From Akkermansia muciniphila (GTDB lineage: Bacteria > Verrucomicrobiota > Verrucomicrobiia > Verrucomicrobiales > Akkermansiaceae): a stretch of DNA of 64,000 nt. Location: the NCBI RefSeq assembly GCF_900184965.1, contig NZ_FXYA01000162.1, forward strand, positions 1-64,000, in the 5' to 3' direction. The translations under genes were made by a program, and so were the position numbers. A model generated the notes under the pieces. It saw nothing but the letters and a program-made list of their open reading frames with translations. It was not told the origin of the DNA and did not search any database. Shown in pieces: positions 1 through 64,000 of the stretch (within the stretch, counting starts at the first letter, position 1; every line of letters starts with the position of its first letter).

Positions 1-3
1 CAA

Positions 4-1446
4 TCAGGGAGTGGAACGGGAGGGACGGGCGGGATTCAGGAATTCCACGCGGGTGATGTTTTTCAGCGGCAGGGAAATTTGCCCCAGCTGCGGATGCCGC
101 AGGATGATGTTCAGGGAATCCATGCTCAGGATATCTCCGTGCAGACGGGAACCGTCCTTCATCAGGAGACCGTGGCGGGCCGTGGGTCGGGAACCGTCCT
201 TTCTGTTCTGTTCCGCAAAAAAGACGGTATCCAGATACTTGGCCGGGATGGAAAGATCGCGGGGAATTCCCGGATAATCCTTGTCCGTGGAAAGCGTCAA
301 CATTCCGGTTTTACTATCGTAACCGCTGATGGAGCCCGGAATGGTGTCTTCTTCCTTTGTCAGGACCAGGTCTGTCTCTGCATTTCCGTTTTTGGCCGCG
401 GATTTGGCGCTCAGGGTGATGGAGGAAAGGGCCAGTTTGCTGATGGTCAGGGAGACGTGCCCTTCCATCTGGAGGCCGAAGGCGTCTCCCTGCAATGGCT
501 GTTCCGGCGGGCTGGGGTCTGTCGTCAGTATGGGCGGCAGGTCTCCTATCAACAGTTCGTAAACCTGTTTATTTCCTTCCTGGCGGGAAGCCGTCAATTT
601 AATATCCACGCCCTCTGTCAGGGCGGGGGCCGGAATAGCCGCTTCCCCCAGCACGAGGATGCCGGACTTCTGTTCCCGGAGCAGAATACATCTTCCGGGG
701 CAAATGCTGAGCATGAGCCTGTTCAGGCTGCTGCCGGAATTGGACCGGAAAGGAATGTTCTCATTCCCGCCGAAACAGAAGACAATGCCGGAGCGGTCAT
801 TGTTGCCGTTCATGGTGATGGTGGTGCGGAAAATGAAGGAGGAAGGATCCAGACCGATATTCTTGTACAGGGGTATCCAGGTGGGGTAATCTTTGTTGCC
901 CAGCCGGTACTGGTACTTATCCCCCTGGATTTTCGGCTTCAGGGCATTCATCAGTCTTCTTCCCGCCTGGGTGCGGTAGTCTTCCTCCCGGTTGCCGGAA
1001 TAAACCCAGCTGTTGTCAAAAACCAGCGGTTCCTGCCAGAAACCCTTTTCCTGCAAAGTATTCAGACGGAACCCGGCCACCTGGCTGCGCGGCACGGAGC
1101 GTTCATGGCCGAGCATATCCCGGTACTGCACTTTGTCCTGCGTGACGGAAATGATGTTGCACGGGATAATATCCCGGTGCCCCATAGCCATGAAAATTTT
1201 GTCTCTGGCGCGAAGATCCGGAGATGCGGTTCCCGTAAAGTAAAGAGCGCGGATTTCCGACGGAATAATGACGGCATTCTGGCGCATGGCCGGGTGTTTG
1301 ATGACGATTCCCTGTTTTCCGTAAGAAACGATTTCCCCGCGGAGACGGTAATTGTTGTCCGTAACCACGTCGATGACGGAATTGGCCCAGGCGCCCAGCA
1401 GACAGGCCGGGGCCAGCATCAGGGAAAGGCGGATTCTATTGTTCAT
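4..1446 (-). CDS. Secreted protein of unknown function with duplicated terminal beta modules
   Basis: A 480-residue product whose stop codon lies only three bases inside the window. I chose the ATG at 1446, which starts MNNRIRLSLM, because a signal peptide with an A-W-A cleavage site near residue 21 follows at once; the frame stays open upstream but that part looks like antisense of the neighbour. The N-terminal module (about 25-65) and the C-terminal module (about 430-475) resemble each other: both have a G-(E/D)-I-x-S core followed by an I-x-(I/L)-(K/R)-H-P stretch and an I-(R/T)-x-(L/V)-x-F end, so they look like an internal duplication of a small beta barrel. The middle (about 170-350) resembles a lectin/LamG-like beta sandwich. 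It overlaps the upstream gene by 11 bp and is last in a four-gene operon. The precise function is unknown. Confidence 0.7.
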   Translation of the reverse strand: MNNRIRLSLMLAPACLLGAWANSVIDVVTDNNYRLRGEIVSYGKQGIVIKHPAMRQNAVIIPSEIRALYFTGTASPDLRARDKIFMAMGHRDIIPCNIISVTQDKVQYRDMLGHERSVPRSQVAGFRLNTLQEKGFWQEPLVFDNSWVYSGNREEDYRTQAGRRLMNALKPKIQGDKYQYRLGNKDYPTWIPLYKNIGLDPSSFIFRTTITMNGNNDRSGIVFCFGGNENIPFRSNSGSSLNRLMLSICPGRCILLREQKSGILVLGEAAIPAPALTEGVDIKLTASRQEGNKQVYELLIGDLPPILTTDPSPPEQPLQGDAFGLQMEGHVSLTISKLALSSITLSAKSAAKNGNAETDLVLTKEEDTIPGSISGYDSKTGMLTLSTDKDYPGIPRDLSIPAKYLDTVFFAEQNRKDGSRPTARHGLLMKDGSRLHGDILSMDSLNIILRHPQLGQISLPLKNITRVEFLNPARPSRSTP

Positions 1447-2437
1447 AGATGGGTAAAAATCTATAATTAAGCGCAAGGGAGAGCAGGGCGGCGGAAGTGG
1501 AATATGCTGCGGAATGGTCGGAAAGCCAGGACCCGTTGGGCGCCTGGGAGGCTCCCAGGTAGCGCATATTCTTGTAATTCCATTCCTTCCACGCTTCCGG
1601 ATCCGCATGGAACAGGGCCTGTGACATGTAATATTCAAAATAAAACGGGTAAGCGGAATCCCGGTAATTCAGGTGCTTTTTCAGGTAGGCCAAGGAATCC
1701 CTGAAGGACGGGTCCGTTTTAAGGCGCGCCAGGGACAGCGTCAGGGAACCGATGGCCGTGAGGGTAACGCGGGGCCCCTCCGGGCCGGTATAGCCGTAGG
1801 CGCCTTTCTTGTCGCGGCAGGAGGCCATGTACTTGAGGCCGCGTTCAAAGGCCGCGTCCGGCACGGGAATGCCCGCGTTGCGCGCCGCGAACAGGGAGAC
1901 GAGCTGGCAGCCGGTCACCGTGCTGTCCGCGTCCGTGGCATCCGGAGAATAGCGCCAGCCTCCCGATTTGTTTTTTTTCTGGGCGGTCAGTGTCAGGGCC
2001 ACGGCCTTGCGGAGGGCGGGGCCTATGCGGTCGTCCCTCACCATGCCGTACGCTTCCGCCAGGGCGAGAGTGGCGAAGCCGTGGTTGTACATGGAATCCC
2101 CAATGTAGCCGGACCCCTTGTTCTGCCTGGACAGGATGTAATCTACGCAGCGGCGCACCATGGTGGCGTACGGCCCCGCGTTCGGATCGTCTCCGTGGGC
2201 CAGCACGGACATGAGGCAAAAGCCGATAATGCCGGGTTCCCTCCCGTAAGTTCCATCATAGGTGCCATCCGGTTTCTGGGCATTCTGAAGATAGCGCAGC
2301 CCCTTCACGTACATCAGCTCCACCTGGGGAGGAACGGAAGAAGACGTTTTCAGGGGGGATTGGGCCGCAGCGTTTTGCGGCGCGGCCGTCATGCAGCAGG
2401 CTAAAAAAACGGTCAGGAAGAGGCGGAAATTTTTCAT
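1436..2437 (-). CDS. Secreted alpha/alpha-toroid (prenyltransferase/squalene-cyclase-like) repeat protein
   Basis: A 333-residue protein with a signal peptide (MKNFRLFLTVFLACC, ending near AAAQ at residue 26). The mature part has repeated helical blocks of the type G-L-x-Y-L, G-x-x-G-F-x-L-M and W-R-Y-S with glycine-rich turns, as in the alpha/alpha toroid shared by prenyltransferases, squalene cyclases and complement-type proteins. I see no squalene-cyclase DxDD catalytic motif. Verrucomicrobia and planctomycetes often encode such proteins next to DUF4175-type membrane proteins, as here, which suggests a shared cell-envelope role; that is inference. It sits 53 bp after the upstream gene and overlaps the downstream gene by 11 bp. 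Confidence 0.7.
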   Translation of the reverse strand: MKNFRLFLTVFLACCMTAAPQNAAAQSPLKTSSSVPPQVELMYVKGLRYLQNAQKPDGTYDGTYGREPGIIGFCLMSVLAHGDDPNAGPYATMVRRCVDYILSRQNKGSGYIGDSMYNHGFATLALAEAYGMVRDDRIGPALRKAVALTLTAQKKNKSGGWRYSPDATDADSTVTGCQLVSLFAARNAGIPVPDAAFERGLKYMASCRDKKGAYGYTGPEGPRVTLTAIGSLTLSLARLKTDPSFRDSLAYLKKHLNYRDSAYPFYFEYYMSQALFHADPEAWKEWNYKNMRYLGASQAPNGSWLSDHSAAYSTSAALLSLALNYRFLPIYEQ

Positions 2438-2490
2438 GGAAACGGGAAGCTGTTGTTCATGCGTGACGGGGCTGTCCGGGGAGGCGCGTC

Positions 2491-3144
2491 TTATTTTTGC
2501 AGGGTCTTGTTATAGGCGTCCAGCGCCTTGCGGAATTCGGAAGGCATGTCGTCTGCGGATATGCCGGTGGATTTGGGAACGGAACGCGTTTCCGCCGTCA
2601 TGTCCGGATTGGAAACGCCTTTATCCTGGGCGGAGGCCATATTGGATTTCCCATCCGCTTTGCTTCCGGGATTGTTGCCGCTGCCGCTCTGGGAACCTCC
2701 CTGTCCCTTTTCATTACCTTCCTGCTGTTCTGCGGACTGAGCATCACTATCCATGCCGAGCAGCTGGCGCAGCATGTCCATAAGAGCCCTCCCTCCCGGC
2801 TTGGGCTGGCCGTCGGCTCCGGTCATCTTGGCTTTGGCCGCCTGGTAAATCAATTCAATCACATCCGACTGCGCGGCCAGCGTCTGGCCGCCGGTATTGT
2901 AAACCTCCAGCAGGTCCACGGCGTCATTCATGGCATGGCGGCATTTTTTCAGCAGATCCACTACCTCCTCATTGGTTTCTCCCAGGATGAGGTCGGAAGT
3001 GTCCGCCTGGAGCTCGTCCTGCTGTACCGCCAGTTTGGATGCCGTTTCCTTGTGCCTGGCGGAATATTCCGGAGCGGGTTTTGGATCGGCGGCGCAGGGC
3101 AGGGAAAGCGCCAGAACCATGGCTGAAAAATGGGCGGTATTCAT
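2491..3144 (-). CDS. Small secreted hypothetical protein, Ser/Gly/Gln-rich linker
   Basis: A 217-residue product beginning MNTAHFSAMVLALSLPCAA, a short signal peptide. A charged, probably helical region follows (about 25-105), then a low-complexity stretch rich in Q, G, S, N and K (about 140-190) that is probably disordered, then a short helical tail. Its start codon overlaps the stop codon of the DUF4175-like gene (ATGA at 3141-3144), so the two are translationally coupled. I do not recognise a family. A periplasmic partner of the upstream membrane protein is a reasonable guess only. Confidence 0.65.
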   Translation of the reverse strand: MNTAHFSAMVLALSLPCAADPKPAPEYSARHKETASKLAVQQDELQADTSDLILGETNEEVVDLLKKCRHAMNDAVDLLEVYNTGGQTLAAQSDVIELIYQAAKAKMTGADGQPKPGGRALMDMLRQLLGMDSDAQSAEQQEGNEKGQGGSQSGSGNNPGSKADGKSNMASAQDKGVSNPDMTAETRSVPKSTGISADDMPSEFRKALDAYNKTLQK

Positions 3145-5774
3145 GGGGCAGGGGGAGTAAGTTGTTTTCGGTATTCCTGTTCGGCGGCGCGGGTGCGCAT
3201 GCGGATATCCTGTTCCTGCTGGATCATGCGGATGACTTTCAGCATGAATTCAAACTCGGCGTCGGAAATGGAGGATTGGCCTTCTCCCCCGCCTCCGCCT
3301 CCTCCCCCGCTGCCGCGGCGGCTCTTCTTATAGTCGTCTATCAATTTGGCCCAATGGCGCAGGGTGGAGGCGTACAGGCGGGACTCGTCAATGGAGCGGG
3401 CCGTGATTGCATTCAGAATGTTGCCGTGCACCAGATCCAGCTTCTCGCGGAGGGAGAAAGCGTTCATCTGGTTGTACAGGTCGCTGTAAATCCGTTCCCC
3501 GGTGCGTGACTTGTAATAGCTGAGATCTTCCAGAATCCAGCCTATGTCTTGTGTGGAGGCGTTTTGAAGGGTGGCGATGGTTTCCATTTCCCGCCTGCTG
3601 GACGGGTCAAGCTCCTCCATGGTCATGCCCGCAATAGCGTTGATCTGACCGGCCAGCGCATGGGCGATGGAATCCTCCTTGGATGCGGCTTGCCTGAGCC
3701 GTGCCACGAAGGTGCTGGCCTCCATGTCCTGCGCGGACTTGGAGAGCTGGTTCATGGCGTCTTTCAGCGCCTGTGTGGCTTCGGAATGGGAATTCTCCCC
3801 GTCGTTCAGGTCTTTCCTGCTTTCCTGCTCGGAGCGGCCCTCGGAGGCGGAATCCCGGAACTGTTTCTGGGCCTTCTTCATGGGCCCGTCAGGAATGGGT
3901 TTGAGCATGGAAATTCCTTTCATGAATTCCTTCATGCCGGCCGGGTCTATCTGGGAATTGCGGGAGGCTTCCTTAAACAGGTTTTCCGAGCGGTTAAGCA
4001 AGTCGCCCAACTCACGCCTGCCTGCCTGTTCTTCATCGGCCAGGGCGTGCAGGCGTTCCAGGGACTCCGCATCTTTCAATTTGCCGCTTTCCATTCCTTT
4101 CAGCCGTTTTGCCTCGTCCGCCATGGCGTCCATGCGCCGGATCATGCCTTCCAGCTCGCTGGTGATGTGTTCCAGTTCATTGCGGATCATCTGGGCGTGC
4201 TCGGACTTGGAAAGGACGATGATAATCATGGGTTCCGAATAAACGCGCTTGCCTCCCGGTTTGTAATCCTGCGTAAACCCGCGGACGACGACGCGCTGGG
4301 GAGATAACTTCAGCGCCCTGGCTTGGAACAGGAATGTTCCTTTCAGGCCGGTCTGCGTGGGCTGGCCGGCCGCCAGAATTTTCTCCCCGCGAAGTCCGGG
4401 CGCCGGTTTGTCCGCGCCGTCCGGTTGTGGCGCTGAAGCTCCGTTTCCATCCTTATTCCCGTCGTCGTAAAAAGATTTCTCACCCTGCCATTCCACCCCT
4501 ATTTCCCGGAGGCCGAAATCGTCCGCCGCCTCTACCTCCAGCTCTATGCTGCTATCCTCCAGCACATAGCGGTCGTTTTCTCCGCCTCTCAGGTAAATGG
4601 AAGGCTGCTTGTCCTCAACGGGTTCCAGGCGTATCTTCACGGGCCGGGCAGCCGTCAGCCCGTCGCTGTCCATCCAGCCAAACTCTATTTCCCTGGGCTC
4701 TTTCTCCAAGAGAATATTCGGAATGATAACGCTGTTTCCTTCCATACGGAGCGGTTGCCCCTGCGCGTTCTCCGCAGACTGCAGGCGTTGGGAGGCGGAC
4801 ACCTTCAGCGTCAGCGTAGAGCCTTCCGGGGCGGAAATGACTCCTGCTCGCATGGCTTCCCGGCCCTTGGAGCGCGCCATATAGGCAGGATAGGCCACGA
4901 CGGCTTCGGCGCCCAGCAGGGAGGGGCGGCTCTTCGGGATGATTTTCAGCCGTCGCACGGCATCCCCTGCAAAAAACTCCAGGCAGTCCGCCTGCTGCAT
5001 GGGGAGAATATGGATTTTGTATGCGCCGTCCGTAAGGGGCGCTTGCTGGCTTACCCTGTTGCGGAAAAAATATTCTGCCGTCTGCGGACTGGCTTTGGTG
5101 CCCTCCGCAAGCCGGATCTCATACAGGAAGCTCTCTCCCAGGGGAATAACCAGGGAATCCGGGGTGGAGTCCAGCTGGGTGAACGTGTAGCGTTCCGGAG
5201 GGTTGAACGGGTGGACCCAGCGTTTCAGGGCATTCCCCGCCGCTTCCGGGCTTACCGCGCATACGGCCGCCGTGCCTGCGGCGAGAACCGCCAGCAGGAC
5301 GAACAGCTTCCTGTGGCTGGGCCGGGGGATGTTCACCGTCAGGTCCCGGGCGGACACTTCGCGGGCTACCTGCTCCATGGCAGCTTCTTTCAGCTTTTCG
5401 GAACTGTATTGGAGGCCGCCCTTTTCGGCATCCAGTTCAATGACGCCCAGGAGACGGTCTCCCAGGGCCGCGTCCGTCCGGGAAATCAGCCGCGCCAGCT
5501 GGGCTTCCGTGCGCCTCTGCCACACCCACCGGAAACTCCACCAGGGGATAAACACCGCCAGACCGGCCACGGCAATGAAGAACAGGAACCAGCCGACGGC
5601 GGGGGGCGTCTCCCACAACCTGTCGGAAAGGTACAGGAGCGCGTAGGAAAGAATGACGGCAATGCCTGCAAGGCATATGGCTTCCAGCATCTTCACCGTT
5701 CTGAGGCGGCGGCGGAAAGTTCGAAGCTGCCTGACCAGCTGGGCAGGAAGTTTAACGGTAGTGGAAGGAGGCAT
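3141..5774 (-). CDS. DUF4175-like multi-pass membrane protein with large periplasmic coiled-coil region
   Basis: The frame opens at 5837, but the start at 5774 (MPPSTTVKLPAQLV) is preferred because it directly precedes a basic segment and the first membrane helix (from about residue 29). A second helix follows near 59-78 and a third near 155-175. The rest is an Ig-like or beta-rich region, then a long acidic/basic helical region with heptad-like segments (roughly 560-760), and a Gly run just before the C-terminus. This architecture fits the DUF4175 group found beside MoxR/vWA/toroid clusters in verrucomicrobia, planctomycetes and alphaproteobacteria. It is first in a minus-strand operon of four envelope proteins and is divergent from mutA. 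The biochemical role is unknown. Confidence 0.7.
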   Translation of the reverse strand: MPPSTTVKLPAQLVRQLRTFRRRLRTVKMLEAICLAGIAVILSYALLYLSDRLWETPPAVGWFLFFIAVAGLAVFIPWWSFRWVWQRRTEAQLARLISRTDAALGDRLLGVIELDAEKGGLQYSSEKLKEAAMEQVAREVSARDLTVNIPRPSHRKLFVLLAVLAAGTAAVCAVSPEAAGNALKRWVHPFNPPERYTFTQLDSTPDSLVIPLGESFLYEIRLAEGTKASPQTAEYFFRNRVSQQAPLTDGAYKIHILPMQQADCLEFFAGDAVRRLKIIPKSRPSLLGAEAVVAYPAYMARSKGREAMRAGVISAPEGSTLTLKVSASQRLQSAENAQGQPLRMEGNSVIIPNILLEKEPREIEFGWMDSDGLTAARPVKIRLEPVEDKQPSIYLRGGENDRYVLEDSSIELEVEAADDFGLREIGVEWQGEKSFYDDGNKDGNGASAPQPDGADKPAPGLRGEKILAAGQPTQTGLKGTFLFQARALKLSPQRVVVRGFTQDYKPGGKRVYSEPMIIIVLSKSEHAQMIRNELEHITSELEGMIRRMDAMADEAKRLKGMESGKLKDAESLERLHALADEEQAGRRELGDLLNRSENLFKEASRNSQIDPAGMKEFMKGISMLKPIPDGPMKKAQKQFRDSASEGRSEQESRKDLNDGENSHSEATQALKDAMNQLSKSAQDMEASTFVARLRQAASKEDSIAHALAGQINAIAGMTMEELDPSSRREMETIATLQNASTQDIGWILEDLSYYKSRTGERIYSDLYNQMNAFSLREKLDLVHGNILNAITARSIDESRLYASTLRHWAKLIDDYKKSRRGSGGGGGGGGEGQSSISDAEFEFMLKVIRMIQQEQDIRMRTRAAEQEYRKQLTPPAP

Positions 5775-5879
5775 GCTTATGCCCGTATTTACTCCATTGT
5801 CATTGTTTTTGCAAGTTTGCCTCGCGTGATGAAACAAATTCGCATTCTCGGGCGGACGGGAGTATTTTTCTCGCTGGAC

Positions 5880-5907
5880 TTTACAGTTTGATTTTCTAAA
5901 ATAATAT
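5880..5907 (+). promoter_or_regulatory. Possible sigma-70-type promoter for mutAB
   Basis: TTTACA at 5880-5885, a 16-bp spacer and TAATAT at 5902-5907 lie about 75 bp before the mutA start, in the short intergenic region shared with the divergent DUF4175 operon. The match is moderate. I see no cobalamin-riboswitch box between this point and the mutA start. Confidence 0.3.
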
Positions 5908-5979
5908 TGCGCTTTAAACTTGGCCTGGTTTGCGCGTAGTTAAAAACCAACATATTAGGCCTTACCCATTGACTTCGCC

Positions 5980-8034
5980 ATGCAACAGGGAAATAAAACA
6001 ACGGCTCCGGAAATTGATTTCGGAGAATTCGCACCAGCCACATACGCCGAATGGCGCGAGGCAGCAGTCGCTGCCCTGAAAGGGGCTGATTTTGACAAGA
6101 AGCTTTTTACCAAGCTTGTGGAGGGAATTACCCTGCATCCTATCTATAATAAGTGGGATGAACATTCCCCGGTGATGCCTGCCGGGCAATTTCCGTACCG
6201 CCGCGGAACGCGCGCCCTGGGCTATATAGAAAAGCCCTGCGAAATCGCCCAGAGCATTCCCGCTTCCTCTCCGGAGGACTTCAACGCCAAGCTTCTGCAT
6301 GACCTGGACCGCGGCCTGACCGCCGTAAACATCCAGCTCAACTGCAAATGCGGCCTGAAACTGCGCAAGCAGGCTGACTGGGATACGGCTCTCAAGGGCG
6401 TCCGGCTGGACGGGCTTCCCGTATATGTCACTCCCGGTTCCTGCGGCCTGGGAACCCTCTCCATGTTCCTGAACACCTGCAAGGCCGCCGGCGTCAAGAC
6501 GGCGGATCTCAGGGGCGGCGTTCTGTATGACCCGGTGGGGAAAGCCGTGATGAAGGGATCTCTCTGCGGGGGAAAAGGCATCTGCGCCTACTATGACCAG
6601 ATGGTCGTAATGACCAAATGGGCCGTCGCCAACGCTCCCGGCTTCCAGACTATCGGCGTCAGCGGGCTGCCTTACGCGGATTCCGGCGCTTCCGCCTTTG
6701 AAGAAGTGGGCGCCATGCTGTCCACTGCCGTGGCCTATCTGCGCGCCATGGAGGAACGCGGCCTCTCCGTGGATGAAACTGCGGCGCACATGCGCTTTAC
6801 GGTCTCCATCGGCGCCAACCTGTTCCTGGAAATCGCCAAAATCCGCGCCTTGCGCGAACTCTGGGCCATCATCGTCAAAGAATGCGGAGGAAGCGAGGAA
6901 GCTGCCAAGATCAGGCTCCATGCCCGCACCTCCTTCTGGACCCTCTCCAAGGTGGATCCCTGGGTCAACCTGCTGCGCGGTTCCGCCCAGGCGTTCTCCG
7001 CCATCATGGGCGGCGTGGACAGTATTGACGTTCTGCCCTTTGACGCTGCCGTGCGCATGCCGGACGAATTCTCCCGCCGCATTGCCCGCAACTGCCCGCT
7101 GATTCTGCTGGGCGAATGCAATCTGGACAAGGTTGTTGACCCCGCCGGCGGTTCCTGGTACCTGGAAAACCTGACGGATGAAACCTCCCGGAAGATATGG
7201 GAGTTCTTCCAGAGCATCGAAAAGGAAGGCGGCATCGTCAAGGCTCTCAAAGCCGGCGCCATCCAGAAGAAGGTGAACGCCACCGCCGCCAAACGTTACG
7301 AACTGGCGGACCAGCGCCGGCAGTCCATCGTGGGCGTCAACCAGTATGTCAACCTGGCAGAGAAGAAGCTGGAGGCGCCGGAAGGCTCCTGCTGCTCCGC
7401 CCACAAGGGGCACGGCTGCTGCAAGAATGCGGATATCCAGCTCCCGGAAGTGGAAATGAGCGTGGACTCCGCCTGCAAGGCCGCCGGAGAAGGCTTTTCC
7501 ACCTGTCTCATCAACAAGGCCCTGGTGGCCGGGGTTGACTGCAAGTGCGGCGAACCTCTGGAAATGGAAGCCCTGCCGAAGCGCCGCCTGGCGGAACGTT
7601 TTGAATCCCTGCTCGCCAAGGCTGACGCCTGGGTGGAAGAAAAGGGTTCCCGGCCGATGGTCTTCTTCGCCAACATGGGGCCGCTTCGCCAGCACAAGGC
7701 CCGTGCGGACTTCTCCCGCGACTTCCTGCGCGCCGGCGGTCTGGATGTGGTTTATCCGTCCGGCTTCCAAACTCCGGAAGACGCGGCCAGGGCGGCTGCG
7801 GAAAGCGGCTGCGCCGTATGCGTCATCTGCTCCACGGATGACACTTATCCGGAAATCGTCCCCGCCTTCTGCAAGGCGCTCAAGGAAATCAGGCCGGACA
7901 TGATGGTGGCCCTCGCCGGTTATCCGGCCGACCATGTGGAAGCGTTCAAGGAAGCCGGCGTGGACATCTTCATCTACGTCAAGGCCAACTGCTACAACAC
8001 CGTTGAAGCTATTCAGAACAAGATCGGCCTCTAA
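5980..8034 (+). CDS. mutA: Methylmalonyl-CoA mutase small (beta) subunit
   Basis: A 684-residue non-catalytic partner of MutB in the adenosylcobalamin-dependent conversion of (R)-methylmalonyl-CoA and succinyl-CoA, the route used for propionate formation or breakdown. It has the mutase TIM-barrel region (about 15-460) and a C-terminal flavodoxin-like domain (about 555-684). That domain lacks the D-x-H-x-x-G cobalamin ligand, as expected for the small subunit. An odd feature is the linker: Cys471, Cys472, His475, His478, Cys480 and Cys481, then Cys499, Cys509, Cys521 and Cys523. That is a dense Cys/His cluster I would not expect in this family. It lies 23 bp upstream of mutB, clearly in one operon. 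Confidence 0.93.
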
Positions 8035-8057
8035 CAACCACCAACCTATTTCATCCA

Positions 8058-10202
8058 ATGAGCAATATTCCTGATTTTGCATCCGCCTCCTATCCTGAAA
8101 TCAAGGCTGGTGCCGCAACCCCGGCTTCCGAAACGGAAACCTGGATGACCAATGAACAAATTCCCGTACCGCCCACCTATTCGGAAAGCGTGTACGACGA
8201 CTGCCTGCACCTGGACTTTACGGCCGGTGTGGCTCCCAACCTCCGCGGGCCGTATGCCACCATGTACGTAGCGCGCCCCTGGACGGTGCGCCAGTATGCC
8301 GGCTTCTCCACGGCTGAGGAATCCAACGCCTTTTACCGCCGCAACCTGGCGGCGGGCCAGAAGGGCCTTTCCATTGCCTTTGACCTGGCCACGCACCGCG
8401 GCTATGACTCCGACCACCCCCGCGTGGTGGGTGACGTGGGCAAGGCCGGCGTGGCCGTGGACTCCATTCTGGACATGGAAATTCTCTTCAAGGGCATTCC
8501 TCTGGACAAGATGTCCGTTTCCATGACCATGAACGGCGCCGTGCTCCCCGTGCTGGCTTTCTACATCGTCGCTGCCCAGGAACAGGGCTGCACGCTGGAC
8601 CAGCTTTCCGGCACGATCCAGAACGACATTCTCAAGGAATACATGGTGCGCAACACCTACATTTACCCGCCTGATCCCTCTATGAGGATTATTGCGGACA
8701 TCTTTGAGTTCACCTCCAAGTACATGCCCAAGTTCAACTCCATTTCCATCTCCGGCTACCACATGCAGGAAGCCGGCGCCACGGCGGACCTGGAAATGGC
8801 CTACACGCTTGCGGACGGCCTGGAATATGTCCGCACAGGTATCAAGGCCGGCATTGACATTGACGCCTTTGCTCCGCGCCTCTCCTTCTTCTGGGCCCAG
8901 GGCAAGAACTACTTCATGGAAGTGGCCAAAATGCGCGCCGCCCGCGTGCTGTGGGCCAAGCTCATCAAGCAGTTCAATCCCAAGAACCCGAAGTCCCTGG
9001 CTCTGCGCACGCACTCCCAGACTTCCGGCTGGTCCCTCACGGAACAGGACCCGTTCAACAACGTTACCCGCACCTGCATTGAGGCCCTGGCCGCCGCCTG
9101 CGGCCACACGCAGTCCCTCCACACGAACTCCCTGGATGAAGCGATCGCCCTGCCGACGGACTTCTCCGCCCGCATCGCCCGCAACACCCAGCTCCAGCTT
9201 CAGGATGAAACCTCCATCTGCAAGGTGATCGACCCGTGGGGCGGCTCCTACTACGTGGAATACCTGACCAATGAGCTCATCCGCAAGGGCTGGGCCCACC
9301 TTCAGGAAGTGGAAAAACTCGGCGGCATGGCCAAAGCCATTGAAACCGGGTTGCCCAAGATGCGCATTGAAGAAGCCGCGGCGCGCCGCCAGGCCGCCAT
9401 TGACTCCGGAAAGGAACCCATCATCGGCGTCAACAAATACCGCCTGGAGCAGGAAGCCCAGATCGACATTCTGGAAGTGGACAACACCACTGTCCGGGAA
9501 GCCCAGATCGCCCGTCTGCAAAAACTGCGCGCGGAACGGGACTCCGCCGCGTGCGAAGCCGCGCTGGAAGCCCTGTCCGAATGCGCCCGCACGGGGGAAG
9601 GCAATCTCCTTGACCTTGCCATTAAGGCAGCCAAGGCCCGCGCCTCCCTGGGTGAAATCTCCTCCGCCCTAGAAAAACACTTCGGGCGTCATAAAGCACC
9701 AATCAAACTCATTACCGGCGTGTACGCTCAATCCTATGGTCAAGATCCGCTGGTGGAGGAAGTCCGCAAGATGACGGATGACTTCGCCGAACGCACGGGG
9801 CGTCGTCCCCGCATCCTCGTCGCTAAAATGGGCCAGGACGGCCATGACCGCGGAGCCAAGGTGGTCTCCTCCGCCTATGCCGACCTCGGTTTTGACGTGG
9901 ACGTGGGTCCGCTCTTCCAGACGCCGGAGGAAACTGCCAAAATGGCGATTGAAAACGACGTGCATATGATCGGCATGAGCTCTCTGGCCGCCGGCCACAA
10001 GGTGCTGCTTCCCGCCCTGGTGGAGGAACTTGCCAAGCAGGGCCGTCCGGATATCCTGGTCTTCTGCGGCGGCGTTATTCCCGCCCAGGACTATGACTTC
10101 CTGAAGGAACATGGCGCTGTGGCCATCTTCGGCCCGGGCACCAACATTCCGGAAGCTTCCAGGGAGATCATGGAAGCTCTTAACGAACAGTACGCTGACT
10201 AA
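8058..10202 (+). CDS. mutB: Methylmalonyl-CoA mutase large (alpha, catalytic) subunit
   Basis: A 714-residue catalytic subunit that binds adenosylcobalamin and rearranges methylmalonyl-CoA to or from succinyl-CoA. The N-terminal TIM barrel contains the family landmarks R-P-W-T-x-R-Q-Y-A-G-F near residue 75 and the stretch around G-Y-H-M-Q-E-A-G-A. The C-terminal B12-binding domain has the base-off ligand motif D594-x-H596-x-x-G599, followed by the G-x-S and G-G segments of this fold. Length is normal for the family. It follows mutA at 23 bp and is closed by a strong terminator at 10237-10269. No epimerase or decarboxylase gene is adjacent. Confidence 0.95.
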
Positions 10203-10236
10203 ACGTAAGTTTCTGTTGATCAGTTAATAATATGTG

Positions 10237-10269
10237 AGAGGCCGGATGAAAAATCCGGCCTCTTTTTTT
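10237..10269 (+). terminator. Intrinsic terminator of mutAB
   Basis: A perfect 11-bp stem (AGAGGCCGGAT, 10237-10247, paired with 10253-10263) with a 5-base loop is followed by an uninterrupted T tract to 10269, 35 bp after the mutB stop. Confidence 0.93.
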
Positions 10270-10274
10270 GCGAG

Positions 10275-10520
10275 CGGATTGACTATCCGATGTCAAATTA
10301 TTTTTTAAAAACAAGGAATTTACGCAGATGGCGCAGATGAAAAGACGGATTGAAAAAACAAAATGAATTAAAAATATTTCAAATATATTTCATCGAATTT
10401 GACTTCCGCAATCTGTTTCGAACAGAATAAATCATTTATTATAAACAATTTAAAATATTTATACGTTGATGATTCAAGACATTTTCAATGCCAGAATTTC
10501 TTCATCGGATAGTCAATCCG
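10275..10520. repeat. 18-bp inverted-repeat pair bounding an AT-rich spacer
   Basis: CGGATTGACTATCCGATG at 10275-10292 is matched perfectly by its reverse complement at 10503-10520. Each arm is itself a small hairpin (CGGAT, 5-base loop, ATCCG). The ~210 bp between them are AT-rich with no convincing gene, and contain the tandem octamer CGCAGATG at 10323-10330 and 10332-10339. The pair fills most of the gene-free gap 10203-10556 between the mutB terminator and the PEP-CTERM gene. It could be a MITE-like unit or a REP-type pair; no target duplication is evident. Confidence 0.6.
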
Positions 10521-10556
10521 TTACTGACTGAAATCAGTTGCTGTTTATCTGTACTT

Positions 10557-11261
10557 ATGAGAAAAATCGCCTCTATTTCCATGTTGGCTGTGGTATCCGC
10601 TCTTTCCGCGAGCGCCGCTACTGTATTGTTTGATTTTAACAGTTCCCTGCTTCCGGAACCTCCTGCCAAGACTGTTTCTGTAACGGATTCCGGTTCCGGT
10701 TTTGTTGCAACCTTGGCTACGGCGTCCTCTTCCGCGAATCTGAGTTCTACCTCTTCCGCGGCCTCCGGAGACTGGGTTTCCTCAGGAACTTCTTTTGATA
10801 CGCAGGGATTGGATTCTTTCATGGAAAACAAGGTCTCTTTCGGGGACTCCTGGCAGACCTTCATCTCCGGCCCTAAAGGATCTGCGCTCTCTCTGACTAT
10901 TTCCGGTCTGGTGGCTGGCGCCTCCTACCAGATTGCCCTTGTTACCGGGTGTCCGTTTGAAGGCGCCGGTGCTTGGAATTCCCTGGTAACTTCCAATACC
11001 TACGCCAGCGCGACTCCTTCCATAGGTGCGAACTCTCAGACAATTCAGGCCCGGACTCCTACGGGATACACCCTCAGCAACGTTATCGCCAATGAAAATG
11101 GGGAAATCACTCTGACGGTAAATACGCCGGGTTCCGCCCATACGCCTACATTCAATGCTCTGGCTATTTCCGGAGAAACGGCCAGCGTGCCGGAACCGGC
11201 TACGGCATCCCTGAGCCTGCTGGGGCTGATGGCTTTGATGGCTCGCCGCCGAAGAGCTTGA
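10557..11261 (+). CDS. PEP-CTERM sorting-domain exported protein
   Basis: A 234-residue exported protein. I chose the ATG at 10557 (MRKIASISMLAVVSALSASA) because it starts a typical signal peptide; the frame runs 69 bp further upstream, through the right arm of the inverted repeat, without a plausible leader. The body is Ser/Thr-rich and beta-like. The C-terminus has V-P-E-P-A-T, a short hydrophobic helix and R-R-R-R-A, the tripartite PEP-CTERM signal recognised by exosortase, so the product is probably processed and displayed at the surface or in extracellular material. A terminator follows at 11292. No exosortase gene lies in the window. Confidence 0.88.
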   Translation: MRKIASISMLAVVSALSASAATVLFDFNSSLLPEPPAKTVSVTDSGSGFVATLATASSSANLSSTSSAASGDWVSSGTSFDTQGLDSFMENKVSFGDSWQTFISGPKGSALSLTISGLVAGASYQIALVTGCPFEGAGAWNSLVTSNTYASATPSIGANSQTIQARTPTGYTLSNVIANENGEITLTVNTPGSAHTPTFNALAISGETASVPEPATASLSLLGLMALMARRRRA

Positions 11262-11291
11262 GGACCGTTTTTCCGGCAGTTAAAAATATTG

Positions 11292-11325
11292 TTGCCTGCA
11301 GGATTTATCTTGCAGGCAATTTTTT
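11292..11325 (+). terminator. Intrinsic terminator after the PEP-CTERM gene
   Basis: A 9-bp stem (TTGCCTGCA, 11292-11300, with TGCAGGCAA, 11311-11319) is followed by six Ts. Confidence 0.85.
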
Positions 11326-11338
11326 ATAATCGTCCTGT

Positions 11339-12355
11339 TTGAGAACACCGGGCCGGCCGGAAGACCGTTTTTCTCTGGGAGATTTTTGTTCCTGCGTAAA
11401 TGAGGTTCCAGCTTCTTTGACATTGCGGGAACGTTTTTCATCCGTTACTCTTTGCTCTGCCGTGGAAAGAAATTATCATCATTGCGTGGAACGCAACAGG
11501 GAATTGATTCCGCCGGATACGGATATATTCCGGGTCATGGACGGGGCAGGGGATGGAATCCCCGGTGTCTTTGTGGATCAGATGGCGGACCGTATTCTCG
11601 TTTCCACGCGCGGCTGTTCCATTCCTGCGGACTTGGAAAGCGAACTTCGGGGTACGGGCATGCCTGTATTCCACAAGAAGCTGGAACAAAACCAGAAAGA
11701 AGCGCCTTTCCAAATTGCCGGCCCGGCCCTTCCCCTGCAATTTACGGCCATGGAGCAGGGAGTGCGTTTCAAAATAGACATGGCCGCCGGGTATTCCCAG
11801 GGAATTTTTCTGGATCAGCGCGACCACCGCCGCCGGGTAAGGGAAAGAAGCGCTCCGGGCATGAGGGTGCTGAATACCTTTGCCTATACGGGAGCCTTTT
11901 CCGTTTACGCCGCCCTGGGGGGGGCGCAGACAACCACGCTGGATCTGGCGCAGCCGTGTCTGGACTGGGCCAGGGAAAATTTCATCCTGAACGGCATTGA
12001 CCCTTCCGCTCAATATTTTTGCAAGGGGGACGCGCGCCGCTGGCTGGAACGGTTCGCCAGGCAGGGCCGAACCTTTCACGGCATTATCCTGGACCCTCCC
12101 ACATTTTCCCGGGATGACCGCGGGAAGGTGTTCCGGGTGGAATCCCACTACGGGGAGCTGGTGGCCCTGGCGCGCGAATGTCTGGAACCGGGCGGCTGGA
12201 TGCTGTGCACCAGCAACTGCCGCAAGCTGGGCCACGAGGACTTCCGCAGGATGGTGGCCCAGGCCGTTCCCGGTTTCCGCCTGACCCGTGACCCCATGCC
12301 TCCGGATTTCTCCGGGGAGGATTATTTGAAAAGATTGTGGATAGATTGGAAATAA
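11339..12355 (+). CDS. Class I SAM-dependent RlmI/RlmK-like rRNA methyltransferase
   Basis: A 338-residue protein related to the RlmI/YccW group, which methylates cytosine C5 in 23S rRNA. The N-terminal portion carries the family-typical D-G-x-G-D-G-I-P-G-V-F-V-D segment (about 63-75). A SAM-binding motif N-T-F-A-Y-T-G-A-F-S follows near 178-187, and the motif IV equivalent D-P-P-T-F-S lies near 248. A C-terminal T-S-N-C segment could provide the catalytic cysteine. The usual N-terminal PUA domain is reduced or missing, so substrate specificity is uncertain. The open frame begins with TTG at 11339; the true start may be further in, such as the GTG at 11462. It stands alone between two secreted-protein genes. 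Confidence 0.8.
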   Translation: MRTPGRPEDRFSLGDFCSCVNEVPASLTLRERFSSVTLCSAVERNYHHCVERNRELIPPDTDIFRVMDGAGDGIPGVFVDQMADRILVSTRGCSIPADLESELRGTGMPVFHKKLEQNQKEAPFQIAGPALPLQFTAMEQGVRFKIDMAAGYSQGIFLDQRDHRRRVRERSAPGMRVLNTFAYTGAFSVYAALGGAQTTTLDLAQPCLDWARENFILNGIDPSAQYFCKGDARRWLERFARQGRTFHGIILDPPTFSRDDRGKVFRVESHYGELVALARECLEPGGWMLCTSNCRKLGHEDFRRMVAQAVPGFRLTRDPMPPDFSGEDYLKRLWIDWK

Positions 12356-12451
12356 ATATTTTATGAAAAATTTTCCTCTCTGTGGCTGACGCATTTTATC
12401 CTTTTGAAAATGCTTCCGCTTTGATAGAAAGCCGTCCAATTACTTTTTTCT

Positions 12452-13540
12452 ATGAAAAAACTAGCCTATGTTGCTGGGCTCTTCGCTCTCACGTGTGCCC
12501 CTCTCCTTGCCGCTCTCTATGAGGGGCTGGAGGTGGGAATGGACAAGGATCAGGTGCTGAAAACCCTGAGGCGGAGCAAGCAGCTTGAAGGTCCGCCCAC
12601 GGATGCCCTCCTCGCACGCACCGGACTCAACGGCGTGTTTAAAACCAGGCAGGCCATAGGCGGCCAGACCTTTGCCCTGAACTTTGACTATGACCCCTCC
12701 GGCGGCTTGAGGGCCGTTGTCTTCTATTCCCGGAGCAAGCACCGCGGTTCCGAATATGAAACCAAACTGAAATCCGCCTATAAGGCCCTTCTGGTGGGCC
12801 TGACGGAACAGTTCGGGGAACCGGTGAACATGCCGGAATGGGTGGCCAGGGAATCTCTTCAGGAAGGCCGCATCCAGTACATGCACATGTGGAAGGTATC
12901 TCCCGGCGTTTTCCTCATGTCCGGCCTGGGCAACATGGGAGCCATGGAGGGCTACTTCCCCCTTTTCCGTTTTTCCGGTCCCTCCGGCATGCCTCCCAAG
13001 TCCAAAAGGGACAGGGAGGAACTGAAAAGGGAATGGGCGGCCATCCCGGAATTTCCCGGCTTGAAGGAGGCGGAACTCCACATTTCCGACGCCGTGCTCG
13101 CCATGGGGTCCAAAAAGTATAAAGATGCCTTTGAATGCTTCCAGCAGGCGGCGGAACTGGGCTGCCCCCGTGGCTACTGGGGCATGGCGTTCCTGTATGA
13201 CCAGGGCAAATACGGCGTGAAGAGGGATAAGAAAAAAGCGGAGGAAATGCACCGCAAGGCCGGAGCTGCCGGCTATGCCCCTTCCGCCTCCAGATTCGGA
13301 GCTGCGTGGCCGGACGCGGCGCGGGTTCTGGGACTAACCGCTGCGGAAGCTAGGGAACAGGCCCGCACGCGCCGTCGGGCGGCTGTGGAAGGCTATGCCT
13401 CGGAACAATATAACCTGGGCGTGATGTATCAGACCGGTTTCGGCCTGCCCAAGGACATGGCCAAAGCCCGGGAATGGTTCCAGAAAGCGGCGGACCAGGG
13501 AGACGTGCAGGCTAAAAGCGTCCTGAAAAAACTCCGCTAA
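12452..13540 (+). CDS. Secreted Sel1-repeat protein
   Basis: A 362-residue protein with a signal peptide (MKKLAYVAGLFALTCAPLLA). The N-terminal half (about 25-170) is an alpha/beta domain of unknown function beginning Y-E-G-L-E-V-G-M. The C-terminal half has Sel1-like (TPR-class) repeats. One repeat starts at K-Y-K-D-A-F-E-C-F-Q-Q-A-A (about 215), and another is S-E-Q-Y-N-L-G-V-M-Y-Q-T-G-F-G (about 315), ending A-R-E-W-F-Q-K-A-A-D-Q-G. Sel1 repeats are protein-interaction scaffolds; no catalytic motif is visible. It precedes pgi by 15 bp and could be co-transcribed with it. Confidence 0.72.
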   Translation: MKKLAYVAGLFALTCAPLLAALYEGLEVGMDKDQVLKTLRRSKQLEGPPTDALLARTGLNGVFKTRQAIGGQTFALNFDYDPSGGLRAVVFYSRSKHRGSEYETKLKSAYKALLVGLTEQFGEPVNMPEWVARESLQEGRIQYMHMWKVSPGVFLMSGLGNMGAMEGYFPLFRFSGPSGMPPKSKRDREELKREWAAIPEFPGLKEAELHISDAVLAMGSKKYKDAFECFQQAAELGCPRGYWGMAFLYDQGKYGVKRDKKKAEEMHRKAGAAGYAPSASRFGAAWPDAARVLGLTAAEAREQARTRRRAAVEGYASEQYNLGVMYQTGFGLPKDMAKAREWFQKAADQGDVQAKSVLKKLR

Positions 13541-13555
13541 TTCTTTTTCTAATCC

Positions 13556-15103
13556 ATGACCATCATGAGCTTATACGCACAACAACTCGTTCGCTACCCA
13601 GAACTGGGCATCTCCCTTGATTTTTCCAAACTTCCGCTGGACGATGCGTTCCTGTCTTCCATGCAGGGGCGGATCGACAAGGCGTTTGCCGACATGAAGG
13701 CGCTGGAATCCGGCGCCATTGCCAATCCTGATGAAAAACGCATGGTGGGGCACTACTGGCTGCGCAATTCCTCGTTGGCTCCCACGCCGGAATTGAAGGC
13801 TGCCATTGATGGTCCCCTGGCGGACGTCAAAGCCTTCGGACGGGATGTTCTGGACGGCAAAATAACGCCTCCCCGCGCGGAACAATATTCCGCGGCCCTC
13901 GTCATTGGTATCGGCGGTTCCGCTCTTGGCCCGGAGCTGGTGGCGGACGCCATTCCTGCGGCGGGGCTGGACATGTTCTTTCTGGACAACACGGACCCGG
14001 ACGGCATGTACCGGGTGCTGGAATCCCTCCCTCTGGAAGAAACGCTTGTCGTCGTTATTTCCAAATCCGGCGGCACGCCGGAAACCCGCAACGGCATGCT
14101 GGTGGCCCAGGATTTCTTCAGGAAGAACGGGCTGGAATTCGCTCCCCAGGCGGTTGCCGTCACGGGAGTAGGCTCCCGGCTGGACAAAACGGCTGAGGCG
14201 GAAGGCTGGCTCAAGCGCTTCCCGATGGAAGACTGGGTGGGCGGCCGCACCTCCGTCATGTCCGTGGTAGGGCTGGTTCCCGCCGTGCTTCAGGGCGTGA
14301 ACGTGGATGAACTGCTGGAAGGCGCGCGCCTGATGGACGAAAAGACGCGCCGGGACTGCGTGAAATGCAACGCCTCCATGAAACTGGCGCTGGCCTGGTA
14401 CAAGGCTGCCGGCGGCAAGGGGGAAAAGGATATGGTGGTTCTCCCTTATAAGGATGCCCTGGTGCTCTTCTCCAAATACCTCCAGCAGCTCATTATGGAA
14501 TCCCTCGGCAAACGGCTGGATCTGGAGGGCAACGAAGTCTGCCAGGGCATTTCCGTGTACGGCAACAAGGGGTCCACGGACCAGCATGCCTATGTGCAGC
14601 AGCTCCGTGACGGCGTGAACAACTTCTTCGCCACCTTCATTGAAGTGCGCGAATGTTCCGCGGATGCGGTGGAAGTGGAAGCGGGCGCCACCTGCGGAGA
14701 CTTCCTGCAGGGCTTCCTGCGCGGCACCCGCCAGGCGCTTGCGGAATCCGGCCGTTCCTCCATTACCATCTCCATCCCGGAGGTGAACGCCAAAACGCTC
14801 GGCATGCTGATCGCCCTGTTTGAGCGCGCCGTCTCCTTCTATGCTTCTCTGGTCAATATCAACGCCTATCATCAGCCGGGCGTGGAAGCCGGCAAGAAAG
14901 CGGCGGGTTCCTTCCTGGCCCTGCTGGGCAGGGTGAGGAGCGCTCTGGGAACCGCCCCGGAAACAGCCGCCCAGATGGCTGCCCGGCTGGATGCGGATCA
15001 GGAAGCCGTGTACCATTGCCTCGTGCACATAGCCTCCGGTGATTCCTCCGTCAAGTGGGTGCAGGCTGACTGCGCGGATGAAGACACCTTCTGCAAGGCG
15101 TAA
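13556..15103 (+). CDS. pgi: Glucose-6-phosphate isomerase
   Basis: A 515-residue enzyme interconverting glucose-6-phosphate and fructose-6-phosphate in the cytoplasm (glycolysis and gluconeogenesis). Landmarks are the sugar-phosphate site [11 protein letters not shown] near residue 119, the K-S-G-G-T-P-E-T segment near 168, and the [10 protein letters not shown] region near 338 that carries active-site residues. MTIM is the longest start; a second ATG three codons in (13565) is equally plausible. The gene is followed by a strong terminator. Together with ppdK just downstream it forms a small central-carbon neighbourhood, though the terminator between them suggests separate transcripts. Confidence 0.94.
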
Positions 15104-15127
15104 AAAACAGGGCATATAATAGTTCGG

Positions 15128-15161
15128 CGGACGCCTATCCGGTTGGTAGGCGTCCGTTTTT
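15128..15161 (+). terminator. Intrinsic terminator of pgi
   Basis: A perfect 10-bp stem (CGGACGCCTA, 15128-15137, with 15147-15156) has a 9-base loop and is followed by a T tract. About 315 bp of non-coding sequence then precede ppdK; they include an isolated TTGACA at 15360-15365 without a good -10, and a TCGACC/GGTCGA pair at 15392/15432 that might form a leader hairpin. Confidence 0.88.
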
Positions 15162-15476
15162 CTTTTCCGGTCAACCGTGAAAAGAAACCTGCTGCGCTTC
15201 TCTTCCCGGATAATTCCGGGACTGCCGGAAAACAGGAAGCGGCATTGTCCGGAGGAAGAAGCGCCCCCGGACGGGACAGGCTGGAAAAACAGTGTTTCGG
15301 CATGCTTTCTTTCTCCCGAAAACTCTGAAAAATATTTTTGTTTTCCGTACAATTTCGGATTGACAAAGCAAGGGGCTGAAGGCATCCTCATTCGACCCTA
15401 ACTCGCTATTGGGTCTTCTGTTGGCTCCTTTGGTCGATGTTTGGGCAGAATCATTAATTCGACTACAATAATCGAT

Positions 15477-18221
<2,745 letters not shown>

Positions 18222-18246
18222 ACCTTTTTGTTAAGGGTTAATAGAC

Positions 18247-18279
18247 AAGCCCGTGGTTCTCCGGAACCACGGGCTTTTT
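18247..18279 (+). terminator. Intrinsic terminator of ppdK
   Basis: A perfect 13-bp stem (AAGCCCGTGGTTC, 18247-18259, with 18264-18276) has a TCCG tetraloop and a T tail. Confidence 0.95.
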
Positions 18280-18599
18280 AGCGGATGGAATAGCCTTGGC
18301 GGATATGGCTTGAACCTGCGGGCCGATTGTTCCATGCGCGCGGGTGGACATACCTTCATAGTTCTCGCCTTTCCCGGAGGCCGCCAATTTCAATTCCGGC
18401 GTTTTTTATGCCGGAATCATGCTTTCTGGATATTCGAGCATAGGGTTCGGCTTGATGGTTCGAGTATTGATGATAAAGGCTGAAGAAAAATGACCAACAG
18501 TTCTTGCAATCCGGTGCGCTGCCGGATTTTCCATAGTTGGGAATAAACGCCATAGAATCCATTCCGGCTGTTTATTCCGGACAATGAAAACATGGTTTA
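18280..18599. other. Intergenic region without a supported gene
   Basis: These 320 bp separate the ppdK terminator from the convergent aat stop. The only structure I see is a perfect 8-bp inverted repeat, ATTCCGGC at 18393-18400 and GCCGGAAT at 18410-18417, with an A/T-rich loop; related ATTCCGG motifs recur near 18567. Short open frames here lack coding character. Confidence 0.5.
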
Positions 18600-19178
18600 T
18601 TATCCTGCCAGCGCTCGCTTCAGCATTTTCCGGTATTCTTCCGCCGGCACTTCATAGGTTCCGAATTTCAGCAGATGCGGCGTTGTCCACTGGGTATCCA
18701 GGAAAAGGAACTGGTGCGCCCGCAGGTATTGCACCAGGGCCACCAGGGCAATCTTGCTGGCGTCCGTTTTCCGGTGGAACATGCTTTCCCCGAAAAAAGC
18801 TTTTCCCAGGGCTACTCCGTACAGGCCTCCCTGCAGCCCTTCCTCGTCCCAGCATTCCACACTGTGGGCAAAGCCCATCTCGTGAAGCTTGCCGTATGCT
18901 TCTTCAATCTGTCCGTCTATCCATTGTTCTTCCGGCTGGTCCGTCCGGGCGCAGGCATGGATCACCTCCGGGAAAGCGGTGTCCATCCGGAGTTCAAAAG
19001 GTTTTTTATTCAAAGCCCGTTTGAGGCCGTGGGGGATGTGAAAGCGGTCGTCCAGGGGAATCAGGGCGCGCGGGTCCGGTTCGTAAAAGGAGATTTCTCC
19101 CGTTTCCGGGTCCGCCATGGGAAAACATCCCTGGCAATAGGCGGAGAGGACAAGTTCCGGCGTTAATCTGTCATTCAT
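18600..19178 (-). CDS. aat: Leucyl/phenylalanyl-tRNA--protein transferase
   Basis: A 192-residue enzyme that transfers Leu or Phe from charged tRNA to proteins bearing N-terminal Arg or Lys, feeding the ClpAP N-degron pathway. The ATG at 19178 overlaps the mutY stop (ATGA), which fixes the start; the frame is open further upstream but that part is a mutY shadow. Family landmarks are A-Y-C-Q-G-C-F-P-M near residue 13, F-Y-E-P-D-P-R near 30, the G-G-L-Y-G-V segment near 115, and F-F-G-E-S-M-F near 125, followed by D-T-Q-W near 160. It is the last gene of the aroE-mutY-aat operon. Confidence 0.92.
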   Translation of the reverse strand: MNDRLTPELVLSAYCQGCFPMADPETGEISFYEPDPRALIPLDDRFHIPHGLKRALNKKPFELRMDTAFPEVIHACARTDQPEEQWIDGQIEEAYGKLHEMGFAHSVECWDEEGLQGGLYGVALGKAFFGESMFHRKTDASKIALVALVQYLRAHQFLFLDTQWTTPHLLKFGTYEVPAEEYRKMLKRALAG

Positions 19179-20200
19179 CTGATATGGTCCAGCAGTTTGC
19201 CCAGGGCAGGGGAGTTCAGCGCCTTGCGGTCCGGAGAGGCCATAGGCAGACCGTGGATTTTGTCCAGCGGCACGAATTCCTCTCCTTCCCTGAGGAGAGG
19301 CGTATCCGTCACATGGTGGATGTAGCGGGTCACCCTGTAGCGGGTAATGCTGTAGGTCTGTTTCAGGACATGGGGCAGGGAAAGGGTGTGCTCGTCCTCC
19401 CTCTGGGGGAAGCGGTACATGCCGGCATGGCGCTTGCCTTCCGGGCATTTGGCCAGCAGGACGGATTTGCCGCGGATGTAAAGAATGTCGTGATGCTCCA
19501 CCCGGGTGACTTGCGGCTTGGGATTTTTGACGGGAAGCGTTTCCGGCCGTTCCGCGGAGCAGAAGGGGCGCACGGGGCACAGCAGGCAGTTCGGGGAACT
19601 GATACTGCAGCAGGTTTGCCCCAGTTCCATGATGGCTGAATTGAATTCACGGGCATGTTCCGGGTCCACCAGGCTTTCCGCGCGGCTCCACAGGTATTTT
19701 TGGCCTTCCGTGGAATCCACGGGAACGGAATAATTGTCAATGCGGGCCAGGACGCGCGCCACATTGGCGTCTACGATGGGAGCCGCCTTGTTGAAGGCGA
19801 AGGAGAGAAGGGCTCCCGACGTATAGGGGCCGATGCCCGGCAGGCGTTTCAACCCTTCCGCGTTGTCCGGGAACCGTCCTCCGAACTTGTTGACGATTTC
19901 CCTGGCGATGGCCTGGAGGGAGCGCACGCGGCGGTAATAGCCCAGTCCTTCCCAGGAGCGCAGGGCCGTCTGCTCATCCACGGCGGCCAGATGGCCCGGG
20001 GTGGGGAACTGGCGCATCCACCTGTCATATCTTCCCAGAACGGTGGGAATGGTCGTCTGCTGCAACATCAGCTCGGAAACCAGGATGTGCCACGGATCCG
20101 TTGTCCGCCTCCACGGGTAGTCTTTCCCTTCGCGTCTGAACCATTCTACCAGCGCGTTCCGGAAAGCATGGACGTTAAAATGGGAGGTGGCGTCAGTCAT
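19175..20200 (-). CDS. mutY: A/G-specific adenine DNA glycosylase
   Basis: A 341-residue base-excision repair enzyme that removes adenine mispaired with 8-oxoguanine. The start at 20200 (MTDATSHFNV) overlaps the aroE end by 8 bp. It has the E-L-M-L-Q-Q-T segment carrying the catalytic Glu (about residue 42), the helix-hairpin-helix L-P-G-I-G-P-Y-T followed by the catalytic Asp in V-D-A-N-V-A-R, and a [4Fe-4S] site with the exact C-x6-C-x2-C-x5-C spacing near 190-207. The C-terminal NUDIX-like domain that recognises 8-oxoG follows. It is translationally coupled to aat through ATGA. Confidence 0.94.
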   Translation of the reverse strand: MTDATSHFNVHAFRNALVEWFRREGKDYPWRRTTDPWHILVSELMLQQTTIPTVLGRYDRWMRQFPTPGHLAAVDEQTALRSWEGLGYYRRVRSLQAIAREIVNKFGGRFPDNAEGLKRLPGIGPYTSGALLSFAFNKAAPIVDANVARVLARIDNYSVPVDSTEGQKYLWSRAESLVDPEHAREFNSAIMELGQTCCSISSPNCLLCPVRPFCSAERPETLPVKNPKPQVTRVEHHDILYIRGKSVLLAKCPEGKRHAGMYRFPQREDEHTLSLPHVLKQTYSITRYRVTRYIHHVTDTPLLREGEEFVPLDKIHGLPMASPDRKALNSPALGKLLDHIR

Positions 20201-21125
20201 GTTTTTGTTCAAGGGCCCGGCGCATGGCGGAAATATCCGGTTTGACGCCGAACCAGCGTTCAAAGGAGAGGGCCCCCTGGTGAACCAGCATGGAAAGGCC
20301 GTTGGAAACTCTGGCGCCCTGAAAGCGGGCTTCCATCTGGAAGGCATCGTCATGCGTCTGTAAATCGTAAACCAGATGGTGGGCGGAAAGCAGTGCGGGA
20401 GGCACGGGGGAAGGGTCCGTAGGCTTCAGGCCGAGGGAGGTGGCGTTGACGATCAGGTCCGCATCCTCCACGGCGGCATTGAAACGGGGAGTATTGTTCT
20501 GGTGGGCCGCCAGGCGGTCGGAGGCTCCTTCCAGCCTGTGTTCGTCAATGAAGAAGGAACTCAGCCTGTTTTTAAGCTCCTGAAGCTTTTCTTCCGATCT
20601 TCCGGCCAGCGTCAGCCGTTCACAGCGCTGCATGGCGCAGGTGTAGGCCAGGGCTAGCCCGGCTCCGCCGCAGGAACCCAGAAGGGCCACTTTCAAATCG
20701 CGCAAATCCACGGAAAATTCTTCCCGGATGGCGCGGGCGAAACCCGGGCCGTCCGTGTTGAAGCCGGAGACGGAACCGTCCTTTTGAAAGACGAGCGTAT
20801 TGACGGAGCCGGTGACGCGGGAAAGGGCGTCTGTGTCACTGCACAGGGAACAGGCAGCCTGCTTGTGGGGCACCGTCACGTTGGCCCCCGTGAATCCCCT
20901 TTCCCTGAGGAGCCGCACCACCTCCCCGAATTCTTCCGGAGAGGCCTGTATGCGGATATAACGGGCGCGAATGCCCGCCGCGTCCAGCGCGGCCTGCTGC
21001 ATGGCGGGAGATTTGGAATGGGCAATGGGAAACCCGATCACGGCCAGCCTGGCGAGAACGGATTCCCCGGCGTCAAACGGATGTCCTTCATCCACAAGGT
21101 CAGCCAGGGTATAGTAGGGTTTCAT
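20193..21125 (-). CDS. aroE: Shikimate dehydrogenase
   Basis: A 310-residue NADP-linked enzyme reducing 3-dehydroshikimate to shikimate in the aromatic amino-acid and folate precursor pathway. The start at 21125 (MKPYYTLADL) precedes the substrate-site motif G-F-P-I-A-H-S-K-S-P near residue 31. Then come N-V-T-V-P-H-K-Q with the catalytic Lys (about 83), the G-F-N-T-D-G segment, a Rossmann turn G-S-C-G-G-A-G near 150, and the N-A-T-S-L-G-L motif near 226. It is slightly longer than average because of an N-terminal extension of about 25 residues. It heads the aroE-mutY-aat operon. Confidence 0.93.
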   Translation of the reverse strand: MKPYYTLADLVDEGHPFDAGESVLARLAVIGFPIAHSKSPAMQQAALDAAGIRARYIRIQASPEEFGEVVRLLRERGFTGANVTVPHKQAACSLCSDTDALSRVTGSVNTLVFQKDGSVSGFNTDGPGFARAIREEFSVDLRDLKVALLGSCGGAGLALAYTCAMQRCERLTLAGRSEEKLQELKNRLSSFFIDEHRLEGASDRLAAHQNNTPRFNAAVEDADLIVNATSLGLKPTDPSPVPPALLSAHHLVYDLQTHDDAFQMEARFQGARVSNGLSMLVHQGALSFERWFGVKPDISAMRRALEQKHD

Positions 21126-21344
21126 GGAAGATAAAGGTGCGGCTTCAGGCGTATGCGGCGGACTATGAATGAAATGCTGCCGGATTTCAAGGCAAACGCC
21201 TATCATTCCTTTTCCCGCGCTGCGGTTTTTGTTGGCTTCCTTCGGAAGTTTGAGTCTGGGCGGGGCCTGGGCATGGTATGCTGAAAGGCCGTCCGTCTTG
21301 AACGGGGCCTGTACCAGGGGAAAAATCCCTTCTCCGTAAATTCG

Positions 21345-21380
21345 CCGGGCGGAACCCGGCAGCAACCGGATTCCGCCCGG
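21345..21380 (-). terminator. GC-rich hairpin downstream of nrdJ, possible terminator
   Basis: A perfect 10-bp inverted repeat (CCGGGCGGAA, 21345-21354, with TTCCGCCCGG, 21371-21380) lies 22 bp beyond the nrdJ stop in the nrdJ-aroE gap. The minus-strand T tract is not adjacent; a T5 run appears about 15 bp further on. It may instead be a processing or regulatory hairpin. Confidence 0.4.
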
Positions 21381-21401
21381 AAAGAGCGGGTATGGAATGA
21401 T

Positions 21402-24400
21402 TTATTCCCCGCAGCCGCCGTCCTTGTATCCGCAGGAGCGGCAGGATTTGCATTTGCCGTCCTGGACATAGGCCAGGGAGTGGCACTGCGGGCAGAGGGA
21501 GGCTCCGTTGAGCATTGTTCCTTCCGGAACCTTTCCGACGGGAATTTCCGGAAGGGCCGGAGTAGCGGGATGCGCCGGAGCGGTGATGATGCGGGGGGGC
21601 AGCACGCTTACCGTCGTATCCGGAGCCTGGCCCGGAAGGCTGACGCTGGGGATGGAGAACACGTCCCGCAGGCGGTAGCCGTTGCTTTCAGGGAAAAGCC
21701 ACGCCAGAATCTTGGCAATCAAATCCACCACGGAAGCGCAGGAGCGGATTTCCGTGCAGGTATCCGCCTCCGTATCATCCCCCACGCGGCAGAACCCGGA
21801 GGGCTCGAAGGAGTAATTGCGGAATCCCTTAACCACTTCCTTGAGAGGCACGCCGAACTGAAGGGCGGTGGAGAGGAGCTTGCAGTAAGCTTCAAACATG
21901 CCGGAAGCGAAGGAACCGACTTGTCCCAGGCGTCCGAAAACTTCCCCGCAGGTGCCGTCCGCATAGACGCCTACCGTCAGGTAGCCCGTCAGCTGGCCTC
22001 CCACGGAGAATTTGACGGTCTGGCCCAGGCGGCGGCCGGGCAGCTTGCGCTGGCGCGGCTTGGATGCCTCCGCGATGATTTCGTCAATGGCGTCTGAGCC
22101 GGCATTCACCAGCTGTTCCCAGACGTGGTTGGCCTTGAACATGCGCGTTTCCGGGGTATCCACCACGTAAACGGCATTCGCCTTGGAGCCGGCGCGGAAG
22201 ATGGCGATGCACTTCACGCCCAGTTCGTGGGACATGATGAGGGAATCGTAAATATCCTGCACGCCGGCGGAGACGGGCATATTGACCGTCTTGGAGCACG
22301 CGCCGGAGATGAAGGGCTGGAGGGCGCCCAGCATCAGCACATGGCCGGCGGGGGAAATGGCGCGGATGCCGTTGCCGTTGGTGGCGGCGCAGTCAAAGAC
22401 CGGCAGGTCCTTCTTATTCAGCCACGGAATGGATTCAATATGAGCGGCCCCGTTCACTACGGCTAGTTCGTCCGCCGTCAGCACGGCCATGTTGGCCGGG
22501 TTGCTGATATAGGCCACTTTTTCCTGAATTTCACTGCGGGATTCCGTGCCGGAGAGCAGGCGGCGCCAAGCGAGGCGCACGGGGCCGGCCTGGTCATTGC
22601 AGGGGTCCACAATGAGCTGGTTCACGACGGAATCCATATTCCCCTGGAACGCGGAAATCAGGCCGTCCAGACCCGCCACTTCCAGAGCGGCTTCATTGAC
22701 GAAGTCTTCCGGGTAACCCAGGGCGCGGAGGCCTTCCAGGGCCAGGCGGTTGAACATCTTCAGGGAGCCGCCGCCCGCCAGCTGCTTCCATTTCACCAGC
22801 GTGTAGTCCGGTTCAATGGAAGTGGTGCCTTCGTCATAGCAGCCCAGCGGGGCGGAAATGGTGCCCGTGGGGGCCATTACGGAAACAAACGCGTTGCGGT
22901 GCGCCGTGGCCTTGATCACCTTCGCCCACATGTCGGAAGCGGCTTCCGCCAGCTTGGCCGCGGGAGCGATGCGCTCCCTGTTCATCATGGTGGGGGCCTT
23001 GAAGCTCTTGAGGTAGGCATGCAGGGCATAGGAGGCGGTGAGCCCCTGCGCTTCCGGCAGGATCCCTCCGGCATTGGCGATGATGTTTTCAATCAGGTCG
23101 TCCAGCGTCTTGGAATCCTTCTGGGAGGGCAGGGCGCTTGCCAGTTTCTGGGCTGCGTTGTGCAGGCGCAGCACGGCGAGCAGGTCTTTCTTGCTGGCGG
23201 GGTATTCCACATAGGAGCCCAGTTCCGCGCCCATTTCCGCGGAGGCCGTCCAGCAGGCCGCCGTCAGGGCGCTGCAAAGCTGGGAGGCAATCCAGCGGCC
23301 TTCGTCGGAATCGTAAGGCACGCCCAGGGCCATCAGGGAGCCGCCCACGTTGGCGAATCCGATGCCCGTGGTGCGGTACTTGTAAGTGCCTTCCGCGATT
23401 TCTTCAATCGGGAAGCCGCCGCGTTCCACATTCAGGTCCGCGCAGACCATGGCCAGGCGGGCGGCGTGGGTCAGGGCGTCCGCATCGAAAACTGGCTTGC
23501 CGTCCTCTCCCCTGGTCAGGAAGCGGTAGGCGTTGAAGGAGGAAAGGTTGCAGCTCGTATTGTTCAGGAAGACGTATTCCGAGCAGGGATTGGACGTGGT
23601 GATGGTGCCGATGGACTTGACGGGGTTCCACAGGTTGATCACGTCGTTATTGTGCACGCCGGGTTCCCCGTTGTCCCAGATGGACTGGGCCATGGCTTCC
23701 AGAAGTTCCTGGGCGCGGAACGTCTGTTCGATGTGGGCCGGATTCGTGACCCAGCGCGTATAGGTGTTGCCGTTATTGGCGAGCGCCTGCCAGAAATCCC
23801 CCTTCAGGGAAACGGAATGGTTCGCGTTCTGGTGGGAGAGCGTTTCCCCGTACAGCAGGGCATCCATGTGCGGGTCAAAACTGTTCCGCGTAGCCAGGGG
23901 CAGGGAAAGAATGACGCGTGCGGCGGCCTTTTCCGCCGGAGTGCCGGCAACCAGCTTGGTTTCCGCAATCTGCTTGAGCTCCACATGCACGTTGTGTTCG
24001 CGCAGGATAACCTTGGCGATGTCTTCCTGGCGGTTCTTCGTATTGATGAATTCGAAAATATCCGGGTGGTCGCTGAACATCAGGACCATGCGTGCGGCGC
24101 GGCGCGTCTTGCCTCCGGATTTGATGGCTCCGGCCATGCGGTCCCAGCCGCGGTCGAAGGAGATGGGACCGGAGGACCGGCCCTTGCCGCTGATGGGTTC
24201 CTTGGAGGACCGGAGGGTGGACAGGTTAATGCCCACGCCGGAACCGGACGCGAAAATACGGCCTTCCGTCGTCAGGTGGTCCAGAATATCCTCCATGCTG
24301 TCTCCCACTTCCGTCAGGAAACAGGCGGAACACTGGGGATATTCATACGTGGACTGGACCGTGAAGGTTTTCAGATTGTTCTTGGTCCCCTTGGTATGGT

Positions 24401-24944
24401 AGGCCTTGTTGCCGTGGCCTGTATAGCTTTCCCTCAGGTCCGGGCGTCCCCAGCGCCACTGCTCCCAGTGACCGATGTTGAACCAGACGGGGGAATTGGG
24501 CGCCCATACCTGCTGCACCAGCATGGCCTTGATTTCCTCATTGAAAATTTCCGCGTCTTCCAGCGTGGCGAAGTAACCTTCTTCCCATCCCCATACGGTA
24601 TAGGTATTGGAAATGCGGTCGTAAATATTGCGGAAGCTGTCTTCATATTCCAGGGAGCCGGGTTCGCTGCCGAAAAGGTATTTGTCCGCCGTGATTTTGA
24701 CGGCGTTGTCATCCCAGTGGGCGGGAGCTTCCAGACCCAGACGCTCGTAAATGGTCTTGCCGGTTTTCCAATCCATAATGCGGACGTCGCGGCGCGTCCA
24801 GTCCACTTCATCATAGGGGTGGACTTCATTGTGTGAAAATCTTCTGGTGAATTTCAAACCGCCCAGCAGGTCTTTCCTCTGGGGGAGGATAATTTCCTGG
24901 CCTGTGCGCAGTTTGAGTATGGTTTGCGAGTTGTCTGTGGTCAT
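21402..24944 (-). CDS. nrdJ: Adenosylcobalamin-dependent (class II) ribonucleoside-diphosphate reductase
   Basis: A 1,180-residue enzyme that makes deoxynucleotides with or without oxygen, using adenosylcobalamin to generate the thiyl radical. The N-terminal domain begins R-R-F-S-H-N-E-V-H-P. The catalytic 10-stranded barrel carries N-P-C-S-E-Y-V-F-L, with the radical-site segment typical of class II enzymes. The region M-A-P-T-G-T-I-S is also typical of the long NrdJ type. The C-terminus ends in a zinc-ribbon-like set of cysteines (C-P-Q-C, then C-x2-C-x2-C and a final C). It is monocistronic and divergent from the glycan-binding protein across a ~700-bp gap. No NrdR or ATP-cone gene is adjacent. 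Confidence 0.95.
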   Translation of the reverse strand: MTTDNSQTILKLRTGQEIILPQRKDLLGGLKFTRRFSHNEVHPYDEVDWTRRDVRIMDWKTGKTIYERLGLEAPAHWDDNAVKITADKYLFGSEPGSLEYEDSFRNIYDRISNTYTVWGWEEGYFATLEDAEIFNEEIKAMLVQQVWAPNSPVWFNIGHWEQWRWGRPDLRESYTGHGNKAYHTKGTKNNLKTFTVQSTYEYPQCSACFLTEVGDSMEDILDHLTTEGRIFASGSGVGINLSTLRSSKEPISGKGRSSGPISFDRGWDRMAGAIKSGGKTRRAARMVLMFSDHPDIFEFINTKNRQEDIAKVILREHNVHVELKQIAETKLVAGTPAEKAAARVILSLPLATRNSFDPHMDALLYGETLSHQNANHSVSLKGDFWQALANNGNTYTRWVTNPAHIEQTFRAQELLEAMAQSIWDNGEPGVHNNDVINLWNPVKSIGTITTSNPCSEYVFLNNTSCNLSSFNAYRFLTRGEDGKPVFDADALTHAARLAMVCADLNVERGGFPIEEIAEGTYKYRTTGIGFANVGGSLMALGVPYDSDEGRWIASQLCSALTAACWTASAEMGAELGSYVEYPASKKDLLAVLRLHNAAQKLASALPSQKDSKTLDDLIENIIANAGGILPEAQGLTASYALHAYLKSFKAPTMMNRERIAPAAKLAEAASDMWAKVIKATAHRNAFVSVMAPTGTISAPLGCYDEGTTSIEPDYTLVKWKQLAGGGSLKMFNRLALEGLRALGYPEDFVNEAALEVAGLDGLISAFQGNMDSVVNQLIVDPCNDQAGPVRLAWRRLLSGTESRSEIQEKVAYISNPANMAVLTADELAVVNGAAHIESIPWLNKKDLPVFDCAATNGNGIRAISPAGHVLMLGALQPFISGACSKTVNMPVSAGVQDIYDSLIMSHELGVKCIAIFRAGSKANAVYVVDTPETRMFKANHVWEQLVNAGSDAIDEIIAEASKPRQRKLPGRRLGQTVKFSVGGQLTGYLTVGVYADGTCGEVFGRLGQVGSFASGMFEAYCKLLSTALQFGVPLKEVVKGFRNYSFEPSGFCRVGDDTEADTCTEIRSCASVVDLIAKILAWLFPESNGYRLRDVFSIPSVSLPGQAPDTTVSVLPPRIITAPAHPATPALPEIPVGKVPEGTMLNGASLCPQCHSLAYVQDGKCKSCRSCGYKDGGCGE

Positions 24945-25323
24945 TGGCTTGCGAAGTAGAAAGATTTGGGAACAATCCCGTAAGGCTTGCGCTTCGTCGT
25001 GGGGCGGCGGCGCGTAGCGTGTGCATTATCTACTGAAAAATAATCCTGATGAAAAGGAAATATTGTACAGTATTTTTTTATATACACTATATATTGTGTT
25101 GTTTGTCCTGTTTTCTAGAAAAAATTCTCCTGTCTTGCGTGATTTTTTCCTGTTCTTTGCACGCTTCCTTTTTTTGTTTGGCGCATGATATCGCAGGGTG
25201 TTTGAGGGCTCTTCCGGCAGGCGGGCGGTTCATAAAAAAGCTGGTAATAAGAGCGCGTTAACAGCGCCTGGTGGGCGAAAAAATACGGTCTTCTTGCAAA
25301 TACGCAACAATGGGGTCTAACTG

Positions 25324-25352
25324 TTGCCAATGAGTGAATTGTGTTGTATTAT
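25324..25352 (+). promoter_or_regulatory. Strong sigma-70-like promoter
   Basis: TTGCCA at 25324-25329, a 17-bp spacer and TATTAT at 25347-25352 form the best canonical promoter in the window. Transcription would begin near 25359, about 250 bp before the first possible start of the next gene. Confidence 0.6.
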
Positions 25353-25359
25353 GACGTGA

Positions 25360-25605
25360 AAACCCTCCAATGCTCCTTGGTGTGTTTTTACCTGGTTGTA
25401 CCTGGAACCATGTTTACGACTCTCCGGTAGAAGGATGTCCCGGCATCAACTCGGCGGTTTGCATAGGGCATGAGGCGTGCGTTTCGGAGTTTGGAACGAA
25501 TGTTTCCTGCTGTGGACGTTGCTGGTTAAAGGGAGGGCTGAAGGCTGCCCTTTGTTGTTCAGGGGAAAGGGCGGGTACGGAAAGGGCCTGTCCTCCCTCC
25601 CCTAA
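25360..25605 (+). other. Long GC-rich leader or structured RNA candidate
   Basis: Between the predicted transcription start and the secreted-protein gene lie about 245 bp that do not read as a gene but have many complementary segments. Examples are ACCCTCC near 25365 against GGGAGGGCT near 25531, an AGGGC/GCCCT hairpin near 25534-25551 with a weak T-rich tail, and AGGGG near 25561 against CCCCT just before the start codon. It could be a regulatory 5' leader or an independent small RNA. I do not recognise a known riboswitch or RNA family. The part from 24945 to 25323, upstream of nrdJ, is AT-rich and shows no gene. Confidence 0.35.
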
Positions 25606-25647
25606 ATGGACTTGATGAACGGGCTGCAGCGCGTTAATCTAACGGTC

Positions 25648-27021
25648 ATGAGATTGGCTACCCTGATCTGGCTGGCCGGCATTGCTTGCTGCGTGCCGGG
25701 CATGGCCGCCGAACCCCAGCGTAAGGAACAGACCGCCGCGGAAAAAGCCACGCAGCCCCGTCAGCAGGAGATATCCCTTCAATGCATTGCTCCGGTTCCC
25801 GGCTTGCCCGTTCCCATGGATTTGACGCAGGCGGACGGAATCCGGCTGAACGCCCTGGACGTTACTGTTTCCCTGAAGCAGCACCAGGCTTTCCTGATTT
25901 ACACCTGCGCGCTGGATATCCCCAGGGGAGTAAAGGGCAAGACCATTTCCGTAGGCGTGCCGTTCCAGTATGAGCCGCCTGATGAACAGGCCAATGCCGC
26001 CAGTCAGGAACCCATACGAAGCATCCCTTTTACGAAAGCGGTTCAGGATGTCGTGACGTCCGTGGATGATTTGAAATGTGATTATTCCCTGGTGGAGGGG
26101 AGGCATTTTCAGGCGGACGCTCCCTCCATGTTCCCCATTGCCGGAATAACTCACTGGCTGGCGGCCCAGGTTCCCAATAAGGCGGGAATCCATGTTCTTA
26201 CCTTCCAGTTTGCCGTTCCTTATACGCAGGATGTTACCATTACGCCGGAACCAAAGGTCCACATGGGGGAACCGCGCCTGACGCTGTTTACCGCTCCGGT
26301 AATGACCTGGACAGGGGGCACCCCTAGGGCGGTGGTCAATGTGTACAGCTCGGAGATGACCAACCAGTCTGTTAAGCTGGATCCCTCTGCGGATGCCAAA
26401 TCCATTGTGACGACGCCCAAAGGCGTTTATACCTGGTCTCTGCTGGGAGCGAACGGCAGGCCCTACGCTCCCTCCGTGGTGCTGACTCCGGGCCCCGGTT
26501 GGGTGCTGGACAAGGATGGGCGGATTACCGTCCGCGGAGAAAAAGGCGTTTTGACGGACCAGTACGATGTAACGGCCAGTTCCACTCTGGACAGGGACCC
26601 TTACGGGGCTCCATGTTCCCCGGAGAATCTGAAGAAAAGTTCCGGCTATTGGGCGGAAAGCGTTTCCAGAGACGGCCAGGGGGAAACACTGGAAATCAGG
26701 CTCAGGAAACCCGGCCGGCTTCTGGGCATCATGCTGGAGACCGGCATTTCCCCGGTAACCAACCCGGAAAAGGATTCGGAAGCCCGAAGGCACCCGAATA
26801 TTGCCTATTCCATGTTCAGCCGCCCCAAAAGCATCCAGGTGACGCTGAATGGAACTTATACTTTTGACGCCACGCTGCGGGATGACTGGACTCCGCAGAT
26901 CGTTGTGCCTCCGTACTACAGGCAGCCTGTGCACACCATCAAAATCAGGATGAATTCCATTTATCGCGGAACCGGGACATCGGATACCTACATCGGCATC
27001 CTTAAGCCGATTGTGCAATAA
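25648..27021 (+). CDS. Secreted protein with C-terminal NADase-type/discoidin-like glycan-binding domain
   Basis: A 457-residue product from the ATG at 25648 (MRLATLIWLAGIACCVPGMAA, a clean signal peptide); an in-frame ATG at 25606 would add 14 residues. The N-terminal two-thirds (about 35-300) is beta-rich and of unknown function. The C-terminal part (about 305-457) begins Y-D-V-T-A-S-S-T-L and contains Y-W-A-E-S-V, followed by a beta-sandwich pattern ending D-T-Y-I-G-I-L. This is the layout of the NADase-type glycan-binding (discoidin/F5-8C-like) module. A role in binding mucin or cell-wall glycans is inferred from this domain and the likely host niche. A long untranslated leader precedes it. 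Confidence 0.72.
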   Translation: MRLATLIWLAGIACCVPGMAAEPQRKEQTAAEKATQPRQQEISLQCIAPVPGLPVPMDLTQADGIRLNALDVTVSLKQHQAFLIYTCALDIPRGVKGKTISVGVPFQYEPPDEQANAASQEPIRSIPFTKAVQDVVTSVDDLKCDYSLVEGRHFQADAPSMFPIAGITHWLAAQVPNKAGIHVLTFQFAVPYTQDVTITPEPKVHMGEPRLTLFTAPVMTWTGGTPRAVVNVYSSEMTNQSVKLDPSADAKSIVTTPKGVYTWSLLGANGRPYAPSVVLTPGPGWVLDKDGRITVRGEKGVLTDQYDVTASSTLDRDPYGAPCSPENLKKSSGYWAESVSRDGQGETLEIRLRKPGRLLGIMLETGISPVTNPEKDSEARRHPNIAYSMFSRPKSIQVTLNGTYTFDATLRDDWTPQIVVPPYYRQPVHTIKIRMNSIYRGTGTSDTYIGILKPIVQ

Positions 27022-27104
27022 AGGCCTGTCCGGGCTCTTTTTTTGGGAAACGGGAGGGACGTTTTCGCGGGGATTCAGACGGAACAGGGGGAAAAAATCC
27101 CATT

Positions 27105-27824
27105 TCAGTGGCGGAGCATGGAGCTGCCCGTGCGGCCCCTGGGATAACGGCGGAAGGGAAGCGTGAGCAGGTACATCAGCGCCAGCGCAGGAACCTGCAT
27201 CCACAGCAGGGACCAGGGCCATGGCCCGAGAAAGTCCAGCACGGAACCTCCGGCGGGCGTGGCTACGGTAAACCCGTAATTGGTTCCCAGGAGCATATTG
27301 ACGGGATGGATAGCGGCCAGATACGCGTTCGCCAGCAAAAAAGCCCACAGGAAGTCCCATCGCGCCGGTTTCCATTTCAGCGCCAGAGGCAGGTAGAGCG
27401 CCGTGATTACTGTCACGCCGTGGGACAGGAAAAAGGCAACATAAGTCCATGAGGGGAAATCATGGGCCACGGAAGGAGTCACCAGCCCCTGCAGGGTGGC
27501 GCACAGCACGCAGTAATAGGCCACGGAGCGCAGCCGCCGGGAGGGTATCCACAGGCTCAGGGCGCACACCACCTGCATGACGGAGCAGAAATGCAGGGGA
27601 AGCATCCATGTCCAGTTCTTCTCCGGTTCATCGGCCAGCATGGCGGCCAGGTCGGGAACCAGGCTGAACAGGCAGGCCGCCCCCAGCCAGAAGGTAGTGC
27701 GGTTTCTGACGGTTTTCTTGTAGGACTGCCCCAGCTCCAGGATGCAGGTTCCCGCCGCCAGGAGTGCGGCCAGGGCCGCCCAGTGGGAAACACCTGCGAA
27801 TTCCAGTGGAGGGACGCCATTCAT
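27105..27824 (-). CDS. TIGR02206 (TP0381/YwaF-like) integral membrane protein, copy 1
   Basis: A 239-residue multi-pass membrane protein with about six hydrophobic segments. The start at 27824 (MNGVPPLEFAG) is preferred over a longer frame. Family features are H-W at the first helix, L-P-L-H-F-C-S near residue 80, L-Q-G-L-V-T-P near 115, and P-V-N-M-L-L-G-T-N-Y-G-F near 180. A second copy with the same motifs occurs at 46927-47631. The function of the family is unknown. It is convergent with the glycan-binding protein gene and divergent from the lipoprotein gene. Confidence 0.8.
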   Translation of the reverse strand: MNGVPPLEFAGVSHWAALAALLAAGTCILELGQSYKKTVRNRTTFWLGAACLFSLVPDLAAMLADEPEKNWTWMLPLHFCSVMQVVCALSLWIPSRRLRSVAYYCVLCATLQGLVTPSVAHDFPSWTYVAFFLSHGVTVITALYLPLALKWKPARWDFLWAFLLANAYLAAIHPVNMLLGTNYGFTVATPAGGSVLDFLGPWPWSLLWMQVPALALMYLLTLPFRRYPRGRTGSSMLRH

Positions 27825-27927
27825 GCAACCTTCACCATAACAGAAAGAGGGGGGAGAGGGCAACGCAGAAAAGCGGGATGGGTTTCAGACTTGCAAATTC
27901 GCCTTCTCCGGGCATACTTGCCTGCGG

Positions 27928-28437
27928 ATGAAACAGGGCTTGTTCATATTGGTCTGCGGTTTGCTGGCGGCCGGTCTGACCGGGTGCGACGATTCCAGTG
28001 AACGTCGCGCCCGTTATGCGGAAAAAAAGCCCGCTCCGCGTCCTCTGGAAAGGACGTTTGACCCTCCCAAAAAAGTCCTCCCGCCCGCAAAACCCAAGAA
28101 AAAGGCCCCCGTATGGATGGATTACAAGGGAGAGGACATGCGGCAGCTTACGGAACTTTCCGGCCGCAAGGTACTCCTTGTTTTTTACGCTTCATGGAGC
28201 CGTCCGGCCATGGATTACGTCCAGGCGGTAAAATCTTATGCCGAATCGCAGGACGGCAAGGCATTTGCCGTGCTGATTGATGCGGACGCCTATCCGGACA
28301 TAGCCCGCAAATATGGCCTGGAAGCCGTTCCTCTAACGGTTCTGTATCTGGAAGGAATGAAGCTGAAGGATATGGTTGGCGGCATTACTGCGCCGCGCCT
28401 GAACGAACTGATTGAGCAGACGATACGGGTGCAATAA
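27928..28437 (+). CDS. Thioredoxin-fold lipoprotein lacking the CXXC active site
   Basis: A 169-residue protein with a lipoprotein signal peptide and lipobox L-T-G-C (Cys19), so it should be anchored to an envelope membrane. A Pro/Lys-rich linker (about 30-65) leads to a thioredoxin fold: V-L-L-V-F-Y-A-S-W at about 85-93, then A-V-L-I-D-A-D and Y-G-L-E-A-V-P-L-T with the conserved cis-Pro. At the place of W-C-x-x-C the sequence reads W-S-R-P-A, so both redox cysteines are absent and a disulfide-exchange role is unlikely. It may act as a chaperone or binding protein. A decayed redoxin-like sequence lies just downstream. Confidence 0.82.
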   Translation: MKQGLFILVCGLLAAGLTGCDDSSERRARYAEKKPAPRPLERTFDPPKKVLPPAKPKKKAPVWMDYKGEDMRQLTELSGRKVLLVFYASWSRPAMDYVQAVKSYAESQDGKAFAVLIDADAYPDIARKYGLEAVPLTVLYLEGMKLKDMVGGITAPRLNELIEQTIRVQ

Positions 28438-28575
28438 CAGGGATTGACTGCGGCAGCCCCTGCGCGGTGCGGAGGACGGTGGATTCCCTGTAGATGAACC
28501 TTCTGTTTGTTGTGCTTTTTTGCTCCGTACCTGTAAGGACTTCCCTTTCCCCCGGAGAATTCCGTTCATGGAGGC

Positions 28576-28833
28576 ATGGATTTTAGGTGAACGCTGAAAA
28601 ACCTGGGCGGCAAGCCGGTAAAACCGGAACAGGGAAAGGGCGGCGTCATTCTCCTGTGTTTCTATGACGGTTATTCCGCCCGCCACAGCATGCGAAGAGA
28701 GACGGCCCTTCCTTCATTCGGAATTTGGAAGGAAACGGGGGATGGCGTTCCTCTTCCGGGAAAGGGCTGCTTTTCTCGCCGCATGAAAAAGCCGGTTCAC
28801 GGGAACGTGAACCGGCGCGGAAAAAAGAGTTGA
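28576..28833 (+). pseudogene. Possible remnant of a redoxin/thioredoxin-like gene
   Basis: This frame reads M-D-F-R-stop, then T-L-K-N-L-G-G-K-P-V and later G-G-V-I-L-L-C-F-Y-D-G-Y-S. That resembles the start of a redoxin domain (x-D-F-x-L-K-N-L-x-G-K-x-V, followed by V-V-L-L-x-F-W). It is interrupted by a TGA at 28588, has no signal peptide, and loses similarity after about residue 45. It is the only recognisable content of the 411-bp gap between the lipoprotein gene and lysC. The assignment rests on a short match. Confidence 0.3.
28785..28816 (-). terminator. Intrinsic terminator of hom-lysC
   Basis: A perfect 10-bp stem (28791-28800 with 28807-28816, GCCGGTTCAC type) is followed on the minus strand by a T5 run, 33 bp past the lysC stop. 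Confidence 0.88.
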
Positions 28834-28848
28834 TAAATACTGAAAAAA

Positions 28849-30066
28849 TCAGGCTCCCAGGTTGAACGCCTTATGCACTACCCGGGCCGCTTCCTCAATA
28901 TCGGATTCGTCCACCATCACGGCAATCTTGATTTCCGAGGTGGAAATCATGCCGATCTTGATGTTGGCGTCCGCCAGGGCCTTGAAAGCGGTGGCTCCTA
29001 CGCCGGAATGGGAACGCATGCCGATGCCGACCAGGGAAAGCTTGGCCAGTCCAGCTTCCGTTTCCACCTTGACGGTGGAGCCGAGGGCGGCCATGACCGG
29101 TTTGAGGGCGGCCTGGGCGCGGCCCAGTTCGTTGGAGGGCATCGTAAAGGACTGGCGGACATAGCCGTCATGGGCAGTATTGGCCAGAATCATATCCAGA
29201 TTGATTTCCGCTTCTGCCAGGGCGCCCAGTATCTGGGCCGTGTAGCCGATTTGGTCCGGAATGCCGGTAATGGTAACGCGGGCCTGGTTGCGGTCAATGG
29301 AAATGCCGCGGATGACGACGGCTTCCATGGAGGGGGTTTCTTCTTGCACGATTGTACCGGGGTTGTTGTTCATGGAGTTGCGAACTTCAAAGACGACACC
29401 GAATTTTTTGGCGAATTCCACGGAACGCGACTGCATCACCTTGGATCCGTTGGAAGCCATTTCCAGCATTTCGTCATATGAAAGGGTTTGTATTTTCTTG
29501 GCGTCCTTGACCACGCGGGGGTCACAGGTATAGACGCCGTCCACATCTGTGAAAATCTGGCACACGTCCGCTTTCAGGGCGGCCGCGATGGCGATGGCGG
29601 AGAGATCGGAACCGCCGCGGCCCAGCGTCTGGACCATTCCTTCTTCCGTAACCCCCTGGAAGCCGGCGCAGATCAGGATGTTGCCTTCCAGCAGGTACTT
29701 GTTCATCAGCGTTGGGTCAATATTGTGGATGCGCCCCCGCGTGTGGCTGCCGAAGGTGGTGATCCCGGCCTGCGCCCCCGTGAAGGACACGGCTTTTTCC
29801 CCCAGTTCATGCAGAGCCATGCAGAGCAGGGCGATGGACTGCTGTTCGCCGGTGGCCATCAGCACGTCAAGTTCGCGTTCGCAAGGGGTTTCAGACAATT
29901 CCCTGGCAAGCCCGATCAGCTTGTCCGTCACGCCGCTCATGGCGGAAACGACGGCGACCACCTGGTTGCCTTCCCTGGCGGTTTCATGGATGCGGCGCGC
30001 TACATTGCGGATGCGGTCAATGGTGCCGACGGAGCTGCCCCCGAATTTTTGAACGATAAGAGCCAT
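28849..30066 (-). CDS. lysC: Aspartate kinase
   Basis: A 405-residue enzyme that phosphorylates aspartate, the first step to Lys, Thr, Met and diaminopimelate. The start at 30066 (MALIVQKFGGSSVG) puts the K-F-G-G-S-S-V signature at residues 7-13. The catalytic domain has G-R-G-G-S-D-L-S-A near 170 and F-T-D-V-D-G-V-Y near 195. Two C-terminal ACT domains (about 265-405), one with the S-L-V-G-I-G-M turn, predict allosteric feedback by lysine and/or threonine. It follows hom by 20 bp in one operon, so the two branch-controlling enzymes are co-expressed. Confidence 0.95.
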   Translation of the reverse strand: MALIVQKFGGSSVGTIDRIRNVARRIHETAREGNQVVAVVSAMSGVTDKLIGLARELSETPCERELDVLMATGEQQSIALLCMALHELGEKAVSFTGAQAGITTFGSHTRGRIHNIDPTLMNKYLLEGNILICAGFQGVTEEGMVQTLGRGGSDLSAIAIAAALKADVCQIFTDVDGVYTCDPRVVKDAKKIQTLSYDEMLEMASNGSKVMQSRSVEFAKKFGVVFEVRNSMNNNPGTIVQEETPSMEAVVIRGISIDRNQARVTITGIPDQIGYTAQILGALAEAEINLDMILANTAHDGYVRQSFTMPSNELGRAQAALKPVMAALGSTVKVETEAGLAKLSLVGIGMRSHSGVGATAFKALADANIKIGMISTSEIKIAVMVDESDIEEAARVVHKAFNLGA

Positions 30067-30086
30067 GTAACAGGATGATATGTAGG

Positions 30087-31415
30087 TTAGGATTGAGGAA
30101 GAAGATGTTCTATGCGCAGGACGCGGGGTTCCGCCGCCACGCAGGAAATGCGGGTTATTTCCTCCAGCGCCTTCTGAAGCTGGCCCCACGGGCAGGAGTG
30201 GAGGATGAAAACGAGGTCGTTCCAGGGGGCTCCGCCCTCATCAATATGGCTGGGGAGGGAAGAGGTGGCGGAAATGCCGATGCCGAAGGTGGCCAGAATG
30301 CGGGCTATTTCCGCAATGACGCCCGGCTGGTCCACCACCTGGAAGCGGACGTAATACGGAGTGACCGTATCATTAATGTGCATGATCCCGCAGGCCTTGG
30401 CATAGGGATTGAAGCCCGTATGGTATTCCGGATAGCGGCTTTCCCGCATGGCGGTGATGACGTCGCTGATGACGGCGGAGGCTGTGGGGTTCTTGCCCGC
30501 TCCGCGGCCGTAAAACAGCGTTTCCCCCACAATATCCCCGTTGACGGAAATGGCGTTGAACACGCCGTTCACGGAAGCCAGGATGTGCCAGTCATGGACA
30601 AAACAGGGCTGGACGCGCAGTTCCAGGGCGTCTTCCTGCCCCTCATGGTATCGGATGACGACAAGGAGCTTGATGGTATAGCCCAGTTTTTTGGCAAACT
30701 CGAAATCCCGGCTGGTGATGTTCTCAATGCCTCTGACGTAAATTTTATCCGGGGAAATGGTTGTCCCGTAGGCCAGCATCGCCAGGATGAGCGCCTTGTG
30801 GGCGGCATCCCAGCCGTTGACGTCCAGGGAAGGGTCTTCTTCCGCGAAGCCCAGCTTCTGGGCCTGGGCCAGGGCGTCCGCGTAATCGGCCCCGTGTTCC
30901 CCCATGGCGGAAAGAATATAGTTGGACGTTCCGTTAATAATGCCCACAATGGAATTGATGTGGTTGCAAATCAGGGAATTCTGCAAGCTCTGGATAATGG
31001 GGATGCCGCCGCCGGCGGACGCTTCAAAATAAATGGGGGTGCCCATTTCCGCGGAGAGCTTGAAAATCTCCGCTCCGTACTCGGCCAGAAGAGCCTTGTT
31101 CCCCGTAACGACGGGCTTGCCGGCCCGGAGGGCCAGCGTCACCAGGTCGTAAGCCTGGCGCGTCCCTCCAATCAGCTCAATAATGATGTCTATTTCCGGG
31201 TCATTGACCAAATCCTGCCAATCGTCCGTCAGCAGTTCCCGGGGAACGACGGTTTCCCTGGGCTTTTCCAGGTTGCGCACGGCGATGCGCTTGAGCCTGA
31301 AAGGAATCTTGCTCCGGGCTTCCAGAAGGGCGTGATTGCGGCACAGCGTTTCATAAACGCCGGAACCGACCGTTCCCAGCCCGGCAAGCCCCAGTTGTAT
31401 AGGTTTTTCCGTCAT
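30087..31415 (-). CDS. hom: Homoserine dehydrogenase
   Basis: A 442-residue NAD(P)-dependent enzyme reducing aspartate semialdehyde to homoserine, the branch point towards Thr and Met. The start at 31415 (MTEKPIQLGLAG) places the Rossmann motif G-L-G-T-V-G-S-G at about 12-19. G-G-T-R at about 82, the V-T-G-N-K-A-L segment near 106 with the catalytic Lys, and a D-x-x-x-x-D-A-x-x-K-A-type site (D-V-N-G-W-D-A-A-H-K-A) near 215 follow. An ACT domain occupies roughly 350-430. With lysC (20 bp downstream) and metH nearby it forms an aspartate-family block. Confidence 0.95.
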   Translation of the reverse strand: MTEKPIQLGLAGLGTVGSGVYETLCRNHALLEARSKIPFRLKRIAVRNLEKPRETVVPRELLTDDWQDLVNDPEIDIIIELIGGTRQAYDLVTLALRAGKPVVTGNKALLAEYGAEIFKLSAEMGTPIYFEASAGGGIPIIQSLQNSLICNHINSIVGIINGTSNYILSAMGEHGADYADALAQAQKLGFAEEDPSLDVNGWDAAHKALILAMLAYGTTISPDKIYVRGIENITSRDFEFAKKLGYTIKLLVVIRYHEGQEDALELRVQPCFVHDWHILASVNGVFNAISVNGDIVGETLFYGRGAGKNPTASAVISDVITAMRESRYPEYHTGFNPYAKACGIMHINDTVTPYYVRFQVVDQPGVIAEIARILATFGIGISATSSLPSHIDEGGAPWNDLVFILHSCPWGQLQKALEEITRISCVAAEPRVLRIEHLLPQS

Positions 31416-31643
31416 TCCTGCCGGGGGATTATGCAAAAAAATCCCTGTAACGCAAGAGCTTTTACCGTCCCGGAATGCCGTATGCGAGCCGTTCATGGAG
31501 TACCTCTCTTTCCGGCCTTCTCCTTCACCACCGCATGCTTCATGCGCGGCAGTACGGCTGTTGGATTTTCAAGAATTTTGCGCGGATGATGGGAAATGGC
31601 GTTCAAGCGCGCTCCGGGAGAGGATGAATCCTGAAAAAGGCAA

Positions 31644-31669
31644 CAAAAAACCCTCCTTGAAGGAGGGTT
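31644..31669 (-). terminator. Terminator of tRNA-Gln
   Basis: A 9-bp stem (AACCCTCCT, 31649-31657, with 31661-31669) and a 3-base loop are followed on the minus strand by T6, starting five bases after the tRNA CCA end. Confidence 0.88.
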
Positions 31670-31673
31670 GGAT

Positions 31674-31748
31674 TGGCAGCCCCACCAGGACTCGAACCTA
31701 GAAATACTGAACCAAAATCAGGTGTGTTACCAATTACACTATGGGGCT
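31674..31748 (-). tRNA. tRNA-Gln (anticodon TTG)
   Basis: On the minus strand a complete cloverleaf can be drawn: acceptor AGCCCCA with TGGGGCT, D arm with GTAATTGGTAAC, anticodon loop TTTTGGT giving TTG, and T arm GGTTCGAGTCC. Discriminator base G73 is the glutamine identity base, and CCA is encoded. A promoter and a terminator flank it closely. Confidence 0.95.
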
Positions 31749-31781
31749 GTCTGCTCAGGCATTTCTGCCGTTGCGGGGCGT

Positions 31782-31810
31782 AGTAAACCACACGGGGCGC
31801 AGTCTGGCAA
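31782..31810 (-). promoter_or_regulatory. Promoter of tRNA-Gln
   Basis: On the minus strand TTGCCA (31810-31805), a 17-bp spacer and TTTACT (31787-31782) with a TGG extended -10 lie 34 bp before the tRNA. Confidence 0.5.
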
Positions 31811-31842
31811 GAGAAAAATGCCCTGTCTCCCTTGTTTGAAGG

Positions 31843-32346
31843 TCAATGCCCCGGCTTGATGACGCGTGTATAGCTCAACCGTTTGAACATCAGCATGGGT
31901 ATGGCTACGCCGATGACCAGGGAAAAGATGATGAAGAAGGCGGTGATGCCGTTTTTGCAGATGTCCACGATCAGCCGGTTCATGACGGCCGCGTCCTGGT
32001 TCTCCTGCATGAACTGCATCAGGGCCAGAATGGTCTTATAGGCGTACACGCCGGGAATCATGGGAAGCAGGGAAGGGAAAGCAAATATTTCCGCCGGGCA
32101 TTTTACCAGCTTGGCCGTCATGACGCCCAGCATGCCTATGGTGAAGGCGGCAATGAAGGTGGCGCTGGAAATGTCAATGGTCCAGGAATGCTGCATGTAA
32201 AAGCGGAAAGCGTGGCCGACGGCCGCCAGAACGGCGGAAACGGCAATGGCGCGCTTGGGCGGATTGGAGATGACGGCAAATCCCGTGGCGGCGATGGCAG
32301 CCATCAGCCCGTCCAGAAGGATGGATGAAATAAAATCCGGATTCAT
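31843..32346 (-). CDS. Threonine/serine exporter, ThrE_2 (DUF3815) half
   Basis: A 167-residue membrane protein with about five hydrophobic segments. The start at 32346 (MNPDFISSIL) overlaps the stop of the upstream half by ATGA. Family-typical segments are F-A-V-I-S-N-P-P-K near residue 23 and the loop P-S-L-L-P-M-I-P-G-V-Y-A-Y near 93. Together with the preceding DUF1212 protein it corresponds to the two halves of ThrE, which exports threonine and serine. Sitting next to metH, hom and lysC, it fits overflow control of aspartate-family amino acids, though direction and substrate are inferred. Confidence 0.85.
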   Translation of the reverse strand: MNPDFISSILLDGLMAAIAATGFAVISNPPKRAIAVSAVLAAVGHAFRFYMQHSWTIDISSATFIAAFTIGMLGVMTAKLVKCPAEIFAFPSLLPMIPGVYAYKTILALMQFMQENQDAAVMNRLIVDICKNGITAFFIIFSLVIGVAIPMLMFKRLSYTRVIKPGH

Positions 32347-33119
32347 AAGCTGTTTACCCCGACGATGAGCATGGTTGCGGAAAGGCCGATGGCGATGCAG
32401 ACGATCATCATGATGGAGTGGACGCCGCGGGAAATGCCCATCAGGATGTGGCCGTGCATCAGGTCCATAATGGAGTTGATCATCTGGACGCCGGGCACCA
32501 GGAACAGGACGCTGGTTGCCAGGGCGATCTGCGGTGTGGAGCCTATCTGGAAAAGGACGGCGCACGCGGCCGCCATGGAAGCGGTGAAGGCGGAAAGGAT
32601 GATGACCCCCAGCGGATTGTATTTCAGCCGGGTAAGCTGCTGCTTGGCCAGAAAGCCCAGCATGGTGGCGGCGAACACGGTCAGCATGGCCCACAGGTCT
32701 CCGTTAAACAGGCGGCAGAAGGCGGCGTTGCCCACGCTGACCAGGAGCAGGTCCGTCCAGCGGGAAAATCTTTTGGTGCGCACCATGGAGCGGAATGCCT
32801 GTTCCATTTCCGCAATGCTGACGTTGTTGTCCACCGGGAGCCAGCTCAATTCACTGAGCTGCTGGATCAGGTTCAGGTTGAACGCCAGAGGTTTCAGTTT
32901 CCGGACGGAGGTGCGGCGCAGCGTCTCGTCATCCTTGCAGATCAGGCTCATGGTGATATTGCGCTGGAAAATGGTCATGTCCGCGCTGTATCCATACGCG
33001 GCGGCAATGCGGGAAATATTGCGCACGGCGCGGTTGGTATGCACTCCCGCGCCCATGAGGGTGGTGGCGTATTCCAGCAGGAATTCCGAAAGGGCCTGTA
33101 TCTGGTCGGTATGCTGCAT
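32343..33119 (-). CDS. Threonine/serine exporter, DUF1212 (ThrE) half
   Basis: A 258-residue protein starting at 33119 (MQHTDQIQAL). The N-terminal cytoplasmic part (about 1-120) has the DUF1212 pattern G-A-G-V-H-T-N-R near residue 24. Five hydrophobic helices follow, with the family signature F-L-V-P-G-V-Q-M-I-N near 205. It begins 17 bp after metH and overlaps the ThrE_2 half by 4 bp, so metH and both exporter halves are probably one operon. Confidence 0.86.
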   Translation of the reverse strand: MQHTDQIQALSEFLLEYATTLMGAGVHTNRAVRNISRIAAAYGYSADMTIFQRNITMSLICKDDETLRRTSVRKLKPLAFNLNLIQQLSELSWLPVDNNVSIAEMEQAFRSMVRTKRFSRWTDLLLVSVGNAAFCRLFNGDLWAMLTVFAATMLGFLAKQQLTRLKYNPLGVIILSAFTASMAAACAVLFQIGSTPQIALATSVLFLVPGVQMINSIMDLMHGHILMGISRGVHSIMMIVCIAIGLSATMLIVGVNSL

Positions 33120-33136
33120 CAAAGGGAAAGGGGAGG

Positions 33137-36100
33137 TCAGGGCCGGGAGGCCCGCTTTCTGGAGGCGTAATCCTCCTGCTGGTCTTCCCCAGTGACGCCC
33201 ACGGAGAAATAAGTGCTTTCCGGATGGGAGAAGACGAGGGCGCAGACGGAAGAAACGGGCTGCATCATCCATGTTTCCGTCAGGCTCATGCCCGCTTCCT
33301 CCCGGGCGTGGAGCAGGGTGAAGACGGTTTCCTTTTCCTGGTGGTCCGGCTGGCTGGGGTACCCGCAGGCAGGACGCACGCCGGACCCTTCCGGAATATT
33401 CCACAAAAGGCGCAGCTTATCATGGGCGATGGCCGCGAAAGCCTCCACCAGGCGGTCCGCCAGAGAGCTGACCAGCAGGGCGCGGTAGGAGTCGTTTCTG
33501 GCTTCCCATTCCTTTGCCCAGCGGCGGGAGCCGTGGATGCTGACCGCCATGGCTCCTACGTAATCCCTGACGCCTTCGGGAGCGATGAAGTCCGCCAGCG
33601 CCAGCCGGGGTTTCCCCTGTTTGTCCAGTTGCTGGCGCTGCGTTAGCAGCGTAGCCAGGGGAATGGTTCTGGATTCATCCGCCCAGACGGTGATGTCGTC
33701 ATGACTGGCCGTTGAATTGGCCGGGAAAATGCCTATGACGCCGCGCGCCTGGTAGCGGTTTTCCTTCACGGCCTGTTCCAGCAGGCGGAGGGCGTCCTGG
33801 TACAGAGCCGCGGCCGCCTCAGCCTTGGACGGGTCCTTGGTGCGGAACTCCCGGCGGGCGCGGTCCCATGTGCCGTGCAGCTCCCAGGCGTGGAAAAAAG
33901 GCGTCCAGTCCATGCGCTCGATAAGCTCCTGAACAGTTACGTAATAACGCGGATCGTCACTGCAGCAGCCGCAGCTTACGGAGCTGTGCAGGCTGCCGAT
34001 GGAAACCGGGCCCAGACGGGCGGGAACGGGGGGGAGATAGCCGCCTTCCGCCCCCTTCCACCGCAATTCCCTGGCTTTCTCCAGGGGCAGGAGGTCTCGG
34101 ACTGGTTTGTTTTCATGATTGTTGCGCAATTCCTCCTGCCGGGCTTTCACGGCGGCAATGTAGGAATCCTTTTTTTCTCCCACCAGGGAGGCTGCTGCGG
34201 GCACCACCTGGGAGGCATCCTCCGTATGCACCACGGCTCCTTGATAATGGGGGGCTATTTTCAGGGCCGTGTGCAGGGCTGACGTCGTAGCTCCCCCCAC
34301 CATCAGGGGAATGGTCATCCCCCGGCGTTCCATTTCCGCGGCTACATGGGACATCTCCTCCAGAGAGGGGGTGATCAGCCCGGAAAGCATCACCAGATCC
34401 GCCTGTTCCGCTTCCGCCCGGTCCAGAATGGTATCGCAATGGACCATGACGCCTAGGTCAATCATTTCAAAACCATTGCAGCCCAACACCACGCCGACGA
34501 TATTCTTGCCGATGTCATGCACGTCCCCCTTCACAGTGGCGATCACGGCTTTTCCCGCCTTGGCGGCACCTTTGCTGTCCGCTTCTATATAGGGGGTGAG
34601 CCAGGCTACAGCCTGTTTCATGACGCGGGCGCTTTTCACCACCTGCGGCAGGAACATTTTGCCGTCCCCAAACAGTTGCCCCACAACCTTCATGCCGGCC
34701 ATCAGAGGGCCTTCAATCACGTTCAGCGGGGAACCCAGCTCCTGAAAAGCCTCCTCCGTATCCGCGTCAACAAATTCGGTAATGCCCTTGATGAGAGAAT
34801 ATTCCAGGCGTTTGGAGACGTCCTGCTCCCTCCAGGCCAGTACGTTTTTTTTCTCCTTTCCGTCTCCGGTTTTTTCCGCAGCCAGTTTTTCCGCGTAGTC
34901 CGTCAGGCGTTCCGTGGCGTCCGTCCTCCGGTTCAGCAGAACGTCTTCAATCAGCTTCAGCCTGTCCTTGGGAATATTGTCGTACACCTCCAGCATCCCG
35001 GCGTTCACGATGCACATGTCCAGCCCCTGCTGCGTAGCATGGTACAGGAAAGCGGAATGCATGGCTTCCCGCACCGGGTTGTTGCCGCGGAAGGCAAAGG
35101 AGACATTGGAAATGCCGCCGGAAATGTGGGCATGCGGCAGGTTCCGGGAAATCCAGCCTGCGGCCTTGAAGAAATCAAGAGCGTAATCGGCGTGTTCCGC
35201 AATGCCGGTGCCTACGGTCAGGACGTTCGGGTCAAAAATGATGTCTTCCGGAGGAAACTGCACCCGGTTTACCAGCAAGTCATAGGCCCGTCTGGAGATG
35301 CGGACGCGGTCCTCGTAATTGGCGGCCTGTCCCTGTTCGTCAAACGCCATGACCACGACCGCCGCGCCGTACTTTTTAATCAGCGCCGCTTTTTTCAGGA
35401 ATTCTTCTTCCCCCTCCTTCAGGGAAATGGAATTCACGATTCCCTTGCCCTGCATGCATTGGAGCCCTGCTTCCAGCACTTCCCATTTGGAGGAATCCAC
35501 CATGAAAGGAACGCGGGCGATATCCGGCTCTGCGGAAACAAGGTTCAGGAAGCGGACCATGGCCTGCGGCCCGTCGATCAGGCCGTCGTCAAAACAGAAA
35601 TCCAATACCAGCGCGCCATTTTCCACCTGCTGCCGGGCAATGGATACCGCTTCCTCGTAATTTCCTTCACGAATCTGGCGGGCGAACTTGGGGGAACCTG
35701 CCACGTTGCAGCGTTCCCCGACAAAGAGGGTGTTTTTTTCCCGCGTATGGTTGTACGCTTCATATCCGGACAGGCGAAGCGCGGGCGTTTGGGGAGCCGG
35801 AACGCGCGGAGGCATTCCTTCCACGGCAGCTGCAATGGCGCCGATGTGCTCCGGAGTGGTTCCACAGCAGCCGCCCACGATGTTCAGCAGGCCCTGGTCC
35901 GCGTATTCCTTCATGAACCGGGCCATGTCCGTCGGCAGAAGGTCGTAGCCGGTAGGGCTGAGCGGGTTGGGAAGCCCGGCATTCGCGTAAACGGACATGT
36001 GGCAATCCGCCAGTCCGGACAGTTCTTCCGCAAAGGGGCGCATCAGGTCCGGCCCCAGGGCGCAATTGATGCCTACGGAGAAGGGGCGCACGTGGCGGAT

Positions 36101-36898
36101 GGAATTCCAGAATGCTTCAATCGTCTGGCCGGACAGCGTGCGTCCGGCTTTGTCCGTCAGCGTGACGGACACCATGACCGGAACAGAGCTTTCCGGTTGT
36201 TCCTCAAAAATTTCTTCAATGGCGAACAGGGCAGCCTTGGCGTTCAGCGTGTCGAAAATCGTCTCCACCAGCAGCATGTCCACTCCCCCTTCCAGCAAAG
36301 CCAGCGCCTGATCCCGGTACGCCTGCCTGAGCTGGCGGAAATTCACGGCGCGGAAGCCGGGATCATTCACGTCGGGGGACAGGGAACAGGTGACGGGCAT
36401 GGGGCCGATGGAGCCGGCCACCAGACGGGGCTTGCCGTCTGCAGCTTCCGCTTCGTCGCACGCCTGCCGGGCGAGCGCGGCAGCAGACAGGTTCAATTCC
36501 CGGACAAGGGCTTTCAATTCGGGGGCGTCCACCACCTCCTGGAAATACTGCTGGTTCTTGTGGCTGCCTTCTTCCGGACGGCGCCAGAAATAATCATGCT
36601 GGCCGATGCTGGTGGCTCCGAATGTGCAGGTTTCCAGAATATCCGCCCGTCCCGTGTCCAGAAAGCGGCGGTGAATATCCAGAATAATATCCGGCCTAGT
36701 CAGAACCAGAAGGTCGTTATTATTCTTTAAATCGTTGGGATAGCGTGCCGCGTCCGCGAAACGTTCTCCGCGGTAATCCTTCTCTTCCAGTCTGAATTTT
36801 TGGATATTGGTGCCCATGGCGCCATCCAGGATGACAACCCTTTTACGTAACTGGTCTTTCAGGTAATCAAGGCGTTCTGTTCTGGATGATCTGCTCAT
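33137..36898 (-). CDS. metH: Cobalamin-dependent methionine synthase
   Basis: A 1,253-residue, full-length MetH that methylates homocysteine with 5-methyl-THF through methylcobalamin. Modules in order: a homocysteine-binding barrel with the zinc-site G-G-C-C-G-T-T-P near residue 340; a pterin-binding domain beginning E-R-C-N-V-A-G-S near 395; a B12 cap and Rossmann domain with G-D-V-H794-D-I-G, whose His is the cobalt ligand; and a C-terminal SAM-dependent reactivation domain with R-P-A-C-G-Y-P near 1175. All domains are present. It is followed closely by the split threonine exporter. No SAM or cobalamin riboswitch is recognisable upstream. Confidence 0.96.
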
Positions 36899-37351
36899 AT
36901 GGCGCGGAAAATCTACCGCCCGCCCGTCATTGGAACAAGGACAATTGTCGTCACGTTTTCCTCGTTCCGTTCCGGGGAAATGGTTTCAAGGGGGTGGAAA
37001 AGACATGGCGATGATTTACGGAAAGTAAAAAACGCCTGTGAAAAATCGTATGTTTCGTTCTGGATTTTTCGATGGCATAAGAAGCGTTCCCTGTTTTCTT
37101 CCCTTTCCATGCAGTCTTTCCTGTTTCATGTTTTTCCTGAGAAAAAAGAATGCGGGTTCTGAAAAAAGAGGGAAGATGTGTGAATAAAATGATAATAACA
37201 GGTGTATAACTGGACGGCCGTTGCTATTCCAATAACGGGAAAGTCATTCATGCCGGATAGCGGAACAGGGGATGAAAGTGTACTTTTCCAGTAAAATGAT
37301 TTGTTGGCAGGCGTTCTTAGCTACACTTGATGAATAAAAATCCCCTCAGAA
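36899..37351. other. Gene-free region upstream of metH
   Basis: About 450 bp of AT-rich sequence between the metH start and the PEP-CTERM pseudogene. Short frames exist on both strands but have no start context or coding character. It should contain the metH promoter, which I cannot place with confidence. Confidence 0.45.
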
Positions 37352-37726
37352 ATGAAGTCCGGCCTTCAGCTTGGAAATGGCCCCGTGTTCTCCCTGGGCT
37401 TTGGAGCATACAACACGCAAACGACGGCCTTCGGTTTTTCCACCACCACCAACACCTGGGCTTTTATTTCCTGGCGGAAGACGGCTCTACCTATGTGGAG
37501 ACATTCCTTGGAGACACGGCATTAGTCAATAAAACGGAAATCAACTATGAAAAGTCAGTTCTCTATTTGAACGGTCTCACCTTGGGAGGCTGGGCCAGCA
37601 CATCCGGCAACAGCTGTTCCATGACCATCGGTTCCCTCTCCATCCAGCCAGATTCCGGAACCGGCGACATCCTCTCTGGCGTTCCTGGGACTGGGAGGCC
37701 TTCTGGCAAGGCGCCGCAGACATTAA
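37352..37726 (+). pseudogene. Truncated, frameshifted PEP-CTERM protein gene
   Basis: Three pieces read as one degraded exported protein. The frame of the ATG at 37352 gives M-K-S-G-L-Q-L-G-N-G-P-V and N-T-W-A-F up to about 37465. The next frame gives Y-F-L-A-E-D-G-S-T-Y-V-E through G-S-L-S-I-Q up to about 37650. The first frame then returns with I-P-E-P-A-T-S-S-L-A-F, a hydrophobic stretch and R-R-R-R-H-stop at 37724-37726, a perfect PEP-CTERM tail. The 5' end lacks a signal peptide, and the first frame hits TAG soon after the first shift. The two shifts compensate each other. A sequencing error is possible but would need two events. Confidence 0.7.
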
Positions 37727-38583
37727 TGTCTGATTGTTTTTACCTCCCCCGGCAACATCTGGAAAGGTGGCAAACGCATCTGCTTTTGTCCAGCAACTCA
37801 GGTCTATTAAAAGCGCTGCTTCTTCCGTCTGTTGAAACTTTCCCGCGTTTCCGTATTTTTTTCCGTATATTCAACATCATTTATACGGTCAGAGGGTTAC
37901 GAGATACTGAATATACCCCCCCCTTCCTTTCAGAATATTTTATTGATTTTCTATGTTTTTTATAGAATGAATTTGCTGAATATCAACAGATGGAATCTTT
38001 TGAGAATCTCGCGGCAGGACTATTCTACATCATTTCTTATTTTTTAATCGTACTGAAAATGATTTCAAACTTGCTTTCTTCTGAAAAAAGGAATCGTCGT
38101 GCGGCTTCTTTTCACGTGAAAACGCTTATCTCTTGGCTCTTTGGGACAGGTGGCGTTTTATTCGAAATCACTCATTCAGGTATTCTCCTCGTAACACGGA
38201 TTTAGAATCCGCAGTTTCATTAATGATAAAAAATTTCAGGAGGGGAGAAGCATTTTTTCTAAACGGCAATGTCCGTTCCTTATGGACGGCAAGAAAGATA
38301 GATTATTGAAAATAAATGATTCTTGGATTTAAAAAAAGATATGAATAACAAAAATGCCTTCTTCCCTCTCTTGAAATTTTATCCTTCACATGAAAAGCTG
38401 AGAGTTTTTTGTATCCAAGATGGATATCCTCGAAGAACATCGGGATTTTTCTCAAATCTTTTCCTTTCAAGGTAGGAACTTGACTGCGGATTCTAAATCC
38501 GTTAGATTTGGATTCAGAAGGTGTTTTGGCATTTTTCTGTGTCAGGCCGCTTCAATTAACTACATGATAAACGACGAGAAAAG
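37727..38583. other. AT-rich gene-free stretch
   Basis: About 850 bp with base composition unlike the surrounding genes and no reliable frame on either strand. Short frames such as 37990-38205 encode hydrophobic but unconvincing peptides. It contains the inverted-repeat pair at 38196-38502. Confidence 0.5.
38196..38502. repeat. 20-bp inverted-repeat pair around an AT-rich core
   Basis: ACGGATTTAGAATCCGCAGT at 38196-38215 has a perfect reverse complement at 38483-38502. Each arm also contains a small hairpin (CGGATT, 3-base loop, AATCCG). The 267-bp core is AT-rich and non-coding. The organisation matches the pair at 10275-10520, which also has CGGAT/ATCCG hairpin arms and lies beside a PEP-CTERM gene. 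Confidence 0.6.
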
Positions 38584-38622
38584 ACCGGACTTCTCCCATA
38601 GGGGGGGGAGGTCCGGTTTTTT
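38584..38622 (+). terminator. Intrinsic terminator
   Basis: ACCGGAC (38584-38590) pairs with GTCCGGT (38611-38617), extended by partial CTCCC/GGGAG pairing, and is followed by T6 on the plus strand. No intact plus-strand gene is just upstream. It may serve convergent transcripts, since the minus side has a shorter T4 run facing the PA14 gene. Confidence 0.7.
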
Positions 38623-38740
38623 CGTATTGGAAATAATTGATGGATAGAGTTTGATGAAAAATATTCATTTTCTCATCGGCAAATTGATACTATCTCCTGA
38701 AAGCAGGGAAGGGCCGGAGGGAAGGTAATCAAAGGGCTTT

Positions 38741-39355
38741 TCAGTCCGCTTTGGCCGGGGATTGCTTTTTTTCTTCCGGCAGGATACCGGGCGGTATGAA
38801 CAGCGCCGTGGCAGGGATGATGACGGGAGAGGGGATGTCCGGTCCGGACCAGGCTACGGACATGTGGTCCGGGCCTCCATCCTCCTTGTGAATCACCTGA
38901 AGGAAATAAAACCGGTCCGCCTCCAGTTGGATAGGTTCGGAAGCCTGGTTGGGCTGATTGCCCCAATTATGGATGTCGGAATATCCTTTGACGGTAGCGA
39001 TGCAGGTCATGTCCTTCTGGGTAGCATCCTTGCCCAGCCATAATTCTGCGGAATCATCGGAAGACAGGTAAAGGCGGTACTTCCCGCTTGCCGGGACTTT
39101 CAGAAGGGCTGTGTAACGGGCCCCGTACCTGTCCCCCTGGTTTTCCACATCCAGATTGCTGATCGTGCGGACATCCGGGGCCGCCGTTTCAAAAATTTTC
39201 CTGTGGGTCAAATCCTTTACGGATGCTCCCGGAATGCCGAACCATAATTCCTGCACTACGCCGGGAGAAGGCTTTCCCTCCCCGGAAGAGCCGGAAGCCG
39301 TTTCCGTCAGCATGACGCCGCACAGAAAGCTCAGGATGGGTAGAATCATGTTCAT
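38741..39355 (-). CDS. Secreted PA14-domain protein
   Basis: A 204-residue product starting at 39355 (MNMILPILSFLCGVMLTETASG, a signal peptide). The mature part is a PA14 beta-barrel: G-V-V-Q-E-L-W-F-G-I-P-G near residue 32, A-L-L-K-V-P-A-S-G-K-Y-R-L-Y near 85 with the following S-S-D-D-S-A-E-L-W-L, then I-Q-L-E-A-D-R-F-Y-F-L and H-K-E-D-G-G-P-D-H. These match the core of PA14, usually a carbohydrate-binding module. No catalytic domain is attached. Surface glycan binding is the likely role. The small membrane protein gene lies 62 bp upstream in the same orientation. Confidence 0.82.
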   Translation of the reverse strand: MNMILPILSFLCGVMLTETASGSSGEGKPSPGVVQELWFGIPGASVKDLTHRKIFETAAPDVRTISNLDVENQGDRYGARYTALLKVPASGKYRLYLSSDDSAELWLGKDATQKDMTCIATVKGYSDIHNWGNQPNQASEPIQLEADRFYFLQVIHKEDGGPDHMSVAWSGPDIPSPVIIPATALFIPPGILPEEKKQSPAKAD

Positions 39356-39417
39356 GGCCGGAGACACTTTCCTGCAACGACTACGCCAGGAAGCAGGGCA
39401 GCCTTTCAAAAACGGCG

Positions 39418-39678
39418 TCATTCCCGGGGAATCTCCTGTTCATGGCCTCTGTCCTTTTGGCGGCTGGAACTGCTTCTCCAAATCATCCAGCCGATCAGGA
39501 ACGCCAGAACGCCCAGTCCGGCGACTCTGCGGGGTGTGGAGATGCCGCTGTCCTCCGCCTGGGCCGGCGGCCTTCCTGCAGCAGAAGTCTCCTGGGCATG
39601 AACGGAACCGGCCAGAAACAAAATTGCCAGAGCGCAGGCGAATATCATGCGATGAGTAAAAAGAGGGCGTTTCATCAT
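39418..39678 (-). CDS. Small exported single-span membrane protein
   Basis: An 86-residue protein with an N-terminal signal peptide (MMKRPLFTHRMIFACALAIL, then G-S-V-H-A), a short Ala/Pro/Gln-rich segment, a hydrophobic helix at about 52-67 (G-L-G-V-L-A-F-L-I-G-W-M-I-W) and a basic then acidic tail. The layout recalls surface-anchored proteins but no sorting motif is recognisable. It is upstream of the PA14 gene in the same direction and may be its operon partner. Confidence 0.6.
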   Translation of the reverse strand: MMKRPLFTHRMIFACALAILFLAGSVHAQETSAAGRPPAQAEDSGISTPRRVAGLGVLAFLIGWMIWRSSSSRQKDRGHEQEIPRE

Positions 39679-39825
39679 TTATGGAATGGTAAAACAGGAA
39701 TGAGTCTTATTCAAACACATTTGTTCAGACTGTCCCTGTTTTCGTCTGCATGGGATTTGCACCCCTTCCCAGATTCAGTATTTTCCGGAAAAATTATCCC
39801 GGAACAATTTTTTTGTAGAAAAAGC

Positions 39826-39854
39826 TTGCATGCCCGCTTTGGAAATGATAGATT
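39826..39854 (+). promoter_or_regulatory. Promoter of tRNA-Ala
   Basis: TTGCAT (39826-39831), a 17-bp spacer and TAGATT (39849-39854) with an adjoining TGA extended -10 lie 40 bp upstream of the tRNA, followed by a C-rich stretch where transcription would start. Confidence 0.45.
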
Positions 39855-39894
39855 TCCCCCGTCCTCAACAGGACGCACCAAGACGAAAGTCAAA

Positions 39895-39970
39895 GGGGTA
39901 TTAGCTCAGTTGGTAGAGCGCTTCAATGGCATTGAAGAGGTCAGCGGTTCGAACCCGCTATGCTCCACCA
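39895..39970 (+). tRNA. tRNA-Ala (anticodon GGC)
   Basis: A complete cloverleaf: acceptor GGGGTAT with ATGCTCC, which contains the G3-U70 wobble pair that is the alanine identity element; D arm AGCTCAGTTGGTAGAGC; anticodon stem CTTCA/TGAAG with loop ATGGCAT (GGC); T arm GCGGTTCGAACCCGC. Discriminator A and an encoded CCA complete it. Confidence 0.97.
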
Positions 39971-39973
39971 AAT

Positions 39974-40009
39974 AAAGGCCTTAAAGCGTTAACCGCTTTA
40001 AGGCCTTTT
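39974..40009 (+). terminator. Terminator of tRNA-Ala
   Basis: A perfect 15-bp stem (39974-39988 with 39994-40008) with a 5-base loop begins four bases after the CCA end. The T tail is short. Confidence 0.85.
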
Positions 40010-40187
40010 CCTTTGCCGGGCATGTTTTTTCACTTTATGAGCCTGAAAAAGCAAAAGGTTGGAAAGGTTTACAGTAATTCTGTTCGCTGCAGTAATTGCC
40101 GGGTGATGAGATGGGAATGGCGTATGTCTGTGGTTTGATCGCCGTCACTATTAAAAAGATCAATAGTTTCCGGAAAAGGGAATGAAG

Positions 40188-40637
40188 TCATGTTAATGAC
40201 GAAACAGGCTTTTTCTCCCAGGAGCAAATATCTCCTGGTTTTATTTGAAAAAGCGGATGGGGAAGGATAACGGCCGTTTGCCGCAACAGGGAATATTGCC
40301 GCGGGGACCTTTCCTTGAGCTTGTCCAGAAGATGAAGGAATTCGTATTCGAGCTGTTTCTCCGGAAGGAGAAGGGAAGGGGGCCGGTTTTCACAGGGAGA
40401 AATTTTGCTTAAATCAAAATGGTAGCCTCTGCGGATGGATTCGTCATGGACGCCTTTCAGGTAGAAATCCAGGACATGAATGGGGTTTCCCGTCTCCCGG
40501 AAGCGGAAGAGCTGGGGATGATGGATATAGCCTTTTGTCTGCCCCTGCAAAACTTTGCGTGCCAGGAGGCCTTCTCTCCACAGGGCAACCAGGCCGACAG
40601 CATCCAGGTAAGAGGGGTGGAGTGACCAGAGTCTCAT
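40188..40637 (-). CDS. Pyrimidine-dimer DNA glycosylase (endonuclease V-like) family protein
   Basis: A 149-residue protein beginning M-R-L-W-S-L-H-P-S-Y-L-D, the characteristic start of this family, followed by G-L-V-A-L-W-R-E (about 15-22), K-V-L-Q-G-Q-T-K-G-Y (about 28-37), H-H-P-Q-L and R-R-G-Y-H-F-D near 70. The T4 DenV-like members excise UV-induced pyrimidine dimers. The C-terminal segment, P-R-Q-Y onwards, is less conserved. It stands alone, with about 185 non-coding bp before the next gene. Role in UV repair is inferred from family membership; some members have not been tested. Confidence 0.75.
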   Translation of the reverse strand: MRLWSLHPSYLDAVGLVALWREGLLARKVLQGQTKGYIHHPQLFRFRETGNPIHVLDFYLKGVHDESIRRGYHFDLSKISPCENRPPSLLLPEKQLEYEFLHLLDKLKERSPRQYSLLRQTAVILPHPLFQIKPGDICSWEKKPVSSLT

Positions 40638-40823
40638 GCTTTTTGGACTCAGAAAGGCCGTATCTTGTTGCTTTGAATTGCGCAGCCGGAAAAAAGCCGG
40701 GGAAGTTTGGAGGGATGGGGCTGCTTTTATAGGGAAGGAGCCATCTGCTTTCCTGCCGGGTTTCTTATTTACCGGTCAGGCAGTTTTTACATAAGTATTG
40801 CCTGTTTGAGGCATTTGCCCCGG

Positions 40824-42245
40824 TCAGGCCAGGGATATTTCTCCGGGAATGCTGCCGGCCTCCGGTTCGGGAAAAGATGCGGAGCGGACGGGAATCGTTT
40901 CTACAGAGGAAGATTGTTCGGTTCTGGTGTTGATGGCTTCCAGAATCAGTTCCACCGTGCGCTCCAGGCCATAGTCGGACGTGTTGACGCACAAGTTGTA
41001 GAGGCGTGCATTGCCCAGTTCCTGCCCGGTGTAGTGCAGGCAGTGGGTGCGGCGGCGGGCGTCCATGATATCCATGGCCCGGGCTGCGCCGCCAGGTTTT
41101 ACCCCGTAGTTTTCAATAACGCGCTGCATGCGCGTGTTCCTGTCCGCATGAAGGAAAACACTGAACAGGTTGGGCCTCCCTTTCAGGATGAAGTTGGCGC
41201 AGCGGCCCACGATGACGCACGCCTGACCGGCCGTAATGTCCCGGATAACTTTGCTCTGGGCCAGGAAGGCGGCGTCTTCCGGAGGCAGTTCCTCCGCCGT
41301 GTAGGCGTAGTTCTGGGCGTAGAGTTCGTGCAGGAAGCGACTGGAAAGCTGTTGTTCGTGCTTGCGGATGTAGTCCGGAGTGAGGCCGCTCTGGGAGGCC
41401 GTGAGGTACACCAGTTCCGAGTCGTAAAATCGGATGCCCAGCTTTTCCGCCAGCATTTTCCCGATGGCATGGCCGCCGGAACCGTATTCCCGGTCAATGG
41501 AAATGACCAGAGGGGCGTCCGGAGCATAAACGGCTGTTTGCGCCAGCGAAAGAAGTTCGCCTGAGGCTCCGGGGTTTGCCAGCCGTTCCAGGAGCCTGTC
41601 CGGCCAGAAGACGTGTCTGTTGAAAAAACGGACGATCATTCCCACCAGGTCGGCGGCCACCACGGTTCCTTCCCGTATGCCCGTCAATCCGGGCAGGAAG
41701 ATGAGGGAACAGGCCAGGCCGATGCAGACGAGCGTGCAGTCCACCCCGGTTTTTACGGCGCCGAATTCCCATTTGAAGAGTTTGACGAAGGCCAGGCTCA
41801 TGCCTTCCGCGGCCAGAAGAACGGCATCTGCCTTAACCTGAAGAAAGACGCCGAACCCGATGACCACGCAGCTGAACAGGCAGAGAATAACGGACCACAG
41901 GTATCCGTCCGGTTCCAGAGGCGCCATGAGCCACATGGAAAAATCCGTCAGAATGCCGAAGATAAAAACAATGGGAATCTGGAGCAGATACGCCGGACGG
42001 AACTGTCTTTTCAGCAGGGCCGCCTGCACGGCCACAAAACTCAGATGCATGAGGATGGTGACGGTTCCCATGGTTAGCGGGAATGCCAGGCTGAGCACAT
42101 AGGGCGTGCAGGAGATGGGGGAGACTCCCAGGTCTGCCTTGGCGGACAGAGCGATGCCCAGAGACATGATGAAGAGGGCTGCAATCAGGACGGAGCCGCG
42201 CAGGACATGTTCTCCAAAGCTTCTCCGGACACGATAATCTTCCAT
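40824..42245 (-). CDS. YczE/YitT-type membrane protein fused to a cytidylate kinase-like domain
   Basis: A 473-residue product from the ATG at 42245 (MEDYRVRRSFGEHV). The first ~215 residues have about five membrane helices (for example G-S-V-L-I-A-A-L-F-I-M-S-L-G-I) in the DUF6198/YczE pattern with A-K-A-D-L-G-V-S-P-I. A cytoplasmic cytidylate kinase-like domain follows (about 245-440), starting V-I-S-I-D-R-E-Y-G-S-G-G-H-A-I-G-K, a P-loop-like motif in this family, and containing V-I-V-G-R-C-A-N-F-I-L. The final ~30 residues are low complexity. The fusion suggests a nucleotide-responsive transporter or regulator; the function is unknown. Confidence 0.78.
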   Translation of the reverse strand: MEDYRVRRSFGEHVLRGSVLIAALFIMSLGIALSAKADLGVSPISCTPYVLSLAFPLTMGTVTILMHLSFVAVQAALLKRQFRPAYLLQIPIVFIFGILTDFSMWLMAPLEPDGYLWSVILCLFSCVVIGFGVFLQVKADAVLLAAEGMSLAFVKLFKWEFGAVKTGVDCTLVCIGLACSLIFLPGLTGIREGTVVAADLVGMIVRFFNRHVFWPDRLLERLANPGASGELLSLAQTAVYAPDAPLVISIDREYGSGGHAIGKMLAEKLGIRFYDSELVYLTASQSGLTPDYIRKHEQQLSSRFLHELYAQNYAYTAEELPPEDAAFLAQSKVIRDITAGQACVIVGRCANFILKGRPNLFSVFLHADRNTRMQRVIENYGVKPGGAARAMDIMDARRRTHCLHYTGQELGNARLYNLCVNTSDYGLERTVELILEAINTRTEQSSSVETIPVRSASFPEPEAGSIPGEISLA

Positions 42246-42507
42246 GATGCCGGATGTTATCTTTTCTGCCAGCGTCAAGTCAAGGGTTCTGCGGAAATGA
42301 GGCGTTTTTCCTTTTTCGCTGTCCGCCGTTTCTGAAATTTTCCGCTGTGAACGGGCGGCCCTGGAGGAACGGCGTTCCGTCCTTACCGTTCTTTCAGAGA
42401 AAGCCCCGTTTCCCATTCCACTTTTTCATAGAGGCCGTCGGGGGCTCCCGGGCTTGTCAAAGGAAGGCTTTTTCCCTATGTTACCGGGACATTCCTTTTT
42501 CAAGTTT

Positions 42508-42903
42508 ATGTCCAAAAAGAAGGAGGCAAAGACAAATGCCATGCGTCTGCTGGATGCGCTGCATATCCCGTACAGGCATTATTCCTATGAATGCCGCGAG
42601 TTTGTGGATGCGCGGCATACGGCGGAAGCACTGAATCTGGCGGAGGAGAAGATGTACAAGACGCTGGTAACGGAGGGTGCTCCACGGCAGTATTACGTGT
42701 TCGTGATCCCCATAGGCGCGGAGCTTTCCTTGAAAAAGGCTGCCCGAACCGTGGGAGAGAAGGCTCTTTCCATGCTTCCGGTGAAGGATATTGCTGCCGT
42801 GACGGGGTATGTGCGCGGCGGCTGCACGGCTTTGGGGATGAAAAGGAAATACCCTGCTGTAATTGATGCCAGCGCGGAGGCCCTGCCGTGTGACCAACCA
42901 TAA
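42508..42903 (+). pseudogene. ybaK: ybaK 5' part, interrupted by a mobile element
   Basis: From the ATG at 42508 (MSKKKEAKTNAMRLLDAL) this encodes about 127 residues of a YbaK/EbsC Cys-tRNA(Pro) deacylase: E-K-M-Y-K-T-L near 48, G-Y-V-R-G-G-C-T-A-L-G-M-K-R near 104, and I-D-A-S-A-E near 121. It then runs into the element at 42889 and stops after P-C-D-Q-P at 42903. The missing end, starting E-M-V-V-S-G-G, is found beyond the element at 46014-46127. Joining 42888 to 46014 gives a full-length frame that aligns residue for residue with E. coli YbaK around the junction. The editing enzyme is presumably inactive here. Confidence 0.88.
42885..42888. repeat. Target-site duplication, left copy (GCCG)
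   Basis: GCCG directly abuts the left terminal repeat; the same four bases abut the right one at 46010-46013. One copy restores the ybaK frame. Confidence 0.65.
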
Positions 42904-42905
42904 AT
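42889..42905 (+). repeat. Left terminal inverted repeat
   Basis: TGTGACCAACCATAAAT matches the inverted right end (45993-46009) at 16 of 17 positions. If the 104-bp stretch between two copies of CCATAAATGC (42898-42907 and 43002-43011) is skipped, similarity to the right end continues for roughly 54 bp in total. Confidence 0.8.
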
Positions 42906-42907
42906 GC

Positions 42908-42952
42908 TTGAAAAGGGTTGAATTTGCTTGAAGAAGCTTGAAAGCGGTTGAA
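42908..42952 (+). repeat. Five TTGAA iterons at exact 10-bp spacing
   Basis: TTGAA starts at 42908, 42918, 42928, 42938 and 42948. The bases between vary (AAGGG, TTTGC, GAAGC, AGCGG), so the phase rather than the whole unit is conserved. One helical turn per unit suggests a protein-binding array just inside the left end. The right end has no such array. Confidence 0.7.
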
Positions 42953-43012
42953 AATACGTGCGTTTCAGGGGGAAATGGAAGGGTGGCGCAAGAAGTTACG
43001 CCCATAAATGCC

Positions 43013-43065
43013 CGTAAGGGTCAATTTTGAAAAATCGTAAGGGTCATTTGTCCCATGTGAGACAC
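43013..43065. repeat. Left subterminal repeats and palindrome
   Basis: CGTAAGGGTCA occurs at 43013-43023 and 43036-43046, 12 bp apart, followed directly by the imperfect palindrome TGTCCCATGTGAGACAC (43049-43065). The same arrangement, inverted, is at the right end. Confidence 0.75.
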
Positions 43066-43128
43066 TCCCGCCAGAGGTCCGCGCGTGTCTCGCAGAAGCC
43101 CGGCGAACCCTCCGCGGGCTGGCCGCGG

Positions 43129-43690
43129 TCAGGGGATGGGAACGCCCAGGCGGTCCGCGGCAATGCGGACATTATCCGGGGAAAGGTCGATGCCGTGGGC
43201 GATGTGTCCCAGGTCGCGGGCGGCAACAAGAGTCGTCCCGCTCCCCATGAAAGGGTCGAGGACGCGGGAACCGGGAGGAAGAACCGTCATCAGGTGGCGC
43301 ATGAGAGGAACAGGCTTGCCTGTGAGGTGCATCTTGTCGGACGGCTTGAGATAATGCCGGAAAACGCCAGCCGGAAACACGCGCGGGCGTTCCTGCTCCT
43401 TGCCGATGCTGCCGTGCGTGGCGATAAGGATAAACTCCGACTGGTTGCGGAACATGCCCTGGTGTGGGCGGCAAGCCTCTGTCTTGTCCCAGGTGACGAC
43501 GGCGCGCCATGTCCACCCCGCCACCTGTAAGGCGTCCGAGGTCAAGGGCAGTTGCCGCCAGTCTGAAAAGACCATCAGCCAGCCGCCGTGCCGGGTTATC
43601 CGCAAAGCCTCCTGCATCCACATGACAGACCACAAAAAATGGGTGCGCTGGTCCCTGGTGTCGTTATCAAAAGAAAGATACCTTGAGGAA
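43129..43690 (-). pseudogene. 5'-truncated phage-type DNA adenine/cytosine-N methyltransferase
   Basis: The first available start gives 168 residues (to 43635), but the homologous frame continues upstream to about 43690 with R-Y-L-S-F-D-N-D-T-R-D-Q-R. The protein has the phage methylase pattern D-W-R-Q-L-P-L-T-S-D-A-L, W-D-K-T-E, F-R-N-Q-S-E and the SAM-binding motif L-D-P-F-M-G-S-G-T-T. The catalytic D-P-P-Y motif, which in this class lies N-terminal to that region, is missing, so the enzyme should be inactive. The break coincides with the start of the oppositely oriented head-gene fragment, as expected for a deletion junction. Confidence 0.75.
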
Positions 43691-43916
43691 GACAGGTATT
43701 TCCGGGCGGGGGAAAAACCCGGCGGCGAAGGAACTGCTCGCCTCCCTGCCTGTCAATCCCGCATTCCGCCAGACCTACACGGCCCAGGACAACAAGGGGG
43801 ACGGGGCAAAAACCGGGAAAGCCCTGCTTGCCCAGCATGCCGCCATCACCGACCCGGCGGAACGCCTCGCCTTTTTCCGTGAACACGAAAAAGAGCTGAT
43901 TGCCGCCCGCGGCTAA
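43683..43916 (+). pseudogene. 3' fragment of a small phage head-region protein
   Basis: About 70 residues ending I-T-D-P-A-E-R-L-A-F-F-R-E-H-E-K-E-L, a pattern I associate with the small protein encoded just before major capsid genes in some phages. The only start is a TTG at 43683, in sequence shared with the end of the truncated methylase on the other strand, so this is probably the tail of a longer gene cut by the same junction. It lies 40 bp before the capsid-like start. The identification is tentative. Confidence 0.4.
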
Positions 43917-43956
43917 TCCCTCCCGCCAATCATCACCACACACTATATATAATAAG

Positions 43957-45912
43957 ATGCCAACAACAATTGATACCAAGTTAAACGACGATATTATCGT
44001 GTCCAAGGGATTGGAGGCGTTCAAGAATTCCCTGGCCCCCCTGGGGAAATTCTCCACCGACTACTCCAAAGAAGCCGTCAACAAAGGGGCAAGTCTGAAA
44101 GTCCCCTTAATTGGTTCTTTGACCGCTTCCGATGAAGAAAACGCCTACGAAAAGGAGACCGGAACCCTGGGGGCCGTGGAGGTCGTTTTGAATGGCTACG
44201 CCAAGGCTACCGTAGGTCTGACCGACCGCCAGTTCATGGAATCTTCCGCCGCCAGCCTGAACATTTTTGCCGGGCAAATGGGGGCCGCCGTCGCGACAAA
44301 AGTTATTGAGGGAGTGTTCGCCAAAATCACCAAGGCGAACTATCCCGCCACGCTGGCGGCGACCGCGGGCATGACCATGATGCAGCTGCTGACCCTGGCT
44401 CGCGCCAAATTCGGAGAATTGAAAGTACCTCTGACTAACCGCGTCTATTTCCCCTCGCCTTCCGCTTATACGGCCCTGGCCGAGGATTCCTCCGTTCAGG
44501 TGGCGTCCGCGCTGGCCTACGGCGGGACGGAGTACGTCCGCGACGGCGTCATTCCCCGCCTGCTGGGGTTTGATTTGGTGGAATCAACCGTTCTTCCGGC
44601 CAGTTCCGCCGCTCCCAACGGCTTTATCGTCCATCCCGCCGCGCTGGCCGTGACGGAGGATTTTTTCCATATCCCGGCGCACCAGTTGCTGTGGCGGTTG
44701 TTCCTCGTCCGGTACAACGCCAATTTGCCGCTGGACATCATTTCCGTGACGCAGGCCCTGGCGGACGGCAACCAGCTGGATGCCGTAGGAGGCAACGCCG
44801 GGCTGGCGGAAATCTACACCTTTACCACCACCGGAGCGTATTTTGAGCATTATCTCCGTACCCTGCGCGACAAGTCCCTCTTGCGGTCCATCATTGACGC
44901 CTCCGCCAAGTCCATGACGCAGGCTTTTGACAACCCGGAGGACGTAGCGGCCCTCCTGGACGCCGTGGAAACTCATATTTTCCAGATAAGGGAGCGGTCC
45001 AGGAGCCGCGCGGACGGCCCAGGGCTGGCCGCCCTCGTCCGGGAGGCCGTCACCAGCTTTGAACAATTCATTGCCAGCAAGGGGCGCATTCAGGGGCTTT
45101 CCACGGGTTTTGACCAGTTGGACCGCAAGAGCAACGGCCTCAAGCCGGGGGACATGTTCGTGATTGCGGCCCGCCCATCTATGGGGAAAACGTCTTTTTT
45201 GCTTAATATCATGGAGCATGTCGCGCTCAATGAGAAGAAGCCGACCCTGCTTTTTTCCTGCGAAATGCCCGCCGTCCAGATTGTGGAGCGTCTTCTTTTC
45301 GCCCGTTCCGGCGTCCGCCGCGGGGAGATTGTCCGGCGAGGCACGCTGACCCAATTAGAGATGCAGCATTTCAAGAGGGCCGTGGAGGACGTGGGGGCGG
45401 CCCAGCTGGTCATTGACGATACCGCGGCCATTTCCATCAACGAGCTACGGGCCAAGGCGCGCCGCGTCATGCGCGACCTGGGAGGACTGGCCGTCATTGG
45501 CGTGGACTACCTGCAACTCATGCGGTCCACGTCCAGACAGGCGGCCAACAGCCGGGAACGGGAAGTGGCGGAAATATCCGCGGGCCTGAAAGCCCTGGCT
45601 AAGGAACTCAAGGTTCCCGTCGTCGTGCTGGCCCAGCTGAACCGGGGACCGGAGACGCGCGCCGGGAAAGAAGCCGGGATTCCCCGCATGTCCGATTTGA
45701 GGGAATCCGGCTCCATCGAGCAGGACGCGGACATGATAGGCCTTCTTTACCGTTCCGACTACTACGCCGAGGACGAGGACCAGCGGCAACAACTGGCCGG
45801 ACAAGCTAATCTCCACCTGGCTAAAAACCGCAACGGCCCCACCGGGGACATTCCGCTCCGCTTTGAAGCGGAACTCATGCGTTTCTCCACCCGCGAGCCG
45901 GAAAAAAAATAG
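43957..45912 (+). CDS. In-frame chimera: phage major capsid-like protein joined to DnaB-type replicative helicase
   Basis: A 651-residue open frame from the ATG at 43957 (MPTTIDTKLNDDIIVS). Residues 1 to about 232 look like a phage coat protein (S-T-D-Y-S, L-T-D-R-Q-F-M-E-S, V-Y-F-P-S-P-S-A-Y, ending near G-F-I-V-H-P-A-A-L-A-V). From about residue 234, E-D-F-F-H-I-P-A-H-Q-L-L-W is the DnaB N-terminal domain, lacking its first ~40 residues. V-G-G-N-A-G-L-A-E-I-Y-T-F follows, then the RecA-like motor with Walker A R-P-S-M-G-K411-T, Walker B V-I-G-V-D-Y-L-Q-L and K-N-R-N-G-P-T-G-D. The helicase motifs look intact; the coat domain is truncated. The join is seamless. A functional product is possible but unproven; a deletion between two phage genes is the simplest origin. 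Confidence 0.8.
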   Translation: MPTTIDTKLNDDIIVSKGLEAFKNSLAPLGKFSTDYSKEAVNKGASLKVPLIGSLTASDEENAYEKETGTLGAVEVVLNGYAKATVGLTDRQFMESSAASLNIFAGQMGAAVATKVIEGVFAKITKANYPATLAATAGMTMMQLLTLARAKFGELKVPLTNRVYFPSPSAYTALAEDSSVQVASALAYGGTEYVRDGVIPRLLGFDLVESTVLPASSAAPNGFIVHPAALAVTEDFFHIPAHQLLWRLFLVRYNANLPLDIISVTQALADGNQLDAVGGNAGLAEIYTFTTTGAYFEHYLRTLRDKSLLRSIIDASAKSMTQAFDNPEDVAALLDAVETHIFQIRERSRSRADGPGLAALVREAVTSFEQFIASKGRIQGLSTGFDQLDRKSNGLKPGDMFVIAARPSMGKTSFLLNIMEHVALNEKKPTLLFSCEMPAVQIVERLLFARSGVRRGEIVRRGTLTQLEMQHFKRAVEDVGAAQLVIDDTAAISINELRAKARRVMRDLGGLAVIGVDYLQLMRSTSRQAANSREREVAEISAGLKALAKELKVPVVVLAQLNRGPETRAGKEAGIPRMSDLRESGSIEQDADMIGLLYRSDYYAEDEDQRQQLAGQANLHLAKNRNGPTGDIPLRFEAELMRFSTREPEKK

Positions 45913-45990
45913 TGTCCCATGTGGGACACTTGACCCTTTCTCTTTCCCCCCTCCTGACCCTTACGATTATTTAAGGATTCACCCTTACCG
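45912..45990. repeat. Right subterminal repeats and perfect palindrome
   Basis: GTGTCCCATGTGGGACAC (45912-45929) is an 8+2+8 palindrome starting at the last base of the chimera stop codon. Moving outward come TGACCCTT (45931), TGACCCTTACG (45955-45965) and TCACCCTTACCG (45979-45990), the inverted counterparts of the left-end CGTAAGGGTCA repeats. Confidence 0.75.
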
Positions 45991-45992
45991 TG

Positions 45993-46009
45993 ATTTATGG
46001 TTGGTCAAA
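45993..46009 (-). repeat. Right terminal inverted repeat
   Basis: ATTTATGGTTGGTCAAA is the inverted copy of the left end with one mismatch at the second base from the tip. Confidence 0.8.
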
Positions 46010-46127
46010 GCCGGAAATGGTGGTGAGCGGCGGACGCCTGGGGTGCCAGATTGAGTTGAATCCTGTGGATTTATGCCGCGCGGCGGAGGGTATTTTTGCG
46101 GATGTAGCGGATATTCCCGTTTCATGA
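46010..46127 (+). pseudogene. ybaK: ybaK 3' part beyond the element
   Basis: After the second GCCG, the frame P-E-M-V-V-S-G-G-R-L-G-C-Q-I-E-L-N-P-V-D-L continues to a TGA at 46127. This is the conserved C-terminal part of YbaK (compare the V-S-G-G-K-R-G and I-E-L motifs). It lacks its own start and is separated from the 5' part by the 3.1-kb element. Confidence 0.85.
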
Positions 46128-46435
46128 TGAACATCCCGGTTCCGGAAATGCGTAGAGAAGAGGGCAAAAAGCTTTTCCCGGAGGTCTTTTCTCTGTATTT
46201 TTTGTTGCGTTTCATCTTCCGTCGCCATGAGTAGCCGTTCTACATTCCCTCCCTGTCTGGTTCCGCTCCATGCTATTTCGGAAGATTCCGGCACGCCGGC
46301 GTCTCTTTTCAGGGGCAGAGGCTTTCGAATGCTGCACATTCAGGCAGGTTCTCCCTGTTCTTCCGTGCGGAATGGCTTTCTGCCGGACGAACATGCCGTT
46401 TTTTGGATGAATGAACGGATGGAGGACGCCGGCTT
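46128..46435. other. Gap after ybaK without a supported gene
   Basis: These 308 bp hold only weak short frames on both strands (for example a minus-strand frame starting near 46228 that would overlap the ybaK 3' end). I see no terminator with a convincing T tract. Confidence 0.4.
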
Positions 46436-46927
46436 ATGAGAAGAAAAGACAGGGAAGTAACCCGGCATGGGGATTTGCTGGGAATGATCGCCCGGTTTAA
46501 GGTGTGCCGCCTGGGGCTGTGGGACGGCAGGGAGGTGTATATAGTTCCTCTCAACTTCGGTTATGAAGAAAAAAATGGTTCCCTGAGCCTGTTTTTCCAC
46601 TGCGCCAGGGAAGGAAGGAAGCTGGATATCCTGCAAAACCGTCCGGAGGTTTCTTTTGAAATGGATGGGGATCATGTGTTGCTGGAGGGGGATATGCCGT
46701 GCCGGTACAGTTACGCCTACGGCTGCGTCATGGGGCGTGGCGTCGTCGAATTTCTCCGGGGGGATGAGGAAAAGGCGCATGCCCTGCGCCGCATCATGCT
46801 GCACCAGACGGGCAGGGATGCGGATTTTACCCCCGGCATGGTCCGTTCCGTATGTGTTCTGCGTCTTAAGGTGGAGGCCATCAGCGCCAAACTTCATGCG
46901 TGCCCGGAACCTCCTCCCTCCCGTTGA
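46436..46927 (+). CDS. Pyridoxamine 5'-phosphate oxidase-fold flavoprotein (NimA-like)
   Basis: A 163-residue protein starting M-R-R-K-D-R-E-V. It has the split-barrel pattern of the putative PNPOx family: V-C-R-L-G-L-W-D-G-R-E-V-Y-I-V-P-L-N-F-G-Y near 23-43, F-F-H-C-A-R-E-G-R-K-L-D near 53-64, and V-S-F-E-M-D-G near 72. Members bind FMN, and some confer nitroimidazole resistance by reducing the drug; the substrate here is unknown. Its TGA overlaps the ATG of the next gene (TGATG at 46925-46929), so translation of the two is coupled. Confidence 0.82.
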   Translation: MRRKDREVTRHGDLLGMIARFKVCRLGLWDGREVYIVPLNFGYEEKNGSLSLFFHCAREGRKLDILQNRPEVSFEMDGDHVLLEGDMPCRYSYAYGCVMGRGVVEFLRGDEEKAHALRRIMLHQTGRDADFTPGMVRSVCVLRLKVEAISAKLHACPEPPPSR

Positions 46928-47631
46928 TGGATCTTTTTATGACCGGAGAAATGGCGCCCCTGTTTGTCCGTTGGAGCCTGCCGCACTGGGCTGCCCTGGG
47001 CATCGTGGCCCTGGCCGCAGGGGGGCTCCTGTGGGGATGCCGGCGGCTCCGGATGGAGAGCCGTTCGCTTGTGGGAAAGATTCTGGGAGGGGTTTTCCTG
47101 TTGACGTTTCTGATGGAAACATTCGGCCGCATCGTCAGAGAACATTGGGAACCCTGGCAGGACAGGCTTCCGCTGCATTTTTGCAGTCTGATGACGCTGG
47201 TCTGTTTTATTGCCCTGTGGTTCCGCACGCCCTGGGCATGCGCCGTGGCGTATTTCGGCGTGCTGACGGCGAGCGTCCAGGGACTGATTACACCCATGCT
47301 TCATGACGGTTTTCCCTCCGCCGCCTTTTTCGCCTTTTTCGTTGGGCACGGGCTTTTATTGATTTCCGCCCTTTACCTTCCCGCCGTCCTGCAATGGCGC
47401 GCGCGGCCGTGGGACGACATGCGGGCTCTGGGTTTGTGCGACGCCTACCTGGTTTTGATTATTCCGGTGAATATCTGGCTGGATACGAATTACGGTTTTA
47501 CCCGGTATGCCCCGGCTGGAACTGTTCTGGAATATTTCGGTTCCGTTCCGTGGTATTTGCTGACGCTTCAGATTCCGGCCCTGGTTCTTTTGCGGCTGTT
47601 GTACCTGACTGTCCGCGTCAGGAAGAAATAA
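46927..47631 (+). CDS. TIGR02206 (TP0381/YwaF-like) integral membrane protein, copy 2
   Basis: A 234-residue, six-helix membrane protein starting at the ATG that overlaps the stop of the flavoprotein gene (TGATG). It shares with the copy at 27105-27824 the segments L-P-L-H-F-C-S, Q-G-L-I-T-P, the L-Y-L-P x-x-L-x-W motif, P-V-N-I-W-L-D-T-N-Y-G-F and A-P-A-G-x-V-L. The similarity extends over the whole length, so the two are diverged paralogs. The role is unknown; coupling to a flavin-type protein is the only functional hint. Confidence 0.82.
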   Translation: MDLFMTGEMAPLFVRWSLPHWAALGIVALAAGGLLWGCRRLRMESRSLVGKILGGVFLLTFLMETFGRIVREHWEPWQDRLPLHFCSLMTLVCFIALWFRTPWACAVAYFGVLTASVQGLITPMLHDGFPSAAFFAFFVGHGLLLISALYLPAVLQWRARPWDDMRALGLCDAYLVLIIPVNIWLDTNYGFTRYAPAGTVLEYFGSVPWYLLTLQIPALVLLRLLYLTVRVRKK

Positions 47632-47690
47632 AAAGGTCTCTTCTGCGGGAATGATGATTACTGCGGAAATGGGGGAAGAGGCCTGATCCG

Positions 47691-48827
47691 TTATTTCAGC
47701 GTTTTCAGGTCTTCCTTCGTAAACAGGTGGATTTCTTTTTCCCGCGCATGGCGTATTTTTTCCGCCCATTCCGCATCCGCCAGCAGGGCGCGGCCTACGG
47801 CAATCAGGTCAAATTCCCCTGCTTTCAGCCGTTCCACCAGCGGTTCCACACTGGCGGCCTCCGCTTCCGGCCCTCCGTCAAAGGCATTAGTAAAATCTCC
47901 CTTAAGCCCCACAGAGCCGACGGAAATCGTGGGTTTTCCGGTAAGTTTCCTGGTCCAGCCGGCCAGGTTGAGGCGGGAACCTTCAAATTCCGGTTCCCAA
48001 AAACGGCGCGTGGAACAGTCGAAGATATCCACGCCCGCATCCGTCAGCGGAGCCAGAAAAGCTTCCAATTCCTCGGGGGTATACGCCAGCTTGGCGTCAT
48101 AATGGCCCGTTTTCCATTGGGAGAAGCGGAAGATGATGGGGAATCGGCTGCCCACCGCCTTGCGGACAGCATGGATGATGCGGCTGGCAAAACGGGTTCG
48201 GCCTGTCAGGTCGCCTCCGTATTCGTCCGTGCGCCTGTTGGTCTCCTTCCAGAAAAACTGGTCAATCAGGTAGCCGTGCGCTCCGTGCAGTTCCACACCG
48301 TCAAAACCCAGCCGTTTGGCGTCTGCGGCCGCCTTCGCAAAAGCATTGATAACCTCCTCAATTTTGGAGATGCTCATCGGTTCAGCCGTCTGTTCCAGCG
48401 TGTTTACGTCAATTCCGGAAGGCCCGATGGGCGGCAGCTCCGGATGGGGCAGGTCTTCTCCCTTGAAGGGCCGGGCCATGCCTACATGCCAGAGTTGCGG
48501 GGCTATTTTGCAATCCGTAGCGTGAACGGCTTCCAGCACCTTTTTCCATCCCCGCAGGGAGGCTCCCCCGAAGAAATTGGGATAGTTGGAGGAAGGTGAG
48601 GCGCTGGGCTCGTCAATGAACGTGCCTTCCGTGATGATGAGCCCTACTTCATGCCCGGCCCGCCTTTTGTAATAAGCGGCTACCTGGTCCGTGGGAACCC
48701 CGTTGGGAGAAAATCCCCGGGTCATGGCGGGGAGGACGATGCGGGTGGGAGTGTTGAGCTTGCGTGAGTGGAAAGGCTGGAACAGGATTTCCATGTCCCT
48801 GATCTTGAGTTCGTCCTGTGCATTCAT
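47691..48827 (-). CDS. Old yellow enzyme-type NADH:flavin oxidoreductase
   Basis: A 378-residue TIM-barrel flavoenzyme starting at 48827 (MNAQDELKIRDMEIL). Motifs are R-I-V-L-P-A-M-T-R near residue 29, I-T-E-G-T near 66, A-P-Q-L-W-H-V-G near 108, the active-site segment G-F-D-G-V-E-L-H-G-A-H-G-Y-L-I-D-Q-F near 173, and the FMN-phosphate site V-G-S-V-G with G-R-A-L-L-A-D near the end. Such enzymes reduce activated alkenes such as enones. It is convergent with the TIGR02206 gene; a weak inverted repeat lies between them. The natural substrate is unknown. Confidence 0.9.
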   Translation of the reverse strand: MNAQDELKIRDMEILFQPFHSRKLNTPTRIVLPAMTRGFSPNGVPTDQVAAYYKRRAGHEVGLIITEGTFIDEPSASPSSNYPNFFGGASLRGWKKVLEAVHATDCKIAPQLWHVGMARPFKGEDLPHPELPPIGPSGIDVNTLEQTAEPMSISKIEEVINAFAKAAADAKRLGFDGVELHGAHGYLIDQFFWKETNRRTDEYGGDLTGRTRFASRIIHAVRKAVGSRFPIIFRFSQWKTGHYDAKLAYTPEELEAFLAPLTDAGVDIFDCSTRRFWEPEFEGSRLNLAGWTRKLTGKPTISVGSVGLKGDFTNAFDGGPEAEAASVEPLVERLKAGEFDLIAVGRALLADAEWAEKIRHAREKEIHLFTKEDLKTLK

Positions 48828-48942
48828 AAAGGGGAAAAACGTTATCTCTGAAGCGGCCGGGCATGGGAGCCGGAACCGCACGGGAGTGAGACACCTTCCA
48901 GTCTTGTCCCGTTCATTCCTGATGCCGGGGGCTGGGGTGGAA

Positions 48943-49560
48943 TCATTGGATGCGCCGTTTTTCCCGGCTTCCTGCCGGAAGGGACAGGAAGTTCCGGAGC
49001 AGCGCTTCTCCGTCCGGCGTCAGGATGGATTCCGGATGGAACTGAATGCCGTAAAGAGGGAGATGCCTGTGGCGGATGGCCTGCACGTTTTTTCCGGAAT
49101 CCCTAGCCGTGACAATCAGCTCCGCCGGCCAGGGGAAGGAGGCAAGACGCCAGGAATGGTAAAGCGCGGCGGGAAATTGTTCCGGCAATCCCTCCAGGAT
49201 GGGACACTGTTCCGTTCTGCGTATGAATTCCCGCGCTCCGTGAAGGGGCCGGGAAAGGTGTTCCAGACGGGCTCCGAAGCGCACGCCCAGGATCTGATGC
49301 CCTAGGCATACGCCCAGCACCGGAGTAAAACGGGGCAGGTGCTCCAGAAGGCGGAAGGTGGCCCGGTGGCAGTCATCCTCCACCGTTCCCGGACCGGGAG
49401 ACAGGATGAGCTTTTCCCCCGCCTGAACCGCCTGTTCCAGTTCCGGTGATTCATTGGAAACCACGCGCGGAACGGCCATTCCCGTCTTTCTGACGAGTTC
49501 TGCAAGGTTCCAGGTGAAGGAATCCCGGTGGTCGATGATCCAGACGTTCGGTTGACTCAT
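48943..49560 (-). CDS. pabA: Aminodeoxychorismate/anthranilate synthase glutaminase subunit
   Basis: A 205-residue class I glutamine amidotransferase that supplies ammonia to chorismate. The start at 49560 (MSQPNVWIIDHRDSFTWNL) gives the D-x-x-D-S-F-T-x-N-L signature near residue 10. S-P-G-P-G-T near 54, the nucleophile in G-V-C-L-G-H-Q near 83, and the catalytic H-P-E in Q-F-H-P-E-S near 175 complete the triad. Context favours para-aminobenzoate over tryptophan synthesis: pabB starts only 30 bp away on the other strand and no trp gene is nearby. Confidence 0.88.
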   Translation of the reverse strand: MSQPNVWIIDHRDSFTWNLAELVRKTGMAVPRVVSNESPELEQAVQAGEKLILSPGPGTVEDDCHRATFRLLEHLPRFTPVLGVCLGHQILGVRFGARLEHLSRPLHGAREFIRRTEQCPILEGLPEQFPAALYHSWRLASFPWPAELIVTARDSGKNVQAIRHRHLPLYGIQFHPESILTPDGEALLRNFLSLPAGSREKRRIQ

Positions 49561-49590
49561 GGCGCGCACATGATAGAGTAATTCCCGACA

Positions 49591-50607
49591 ATGTACACAC
49601 GGGAGCAGACCATCAGCCGCATGAACGCCCTGGGCCGTGCGGAATGTCCGTTCTTTTTTGTCATCTCCCATGATATGGGCCATAACCTGCTGTTTGAACC
49701 TTCGGAAACGGAAAGGGAGCGCATGGCGGCTTTTTCCCTGCCGCTGGGCGCCATGGGAAGTCAGGACAGCGAAGCGCCGCTTCCGGAACGGCTGCGGTTC
49801 ATTCCGTCTCCCCAGCCCATGTCCCGGTATGCGGCATCCTTCGCTTCCGTCCGGAACCATCTGATGAGGGGGGATTCCTACCTGCTGAATTTATGCGTGT
49901 CCACCCCCGTGGAAACCAACCTGACGTTGCGCCATCTGTTCCGGTTTGCCCGCGCGCCTTACCGGATGCTGCTGGGGCCGGACGCGCGGATTTCCGGAGT
50001 GCACGGCCGCGGCTGCGTCTGCTTTTCTCCGGAACCGTTTGTCACGGTGCGCGGGCGCTCCATTTCCACGTTTCCCATGAAGGGAACGGCGCCGTCCGCT
50101 ACGCAGGAAGCGCGCCGCTGGCTGGAAACGGATGAAAAGGAGAATAGGGAATCCGCCACCATTGTGGATCTGATGCGCAATGATCTTTCCATGGTGGCAA
50201 CCGGCGTGAGGGTAAAACGCTACCGCTATATCAGCCCTGTAGAAACGTCCAAAGGTTCTATTCTTCAATGCAGTTCCGAAATTTCAGGGCTGTTGCCGGA
50301 AAACTGGCGTTCCCGCCTGGGGGAAATCCTTCTGAAGCTGCTTCCCGCCGGGAGCGTGACCGGCGCGCCCAAGGAAGCTACCTGCCGGGCCATCGCGGAA
50401 GCGGAGAATATGGAAAGGGGGTTTTATACCGGAATTTTCGGCTTTTTCAACGGGCGGGATTTGGATTCCGCCGTCTCCATCCGCTTCATGGAGGAGGATG
50501 AACGGGGAATGATATACAAGAGCGGTGGAGGAATTACCGTCATGAGCCGGATGGAAGAGGAATACCGGGAAGCTGTTGCCAAAGTTTATGTGCCGTTTGA
50601 TTTTTGA
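49591..50607 (+). CDS. pabB: Aminodeoxychorismate synthase component I
   Basis: A 338-residue, compact chorismate-utilising enzyme that aminates chorismate for folate synthesis. It keeps only the catalytic part: Y-L-L-N-L near residue 100, F-P-M-K-G-T near 165 (the Lys of the P-x-K-G-T motif marks PabB activity), D-L-M-R-N-D-L near 195, G-S-V-T-G-A-P-K near 254, and the G-G-G-I-T near 312. The N-terminal domain of full-length PabB/TrpE is largely missing, as in many short PabB proteins. It is divergent from pabA and overlaps pabC by 20 bp. Confidence 0.9.
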   Translation: MYTREQTISRMNALGRAECPFFFVISHDMGHNLLFEPSETERERMAAFSLPLGAMGSQDSEAPLPERLRFIPSPQPMSRYAASFASVRNHLMRGDSYLLNLCVSTPVETNLTLRHLFRFARAPYRMLLGPDARISGVHGRGCVCFSPEPFVTVRGRSISTFPMKGTAPSATQEARRWLETDEKENRESATIVDLMRNDLSMVATGVRVKRYRYISPVETSKGSILQCSSEISGLLPENWRSRLGEILLKLLPAGSVTGAPKEATCRAIAEAENMERGFYTGIFGFFNGRDLDSAVSIRFMEEDERGMIYKSGGGITVMSRMEEEYREAVAKVYVPFDF

Positions 50608-51202
50608 AACCGTCAAATGGGAGAATGGCGCTCCCTGCCTGCTTCCCTGGCACCAGCGGAGGGTGGAGGCCGCCATCAGTGTTCATGGCTCGAAAAGCGC
50701 CCCCGTTCCCGATCTGGCCTCCGTTCTTTCGGGCTGTTCCGGCCCGGAGGGCCGCGGCGTTTACAAATGCCATATCACGTATGATACGCGGGGAAAGGTG
50801 ATCCGCACCTCTTTTGAACCTTACCGTCCCCGGCAGGTGAAGACGTTGACGTGTGTGGAAATGCCCGGCCTGGATTATTCATGCAAGTGGGAGGATCGGA
50901 CAGAGCTTCTGGCGGCAGGGGCGGGACTGGCCTGTGACGAAGAAGCTCTGATTCTCCGGAACGGGATGGTGGCGGATACGCGGTACAGCAACGTGGTGTT
51001 CGGGGACGGTTCCTCCTGGGTTACTCCGGAAACTTTTCTGCTTCCGGGAACCAAGCGCGCCTTCCTGTTGTCCCGCGGAGACATTCAGGAATGTTCCGTA
51101 AAAGCGGAAGATATAGGCAAATTCCGTTTCTGTTCCCTGATTAACGCCATGCTGGATCCCGGAGATGTGGTGGTGCGGACGGAGGATATCATCCTGCGTT
51201 GA
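50588..51202 (+). CDS. pabC: 4-amino-4-deoxychorismate lyase-like class IV aminotransferase
   Basis: A 204-residue PLP enzyme of the fold-type IV group, short for the family. The ATG at 50588 (MCRLIFETVKW) lies inside the pabB end, so the two are coupled. H-Q-R-R near residue 27, the PLP Lys100 in S-C-K-W-E-D-R, and D-E-E-A-L-I-L followed by S-N-V-V-F near 120-140 follow the PabC pattern. It should release pyruvate from aminodeoxychorismate to give p-aminobenzoate. Assignment leans on both motifs and context. Confidence 0.8.
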   Translation: MCRLIFETVKWENGAPCLLPWHQRRVEAAISVHGSKSAPVPDLASVLSGCSGPEGRGVYKCHITYDTRGKVIRTSFEPYRPRQVKTLTCVEMPGLDYSCKWEDRTELLAAGAGLACDEEALILRNGMVADTRYSNVVFGDGSSWVTPETFLLPGTKRAFLLSRGDIQECSVKAEDIGKFRFCSLINAMLDPGDVVVRTEDIILR

Positions 51203-51208
51203 GGGCAT

Positions 51209-51243
51209 AAAAAGCGGCCACTCCGTAGATACGGAATGGCCGC
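51209..51243 (-). terminator. Terminator of the nanA-AGE operon
   Basis: On the minus strand a 13-bp stem with one G-U pair (51243-51231 with 51226-51214) and a 4-base loop is followed by T5. It lies 26 bp past the epimerase stop and may also act on convergent pabC transcripts. Confidence 0.8.
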
Positions 51244-51268
51244 CCGGCAGGAAACATTTGATTTCTTC

Positions 51269-52450
51269 TTAAATGGCTCCGCAGTAGTGGGCGCAGCACC
51301 ACATGGCGCGGGGATGGTGGAAGAAGGATTTCCAGAGGCTTCCCTTGAGGGTGTTGGCCCGGGAACCGTCCTTATTCAGATAGCCGAACCAGTCGCCGTG
51401 CTGCGCGTCCTGGAAGTGGGAGAAAGCCCAGTTGCGCACCATGTCGTGGCGGATGGCATAGCGTTCTTCCCCTGTGAGCTTGTAGGCGAGCGTCATGGCG
51501 ATGAGCGCTTCATCATGCGGCCACCAGAACTTCATGTTGTGCCAGTATTCCTGGACGGGCTTGTTGTACACGTCCGTGTAGTACAGCATGCCGCCGTTTT
51601 CCTTATCCCAGCCGCGGGCGAATGCCCAGTCAATCATGTCGCAGCCCACCTTGATGAGTTCAGGGTCATTGCCGCGATGGCGGGCTTCTTCCAGCACGAA
51701 CCATCCTCCCTCTGTAGTGTGGCCGGGGTTCAGGGTGCGTTCATCGAAGTGGTCGATGATGGAGCCGTCCGTTCCCACCACTTCCATGACTGCCTGGATG
51801 TCAGGTTTCATGAACAGGGTGCGGAGATCGTTGATGCAGCGGTCTGTCCAGCCGGTATAGAAGCCGTCGTCATCTCCCAGGTACTTGCGCATTTCCTGAG
51901 CTGTGTTCAGCGTAATCATGCGGGTGCCGAGGCCGGTCGTGGGGCGTTCCCCGGTGAACTTGGGAACCATCTTGCCGGGAGTGAAGCAGTTGTCCGTGAA
52001 GATGTCGAACCAGTGGCGGGCTTCACGGGCGGAATCCCGGCTGCCGGTCGCCCTGGCGTGCGCTGCAAAGGCGATGGCGGCGAAAGATTCGCTGTAGGCG
52101 TAGCGGCGTTTACGGATGGGGGTGCCGTCGGCGGCTACATGAAAGAACATGCGGCCGTCCGTTGGGTCAACGCACTTGGTTTTCAGGAATTCCAGAGCGC
52201 TTTCCGCCCATTTGAGCCAGTCCGGATTCTTTTCGATGCTGTTGTACATCGTCAGCAGCATCCATGCCATACGGCCCTGGGCCCAGACGGATTTGTCGGA
52301 GTCCACCAGTGTGCCGTCTGCGTCAAAACAGTGGTAAAGACCACCGTTTTTTTCGTCGTAGGCACGGGGGAACCAGAACGGCAGAACGTCTTCCAGAAGC
52401 TGGCGGCGGTAGAACTTGCCCAGGGAGGGCATATCAAGAGTTGCAGCCAT
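51269..52450 (-). CDS. N-acylglucosamine 2-epimerase family protein
   Basis: A 393-residue (alpha/alpha)6-barrel enzyme interconverting N-acetylglucosamine and N-acetylmannosamine. It begins M-A-A-T-L-D-M-P-S and has the family pattern Y-D-E-K-N-G-G-L-Y-H near residue 30, R-M-A-W-M-L near 60, L-N-P-G-H-T-T-E near 240 with the conserved His, and W-W-P-H-D-E-A near 310 with a second catalytic His. It follows nanA by 19 bp. Together they take sialic acid to ManNAc and then GlcNAc, which fits growth on sialylated mucin glycans. Confidence 0.9.
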   Translation of the reverse strand: MAATLDMPSLGKFYRRQLLEDVLPFWFPRAYDEKNGGLYHCFDADGTLVDSDKSVWAQGRMAWMLLTMYNSIEKNPDWLKWAESALEFLKTKCVDPTDGRMFFHVAADGTPIRKRRYAYSESFAAIAFAAHARATGSRDSAREARHWFDIFTDNCFTPGKMVPKFTGERPTTGLGTRMITLNTAQEMRKYLGDDDGFYTGWTDRCINDLRTLFMKPDIQAVMEVVGTDGSIIDHFDERTLNPGHTTEGGWFVLEEARHRGNDPELIKVGCDMIDWAFARGWDKENGGMLYYTDVYNKPVQEYWHNMKFWWPHDEALIAMTLAYKLTGEERYAIRHDMVRNWAFSHFQDAQHGDWFGYLNKDGSRANTLKGSLWKSFFHHPRAMWCCAHYCGAI

Positions 52451-52469
52451 ATCGGTCAGATTCCGGGGT

Positions 52470-53387
52470 TCAGTTTAAAGCCCACTGGAAGAAGCCGATG
52501 CCTTCCAGTTCGGAACGGAGTTCCTTCAGCTGATCAGCGGTCGGGTTGCCCTGCGGAAGTCGGGCGGGTCCAAGATCAACGCCCAGCCAGCCCATCAGAG
52601 CCTTGGCGCAGCCCATATACCCTTTGGAGGCCAGGATATTGATCATCTGCACGGACTTCCACTGGCAGTCGCGCGCCGTTTCCACGTCGCCTTCCGCAAA
52701 GGCTTTCATGAGTTTCTGGTACAGGGCCGGAGCAAAGTTGAAGGAGCTCCCCACGGCGCCCTTGGCCCCTACGGAAAGAGCGCCCGTAAACCATTCGTCC
52801 ACACCCCAGGGGATGTCCACGGTTTCGTCGTAATTCAGCGTGGTCTGGTACAGGGCCAGATCCGGATTGGTGAATTTGATGCCTGCGAAATTCGGAATCT
52901 GTTCCTTGGCCAGCTTGATGAATTCCACCGGGTTGAAGCGTACGCCCGTCAGCACGGGGATATCATAGTAATAATAGGGCAGGTCGGGTGCGCCGGAGGC
53001 GGCGAAAGCGCAGCATTCCACCAGGCGCTGGACAGTGCCGGGCTTGTAGTAGGAGGGAGCAAGGGAACTGGTGGCCACGAATCCGCACTCCTGGGCAAAA
53101 GCGGCCAGTTCCCGGGCGTCCCAGACGCTGTTGGAACCGGTATGGGCGATAACTTCCACGCCATGCTTGGCGGAGGCTTCCTTCCAGGCGGAATAGATTT
53201 CCTTGCGTTCTTCAAGTTGCATGGAGGAGGATTCACCGGTACTGCCGGTAATGAAAGCAAGCTTGATGCCCTGGGAGGCAAGCAGCTTGGCCTGGGCGTC
53301 AACGCTGGAAGGATTCAGAGAACCATCCGCCTTGAACGGAGTATGTACGGCGGCCACCAGGCCGTGGAGTTTCAATGACGTGTCCAT
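52470..53387 (-). CDS. nanA: N-acetylneuraminate lyase
   Basis: A 305-residue class I aldolase of the DHDPS/NAL superfamily splitting sialic acid into ManNAc and pyruvate. The start at 53387 (MDTSLKLHGLVAAVHTPF) is supported by normal length. Substrate loop G-S-T-G-E-S-S-S near residue 48, the active-site Tyr in Y-Y-Y-Y-D-I-P near 137, and the Schiff-base Lys in G-I-K-F-T-N near 168 are present. The serine after G-S-T-G-E favours NAL over dihydrodipicolinate synthase. It heads the operon with the 2-epimerase. No sialidase or sialic-acid transporter is in the window. Confidence 0.92.
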   Translation of the reverse strand: MDTSLKLHGLVAAVHTPFKADGSLNPSSVDAQAKLLASQGIKLAFITGSTGESSSMQLEERKEIYSAWKEASAKHGVEVIAHTGSNSVWDARELAAFAQECGFVATSSLAPSYYKPGTVQRLVECCAFAASGAPDLPYYYYDIPVLTGVRFNPVEFIKLAKEQIPNFAGIKFTNPDLALYQTTLNYDETVDIPWGVDEWFTGALSVGAKGAVGSSFNFAPALYQKLMKAFAEGDVETARDCQWKSVQMINILASKGYMGCAKALMGWLGVDLGPARLPQGNPTADQLKELRSELEGIGFFQWALN

Positions 53388-53740
53388 ATTGTGTAGTGAT
53401 ATGAAAATAATTCGGGGCGATGATTGCAAATCATCTTGGGAAAGACAATCCCTGAATCCTCCTGAATCAAAAAAGACCACATGAAAAAATGCGCGTGAGC
53501 GCAGATGCAGAGAATTCTTCAAAACGCTGGAGGGAACGGTCTATTGGTTCATAACGTGATGCGGCGATTTGGCCTGTCCCGGCAACCAGTTTGCTTCATA
53601 GCGCCAGATATCCGCTCCTTCCGGTTTCCGGGGAGAACCCATCGGCATTTTGTGTTGCCATGAAGGTAACATTGCCGGCATGGGAGAACGTTTTTCCGGA
53701 AGTGCAGTGCTTTTGCCGGGGACGGCAAAACTCCCTTCCC
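53388..53740. other. Intergenic region upstream of nanA
   Basis: About 350 bp between the nanA start and the stop of the next minus-strand gene. It must hold the nanA promoter and probably a terminator, but I cannot identify either with confidence, and short frames here look non-coding. Confidence 0.4.
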
Positions 53741-55297
53741 TCAATTCTTCCCATGCAGGGAGGGCACAGGAGTCCTGGCCGGGAGGGTGTACAGTTTTTC
53801 AATGTCGTCCAGATAGCGGGAAATAGGTGTATTGGCCGGCTGCTCCTGTTCCCGGAGGATTTTCACGGCTGCCGCGTAGGAAGCGAATGTCTTGCCGGTT
53901 CCGGACCGCGTGTTGATTTCATACCAGTCCATATAATCCCGGACGCGGCGGGCGGTTTTCATGGAAAGGTTCCTGATTTCCCGGAGCTGGCTGATTTTGG
54001 GGCCGGCTTCCCGGCTGTTGACTTTCCCTGTTTGCATCAGGGCCACCAGCTTGGCATATTCTACAATGACGGGCCGGTATGAAGGAAAGGAACGCCTGCT
54101 GAGGTTGAGCAGGCTGCCGGCCACATTAGAAAGCTGCCTGTTCAGATCCGGCAGGGAATGGGCCTGCTCCAGGTCATCCAGGGGAAATGTGACGGTGGTG
54201 CGGGTATCCGGATCATACTTGACCAGGGTGAGTGCTTCCTGAAGGTGCCGTTCCGTTTCCGTAATCGTGAGAGTTTCCGTCAGGGGAGGCGTCGCCATGC
54301 GGGAAAGCTGAAGCGTCCACCATTTATGGAGGGAAGTGGGAGTCAGGCTGAGCTGCGGAAAATGGCGTTTGATGAGGTTTCCGGGATCGTCATTGCCCAG
54401 AATAGCCTGGTCCAGAAGCTGTTTCATGCCTTCCGGGCCGTTTTCCTGGTTCAGCAGGCAAAGCGCCAGGGCTCCGCAGGAAGTTTGATAGGCCGCGTAA
54501 GAGGTCGCATCCAGTTCCTTTTCCGGTTCCCGGCAATTCAGAATTTCTTCCGGAGTCATAATGCCGGACTGCTGGAACAGGGTGGAATACATGGCGCGGT
54601 CAGCTTCATTATTGTGCCACAGAACAGCCTGTTCCAGCCCGGCAATCAGCCAGGGGGGCAGCGTGACGTTATCCGGCAGGCCTTCCGGATCCACCGTGCG
54701 CAGCATCATTTCATAAAGCAGGGTGGAGACGATGGCGCGGCGCAGACTGTCTTGGTTGATGCCGTGGCCCAGGTGAATGAAAATGTTATAGGAGAGGGTG
54801 TTGCCCACAATGACGGTTTGCATGCGGACGGGGTTGGCCGGAACGGGGCTTCCCGGTTCTCCTACCAGGCGGATGTTGATGCCGTTTTTCCATTCGTCAG
54901 GCTGCTTGAGGACCTTGAGCAGCGCGGTGCGTATGGCATCCGCCCGGGTGGCGATGGCCCCGGCCAGCAGGGAGTCCATCCCGGTGACATGAAATTGCCT
55001 GGAAGTGGAAACGCTGGTGAACGGCTGCCGTCTGGCAGGCTGTTCCTCCGTTCCGGCGGCGGCTTTTGCCGGAGGCGAAGGGGGGACAACGGGACTCACA
55101 TTGGAATTGCCCTGCAATACAGGACGGTCCGAGGCGTCATCAATAAAAGCCGCATCCTGGACGGATATTGCTTCTTCTTCCGGCGGCCGCACTTCCGCGG
55201 AAGAAACATCGCCAGCCCCTTTCTGTTCCTGCCCCCGGACAGCAGGGGGCAGAAGAAGAGCCGTCAACAGAAAGACGCATGTTCCCCTGAATTTCAT
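53741..55297 (-). CDS. Secreted protein resembling a peptidase MA-like gluzincin without its zinc motif
   Basis: A 518-residue exported protein: signal peptide MKFRGTCVFLLTALLLPPAV, a long Pro/Ala/Glu-rich linker to about 85, then a helical domain. R-A-I-V-S-T-L-L-Y-E-M-M-L-R near residue 190 is followed by L-P-P-W-L-I-A-G-L-E-Q-A, the order seen in gluzincin peptidases where H-E-x-x-H precedes P-x-W-L-x-E-G-x-A. Here the histidines are replaced (Y-E-M-M-L) and the downstream Glu is shifted, so catalysis is unlikely. It sits 12 bp after the oxidoreductase gene and probably belongs to the same transcript. Confidence 0.65.
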   Translation of the reverse strand: MKFRGTCVFLLTALLLPPAVRGQEQKGAGDVSSAEVRPPEEEAISVQDAAFIDDASDRPVLQGNSNVSPVVPPSPPAKAAAGTEEQPARRQPFTSVSTSRQFHVTGMDSLLAGAIATRADAIRTALLKVLKQPDEWKNGINIRLVGEPGSPVPANPVRMQTVIVGNTLSYNIFIHLGHGINQDSLRRAIVSTLLYEMMLRTVDPEGLPDNVTLPPWLIAGLEQAVLWHNNEADRAMYSTLFQQSGIMTPEEILNCREPEKELDATSYAAYQTSCGALALCLLNQENGPEGMKQLLDQAILGNDDPGNLIKRHFPQLSLTPTSLHKWWTLQLSRMATPPLTETLTITETERHLQEALTLVKYDPDTRTTVTFPLDDLEQAHSLPDLNRQLSNVAGSLLNLSRRSFPSYRPVIVEYAKLVALMQTGKVNSREAGPKISQLREIRNLSMKTARRVRDYMDWYEINTRSGTGKTFASYAAAVKILREQEQPANTPISRYLDDIEKLYTLPARTPVPSLHGKN

Positions 55298-55309
55298 CCG
55301 CGGAAAAAG

Positions 55310-56143
55310 TTAGTCGAATTGTTCCGCCAGACAGCTGAAATCCTCTTCCGCATGACCTTCCCGGCACAGCTTACCCATGATGGAGGAAACCAGGGAGGCA
55401 ACAGGAGGGTGGATTCCTTTTTCTGCGGCAAGTTCCTGAGCGTAAATACTATCTTTCCTCATGTTGTCCAGGGAGAAATGAGTGGAAAAGTCGCGCTTTG
55501 CCATCAGGGGCAGCTTCAATGCGGCCAGAGGGGAGGCGATGACGTTCCGGGAAATGGCCTGGCCCAGCATTTCCGGGGAAATGCCGTACGCCTGGGAGAT
55601 GGCCAGGGCTTCGCTCAAACTCTGCACCATGGTGGCGGAGACCATGTTGGTGACCAGTTTGACGACGGTGCCGGCTCCAATGCCTCCCAGATGCAGGATG
55701 TCCCGGGAACTGTGCTCCAGCACGGGGCGTATGCGGTCCAGAGTGGTGGAATCCGTTCCAACGTAGTAAACCAGTTCCCCTTTTTCTGCGGGCAAACGGG
55801 AGCCGGTGAACGGGCAATCCACATACGTGCAGCCGATGGAGGAACTCATCAGGGAGAGTTTTCCGACAGTCGCCAGGTCAATAGTCGAGTGGTTCAGAAT
55901 GATATGCTCCGGTGTCAGGGCCTCCCTCATTTGTTCAAACACTTCCAGACAGGCATTCCTGTCTTTCAGGTAGAGCTGAATAATTTTGGAAGCGCGGGCC
56001 GCATCCGCCGGGGTAGGAACCGCTTCTGGAAAATCCTCCCGCGGAGTTCTGTTCCAGACGGTGACCGTGTCGCCCATCCCGGCCATATGGCGTGCAATCC
56101 GTGAGCCAATGAGGCCCAGTCCTAAAATGGAAACGTGATGCAT
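55310..56143 (-). CDS. NAD(P)-dependent beta-hydroxyacid dehydrogenase family protein
   Basis: A 277-residue cytoplasmic oxidoreductase. The N-terminal Rossmann fold has G-L-G-L-I-G-S-R-I-A at residues 8-17 and W-N-R-T near 31. The substrate loop is D-C-P-F-T-G-S near 113 (compare D-A-P-V-S-G-G), and the catalytic Lys is in V-V-K-L-V-T-N near 165. This matches the 3-hydroxyisobutyrate/tartronate-semialdehyde dehydrogenase and imine-reductase superfamily, but the substrate cannot be assigned. It lies between two secreted-protein genes in the same direction, 33 bp after the TPR protein. Confidence 0.82.
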   Translation of the reverse strand: MHHVSILGLGLIGSRIARHMAGMGDTVTVWNRTPREDFPEAVPTPADAARASKIIQLYLKDRNACLEVFEQMREALTPEHIILNHSTIDLATVGKLSLMSSSIGCTYVDCPFTGSRLPAEKGELVYYVGTDSTTLDRIRPVLEHSSRDILHLGGIGAGTVVKLVTNMVSATMVQSLSEALAISQAYGISPEMLGQAISRNVIASPLAALKLPLMAKRDFSTHFSLDNMRKDSIYAQELAAEKGIHPPVASLVSSIMGKLCREGHAEEDFSCLAEQFD

Positions 56144-56176
56144 GGCTTTTATTCAGTGGGGAAAAGGATAATGACG

Positions 56177-58933
56177 TCAGGAACCGATTCGGAAACGGCT
56201 TTTCCTGCGCGGAGGTTCCTGTTTTTCCGGCTTGGGCGTTTCCGTTGCGGCAGTCGCGGCTTCTGCCGGAGGTTGTGCGGATGTAGCCGCGGGGGCGGTT
56301 TCCTTCATTTGGGAGGCCAGAGAGGCTTGCCCGGATTCCGGACGGTGGCTGACGACAACCTGTTTGGGACCGGCGGAAGGCTTTTCCCGCGCATTCGGAT
56401 CCTCCGCCACATGAGCAGGCACTTCATTGGCTTCGTGGGGAATGACAGACGGATCGCTTATTGCCGCGGCCAGCCGGGTTTCTCCCTCTTTTGCGGCGGA
56501 TGAGGGATTCTGGTTCGGAGCCTGCTTTTTGCGGGGCAGGGTGGTGGTTCCGGTAATGGCAAGTTCCAGGTCGGAATCCGGCAGGCCTCCGCTGCGGATG
56601 GCTGCGTCATAGCTCTTGCGGGCCTGCGCCGTGCGGCCCAGCCGGGAATAGGTCCAGGCCAAGTTGAAATGCGCGTCCGGTGATTCCGGTTGGATTTTCA
56701 GGGCGTTTTCAAAGTGGATAACCGCTTTTTCATAGTTTCCGGCGCTGGTTTCCAGGTTGCCCAGGTAAAGCAGGGCAAGGGCGTTGGCCGGATCCAGCCT
56801 GACCGTTTCCGTCAGGGAGGCGATGGCGCGCTGGTCTTCCCCGGCGCGGTATTGGGCCACCCCCATCATGAACCATGCAGGGGAGGATGATGCGTCCAGT
56901 TCCGTGGCTTTTTTTAGAAATTTGATCGCTTCCTCCGCCTTGTTGCGCTGAAGCAGAATAGTCCCCAGATTGACCAGGGCCGGAACGTGGGCCGGCTGGA
57001 AGTCCAGCAACGTCCGGTACAGCTGTTCTGCGGCGGCATAGCGTTTTTTGGCGAAGGCTTCTGCGGCGCCTTGTCCCAGGGCTTCCGCCTCCAGCTTCCG
57101 GCGCACTGTGGCTTCCATGCTCCGGTTCAGCGCCTTTTCCTGGTCCGGAGTAATGGCCCCGGCGGAGATGGCGGCCAGGCGGGCCTGTTCGGCGGAACGT
57201 CTTTTCAGTTCTTCCATCTGCCGGGTGAGTTCTTCCACCTGAATGTTTTTCTGTTCCAGGGCCTTCTGGGCCCGCGCCAGGGCTTCCGCCTGTTTTTTGT
57301 CGTTTTTGGCGGATTTGTCCGCTTTGGTTTTCATCTGGCTGCGCGCCAGTTCCAAATCCCGGGCAAGCTGGGCGGCCTTGCCGCGTTCCGCAGAGAGGGC
57401 TTGAGCCAGCTTATTGATTTTTTCCTTTTGCTGAGCCGTCAGGGGAACATTGATATTGTTATCCTTGGCAATGGCATTGACAATTTGTTTTTCCGCGGGG
57501 GTGAGCCTGATGGCTTCTTCATTATCCATCAGGGAGGCTATTTCCGCTGTATCCGGGTTTTCCTGATGCAGCCGCTTATAGGTGCTGATGAGCAGGGAGC
57601 GGCTCTGGTCCTGCACGGAAAGGATGCGGAGCTGCTTGGCGATGGTGGAGCGCAGCAGCTGGTTTTCTTCCAGAAGAAGCGGGCTTTTTTCCGGATTGGC
57701 CTCCAGCTTGGACAGTTCCACATCCGCATTAATGAGCTTGGTATTCAGCTCTGTAATGCGTTTGCGGTAGCCGATGTTTTCATCCCGGATGGCAATCAGT
57801 TTCTGTTTCAGGTCTGCGGATTCCCCCCGCGCCTCTTCCAACGCTTTCAGATTGGCTTTCCGCTGTTCTTCGGAATCGGACTTGGCCGTTTCCAGAGCGG
57901 CGATTTTGTCCTGGGCATCCTTGAGCTGGGCCGCCAGCGTCAGGTTGCGGTCCAACAGGTTTTTTGTTTTGTCCGGACTGTTGAGCTCCACCAGGGCCGC
58001 CAACTGGTCGCGGTCTTTCTGGAGGGCGTTTTTCTCATCCGTCACTTTGTCCAGTTTGTCCTTGTACTCCTTGAGCTGCAGCTGAAGATCGGCGACCTGC
58101 TCCAGGTAACGGGCCTTGTCCTGGCTGAGGGAAGTGACATGTTGTTCCAGTTCCTCCACTCTCCTGGTGAGGGTCTGGATGAGCTTGTTGCTGGTCTTTC
58201 TCTCATCCTCCATCTGCTTTTTGACCTTGAGCAATTCATCCCGGTAAACGGATTCTCCGGCGGATGCCACGGCCAGTTTCGCCAGAACCTCCTCCTGCTC
58301 CCGGCGGGTACGCTTGAGAGCCTGGATCAGGGCCTTGTTCTCCATGGTGGTTTTATCCAGCAGTCTTCGAATGCGTTCGTAATTGCTTTCCACCACTTCC
58401 GGAGCCGCCCCGGGAGAAACGGAGGGGGACGGGATGGTATTGACTAGGGATTCTCCGGGCCGGGTAGGGAATTCCACGCCCTTGTAGCCGGGAGGAAGGG
58501 CTATGTTGGGTTTGGGCCTGGGGCGCTTCGGCACGGAGGCAGGGCGTTCCAGCTCCAGGCCGGAGCTGGATGAAGAGGCGGCGGCCTGCTGCTGGGCCAG
58601 CTTCTGCCACTGGTCCAGATTTTCCCTGTTGAGCTGGCGGCGCGTTTGCAGCAGTTTGGGCCGCCATTGGGGATAAGATTTGGCCAGGCGTCCGAACTTG
58701 TCTTCCGCTTGCTGCGTCAGGCGGATGGCTCCTATATAATCCCGTTTTTCCACCAGCCCCGCGGCTTGGGTCACCAGCTTCAACGCCTCCAGATACATAT
58801 CCGTTGGGTCCTGCCTCGCTCCGGCGGTGACGGGCATGGGGCCGGGCATATACACCCCCTGGGCCAGAAGAGGCATGGAGACGCTGGTCAGGGACAAAGC
58901 AAGGGTAATGCCAAGGGGGAGAGGTGTCATCAT
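56177..58933 (-). CDS. Large exported coiled-coil and TPR protein
   Basis: A 918-residue protein with a signal peptide ending near L-L-A-Q-G (about residue 25). Residues about 190-600 are a long heptad-rich coiled coil (repeated L-x-x-x-L/E-x-K patterns). Four TPR motifs follow at about 655-790, for example A-E-Q-L-Y-R-T-L-L-D-F-Q-P and A-I-K-F-L-K-K-A-T-E-L-D. The C-terminal ~120 residues are Ala/Pro/Glu-rich, ending in basic R-R-K-S-R-F. It is probably an envelope scaffold or organiser; no enzymatic domain is seen. It is divergent from pepT. Confidence 0.78.
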   Translation of the reverse strand: MMTPLPLGITLALSLTSVSMPLLAQGVYMPGPMPVTAGARQDPTDMYLEALKLVTQAAGLVEKRDYIGAIRLTQQAEDKFGRLAKSYPQWRPKLLQTRRQLNRENLDQWQKLAQQQAAASSSSSGLELERPASVPKRPRPKPNIALPPGYKGVEFPTRPGESLVNTIPSPSVSPGAAPEVVESNYERIRRLLDKTTMENKALIQALKRTRREQEEVLAKLAVASAGESVYRDELLKVKKQMEDERKTSNKLIQTLTRRVEELEQHVTSLSQDKARYLEQVADLQLQLKEYKDKLDKVTDEKNALQKDRDQLAALVELNSPDKTKNLLDRNLTLAAQLKDAQDKIAALETAKSDSEEQRKANLKALEEARGESADLKQKLIAIRDENIGYRKRITELNTKLINADVELSKLEANPEKSPLLLEENQLLRSTIAKQLRILSVQDQSRSLLISTYKRLHQENPDTAEIASLMDNEEAIRLTPAEKQIVNAIAKDNNINVPLTAQQKEKINKLAQALSAERGKAAQLARDLELARSQMKTKADKSAKNDKKQAEALARAQKALEQKNIQVEELTRQMEELKRRSAEQARLAAISAGAITPDQEKALNRSMEATVRRKLEAEALGQGAAEAFAKKRYAAAEQLYRTLLDFQPAHVPALVNLGTILLQRNKAEEAIKFLKKATELDASSSPAWFMMGVAQYRAGEDQRAIASLTETVRLDPANALALLYLGNLETSAGNYEKAVIHFENALKIQPESPDAHFNLAWTYSRLGRTAQARKSYDAAIRSGGLPDSDLELAITGTTTLPRKKQAPNQNPSSAAKEGETRLAAAISDPSVIPHEANEVPAHVAEDPNAREKPSAGPKQVVVSHRPESGQASLASQMKETAPAATSAQPPAEAATAATETPKPEKQEPPRRKSRFRIGS

Positions 58934-59049
58934 GGGGAGAGGCTTTGTTTACATACGGCACACCGTCCTGAATCGCAAGAATAAACCGTGTCTTGTGCTT
59001 GTGTTCGCGGGGGCGGGTGCTAGACTCTTGCCAATCCTTGATTTTTCCC

Positions 59050-60303
59050 ATGAACATCTCCGTTTTAGACCGTTTTTTGAAGTATGTCTCCGTGGGTTCC
59101 CAGTCGGACGCGGATTCCTCCACCGTGCCGTCCACCCCCGGCCAGACGGAGCTGGCCCGTCTGTTGGCCGGGGAGCTGAAGGACATGGGAGCGCAGGAGG
59201 AACTGGATGAGGATTCCGGCATTGTTTACGCCTCCATTCCTTCCAACGTGGAAGGGAATGTTCCCGTCATCGGCTGGGTGGCCCATGTGGATACGGCTCC
59301 GGGAGTCTCCGGCAGCGGCGTAAACCCCCGCATCATACGCTCGTACGACGGCGGGGACATCCAGCTCAACCCGGAGCAGGGAATAGTGCTTTCCCCCGCC
59401 GTTTTTCCCGAGCTGGCGGATTATTTGGGTCAGGACCTGGTCGTGACGGACGGAACTACCCTGCTTGGCGCGGACGACAAGGCCGGTGTGGCGGAAATCA
59501 TGGATATGGCCGCCTCCTTCCTGCTGAACCCTGAACGGCCTCACGGCGAGATACGGATTGCCTTCACGCCGGATGAGGAAATAGGGCGCGGGACGGATGC
59601 CTTTGACGTGGCGCGGTTTGGCGCGGATTTCGCCTATACCGTGGACGGAGGCGCCCTGGGGGAAATTGAATACGAAAATTTCAATGCGGCTTCCGCGGTG
59701 GTGACGGTGCAGGGCTCTTCCATTCATCCCGGAAGCGCCAAGGGCAGGATGTTGAATGCCTGCCTGGTTCTCATGGAATTCCAGGGCATGCTGCCCGCGT
59801 TCCAGAATCCCGCTTTCACGGAAGGATACGAGGGCTTTTATCATCTGGATTCTCTCCGGGGAGACGTGGAACAGGCGGTTGCGGAGTACCTCGTCAGGGA
59901 TCATGACAGGGCGGCGTTTGAGCGCAAGAAGGGGTTCATGCAGGAATGCGCGGCCCTGCTGAACCGTAAATACGGAGAGGGGACAATAAAGGTGGAAATT
60001 ACGGATTCCTATTACAACATGAAGGAGAAGATACTCCCGCACATGCACCTGGTGGAACATGCCCGCAGGGCCATGGAAGCCGTGGGAGTGAGGCCGGAAA
60101 TCATCCCTGTGCGCGGTGGCACGGACGGAGCACGCCTCTCTTTCATGGGGCTGCCGTGTCCCAACCTGTGCGCCGGAGGCCACAACTTCCATGGAAAGTA
60201 TGAATACGTCCCTGTCCGTTCTCTGGAAAAAATTTCCGCCATCCTTCAGGAAATCGTTTCCGGTTATGCCCGGTACGGCCTGGAGCCGCCGCCGGGGGAG
60301 TGA
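59050..60303 (+). CDS. pepT: Peptidase T (tripeptide aminopeptidase)
   Basis: A 417-residue M20-family zinc aminopeptidase that removes N-terminal residues from tripeptides. The ATG at 59050 (MNISVLDRFLKYVSVGSQSD) matches the family N-terminus. Metal-site motifs are W-V-A-H-V-D-T-A near residue 76, L-L-G-A-D-D-K-A-G near 138, T-P-D-E-E-I-G-R-G near 172, and T-V-D-G-G near 198; R-G-G-T-D-G and G-G-H-N-F-H-G near 355-380 complete the site. Length is normal. It is divergent from the coiled-coil protein and followed by a 244-bp gap before purB. Confidence 0.93.
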   Translation: MNISVLDRFLKYVSVGSQSDADSSTVPSTPGQTELARLLAGELKDMGAQEELDEDSGIVYASIPSNVEGNVPVIGWVAHVDTAPGVSGSGVNPRIIRSYDGGDIQLNPEQGIVLSPAVFPELADYLGQDLVVTDGTTLLGADDKAGVAEIMDMAASFLLNPERPHGEIRIAFTPDEEIGRGTDAFDVARFGADFAYTVDGGALGEIEYENFNAASAVVTVQGSSIHPGSAKGRMLNACLVLMEFQGMLPAFQNPAFTEGYEGFYHLDSLRGDVEQAVAEYLVRDHDRAAFERKKGFMQECAALLNRKYGEGTIKVEITDSYYNMKEKILPHMHLVEHARRAMEAVGVRPEIIPVRGGTDGARLSFMGLPCPNLCAGGHNFHGKYEYVPVRSLEKISAILQEIVSGYARYGLEPPPGE

Positions 60304-60547
60304 GGGAACATGGCGATAAGCGGAAATGTTGCGATTCCGGCATTCGGCAATAAAAATTTTTGCCTGTTCCTGAAACTTTTATTGGGAGGGAGGCGCAATA
60401 CTGAATCAAGTTCATAAAAGGAATGGCTTTGAATTCCCCGGCGCCCCTAATCCGTGAAGCTGTGGGAAAGTGCTTGCTTTTTTTCCTTCCGTCATGATCA
60501 TGGCGGCTTACCGTTGTTGATAACCCCCCGCATAGACATATTTTGAT

Positions 60548-61972
60548 ATGAGCGTGATTCCCAATGTCCTGGCTGAAAGGTACGCCTCCGCCGCCATGAA
60601 ATCCATCTGGTCCGCAGAGGGCCGCATCATTCTGGAACGCGAATTCTGGATTGCCGTGATGAAAGCCCAGAAGGATCTGGGGCTGGATATTCCGGACGGA
60701 GTCATTGAGGCCTATGAACGGGTGAAAGACCAGGTAAACCTTCCTTCCATTGACGCGCGTGAACGCGTGACGCGCCACGATGTGAAGGCGCGCATAGAAG
60801 AATTCTGCGAACTGGCCGGATGCGAGCATATCCACAAGGGCATGACCTCCCGGGACCTGACGGAAAATGTGGAACAGCTCCAGATCTGGAAATCCATGCA
60901 GATCATCCGGGACAAGGCCGTGGCCGTGTTGAACCGCATGAGCGCCCTGGCCGAACAATGGAAGCACGTGACCATTGCCGGACGCACGCACAATGTAGCC
61001 GCACAGACCACGACCATGGGCAAGCGCGTCGCCATGTTCGGGGAAGACATCGTGCACGGCCTGGGGACATGGATTTCCCTCATGGATCGTTACAGCGTAC
61101 GCGGGCTGAAGGGCGCCGTTGGAACCCAGCTTGACCAGCTTTCCCTCTTCGGACAGGATGCCGGCCGCGTGCTGGAATTGGAAAACCGCGTGTGCGCCCA
61201 CCTGGGCATTCCCGCCAAGTGGATGAATGTGGGGCAGGTATATCCGCGTTCTCTGGACTTTTCCGTAGTTTCCGGACTGGTGGAACTCACCTCCGGCTGC
61301 TCCTCCTTTGCCAAGACCCTGCGCCTGATGGCCGGCCATGAACTGGCCACGGAGGGGTTCGCCAAGGGACAGACTGGCTCCAGCGCCATGCCGCACAAGA
61401 TGAACGCCCGCTCCTGCGAGCGCGTCAACGGCTTCCATGTCATCTTGAAGGGTTTCCTGATGATGATTTCCGGGCTGGCCGGGGATCAGTGGAATGAGGG
61501 GGACGTTTCCTGCTCCGTGGTGCGCCGCGTAGTCATGCCTGATTCCTTTTACGCTGCGGATGGCCTATTTGAAACCTTCCTGACCGTTCTGAACCAGATG
61601 GGCGTGTATGAAGCCGTGGTGGCTGCGGAATTGCGCCGCTATCTTCCTTTCCTGATGACAACCACCATCCTGATGGAGGCCGTCAAGCGCGGCATTGGCC
61701 GGGAAACCGCCCATGAGGTGATCAAGGAACATGCCGTGGCCGTCTCCAATGACCTGCGGGCCGGAAAAATCACGGAAAACAATTTGCTGGACCGTCTGGC
61801 GGAAGACGGGCGCCTGGGAATAGACCGGGCGGATCTTCAGCGCATCTTTGATTCCAATTCCTCCGCTACGGGCATGGCTGACGCCCAGGTGGAAGCATTC
61901 CGCTCCATGGTGAAGGAAGTGACGGACAGATTCCCGGACGGAGCGGGTTATCAGCCCGGGGATATCCTGTAA
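60548..61972 (+). CDS. purB: Adenylosuccinate lyase
   Basis: A 474-residue enzyme of purine synthesis, cleaving SAICAR and adenylosuccinate with release of fumarate. The start is MSVIPNVLAERYAS. H-K-G-M-T-S-R-D-L-T-E-N near residue 97 and the superfamily signature G277-S-S-A-M-P-H-K-M-N, with the catalytic Ser, are present; the R-T-H-N-V-A-A-Q-T-T region near 144 carries the general acid/base His. It is monocistronic with a terminator at 62020. Confidence 0.95.
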   Translation: MSVIPNVLAERYASAAMKSIWSAEGRIILEREFWIAVMKAQKDLGLDIPDGVIEAYERVKDQVNLPSIDARERVTRHDVKARIEEFCELAGCEHIHKGMTSRDLTENVEQLQIWKSMQIIRDKAVAVLNRMSALAEQWKHVTIAGRTHNVAAQTTTMGKRVAMFGEDIVHGLGTWISLMDRYSVRGLKGAVGTQLDQLSLFGQDAGRVLELENRVCAHLGIPAKWMNVGQVYPRSLDFSVVSGLVELTSGCSSFAKTLRLMAGHELATEGFAKGQTGSSAMPHKMNARSCERVNGFHVILKGFLMMISGLAGDQWNEGDVSCSVVRRVVMPDSFYAADGLFETFLTVLNQMGVYEAVVAAELRRYLPFLMTTTILMEAVKRGIGRETAHEVIKEHAVAVSNDLRAGKITENNLLDRLAEDGRLGIDRADLQRIFDSNSSATGMADAQVEAFRSMVKEVTDRFPDGAGYQPGDIL

Positions 61973-62019
61973 AAAGAACCTCGGAAAGAAGCCGGAACTT
62001 CCGGCGCACGCGTTTTTTC

Positions 62020-62057
62020 CAGACGCCGCCCCTTCGGACGGCGTCTGTATTTTTTAT
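62020..62057 (+). terminator. Intrinsic terminator of purB
   Basis: A perfect 9-bp stem (CAGACGCCG, 62020-62028, with 62039-62047), loop containing TTCGG, then a T-rich tail. Confidence 0.9.
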
Positions 62058-62201
62058 GCCGGCTGCATACATGTTTTTTCAATTTCTTTACGTCAGGAGA
62101 GCTTGACGAATCAGAAGGATGCCAGTAAGCTTGGATTCAGTAAACGGGCGCGTACGTTGCATGCGCCTTTGCAAGCAACCCCCTGTTAAACAATTTTCAA
62201 T

Positions 62202-62657
62202 ATGGAAAACCAGCATCTCAGCCTTTTGGACCGTGTGTACACCGTTCTCAGAAAGAGAGGGGAAGAAACGGAATGGATCACTTCTGCTGATGACCACAAC
62301 ATTAAGACGGGCATCGCATTCGTTCCCTGTGATACGTTCACCCCGGTGAGCCTCCTGTACACCATGATTGAACGTCCGGAGACGCTGGTCATTGACGTGC
62401 TTTTTGCCGCCAAGGTCCCTGAAGCCCGCCGTGTGGAAGTCAGCATTATCCTCAGCGAACTGAATGCGGACCAGACTGCCGGTGCCTTTCAGCTGGACCC
62501 CAACAGCGGGTACGTTTATTACCGCCAGTCCTTCGTTCTGGAAGGCATGGACCTCTCGGAAGCCCAGTTTGCCCAGTTGATGAAGAATATTGAAACCGTG
62601 GCTGTGGAAACGGCGGAGGCCTATTCCCACATCATGGAGACGGAATATCCCAAATAA
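62202..62657 (+). CDS. YbjN-like small cytoplasmic protein
   Basis: A 151-residue protein beginning M-E-N-Q-H-L-S-L-L-D-R-V. It has no signal peptide or membrane segment. The alternating beta/alpha pattern, with V-E-V-S-I-I-L-S-E-L-N near 80, G-A-F-Q-L-D-P-N-S-G-Y-V-Y-Y near 94 and a C-terminal helix, resembles the YbjN/secretion-chaperone-like fold. The fold assignment is a guess from pattern. The 27-bp spacing to the downstream HlyD-type gene suggests co-transcription. Confidence 0.6.
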   Translation: MENQHLSLLDRVYTVLRKRGEETEWITSADDHNIKTGIAFVPCDTFTPVSLLYTMIERPETLVIDVLFAAKVPEARRVEVSIILSELNADQTAGAFQLDPNSGYVYYRQSFVLEGMDLSEAQFAQLMKNIETVAVETAEAYSHIMETEYPK

Positions 62658-62684
62658 CGGGACGCGTTTCCCCCGGAACTGTCG

Positions 62685-63797
62685 ATGAGCGAGGCCCCTC
62701 AAAAAAAGGGAACATTCTGGTCCATAGGCATCGGCCTGGGGATTGTGGCGCTTTTGACAGGCACGGCTATTGTAACGGATCCTTCCGTCTCATTTTCCTC
62801 TTCCGGGAACAGGGGGTGCGCGTCCGCAGGAACGGAGAAACCCCTCCGGCTGCAGACGAACACCCTTTCCATTTCCGCGCCCGGCATTGTAAGGGCCTCC
62901 TACCTGACGATGCTTTCTCCCAGCGTTTCCGGAAAGGTGGACAAAGTGCATCCCCTGTTTAACGTGGGGGAAATTGTCCTGAAGGGAACCCCCCTGATGG
63001 AATTGGAAAAATTTGAATACCGCGCCCGTCTTGCAAATGCCCAGGCGGAACTGGAACAGGCCCGTCTGGATGTTTCTACGGAGCAGGCGGAAGCCCTGAA
63101 AGCCATCAAAAAGACATACAGCTCCGTCTCCAAAAGCGGTGAGGAATCCGAACTGGTGCTCCGGGTGCCGCAGAGAAGAGCCGTAAACGCGAGGCTGAAC
63201 GCCGCGGAGGCGTATGTGGCGGAAGCGGAACAGGCCCTCCGGGATACGGTGCTGGAAGCTCCCTATACCTGCCAGGTGGTGGAATGCTCTGTGGGCGCCG
63301 GTGCCCGCGTAGTCGCCGGGCAGCCGGTGGGGAAAGTAATTCCTCTTCAGGAACGGATGATACGGATTCCCGTTCCTCTGGAAGAATTTTCCGCGTTGCC
63401 CAGGGATGAGCAGGGCAAAGTGAATACGGCTCTGACCGCCTCTTGCGTGCTGAATAATGGAAAACGGCTGCAATGGCTGGGCCGCGTTACGGCGGTGGAT
63501 GCGGCGCTGGATTCCGAAAGCAATTCCGCCGTGCTGATTGCCTCTCTGGAGCCGAATGCCTCCCATGTCTCCGAGTGGCAGGTGGCTCCCGTCAACATGG
63601 CCCTTCAAGTGGCCATCAACGTGCAGGTTCCCGTTTCCGCGTGGATTCCCGCTTCCGCCGTCAGGGACGGCAGCTCCATCCAGGTAAAAACGCCGTCAGG
63701 AATGCAGGAGCGCAAGGTGCATGTAGTGACGTTGAAAGACGGCAGCGCTCTGGTGACTGTGCCGGAATTCCAGGCTGGGGACGCTCTGATTCTTTAA
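62685..63797 (+). CDS. HlyD/RND-type periplasmic membrane fusion protein
   Basis: A 370-residue protein with an N-terminal membrane anchor (about 10-30, G-I-G-L-G-I-V-A-L-L-T). A lipoyl-like half-motif follows, S-P-S-V-S-G-K-V-D-K-V near 82, then G-E-I-V-L-K-G-T-P-L-M-E-L near 96. There is a short alpha-hairpin (about 112-185) and the second lipoyl half L-E-A-P-Y-T-C-Q-V-V near 190, then a beta-barrel region. This is the order of adaptor subunits of tripartite efflux or secretion systems. The inner-membrane partner would be expected downstream but lies outside the window. A Cys at about residue 45 is not in a lipobox. Confidence 0.82.
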   Translation: MSEAPQKKGTFWSIGIGLGIVALLTGTAIVTDPSVSFSSSGNRGCASAGTEKPLRLQTNTLSISAPGIVRASYLTMLSPSVSGKVDKVHPLFNVGEIVLKGTPLMELEKFEYRARLANAQAELEQARLDVSTEQAEALKAIKKTYSSVSKSGEESELVLRVPQRRAVNARLNAAEAYVAEAEQALRDTVLEAPYTCQVVECSVGAGARVVAGQPVGKVIPLQERMIRIPVPLEEFSALPRDEQGKVNTALTASCVLNNGKRLQWLGRVTAVDAALDSESNSAVLIASLEPNASHVSEWQVAPVNMALQVAINVQVPVSAWIPASAVRDGSSIQVKTPSGMQERKVHVVTLKDGSALVTVPEFQAGDALIL

Positions 63798-64000
63798 CTC
63801 ATTTTTTCAAAGGGATATCCTTTCCTACTCATTTTTCCTGCCGCTGGGGAATCTTTTTTCAAAAACTTTCCGTTGGCGGGACAGCACGTCCACAGACTGG
63901 GAACCGGTGCTGCTGGAAGAAAAAGTAAGGCATCGGGAAAGCTCGGGAATCCCGGTATGCGGGAGCATGGGAGCTTGCTGAAAGAATGTTTTTAATGAGC
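63798..64000. other. Window end without a supported gene
   Basis: About 200 bp after the HlyD-type gene. No clear start codon with coding context is visible before the window ends. Confidence 0.4.

Follow-up and report, generated by a model that had tools for sequence, protein, structure and literature searches.

The window analysed here, a 64,000-nt stretch of an Akkermansia muciniphila genome assembled in 215 contigs, contains a 3,121-bp element that interrupts a host gene carrying an aminoacyl-tRNA editing domain. The features of the element are as follows, with the basis of each assignment in brackets:

42885..42888, no strand: left copy of the target site duplication GCCG (sequence; empty site in G004)
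42889..46009, plus strand: whole element, 3,121 bp, read as an internally deleted Mu-like phage with both ends (ends and relatives)
42889..42905, plus strand: left terminal inverted repeat TGTGACCAACCATAAAT (repeat comparison)
42908..42952, plus strand: array of five TTGAA at 10-bp pitch (sequence, shuffles, left-end comparison)
42913..42920, plus strand: core of putative transposase site L1, AAGGGTTG, overlapping array units 1-2 (alignment with R1 and other ends)
42979..42986, plus strand: weaker AAGGGTSA-like site at element nt 91 (score 8.0, under the 9.85 threshold; 13.4 in the closest relative)
43002..43023, plus strand: putative transposase site L2, CCATAAATGCCCGTAAGGGTCA, containing the second CCATAAATGC (score 24.7 against a 95% shuffle threshold of 9.85)
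43039..43046, plus strand: core of putative transposase site L3 (score 15.7)
43048..43066, no strand: left near-palindrome TGTCCCATGTGAGACA (sequence)
43129..43635, minus strand: N6/N4 DNA methylase fragment, 168-aa ORF (family match, relatives)
43683..43916, plus strand: ORF keeping the C-terminal part of the gene that precedes the major head protein gene, holding the first deletion junction at ~43712-43714 (relatives)
43957..45909, plus strand: in-frame fusion of major head protein (phrog_283) and DnaB-like helicase, holding the second deletion junction at ~44636-44651 (family matches, relatives)
45911..45930, no strand: right palindrome AGTGTCCCATGTGGGACACT (sequence)
45931..45938, minus strand: core of putative transposase site R3 (nt 72 from the right end)
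45955..45962, minus strand: core of putative transposase site R2 (nt 48 from the right end)
45979..45986, minus strand: core of putative transposase site R1 (nt 24 from the right end)
45993..46009, minus strand: right terminal inverted repeat, TTTGACCAACCATAAAT read inward, 16/17 identical to the left one (repeat comparison)
46010..46013, no strand: right copy of the target site duplication GCCG (sequence)

When the two flanks are joined with one GCCG and aligned to the intact gene in G004, no gap occurs at the junction (370/475 identities, with a single 2-base gap away from the junction). Comparison with relatives placed two internal deletions in the element, at ~nt 825 and ~nt 1750: its left 826 bp are 97% identical to phage contig IMGVR 2835279802 (V2835) and its last 1,372 bp are 95.7% identical to contig 3300027542 (V33000). 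The element is related to a 28-kb Mu-like transposable phage of Akkermansia, from which it differs by internal deletions. The two deletions left the predicted head protein/DnaB-like fusion ORF at 43957-45909. Separately, the palindromes near the two ends are of two types, TGTCCCATGTGGGACA and GTGACACGTGTCAC, and which end carries which type differs between phages (window, L106 and L004 ends); repressor, terminator or recombination sites are possible roles for them.

Full copies of the phage measure 28,367 bp in G017 and 28,730 bp in G054, end to end. The genes of G017 run outward from a centre holding regulator-like ORFs, with transposase, MuB-like, minor-head-like and methylase genes leftward and terminase, portal, head and DnaB genes rightward (names of genes lacking a family match were assigned by position). 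The transposase has no Pfam or PHROG match at 0.001, and none among 50,697 phage records at E 1e-5. Its predicted structure (mean pLDDT 64) models as a MuA/TnsB fold, the top Foldseek match being the Mu transpososome (4fcy, E 3e-11) and the VIA-align Z scores reaching 18.2 to a TnsB and 16.5 to MuA. The adjoining MuB-like gene matches the phrog_296 DNA transposition protein (E 9e-21), and Mu-type head and packaging genes are present (Portal_Mu, E 7.9e-78; Terminase_6N/6C). The transposase was assessed in full-length relatives, the window copy having no transposase gene.

Exact 4-bp target duplications flank 10/10 two-ended copies tested, at nine sites (GCCG, ACGG, TCAC, TCAG, ATGG, GTTA, GTGA, GCGG and GCGC), the GCGG duplication being common to two short copies at what is seemingly one shared site. 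This scripted test covered 10 copies and left out the short copies of G049 and G057:C7 (51411). Two G000 copies lie in pieces on different contigs (C164/C152 and C151/C32); the pieces were matched through their flanks, and the duplications of these two copies are therefore no independent proof. As a separate observation, G000:C152 (L129 1-424), in the same genome, is a further deletion copy, in which the transposase 3’ end is joined to the DnaB 3’ end and which adjoins a normal right end with the duplication GTTA. With a DDE transposase of modelled MuA/TnsB fold, a MuB-like partner, Mu-type head and packaging genes, and insertion at many sites with short duplications, the family belongs to the Mu-like transposable phages in the wide sense. 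Phage Mu makes a 5-bp target duplication and is 37 kb long, as against 4 bp in 10/10 copies and 28 kb here; on the duplication length, we do not file the family as Mu itself. Unlike in Mu, the left-half genes run towards the left end and a DnaB-like helicase lies beside the right end.

Shorter members of the family comprise deletion copies in G037 (3,751 and 2,684 bp) and copies of 243-252 bp in G049, G017:C2, G057:C7 (two) and G060. The shortest have inverted repeats, no transposase gene and 4-bp duplications in 3/3 tested, as MITEs do, with the difference that an insertion sequence is not their parent, but a transposable phage. In each, a left end joins a right end close to a TGTCCC...GGGACA palindrome, which the window element has in both ends, and we infer that they probably arose by deletion between the similar palindromes inside the two ends. 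In two Akkermansia species (L137 and L111), such a copy occupies apparently the same site, with identical 12-bp flanks and five versus four units of the repeat described below.

Just inside the left terminus of the window element, TTGAA occurs exactly at 42908, 42918, 42928, 42938 and 42948, as the original prediction had it. No other three phased TTGAA (at most 1 mismatch) exist anywhere in the window, for which 100 dinucleotide-preserving shuffles gave an expectation of 0.00. The longest run of identical pentamers at period 10 in the left 180 bp is 5, far beyond chance: 3,000 shuffles of the same 180 bp, scored at any period from 6 to 21, reached a maximum of 3 (33/3,000) and never 4. A tandem-repeat program renders the array merely as 1.9 copies of a 20-bp unit. 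Copies of CCATAAATGC at 42898 and 43002, separated by 104 bp, bound the stretch, and the right end of the window element has no array; both points had been anticipated.

We compared the array across 18 left ends (13, a second G000 copy and four more; 16 distinct over 170 bp), drawn from full phages, 3-kb deletions, MITE-like copies and remnants. Matches confined to the inner part or the right end did not count as left ends, no right end lies within the 13 kb examined for the G057:C45 copy, and IMG contig 2843315725, 100% identical to G017 in nearly all genes compared and missing its left terminus, was left out. All 18 left ends carry the array, with 4-5 units at 10-bp pitch and 72 of the 85 units exact TTGAA. 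The spacing departs from 10 bp in a single 9-bp step, at the last unit of G057:C45 (scored inexact; counted at 9-bp spacing, the total becomes 73/85), and two arrays are decayed (2/4 units exact in G061, 4/5 in G059). The array starts at nt 20 from the terminus in 17/18 left ends and at nt 19 in one. At the right, 12/12 ends have no array, two of them holding a single TTGAA at nt 67 inside R3. The array is real, conserved, one-sided and helically phased, and the earlier impression that its phase is selected agrees with this conservation. The idea that it had been inserted into one terminal repeat does not hold as a recent event in the window copy: the array is an ancestral part of the family's left end.

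A four-unit pattern of the array gave 13 matches in 5/76 Akkermansia genomes, all within nine left ends of the family, and a reversed control pattern gave zero matches in the 76. Among 387 genomes of the phylum, it matched one genome outside the genus, in a different repeat. Of the left-end parts compared, the TTGAA cores changed least when the 16 distinct ends were placed on a tree (0.32 changes per site, as compared with 0.94 for the inverted repeat, 1.20 for L2, 1.31 for L3, 1.40 for the array linkers and 2.19 for the rest of the spacer; permutation p = 0.0013 for cores against linkers, and 0 of 20,000 permutations for cores against the rest of the spacer). Slippage homogenisation could lower core changes, and the variation of the unit number between 4 and 5 is what slippage would give. 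However, the linkers differ between units yet are largely kept per unit position, which makes wholesale homogenisation unlikely. Together with the low rate of core change and the confinement of the four-unit pattern to left ends of this family, this makes it extremely improbable, in our estimate, that chance or slippage fixed the array as a short tandem repeat without function.

The array lies among putative transposase sites. In 10/12 right ends, AAGGGTSA (at most 1 mismatch) occurs three times, at nt 24, 48 and 68-72, about every 24 bp; the remaining two right ends are MITE-like, one keeping the third site alone and the other the second and third. These sites are putatively bound by the transposase of modelled MuA/TnsB fold. 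A 24-bp site model was built from 24 distinct sites in 9 of the 12 right ends, leaving out G000:C152 (a duplicate) and two decayed MITE-like right ends (shuffle 95% threshold, 9.85). With this model, the L2 or L3 position scores above threshold in 15/18 left ends (under it in G057:C45, the G060 remnant and G061), and the terminal L1 in 5/18, the window copy being below. The second CCATAAATGC is the outer half of L2, which resembles the right terminal site R1. Only 3/18 left ends have it, those of the window element, of V2835 as the closest relative and of the G059 remnant, the other 15 reading AATAAAT, CATAATT or GAAAATA at this position, so the full 10-bp identity is no feature of the family. 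The array interior scores between -3.2 and -12.9 in 18/18 left ends. Its units are therefore not degenerate AAGGGTSA copies but another motif, which fills the gap between the terminal site L1 and the inner sites L2-L3, in the left end only.

The distance from L1 to L2, assigned manually and with a degenerate L2 core in some ends, is 102-105 bp in eight of the 16 distinct ends and 91-93 bp in the other eight, with none at 94-101 bp. The two length classes are one helical turn apart and rest on approximately four events, three of which are the loss of one repeat unit, as slippage alone gives in steps of 10; the fourth (V33000 type, -2 and -9 bp) falls outside the array.

The best explanation of these findings is that the array acts in cis, within the left end of a Mu-like transposable phage. 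It survives in the 3-kb deletion copies and in the 243-252-bp copies, which hold little beyond the ends, though its conservation in the shortest copies may be inheritance. A link with transposition is the better-supported half of the suggestion that it could bind a replication or transposition protein; for a replication-protein (iteron) role we found no support, and no Rep initiator gene was detected among the 10 G017 phage proteins scanned (of 31 ORFs compared).

Several binding proteins can be considered. The full phage has a small CII-like helix-turn-helix ORF (Phage_CII, 26.6 bits against a cut-off of 21.3), and lambda CII reads direct repeats ~10 bp apart, so that the array might bind a transcription regulator, CII-like or a repressor, controlling phage promoters. 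We regard this as very unlikely: the left-half genes point to the left end, which puts the array downstream of the methylase rather than at an obvious promoter, the regulator-like ORFs lie mid-phage, and the array is kept in copies without genes.

The location and conservation of the array would apply equally to an enhancer-like site for a second DNA-binding domain of the transposase, like the Mu internal activation sequence but placed in the left end. The N-terminal domain of MuA does have a second recognition motif. Nevertheless, the model of the Akkermansia transposase is weak outside its core, with the first 20 residues at pLDDT <50, and the G054 transposase differs in type from those of the phages sharing its left-end type, though the array is nearly the same in both left-end types. 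On this evidence an enhancer role seems improbable.

We favour, at about even confidence, a folding role: the array would be a platform on which bound protein brings L1 and L2 together by folding the left end. Each TTGAA would hold one of several subunits of a single DNA-binding protein, all of them on one side of the helix; the bound protein would fold or wrap the L1-L2 spacer, and the folded spacer would let the transposase at L1 pair with that at L2 in the transpososome. One candidate binder is a host protein of the HU/IHF kind, a family with three above-cut-off matches in the genome; others are the transposase itself, by way of a second domain that binds DNA, and some further protein of the phage. 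What favours a folding platform is that the array has the same L1-L2 place as HU in Mu and IHF in type I-F CRISPR-associated transposons (CASTs).

The Mu left end (attL: L1, spacer, L2, L3, with HU acting between L1 and L2) shares with the Akkermansia phage a MuA-fold transposase, a MuB-like partner, a Mu-type portal and a long L1-L2 gap on the left only, the spacer from L1 to L2 in Mu being 74 bp in the portion of the source available (PMC3820752); in the Akkermansia phage, the gap is filled by the TTGAA array. Type I-F CASTs, as represented by VchCAST, likewise have three transposase sites per end, an unevenly spaced left end and an architectural site in the L1-L2 gap, according to the excerpts available (PMC10201428, PMC13370975). 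There, IHF puts a bend into the left end, between L1 and L2, and activity rises and falls with the spacing of the sites at a period of ~10 bp, which the authors liken to HU in Mu (PMC10201428, in part); a 2026 preprint describes, in its available part, a 180-degree IHF bend that places LE2 (PMC13370975). The Akkermansia left end differs from these in belonging to a phage and in having several phased short motifs instead of one IHF site, with no conserved IHF consensus in the gap. It thus has the left-only, L1-L2 location of a Mu/CAST-type bend site, with an L1 that is weak by the site model (5/18).

We considered two simpler routes to bending. Intrinsic curvature from phased A-tracts was discarded: in a wedge model, the predicted curvature of the 18 left ends was not above that of shuffles (z -1.1 to +1.0). 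As the predicted curvature is ordinary, bending would need a protein. The gap as a conserved IHF site was likewise discarded, because an IHF consensus (at most 1 mismatch) clear of the L1 and L2 sites is absent in 16/18 left ends and present solely in two related ones, G057:C45 and the G060 remnant. One-mismatch matches do occur over L1 in 12/18 left ends (nt 13-25), the V33000 type having none there, and over the L2 site in 8/18. We therefore do not file the array as an IHF site.

Nor is the array general among transposable phages. The left ends of Mu, D3112, B3 and hankyphage p00 have no comparable array, with best scores of 5, 3, 4 and 4, as compared with 5-10 for seven Akkermansia left ends in the same scoring, the lowest being the decayed G061; the Mu left end has a weak period-10 run of three, matched by 14/200 shuffles. 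In a scan of distant relatives that was blind to the position of their ends, and so no test of the array, L119, L120, L133, L157 and L159 had no identical pentamer repeated at least four times at period 9-11, and L158 had only a GC-rich 11-bp run.

The main rival to the folding platform is a packaging (pac) site, in which a small-terminase ring would read one motif per turn, the cut would fall in host DNA just outside the left end, and headful packaging would proceed rightward. We consider this possible though doubtful. The array occurs at the left end only, 20-64 bp from the terminus, and the pac site of Mu lies similarly close to its own terminus. The full phage has a large terminase, and the ORF just upstream would by its position be the small subunit, although this putative small terminase has no Pfam or PHROG match. 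In the Bacteroides hankyphage, packaging begins at the left end and takes in 29-31 bp of host DNA (PMC12135933, in part), and SPP1-like pac DNA has been likened, in the part of the source available, to AT runs interspersed with double G/C and suited to wrapping the small terminase (PMC4737164), which the array resembles. Pac sites (SPP1, SF6) and the hankyphage have in common with it repeats or AT runs near the packaging start, as candidates for terminase-ring wrapping (PMC4737164 and PMC12135933, in part). Two things set the array apart. The same partial source reports that the SF6 small terminase binds pac without sequence specificity (PMC4737164), whereas the TTGAA cores are strongly conserved. 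The array is also retained in the 243-252-bp copies, though transposition needs no packaging; inheritance may account for this.

The mosaic phage G054 bears on both readings. Its left end is of the V33000 type, as the putative small-terminase ORF also tends to be (85% identity to V33000, 82% to G000, 68-71% to G017 and V2835), and not of the type of its transposase and MuB-like genes (84-90% to V2835, 59-68% to V33000), so variants of the array do not follow the transposase. Linkage explains this equally well: the methylase beside the left end is also V33000/G000-like, and 13 of the 19 G054 genes compared are nearest V33000 or G000 (the G000 column mixing pieces of several contigs). Transposase, MuB-like gene, p18066 and head protein are nearest V2835, and HTH10342 and DnaB nearest G017. 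The mosaic favours neither folding nor packaging strongly, and packaging slightly.

The array may also serve both functions. In a more elaborate and distinctly speculative version, to which we attach a low probability, it would be a platform, in phase with the helix, on which a phage protein or a phage-specialised HU-like protein assembles cooperatively into a filament or ring, folding the left end for synapsis and maybe doubling as the packaging start, with a switch from transposition to packaging; the MITE-like copies, in which all these sites are retained, would then be mobilised in trans, perhaps marking chromosomal loci for packaging. Such a dual platform, if true, would be a new kind of transposon-end organ.

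The family adds a clade of transposable phages to Akkermansia, a much-studied gut commensal. In the parts available of the literature on Akkermansia transposable prophages, Mu-like phages, prophages (among the matches listed) and MITEs with a Mu-like prophage, this family is not described; one paper reports, in its available portion, a single prophage for A. muciniphila ATCC BAA-835 and proteins resembling those of Mu for a different verrucomicrobial genome, and two inducible prophages of 37-39 kb are given for Akkermansia YL44 (PMC8008629, in part). The natural series from the 28-kb phage through 2.7-3.8-kb deletions to ~250-bp copies shows which sequences are kept in cis. It also offers a testable case of asymmetric transposon-end folding, since the L1-L2 gap, where HU acts in Mu and IHF in CASTs, contains in this family a phased array of countable units, which could be inserted, deleted or rotated by half a turn of the helix.

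Three further observations concern the transposase. A distant relative (36%) is found in Verrucomicrobia bacterium LW23 (L131, L132), where 59.5 kb common to two contigs at 100%, with two identical transposase genes, is probably an assembly duplication; with 100% identity over this length, the insertions are indistinguishable. In G054 (L127, L128, L169), the transposase and MuB-like genes lie side by side and agree in type, while most other genes compared are of another type, as if the transposition module had been exchanged as a pair. Finally, the second catalytic aspartate of MuA-type enzymes lies in a DNG motif, and the transposase at L105 13102-14739 has the motif LEGGVWKS, with a conserved glutamate at the presumed position of this aspartate, which suggests that its catalytic triad may be unusual.
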